The position numbers and the translations under genes are program-made. From Candidatus Heimdallarchaeota archaeon (GTDB lineage Archaea; Asgardarchaeota; Heimdallarchaeia; Hodarchaeales; LC-3), in NCBI GenBank assembly GCA_027364495.1, contig DAHXPE010000545.1:1-8151 (forward strand): a DNA stretch of 8,151 nt, written 5' to 3'. Below are positions 1-8,151 of this stretch, one piece after another; the first letter of the stretch is position 1; each line of letters opens with the position of its first letter. The notes below the pieces were generated by a model that saw only the letters and a list, made by a program, of their open reading frames with translations, searched no databases and was not told the DNA's origin.

Positions 1-611
1 GCTGCATTAGTATGATGAGCAACTGCTTTGGCTAATAATGTTTTTCCTGCTCCAGGTGGACCGTAAAGAAGAACTCCTCGTGGAGGATCAATCCCAATTT
101 CTTTGAAAAGCTCAGGATTAATCAATGGTAATTCAATAGCCTCTTTTAATTCCAGAATTTTATCATTAAGACCGCCTATTTGATCGAATGATAAGTTAGG
201 CCTTAAATCAACTTCCATTTGAGTAATATAAGGATCAGTTTGGTCATGAACTATTTCAATTATTGAATAATTTCTTTGATTAAGAGCTACACTAATACCT
301 GGTTTAAGGTCTTTTGCTTGTAATTCATTGGCATATGATACCAGAAAACTTGGACCGGTGCTTGATTTGACAATTACCTTTTCTTCTTCTTGGAAAACTT
401 CCTCAATTTGTCCAAGAACAAGAGGAACTTTTTTGATTTTCTTAAGTTCCTTAGTAAGCTCAGCTAAAGATTTTTCAAAGTCATATTTTTGTCTTAAAAG
501 TGTTCGACGATTGTTTTGAAGTGCACGAATCTTCTGTTCAAGTACATAAAGTTCAGACGATACATCAGAAGGTTCTGATTTGTCAGGAGAATCTTTTAAA
601 GGTAAAGACAA
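1..611 (-). CDS. Proteasome-activating nucleotidase (PAN)-like AAA+ ATPase, N-terminal part
   Basis: This is the first 203 codons of an ATPase of the PAN / proteasome 26S Rpt family; the rest lies beyond the left edge. PAN forms a hexameric ring that unfolds substrates and feeds them to the archaeal 20S proteasome in the cytoplasm. Visible in order are an N-terminal coiled coil (about residues 18-60), an OB-fold-type segment (about 63-123) containing the family signature VKSSTGPSFLVSY, and the start of the AAA+ domain with the DQIGGL motif (143-148), the PPRGVLLYGPPGAGKT segment and a Walker A lysine at K190. The P-loop reads GPPGAGKT where most PANs have GPPGTGKT, a tolerated change. No ATG precedes the coiled coil in frame. 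The only upstream candidate after the in-frame stop is a TTG at 611-609, with GAGG 12 bases before it, so I use TTG. Walker B, the arginine fingers and the C-terminal HbYX motif cannot be checked, so a Cdc48-independent PAN paralogue remains possible. Confidence 0.9.
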   Translation of the reverse strand, partial: MSLPLKDSPDKSEPSDVSSELYVLEQKIRALQNNRRTLLRQKYDFEKSLAELTKELKKIKKVPLVLGQIEEVFQEEEKVIVKSSTGPSFLVSYANELQAKDLKPGISVALNQRNYSIIEIVHDQTDPYITQMEVDLRPNLSFDQIGGLNDKILELKEAIELPLINPELFKEIGIDPPRGVLLYGPPGAGKTLLAKAVAHHTNA

Positions 612-650
612 GTGTATAGTAAACCTCGGTTAATAAATAGTAAATAAGCT

Positions 651-660
651 ATTATTTAAA
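651..660 (-). promoter_or_regulatory. Possible TATA box for the PAN-like gene
   Basis: On the minus strand this reads TTTAAATAAT. It lies about 40-49 bases before the TTG start and would place transcription initiation near 630. A second AT-rich stretch (TTATTTA) is nearer the start, so the exact element is uncertain. If it is real, the PAN-like gene can be transcribed independently of the two genes upstream, although no U-rich terminator on the minus strand separates them in the 94-base gap. Confidence 0.35.
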
Positions 661-705
661 ACTTATGTAATTATAACTTTTGAGTGAATTTTTTTTTATT
701 ACAAA

Positions 706-867
706 TTATTTTTCAGGCGTATATTCATCGCATTCTTTAATTTGAAAGTAGATTTTTTTTTCTTCAAAATTTTCTTCAATGATCTGAGTAATTCCCTCAT
801 ATACTGGACAGCTATAATCTGTTGCTTTAGCACAGTCCCAGCATAAGTGTTTTTCTTCTATATTCAT
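706..867 (-). CDS. Small four-cysteine protein (53 aa), probably zinc-binding
   Basis: This short ORF runs from ATG (867-865) to TAA (708-706). The protein has cysteines at 9, 12, 20 and 46, giving C-x2-C-x7-C-x25-C around the motif CWDC...YSCPVYEG. The first three could form part of a zinc site, with the fourth from the C-terminal strand FQIKEC; the middle (about 26-36) looks helical. I do not recognise a named family; the pattern resembles short metal-binding proteins found in archaea. It starts only 4 bases after the stop of the longin-like gene, so the two are almost certainly co-transcribed. No strong ribosome binding site is present (GGATAATCTC precedes the ATG), consistent with translational coupling. 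The cysteine pattern, tight spacing and lack of an alternative reading support a genuine gene despite its length. Function unknown. Confidence 0.75.
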   Translation of the reverse strand: MNIEEKHLCWDCAKATDYSCPVYEGITQIIEENFEEKKIYFQIKECDEYTPEK

Positions 868-871
868 GAGA

Positions 872-1309
872 TTATCCAAACAATCGCTTGGCCCGTTCAG
901 CAGGTTTCATTCGAAGGTCTTTGAATTCATTTTCAAATGCTGGTTTAAATACATTATTTTTATTCGGTTCTATGGTCGATAATAAAGAACCATCAGCAAC
1001 CATTTTCTTAATTATTTCACCAATTTTAAGTAATGAATTTTTAATAGGATCTATATTATGTGAATCTTTATCAGCTACTGCATACAAAGCAATATCTCTA
1101 CCATCATGTAATTGTATGGTTTTAAGACAGATTGTGAGATTTTTTAATCTCAATTCTTCAGTCTCATCGCCAAAAGCCTCTTTAGCGAAAGATTGGATTG
1201 CTGAGAAGAGACCCGATCGTAAGGTGGCATCTCCTTTGACTTCAAAATGAAAATCTATTTTAAATACAGGTAATCCTTCGTAAATAATTCCTACTTCAAG
1301 AACTGCCAC
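872..1309 (-). CDS. Longin/roadblock-like small protein (145 aa)
   Basis: The N-terminus (residues 2-24) has the beta-turn-beta pattern of longin and roadblock domains (VLEVGIIYEGLPVFKIDF), followed by an amphipathic helix (about 29-45, LRSGLFSAIQSFAKEAF), further strands around 52-64 and 71-80 (IALYAVADKD) and a helix at 87-105. Longin and roadblock proteins in eukaryotes act with small GTPases in trafficking and TORC1 signalling, and Asgard archaea carry many small ones, often near GTPase genes; none lies in this window. The C-terminal 30 residues are polar and basic and end with an arginine- and lysine-rich tail. The start is GTG at 1309-1307, chosen because AGGAAG lies 7 bases upstream (1317-1322) and no in-frame ATG lies nearby. 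It is followed after 4 bases by the four-cysteine protein. Family assignment is by fold-like pattern only; the longin versus roadblock distinction is not secure. Confidence 0.7.
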   Translation of the reverse strand: MAVLEVGIIYEGLPVFKIDFHFEVKGDATLRSGLFSAIQSFAKEAFGDETEELRLKNLTICLKTIQLHDGRDIALYAVADKDSHNIDPIKNSLLKIGEIIKKMVADGSLLSTIEPNKNNVFKPAFENEFKDLRMKPAERAKRLFG

Positions 1310-1316
1310 TATTTTA

Positions 1317-1322
1317 CTTCCT
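1317..1322 (-). promoter_or_regulatory. Ribosome binding site of the longin-like gene
   Basis: AGGAAG on the minus strand lies 7 bases before the GTG start at 1309. It decides this start and is one of the few convincing Shine-Dalgarno sequences in a window where most genes lack one. Confidence 0.6.
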
Positions 1323-1340
1323 AATTTTATAAATATCGAA

Positions 1341-1350
1341 TTATATTTTT
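1341..1350 (-). promoter_or_regulatory. Possible TATA box for the longin-like gene
   Basis: The minus strand reads AAAAATATAA here, preceded by purines (TAGGA) that could serve as a BRE. The predicted initiation site is near 1320, which would leave only a very short leader before the GTG at 1309. Surrounding DNA is so AT-rich that other boxes are possible. Confidence 0.35.
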
Positions 1351-1555
1351 CCTATAATATCAATGAAACTCTTACTTGGTTCATTGTTAGCCATTGTATT
1401 TTAATTTTTAATCAAATTAAACTATTGTTCATTCTTTAAATAACTTTTTTTTTTTATGGAATGACTTGTGACAATTATTATATATAAACCTAGTACTTAG
1501 TCACTAGCTTTCTAATAGATGTTAACTAAACATTTTTCTCTTAACCGTGTTCTAT

Positions 1556-2224
1556 TTATTTATGTTGGTTAACATTGTTTTCTGTAATAATGCCATTAAT
1601 AAGTTCAATTTTTGTTGTTAAGTGATGAAGCATTTCAAAAACAGAATTTAATTTTTCATTAATAGCTTGTTCTATAAAAAGTTCGATATTTTCATTTCTT
1701 TGGTTTAAATCTTTTAATTGTTCTTCTAGCCAAACGTCAGTTGATTCCAATTTTCTTGTCGGTAATTTAGAGGTTTGGCTATTTTTAGAGTCGAGCTTTT
1801 TTGATTCCAAGTCAGGGTATTTTTCTCTAAAATCACGTAAGACAAGTAGAAATTCACTTCTGATAGTTTCAAGCGAACTAGAAAGTAGTTTTTGGTAGAT
1901 TTTCATATGATCTTCCTGTTCAATTTTAATTTCGCTTAATGATGATCTGTATAGGTCACGAATTTCTTCTAATAAATCATTTGTTCCTACAAGTGATATG
2001 ACTATGTTTTTAATCAATTCATTATGCTTTTTTAATTTTTCTTCGATGCCAAACACGACAAATTCAATATCAGCTAGAGACAATGTTGATTTAGAAGTGT
2101 TCGTCACTTCGCCTGTTTCTAGTGCTCTTTCAAGCCTTAGAATAGCCAAGTTTTGACTTTCAAGCTCCTTACGAAGAAATTTAACTGTTTCTTCAAGTTT
2201 ATGGATTTTTTCAGACTCGGACAT
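1556..2224 (-). CDS. Coiled-coil protein of unknown function (222 aa)
   Basis: The protein is almost wholly helical and charged. A strong coiled coil spans about residues 4-38 (KLEETVKFLRKELESQ followed by further heptads), a second helical stretch about 52-75, a long one about 82-137, then a polar serine/lysine-rich linker (138-162) and a final helical segment (163-212). There is no signal peptide, no transmembrane helix, no cysteine and no catalytic motif. Such a layout suits a homo-oligomeric scaffold or adaptor, but no family is recognised. The ATG at 2224-2222 is the first in frame and lacks a Shine-Dalgarno sequence; a TATA-like box about 45 bases upstream implies a short leader. The gene stands alone, 246 bases before the longin-like gene and divergent from the zinc-finger operon, with which it may share regulation. 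Confidence 0.8.
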   Translation of the reverse strand: MSESEKIHKLEETVKFLRKELESQNLAILRLERALETGEVTNTSKSTLSLADIEFVVFGIEEKLKKHNELIKNIVISLVGTNDLLEEIRDLYRSSLSEIKIEQEDHMKIYQKLLSSSLETIRSEFLLVLRDFREKYPDLESKKLDSKNSQTSKLPTRKLESTDVWLEEQLKDLNQRNENIELFIEQAINEKLNSVFEMLHHLTTKIELINGIITENNVNQHK

Positions 2225-2267
2225 ACTTTCTGCTGCACGACAAAGTTTATTTGATTAATATTTCTCT

Positions 2268-2277
2268 AAATATTTAA
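2268..2277 (-). promoter_or_regulatory. Possible TATA box for the coiled-coil gene
   Basis: The minus strand reads AATTAAATATTTAG across this stretch. Initiation would fall near 2246, giving a leader of about 20 bases before the ATG at 2224. It forms one half of a divergent promoter region (2225-2357). Confidence 0.45.
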
Positions 2278-2324
2278 TTTTTATGAAATTTTTGGTCTGG
2301 ATTTTTTTATGGTTTATCCAATAA

Positions 2325-2334
2325 TTTTAATATT
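2325..2334 (+). promoter_or_regulatory. Possible TATA box for the plus-strand gene series
   Basis: TTTTAATATT is centred 28 bases before the ATG at 2358. Archaeal initiation about 25 bases from the box would fall at or within a few bases of that ATG, implying a leaderless or nearly leaderless transcript. This fits the absence of a Shine-Dalgarno sequence before 2358 and supports that ATG as a real start. Confidence 0.45.
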
Positions 2335-2357
2335 ACATAGACCAAGTTCAAAATAAT

Positions 2358-2516
2358 ATGGAAAATAACACTGATTCAACTGCTAATTCATCCAAATCTT
2401 CTTTAAAAATACTAGAGGAAATTGATAAAGCACCTATTAAGGACTTACCACCAAATTTTAATTCTTATATTTATACGCGTATTCATGATGACTCAGAAGG
2501 TAAATTACATGGTTGA
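2358..2516 (+). CDS. Small hypothetical protein (52 aa) overlapping the zinc-finger gene
   Basis: This short ORF begins with an ATG about 28 bases after a TATA-like box and ends at TGA 2514-2516. The product is hydrophilic: a serine/asparagine/threonine-rich start, a helical stretch around 15-25 (LKILEEIDKAP) and a strand-like segment around 36-43 (SYIYTRIH) before an acidic end. There is no known motif. Its last 8 bases overlap the start of the next ORF (ATGGTTGA), an arrangement typical of translational coupling. Alternatively it is the N-terminal part of the zinc-finger protein, separated by a frameshift: dropping one base around 2511-2513 would fuse the two smoothly (...DDSEGKLHVDDDSNLIA). 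I lean slightly to a real reading frame of some kind, either as a separate gene or as the front end of the next one. Confidence 0.55.
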   Translation: MENNTDSTANSSKSSLKILEEIDKAPIKDLPPNFNSYIYTRIHDDSEGKLHG

Positions 2517-2895
2517 TGATGATTCTAATTTAATTGCCATGACTTCAAAACATAGTCAAAAGTGTATATCCTGTTCTCGGATAATATCATTAATAGAAAA
2601 AGAAACATATATGTGCAGTAAATGTAAACAATATTTTTGCACCGAATGTTTTCCACTATTTGTAATTGCTGATAAATGTCCAGGTGGATTTCAAGAGGTT
2701 CATGAACCAATTATGGTACGAATAACAAGAACTATAAAAGAATATGCACCACTCGGGGTAAGTATTGATCAAATCGAGAAAAATAAAACTTCTTCAAAGC
2801 CTACGAAGTCTTCAATAAAGATTATAAATGATGAAAACCAAAAAAAAGACTCGAATGATCCTAAAAAACCAAGATTAAAGATCTTAGATGAATAG
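2509..2895 (+). CDS. Zinc-finger protein resembling the TFIIH p44/Ssl1 C4 domain (128 aa)
   Basis: Cysteines at 19, 22, 36, 39, 44, 47 and 57 give C-x2-C-x13-C-x2-C-x4-C-x2-C-x9-C, ending in CPGG. The order and the block YMCSKCKQYFCTECF resemble the C-terminal RING-like C4 zinc domain of TFIIH subunit p44/Ssl1, which ends in CPGC. Here the eighth ligand is not the expected cysteine (glycine instead); H65, seven residues after C57, could replace it. Known p44 domains act in protein contacts within TFIIH; related cross-brace fingers (RING, FYVE) act in ubiquitin ligation or lipid binding, so function is not fixed. After the finger (about 19-65) comes a short strand-rich stretch and a lysine/serine-rich disordered tail (about 90-128). 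I chose ATG 2509 because it overlaps the stop of the upstream ORF; an earlier in-frame ATG at 2422 would add 29 residues overlapping that ORF and looks artificial. The transglutaminase-like gene follows after 15 bases. Confidence 0.75.
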   Translation: MVDDDSNLIAMTSKHSQKCISCSRIISLIEKETYMCSKCKQYFCTECFPLFVIADKCPGGFQEVHEPIMVRITRTIKEYAPLGVSIDQIEKNKTSSKPTKSSIKIINDENQKKDSNDPKKPRLKILDE

Positions 2896-2910
2896 AATAA
2901 ACTGATCTAA

Positions 2911-4452
2911 ATGCCCTTTGTCTCTCTTTTTGTTTCCGATAGATTACAATCTAAAAGAAATCTTGATCCCAAAGTTATTTTGACTCCAGAATATAAATTA
3001 ATAATTTCTTGTAATTCCGACAAAAGCCATAAATTCAGCATTTTTCTTATTAACCCATTCAACTACATTATAAATCACTTTTTTTTATCCGGCTCATCAA
3101 TCCTGTCTGTATCAATCACATTTAATGATTTTTTTCCTAGTGGAAGATATTATATCAAAGTAATCGATTTAACGAAAAATTTAGATAGTAAAGATCATAG
3201 CAAACAAATGGATATTGAATTTTATTCATTTCAATTCTTGGGAACATATTCAAATTTTAATTGGTCCTTAACCTATGCAATTAATTGTACTGTTAAACAA
3301 GGTATGGATATACGATTAGCTGTACCGAAGCAATATTTTCCTTTTTTTCTTGTTGAATATCTTGAAGGTAGGCCTAATAATACTTTCACGACAGATTTTT
3401 TTTCAAACTGGTTGGTATTTGATACATCATCAAAAATTGGGATTAATAATATAATGTTTGGATACAGATCCATAGTTAATTGTAATTATTTAATTTTTGG
3501 TCCATCTTCATTATCCAAAGAACCATTATCTGACAATGGAGATCTGAAAAAATATTTAATTTCTGAGCAAGGAATAGAAACTTCTGATACTATTATAAAA
3601 GATTTTGCAAGTGGGATCAATGCAAAAAGTGTTTTTGGTCTAGTACACCAAATTTTATACCTCATCTCAGAACAGATAACTTTTAAGGAACAAGTGGGAG
3701 AATTTGGCGCAAAGTATGCAATTTTAAATAAACAAGGTGATTGTACTGAGTATAGCGCATTATTTACAGCTTTATGCAGAATAAAAAATATACCTTCTCG
3801 ATTAGTAGCCGGATTAAAAAAAATAGGTGTGAGGGAACAAAGCAATTGGATTCGTCATGCTTGGTCAGAAATATTCTATGAAGGACTCTGGATTCCAGTC
3901 GATGTTGTTGAAGGAAAGGCCAAAATATTAGGTTTTCATCCTGACTTGATACCTTTGTTTAAAGGTAATTGGATGGCTGATAATATGAATCGAGAATTAA
4001 AAATCAGTATAATTGATGATTTTAAAGATCAATTAACTACAAATGATCTTGTTGATTCTTATTTAAGTATGGAGCTTTCATACAAAGTAAATAAACAAAT
4101 TCAGAATGGAGTAAATGATGAAAACAAAAGTGTTAATTCTACAAATAAATTAATTAATCTAGAATTAAAACAAGAACTTTTAATAAATTCCGAAGAAGAG
4201 TTAGTTTTGAAATTTGATGAAATAGATAAAAACAGTATATTGGGCGTTTATTTTAAAGTAGAAACAAATCTTGTCGTTAAATCTCCAAAATTAGTGCATT
4301 ATCTTGAACAATTGAAAGAAAAAAAGAATAATGAGTATAAAATCAAGTTAAAATTACCTGAATATCCAGGTAATTATGAAATAGGTATTTTTATATGTTC
4401 TGCGTATGGTGAAATTGTGACCATTAATTCTGTTGATGCTACCATCATTTAA
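2911..4452 (+). CDS. Transglutaminase-like protein with flanking beta-sandwich-like domains (513 aa)
   Basis: The central part (about residues 245-345) is a transglutaminase-like core of the papain-like fold. The catalytic triad is complete: C278 in NKQGDCTEYSALF, H316 in RHAWSEIF and D331 in WIPVDVVEG. Members of this superfamily are cross-linking enzymes, cysteine proteases or peptide N-glycanases, so the reaction (acyl transfer or hydrolysis at a glutamine, peptide or glycan amide) cannot be fixed from sequence. The N-terminal part (1-115) is strand-rich with a SGRYYIKVIDL strand typical of an Ig-like or C2-like sandwich. A polar asparagine/lysine-rich linker (about 390-415) leads to a second strand-rich domain (416-513) ending in a GNYEIGIF strand pair. 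Beta domains around the core recall the layout of animal transglutaminases, but homology of those parts is not established. There is no signal peptide or membrane helix, so a cytosolic enzyme is expected. It starts 15 bases after the zinc-finger gene, without a clear Shine-Dalgarno sequence, so it is probably co-transcribed. Confidence 0.88.
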   Translation: MPFVSLFVSDRLQSKRNLDPKVILTPEYKLIISCNSDKSHKFSIFLINPFNYIINHFFLSGSSILSVSITFNDFFPSGRYYIKVIDLTKNLDSKDHSKQMDIEFYSFQFLGTYSNFNWSLTYAINCTVKQGMDIRLAVPKQYFPFFLVEYLEGRPNNTFTTDFFSNWLVFDTSSKIGINNIMFGYRSIVNCNYLIFGPSSLSKEPLSDNGDLKKYLISEQGIETSDTIIKDFASGINAKSVFGLVHQILYLISEQITFKEQVGEFGAKYAILNKQGDCTEYSALFTALCRIKNIPSRLVAGLKKIGVREQSNWIRHAWSEIFYEGLWIPVDVVEGKAKILGFHPDLIPLFKGNWMADNMNRELKISIIDDFKDQLTTNDLVDSYLSMELSYKVNKQIQNGVNDENKSVNSTNKLINLELKQELLINSEEELVLKFDEIDKNSILGVYFKVETNLVVKSPKLVHYLEQLKEKKNNEYKIKLKLPEYPGNYEIGIFICSAYGEIVTINSVDATII

Positions 4453-4481
4453 TTATAAATATTGATAAATAAAAATCGAAA

Positions 4482-4502
4482 AAGAAAATTTTAAATTTTC
4501 TT
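4482..4502 (+). repeat. Perfect 10-bp inverted repeat upstream of the zinc-ribbon gene
   Basis: AAGAAAATTT and AAATTTTCTT flank a single T (4492). The palindrome lies 18-39 bases before the ATG at 4521 and includes a TATA-like core (TTTTAAATTTT). Initiation 25 bases from its centre would fall almost exactly on the ATG, predicting a leaderless mRNA. A symmetric sequence overlapping the TATA box could also be an operator for a dimeric repressor. AT-rich palindromes arise easily by chance in this DNA, so the role is inferred. Confidence 0.4.
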
Positions 4503-4520
4503 ACATGGGTTTTAGAAAAA

Positions 4521-4754
4521 ATGATGGGCAATAATAGTAATATAACGAAAACTAAAAAAACTAAGACTTGTGTATTCTGCAAATATTTTAAGTCTCCTTT
4601 AAAATCTATACAAGAAATCCGACAACTCGTATGTTATAATTGTACAAAAGAAATAGAGGAAAAGAGTTCAAATAAAAATGTTGTTGTTTGGTTGAAGAGT
4701 CTTCTAATTAGTCTTAAAGACATCAAATTTGGTGTATTAGAATGGGTAATGTAA
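4521..4754 (+). CDS. Small zinc-ribbon protein (77 aa) upstream of the HEPN membrane gene
   Basis: The protein has two CxxC knuckles, C17/C20 (CVFC) and C38/C41 (CYNC), separated by 17 residues, the layout of a zinc ribbon. The first 16 residues are basic and polar (lysine/threonine/asparagine). The C-terminal 25 residues (about 52-77, VVVWLKSLLISLKDIKFG then VLEWVM) are hydrophobic and amphipathic, and could lie against a membrane or pack on the next protein. Zinc ribbons of this size often bind nucleic acid or act as adaptors; no specific family is recognised. The start is ATG 4521 (a second ATG follows at once), about 25 bases from a palindromic TATA-like element. The end overlaps the start of the HEPN membrane gene by 13 bases, strong evidence for translational coupling and for a joint function with it. 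Confidence 0.72.
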   Translation: MMGNNSNITKTKKTKTCVFCKYFKSPLKSIQEIRQLVCYNCTKEIEEKSSNKNVVVWLKSLLISLKDIKFGVLEWVM

Positions 4755-6103
4755 CAAGGTTTATAATTGGGTGTTATTTTCCGATTTTGCTTGAGGTTTT
4801 AATTTATGAAACGTATCTCTACCTCAAACCGACAAGACAGCCAGATTTCATGTTATTGATTTACACAATTCCCGTAATTCTACCTTTAATATTTTTTTAC
4901 TTTGTATCACCTTATATAATTTTCAAACTCTCTTCCGCAGGTGAGACATATTCTAATGCACTTGAAAAATCTATTGATGAAATATTTATTTCTGAAAAAA
5001 ATGTTTTAAATCCAAATGAAATAGTAGTCATCAAACAAGAACTTGAATCGACATTAATACCTGAATTAGTGAGAAATTTCAGAAGTGAATATGTCAATAC
5101 TTATTTTAGCCAGTCTCATCCAAATGAAAAAGAAGATTACTCGGTATTAAATTTTTATGAAGAAATTTTTCTATTTTCATTATTTTCGACATTTTTTTCA
5201 TTTATCAATGCTATTATTACGGTTTATTTGCATTTTGATAATTTAATATTTGGTTCATTAAATATAGCAGATAAGATTTATGATATTTTTAACGTTTTAT
5301 TGTTCTTTTTATTGATGACAGGACTTGGAATAACTGGAATATTTCTTCTTGTTTTATTAAGGAGGAGAATAACTATTTATATTTCACTTTTAAATCCAGG
5401 TTGGGTCAATTTTTCAAATGATAAAGAGACTCAGCTATTACAAATAAAAGCTATAAGTGATTTCAATTTTGATGATATCCTAAGTGATCAACTGATAAAT
5501 ACAAGAGGATTCATGACTAATTTATATTTAGAATTGTTAAAAGAGAGAATAAATAAGGTTGTAATCTCAGCAACACGTGAGCAAGTGGGCAAACAATTAA
5601 CTTGGGGTATTTATAGCAACATTTTGACTGAATTGAATATAGAAGAAAAGAAAAAGACTCGTTTAGAGCAATATTTTTTGAGTTCTCCACTTATAAAGAC
5701 TGCACAACAATTTGCGTTCGATAAACGTGAGGCCCATTCCTTACAAGAAGATTTCAGTTATTTTAATTCAACTATTGAGAATTGGGATCAACAAGCAGAT
5801 TCTGAAAAGCTATCAGCCTTCCTTTTGCTGTATCGAAGTGCTGAATCTCTTTTTAGAGGTATATTAAGAAATAAAGGGCTCGATACAGGGAACTTTGGAA
5901 CTATGCTTACAACATTGGCTGAATTAGGGTTATTGAAAAATGAAGAACAAATTATTTTAAATCAGGTAAGGCGACAACGAAATTATATCCTTCATAGAGC
6001 TGGAGAAAAAATTACTATACAAAAAAAGTTTGCTGAGGATTTTATTCACGTAGTCGAAAATATTTTAGTCAGGGCAGACAGTTTAGAAAATGGATCTAAT
6101 TAG
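4742..6103 (+). CDS. Four-helix membrane protein with C-terminal HEPN domain (453 aa)
   Basis: Hydrophobic segments at about residues 7-27, 38-61, 143-164 and 183-206 predict four transmembrane helices, the last followed by the basic RRR stop-transfer stretch (207-209). A charged helical region (65-140) lies between the second and third. The soluble C-terminal half (about 215-453) ends in a helical bundle with the HEPN signature: an SAFLLLYRSAESLFRGIL helix (358-375) and, about 40 residues later, RRQRNYILHR, where R413-N414-x3-H418 matches the Rx4-6H motif with the usual polar residue after arginine. HEPN domains with this motif are commonly metal-independent RNases in toxin-antitoxin, CRISPR and abortive-infection systems, though some are inactive and act as binding modules. 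By the positive-inside rule the HEPN part should be cytoplasmic. It overlaps the zinc-ribbon gene by 13 bases. An integral-membrane HEPN protein is unusual. RNase activity is inferred only from the intact motif; the substrate is unknown. Confidence 0.82.
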   Translation: MGNVTRFIIGCYFPILLEVLIYETYLYLKPTRQPDFMLLIYTIPVILPLIFFYFVSPYIIFKLSSAGETYSNALEKSIDEIFISEKNVLNPNEIVVIKQELESTLIPELVRNFRSEYVNTYFSQSHPNEKEDYSVLNFYEEIFLFSLFSTFFSFINAIITVYLHFDNLIFGSLNIADKIYDIFNVLLFFLLMTGLGITGIFLLVLLRRRITIYISLLNPGWVNFSNDKETQLLQIKAISDFNFDDILSDQLINTRGFMTNLYLELLKERINKVVISATREQVGKQLTWGIYSNILTELNIEEKKKTRLEQYFLSSPLIKTAQQFAFDKREAHSLQEDFSYFNSTIENWDQQADSEKLSAFLLLYRSAESLFRGILRNKGLDTGNFGTMLTTLAELGLLKNEEQIILNQVRRQRNYILHRAGEKITIQKKFAEDFIHVVENILVRADSLENGSN

Positions 6104-6111
6104 GATAGATA

Positions 6112-6122
6112 TTTTTTATAAG
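6112..6122 (+). promoter_or_regulatory. T-rich tract: possible terminator and/or TATA box
   Basis: TTTTTTATAAG lies 8 bases after the stop of the HEPN gene. The six T could act as a weak archaeal U-tract terminator. The same string is a fair TATA box that would start RNA near 6143, about 50 bases before the TPR gene. Which role applies cannot be told from sequence. Confidence 0.35.
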
Positions 6123-6192
6123 TATGGAGGGCAAAAATCGAATGTGTAAATTGAAAGTAATTAGTTCTTAATAAAAAAAGAAATTATATTTC

Positions 6193-8151
6193 ATGAATTT
6201 TGAAGAATTTCAAGAAGTTTTTAAAAACAACTATTGGTTTTCAGAGTTTCAAAATGAATTCAAATGTCTAGATAATGAAACATTGGAAAAATTATATAAT
6301 AAAATTAAAGAAAACACAAAAGAAAATGAAAAACTTAAAATAAATGGTCTTTATAGTTTTGCTCTACTCTTATATGGAATAATATATACTGATTGGAAAG
6401 GGTTTCTAAGTCCGAAGTTAATTTATTTAGGAAGTAAAATTTTAGTTTTAATGGGACTGACTCAGGAAGCAAAAAATTTAACCCGTGGATTTGAGTTTGA
6501 TCCAGGATGCTCAGCTTGGAGATTAGCTTCCTATTATAGAAATTCTGATGATTTGAAAAGATCAAAAGAATTTTTAGAGCTTAAAAACCGTGTTCTGAAT
6601 TATTTAGAAACTGGTGGTAATTCTGATGAATTAATTACCAATGACTTAATTACTTGGATAATTGCATCCTTACCTATTCAGGAATGTTTTGAATTTTATG
6701 AGAAAAAGCGATTACAGATAACTAAAATTCTTCCATTAGTAATCCTTTTCGAGAAATTGATTAACAATGATATAAAAAAAGCTACGTTAATTGTCAATGA
6801 AATGAATAAATTTGAAAATCTTACTGAATTTGAAAAAATATTGGCAAACAATAAACGTGCAGTTCTTTTCCAATTGAAGGGAGATCAAAAAGAGGCTTTA
6901 AATTATTTTGAAACAGCCTCAGAGCTAGCGAGTAAACTGAAAGATTATTTTAACCTGAGTAAAATTTCATTTAACAAAGGATCGAGCTATTATTTACTTG
7001 GAGATTATGAATTAAGTTTACTTTCATACCAGCAAGCAGAATCTTCATATAATATGATTCAAGATACTACGGGATTGGGAAAGGTATATAATAGTCTTGC
7101 ATCTATTTATCATGCAATTGGAGAATATACAATTGCTGAAAAATACATAATGCTCACTAAGAAAATTTTTGAAACAACTGAAAATACAGCTATGAAAAAT
7201 GGAATAAATTATAAATATGCCTCAATTTTATATTCTAGAGGGTGTTATCAAAGAGTAAATGAATTGTTATATCCTTTTAGCCCCAAAACTGAGTCTATTC
7301 TCAATTTTGAAATTCAATTATTAAAAATATCAGCTCAATTTGAACTAAATAGGACTTTCGATGAATGTGAAATAGAAAATCTATTGAAAATGTCTGAAAA
7401 GCTTGAATACAATGTTGGTAAAGGTAATTTATATTTTTATTGGGCTAAAATGGTAATATTACAAGGAAATATTATTGAAGGGGAATTGAAATTAAATCTA
7501 GCTTACGAAACTTTTCAACAGGTTAACTTTATCCGTGGAATTATTCTCACATTAAATTTATATGCTTTTATCGAGATGATAAAAGGAAAAATTGAAACTG
7601 CTGAATCATACTGTTCAACATCGTTAATGCATTCGAGAAACTCTCATTTATACTTAGAAGAATTAGAATCAACTATATTACTTAGCAATATATTTTTCAT
7701 AAAAGGTGATACTAGTAAAAGCATTAATCTAATCGATACAGTTCTTTTTTCATTGAATTCAAGACAAATGAAAAATAATCTGTTTCTTCAAGCCTTATTT
7801 CTTAAATCAAGTTTTGAATTACAAGAAGATTCAATTTATCTACCATCACTCCGCGAATTTATGAAGGTAGCAAATAACAGTGGATCATTATATTGGGATC
7901 AACAAAGTCGCTTAGTTGAAGCTCAACAATTTTTATTGGTGCAGGATTATCAAAATGCAATCTCAATAGCTCAAGAGGTCTTTTCAAACTCAGAAAACTT
8001 TGAAATACGAATTTTAGCAAAAAAGATTTATTTTAAAGGTCTAATTGGTTCTTTAACGATCAAAAAACAAAAAGAATCATATGATATTTCTGATTTATGT
8101 TTAAAAATTGAATCTGAATTACAAGTTATAAAGAAAAATTTAATTAAAAAT
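6193..8151 (+). CDS. TPR-repeat protein, N-terminal 653 residues (open at right edge)
   Basis: This frame is open from ATG 6193 to the last base with no stop, so the protein has at least 653 residues. The first 200 residues are helical without clear repeats. From about 217 onward there are tetratricopeptide repeats: roughly 217-250 (FQLKGDQKEALNYFETASEL), 255-292 (YYLLGDYELSLLSYQQAESS) and 295-333 (SLASIYHAIGEYTIAEKY), followed by weaker helical hairpins through the rest, for example around 430-475 and 485-520. TPR arrays form a superhelix that binds peptides or proteins and often serve as the sensor or scaffold of a multi-domain protein. No signal peptide, membrane helix, P-loop or DNA-binding motif is visible; an effector domain could lie beyond the edge. 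The ATG lacks a Shine-Dalgarno sequence. It lies 89 bases after the HEPN gene in the same direction, so co-transcription is possible but a separate promoter is equally likely. Confidence 0.85.
   Translation, partial: MNFEEFQEVFKNNYWFSEFQNEFKCLDNETLEKLYNKIKENTKENEKLKINGLYSFALLLYGIIYTDWKGFLSPKLIYLGSKILVLMGLTQEAKNLTRGFEFDPGCSAWRLASYYRNSDDLKRSKEFLELKNRVLNYLETGGNSDELITNDLITWIIASLPIQECFEFYEKKRLQITKILPLVILFEKLINNDIKKATLIVNEMNKFENLTEFEKILANNKRAVLFQLKGDQKEALNYFETASELASKLKDYFNLSKISFNKGSSYYLLGDYELSLLSYQQAESSYNMIQDTTGLGKVYNSLASIYHAIGEYTIAEKYIMLTKKIFETTENTAMKNGINYKYASILYSRGCYQRVNELLYPFSPKTESILNFEIQLLKISAQFELNRTFDECEIENLLKMSEKLEYNVGKGNLYFYWAKMVILQGNIIEGELKLNLAYETFQQVNFIRGIILTLNLYAFIEMIKGKIETAESYCSTSLMHSRNSHLYLEELESTILLSNIFFIKGDTSKSINLIDTVLFSLNSRQMKNNLFLQALFLKSSFELQEDSIYLPSLREFMKVANNSGSLYWDQQSRLVEAQQFLLVQDYQNAISIAQEVFSNSENFEIRILAKKIYFKGLIGSLTIKKQKESYDISDLCLKIESELQVIKKNLIKN

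Follow-up and report, generated by a model that had tools for sequence, protein, structure and literature searches.

In 2013, Anantharaman et al. (PMC3710099) predicted that bacteria have HEPN RNases anchored in the membrane, and saw in them a little-noticed way for cell-surface signals to lead to RNA decay. Section 15 of that paper describes three groups of such TM-HEPN proteins, two having one TM and the third joining in a single chain an N-terminal HEPN domain, two TMs and a zinc ribbon at the C-terminus; a HEPN-TM-zinc-ribbon protein is known in Planctomyces brasiliensis. The same source gives Ire1 / KEN and C6orf70 as eukaryotic membrane HEPN RNases, places DUF4145 in the HEPN clan, and characterizes the HEPN RNase site as Rx4-6H, where the arginine is usually followed by N, D or H and an acidic residue is often added in an Ex3[KR] motif that is typical, not universal. 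A HEPN-domain protein also occurs with a nucleotidyltransferase in PDC-M05 (PMC12988326), and MntA is described as modifying the tyrosine of RX4HXY (PMC7641770).

Layout of the locus beside the known TM-HEPN groups

The window, which is the whole stretch of 8,151 nucleotides analyzed from a Candidatus Heimdallarchaeota archaeon, holds two overlapping ORFs on the forward strand, with the following features.

4521..4754, +, ORF of the small CxxC protein, 77 aa (ORF reading; putative zinc binding, from the cysteines only)
4569..4643, +, CxxC-x17-CxxC stretch of the small protein (sequence reading)
4742..4754, +, overlap of both ORFs, 13 bases
4742..6103, +, HEPN membrane protein, 453 aa, with four predicted membrane helices and a C-terminal HEPN domain
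4745..4825, +, predicted membrane helix 1, of marginal hydropathy (structure model and hydropathy prediction)
4853..4930, +, predicted membrane helix 2
5156..5236, +, predicted membrane helix 3, inside the model's helix 130-165
5285..5362, +, predicted membrane helix 4, at the start of the model's helix 182-217, then RRR (residues 207-209)
5708..6082, +, HEPN domain, residues 323-447 (predicted fold)
5843..5857, +, E368-x3-R372, the HEPN Ex3[KR] motif (18/18 sequences; motif as given in PMC3710099)
5978..5995, +, R413-N414-x3-H418, the HEPN Rx4H motif at the end of a core helix (18/18 sequences; model helix boundary)

We consider it likely that ORF 4742-6103 encodes a membrane-tethered HEPN endoribonuclease that would be switched by membrane events. 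The reading draws on the model's HEPN fold, on the architecture as predicted and on active-site residues that do not vary; cytoplasmic location, RNase activity, dimer control, a signal and an RNA target are inferred. Like the bacterial TM-HEPN proteins of PMC3710099, the 453-aa protein has a predicted cytoplasmic HEPN domain on membrane helices, and one bacterial group has a zinc ribbon too; unlike them, it places four predicted TMs at the N-terminus and the HEPN domain at the C-terminus, with the CxxC motifs in a protein of their own. Group 1 of that paper (DUF4145 plus one WP-bearing TM) differs from it in its TM, as the 453-aa protein has no WP signature and four predicted TMs; group 2 (Abi2/SWT1) has one TM after a globular helical domain, where here four predicted TMs run from the N-terminus; and group 3 (N-terminal HEPN, two TMs, C-terminal zinc ribbon) has the domains in another order, with the ribbon in the chain, where the 453-aa protein has its HEPN domain C-terminal and no CxxC. 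The protein thus fits none of the three groups as section 15 describes them, yet is of the same kind. Since membrane-bound HEPN proteins, one type of them fused to a zinc ribbon, were already described in 2013 (PMC3710099), the arrangement is not new in kind, and the initial annotation's view that it would be non-standard is not supported.

The likeness to Ire1 / KEN and C6orf70, a HEPN RNase tethered to a membrane, is an analogy of arrangement. The window protein lacks a kinase domain and a single-TM layout, and membership in the Ire1 / KEN family (kinase fused to KEN) is not indicated, with no kinase domain among the 12 Pfam families matched at E <= 1 by the 453-aa protein and 16 relatives. 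Among the open-licence PMC papers listed in literature searches, judged by titles and abstract starts, none described an archaeal HEPN family with four TMs.

Several neighboring genes were also assigned. Directly upstream on the same strand is a 513-aa transglutaminase-like protein (2911-4452, +; Transglut_core, E 6.8e-15), and 89 bases 3' of the HEPN gene, again on the same strand, begins a long TPR protein that runs off the window (6193-8151, +) and is a possible further partner of the HEPN protein. At the other edge, 3-611 (-) encodes a fragment of an archaeal-type proteasome-activating nucleotidase (TIGR01242, E 3e-64, 217 bits against a cut-off of 500), the low score probably reflecting an ORF cut by the window edge. 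This fragment is the one sign of an archaeal source noted among the window's genes.

The small CxxC protein and the gene overlap

The two ORFs (4521-4754 and 4742-6103, sharing 4742-4754) stand as first annotated, as do the two CxxC knuckles of the 77-aa protein, C17-x2-C20-x17-C38-x2-C41. Chance does not account for these four cysteines: of 200,000 random 77-mers having the window's own amino-acid composition, none contained two CxxC pairs. The ORF has its own ATG, 68 bases past the stop of the upstream gene (which ends at 4452), with an AT-rich TATA-like stretch, read by eye from the sequence, at about 4484-4499 on its 5' side. Codon statistics stop short of proving that it codes for protein: its score is -0.043 per codon versus 0.027 to 0.113 for six other genes, while 632 open 40-codon wrong-frame windows gave a mean of -0.064 and a maximum of 0.118; its frame outscores the other five over the same stretch.

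Relatives of the small protein were sought widely. In a collection of 5.8 billion proteins, at E up to 10, only the protein itself matched; there was no match in viral contigs, none in PADLOC at E <= 0.1, and no profile above a cut-off in Pfam and a further profile scan. The HEPN protein, by comparison, has at least 16 relatives in a single-sequence search (E <= 0.001) and at least 20 in an alignment-based one (E <= 0.01), both searches scoring the 7998 candidates with most shared words, and relatives of 86-88% identity are among them. Because the zinc protein matched only itself while the HEPN protein has relatives this close, a conserved zinc-HEPN pair is weakened, and the small protein as a stable partner is unsupported. 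In a simple simulation with evenly spread changes, orthologues of at least 70% identity shared at least three 5-letter words in at least 97% of cases, so that zinc-protein orthologues kept at a normal rate beside these HEPN relatives should have been found, the exceptions being contigs that end there, a small gene left uncalled, or fast evolution of the zinc protein. The lone self-match is moderate evidence only, because the full 453-aa protein is itself missing from the search results; with only a piece of that protein there, the database is incomplete for this population. The piece, P0022, is N-terminal, 156 aa long and 100% identical to the 453-aa protein over 34% of the query, with 851 bases as its longest contig. 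The initial annotation had staked its case on R413 and H418 being held constant and on the zinc-protein gene accompanying the homologues; the first part stood (both residues are invariant in 18/18 sequences), and the second gained no support, as the protein search returned no zinc-protein relatives.

A small gene placed first and overlapping its neighbor is the layout of many toxin-antitoxin operons. The 13-base overlap with the small gene first, together with the HEPN-TM-zinc-ribbon protein of Planctomyces brasiliensis (PMC3710099), would agree with a two-gene toxin-antitoxin pair having the membrane HEPN RNase as toxin and the 77-aa zinc protein as antitoxin or adaptor, a reading that the lone self-match makes unlikely. 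The overlap itself is not distinctive, because the window has two further pairs of overlapping same-strand ORFs, each sharing 8 bases (706-879/872-1309, -, a TTG start being assumed; and 2358-2516/2509-2895, +), and as a sign of a special gene pair it was rejected. The minus-strand pair consists of a small cysteine-bearing ORF (706-879) overlapping a 145-aa ORF (872-1309), for neither of which Pfam gave anything at E <= 1. The plus-strand pair is a 52-aa ORF followed by a 128-aa protein that starts at the ATG at 2509, contains several CxxC pairs and is weakly IBR/RING/FYVE-like; its IBR match, scanned as the longer ORF 2422-2895, has E 2e-4 and 21.8 bits against a cut-off of 24.3.

The HEPN domain and its predicted membrane anchor

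For the membrane-tethered RNase, the anchor comes from prediction. A four-helix membrane protein had been proposed and is borne out to that extent: hydropathy peaks above 1.6 at helices 2, 3 and 4 in every alignment A1 sequence measured there (17 sequences), and at the marginal helix 1 in 3 of the 14 measured, the comparison using those A1 sequences long enough at each helix, with P0019 to P0022 left out. The 453-aa protein is therefore predicted to be membrane-anchored. Lysines and arginines number 2 to 4 after helix 4, whereas the preceding loop has 0 to 2, a charge balance that would favor a HEPN domain on the inside; the charges of the first loop do not obey the same inside rule. The HEPN domain is predicted to face the cytoplasm, less surely than the protein is predicted to be anchored.

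In the predicted structure the C-terminal domain adopts the four-helix HEPN fold by structure comparison, and its identification as HEPN is supported by that model. The HEPN signature R413-N-x3-H418 was correctly noted as intact. By itself an Rx4H motif is weak, because shuffles of the 453-aa protein yield R[NDH]x3H in 2.6% and Rx4-6H in 49% of cases; it is judged real because it is kept in 18/18 sequences and lies in a HEPN fold. The fuller pattern Ex3R...RNx3HRxGE is found in all 18 (the window protein and 17 relatives, 38 to 88% identical to it), a count that excludes P0020, P0021 and P0022, N-terminal pieces of 156 to 200 aa lacking the HEPN domain. When five parts of the protein were compared, conservation peaked in the HEPN domain.

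Profile searches suggest the same assignment without proving it, and the family's Pfam and PADLOC matches all sit below their cut-offs. DUF4145 covers residues 374-435 of the 453-aa protein with E 0.11 and 12.9 bits, and scores 15.9 bits on the domain slice, against a cut-off of 23.1, so that membership by score is not indicated. It is the commonest profile match in the family: over 17 members at E <= 1 it appears in 10 and HepT-like in 1, with 12 families in all, the other ten being SH2_2 (in 2) and nine found in 1 member each, among them DUF3826 with the lowest Pfam E-value of all (2e-4). Nine domain slices alone gave DUF4145 in 4, HepT-like in 3, HEPN_Cthe2314 in 1 and four non-HEPN families in 1 slice each. 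One relative is named 'YutE (UPF0331/DUF86 family)' in its source. PDB sequence-profile searches returned only matches unrelated to HEPN at E 0.1 or above, both with the full-length alignment and with alignment A2 (still a whole-protein profile), and no HEPN chain with the domain-only alignment A3 (lowest E 0.099). Nothing reached E <= 0.001 in a viral structure library, and NCBIfam gave scattered non-HEPN matches only. In PHROGs, phrog_27477 (no function given) matched 4 of the 9 domain slices (best E 0.0046), the window protein's own slice not being one of them.

A HEPN domain of this kind might instead be non-catalytic and serve at the membrane as a helical module that binds RNA or protein, for instance a scaffold, as binding of RNA or nucleic acid is proposed for some motif-less HEPN families (PMC3710099). 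The acidic residue, K/R, arginine, polar residue and histidine are all kept in 18/18 sequences, however, and a scaffold would not need them; we regard this as distinctly improbable. Descent from a HEPN-MNT (HepT/MntA) toxin-antitoxin member with acquired membrane helices is very improbable, for although HEPN-MNT toxins are numerous among the best structure matches and PADLOC PDC-M05B models weakly match up to 5 of 17 members (best E 0.0044), the tyrosine of RX4HXY is replaced by A in 14 and by S in the other 4 of 18 sequences, no nucleotidyltransferase (MNT) gene is present among the nine window ORFs scanned with Pfam, and, unlike HepT of HEPN-MNT pairs (PDB 8xdj, 7ae6, 6m6w, 5yep), the protein is membrane-anchored by prediction. 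HEPN-MNT class I membership was rejected on the missing acceptor tyrosine and the lack of an MNT gene in those nine ORFs.

The family has 13 full-length relatives in alignment A1 that align over the whole length. Scans of 84,980 species genomes with the single protein and then with alignment A1 matched 38 and 40 stretches, none of them a relative, though such pattern scans can miss diverged members. No relative was found in viral contigs, nor any match to the HEPN protein in plasmids and phages at E <= 1, and a megablast of the whole window against phages gave none. The absence from the species-genome collection suggests a family that is rare or found in lineages missing there.

A possible membrane-to-RNA pathway

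HEPN RNases generally act as dimers. In the membrane-tethered RNase favored here, the four membrane helices and two further helical segments would hold the C-terminal HEPN domain at the inner membrane face, where a signal at or in the membrane would probably alter pairing of the domains. The Rx4H residues of the re-paired domains could then cut RNA, metal-free, near the membrane, and this cutting might slow translation or remove membrane-bound or viral RNA. The CxxC protein probably shares a transcript with the RNase and could damp its activity or direct it to a target, its partnership with the HEPN protein being a guess. A wider proposal, tentative and by analogy, is a dedicated archaeal membrane-to-RNA stress pathway in which a four-helix sensor of membrane or surface stress, or of virus, would directly switch on its own cytoplasmic HEPN RNase, in an Ire1-like arrangement that needs no kinase, and a fast-evolving zinc protein would serve as local regulator.

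That membrane signals control RNA decay was already proposed in PMC3710099. The window family represents a further architecture of the membrane HEPN RNase kind, apparently archaeal, with a strongly constrained active site; if active, it would allow RNA cleavage under membrane control to be studied in a simple, testable system outside eukaryotes.
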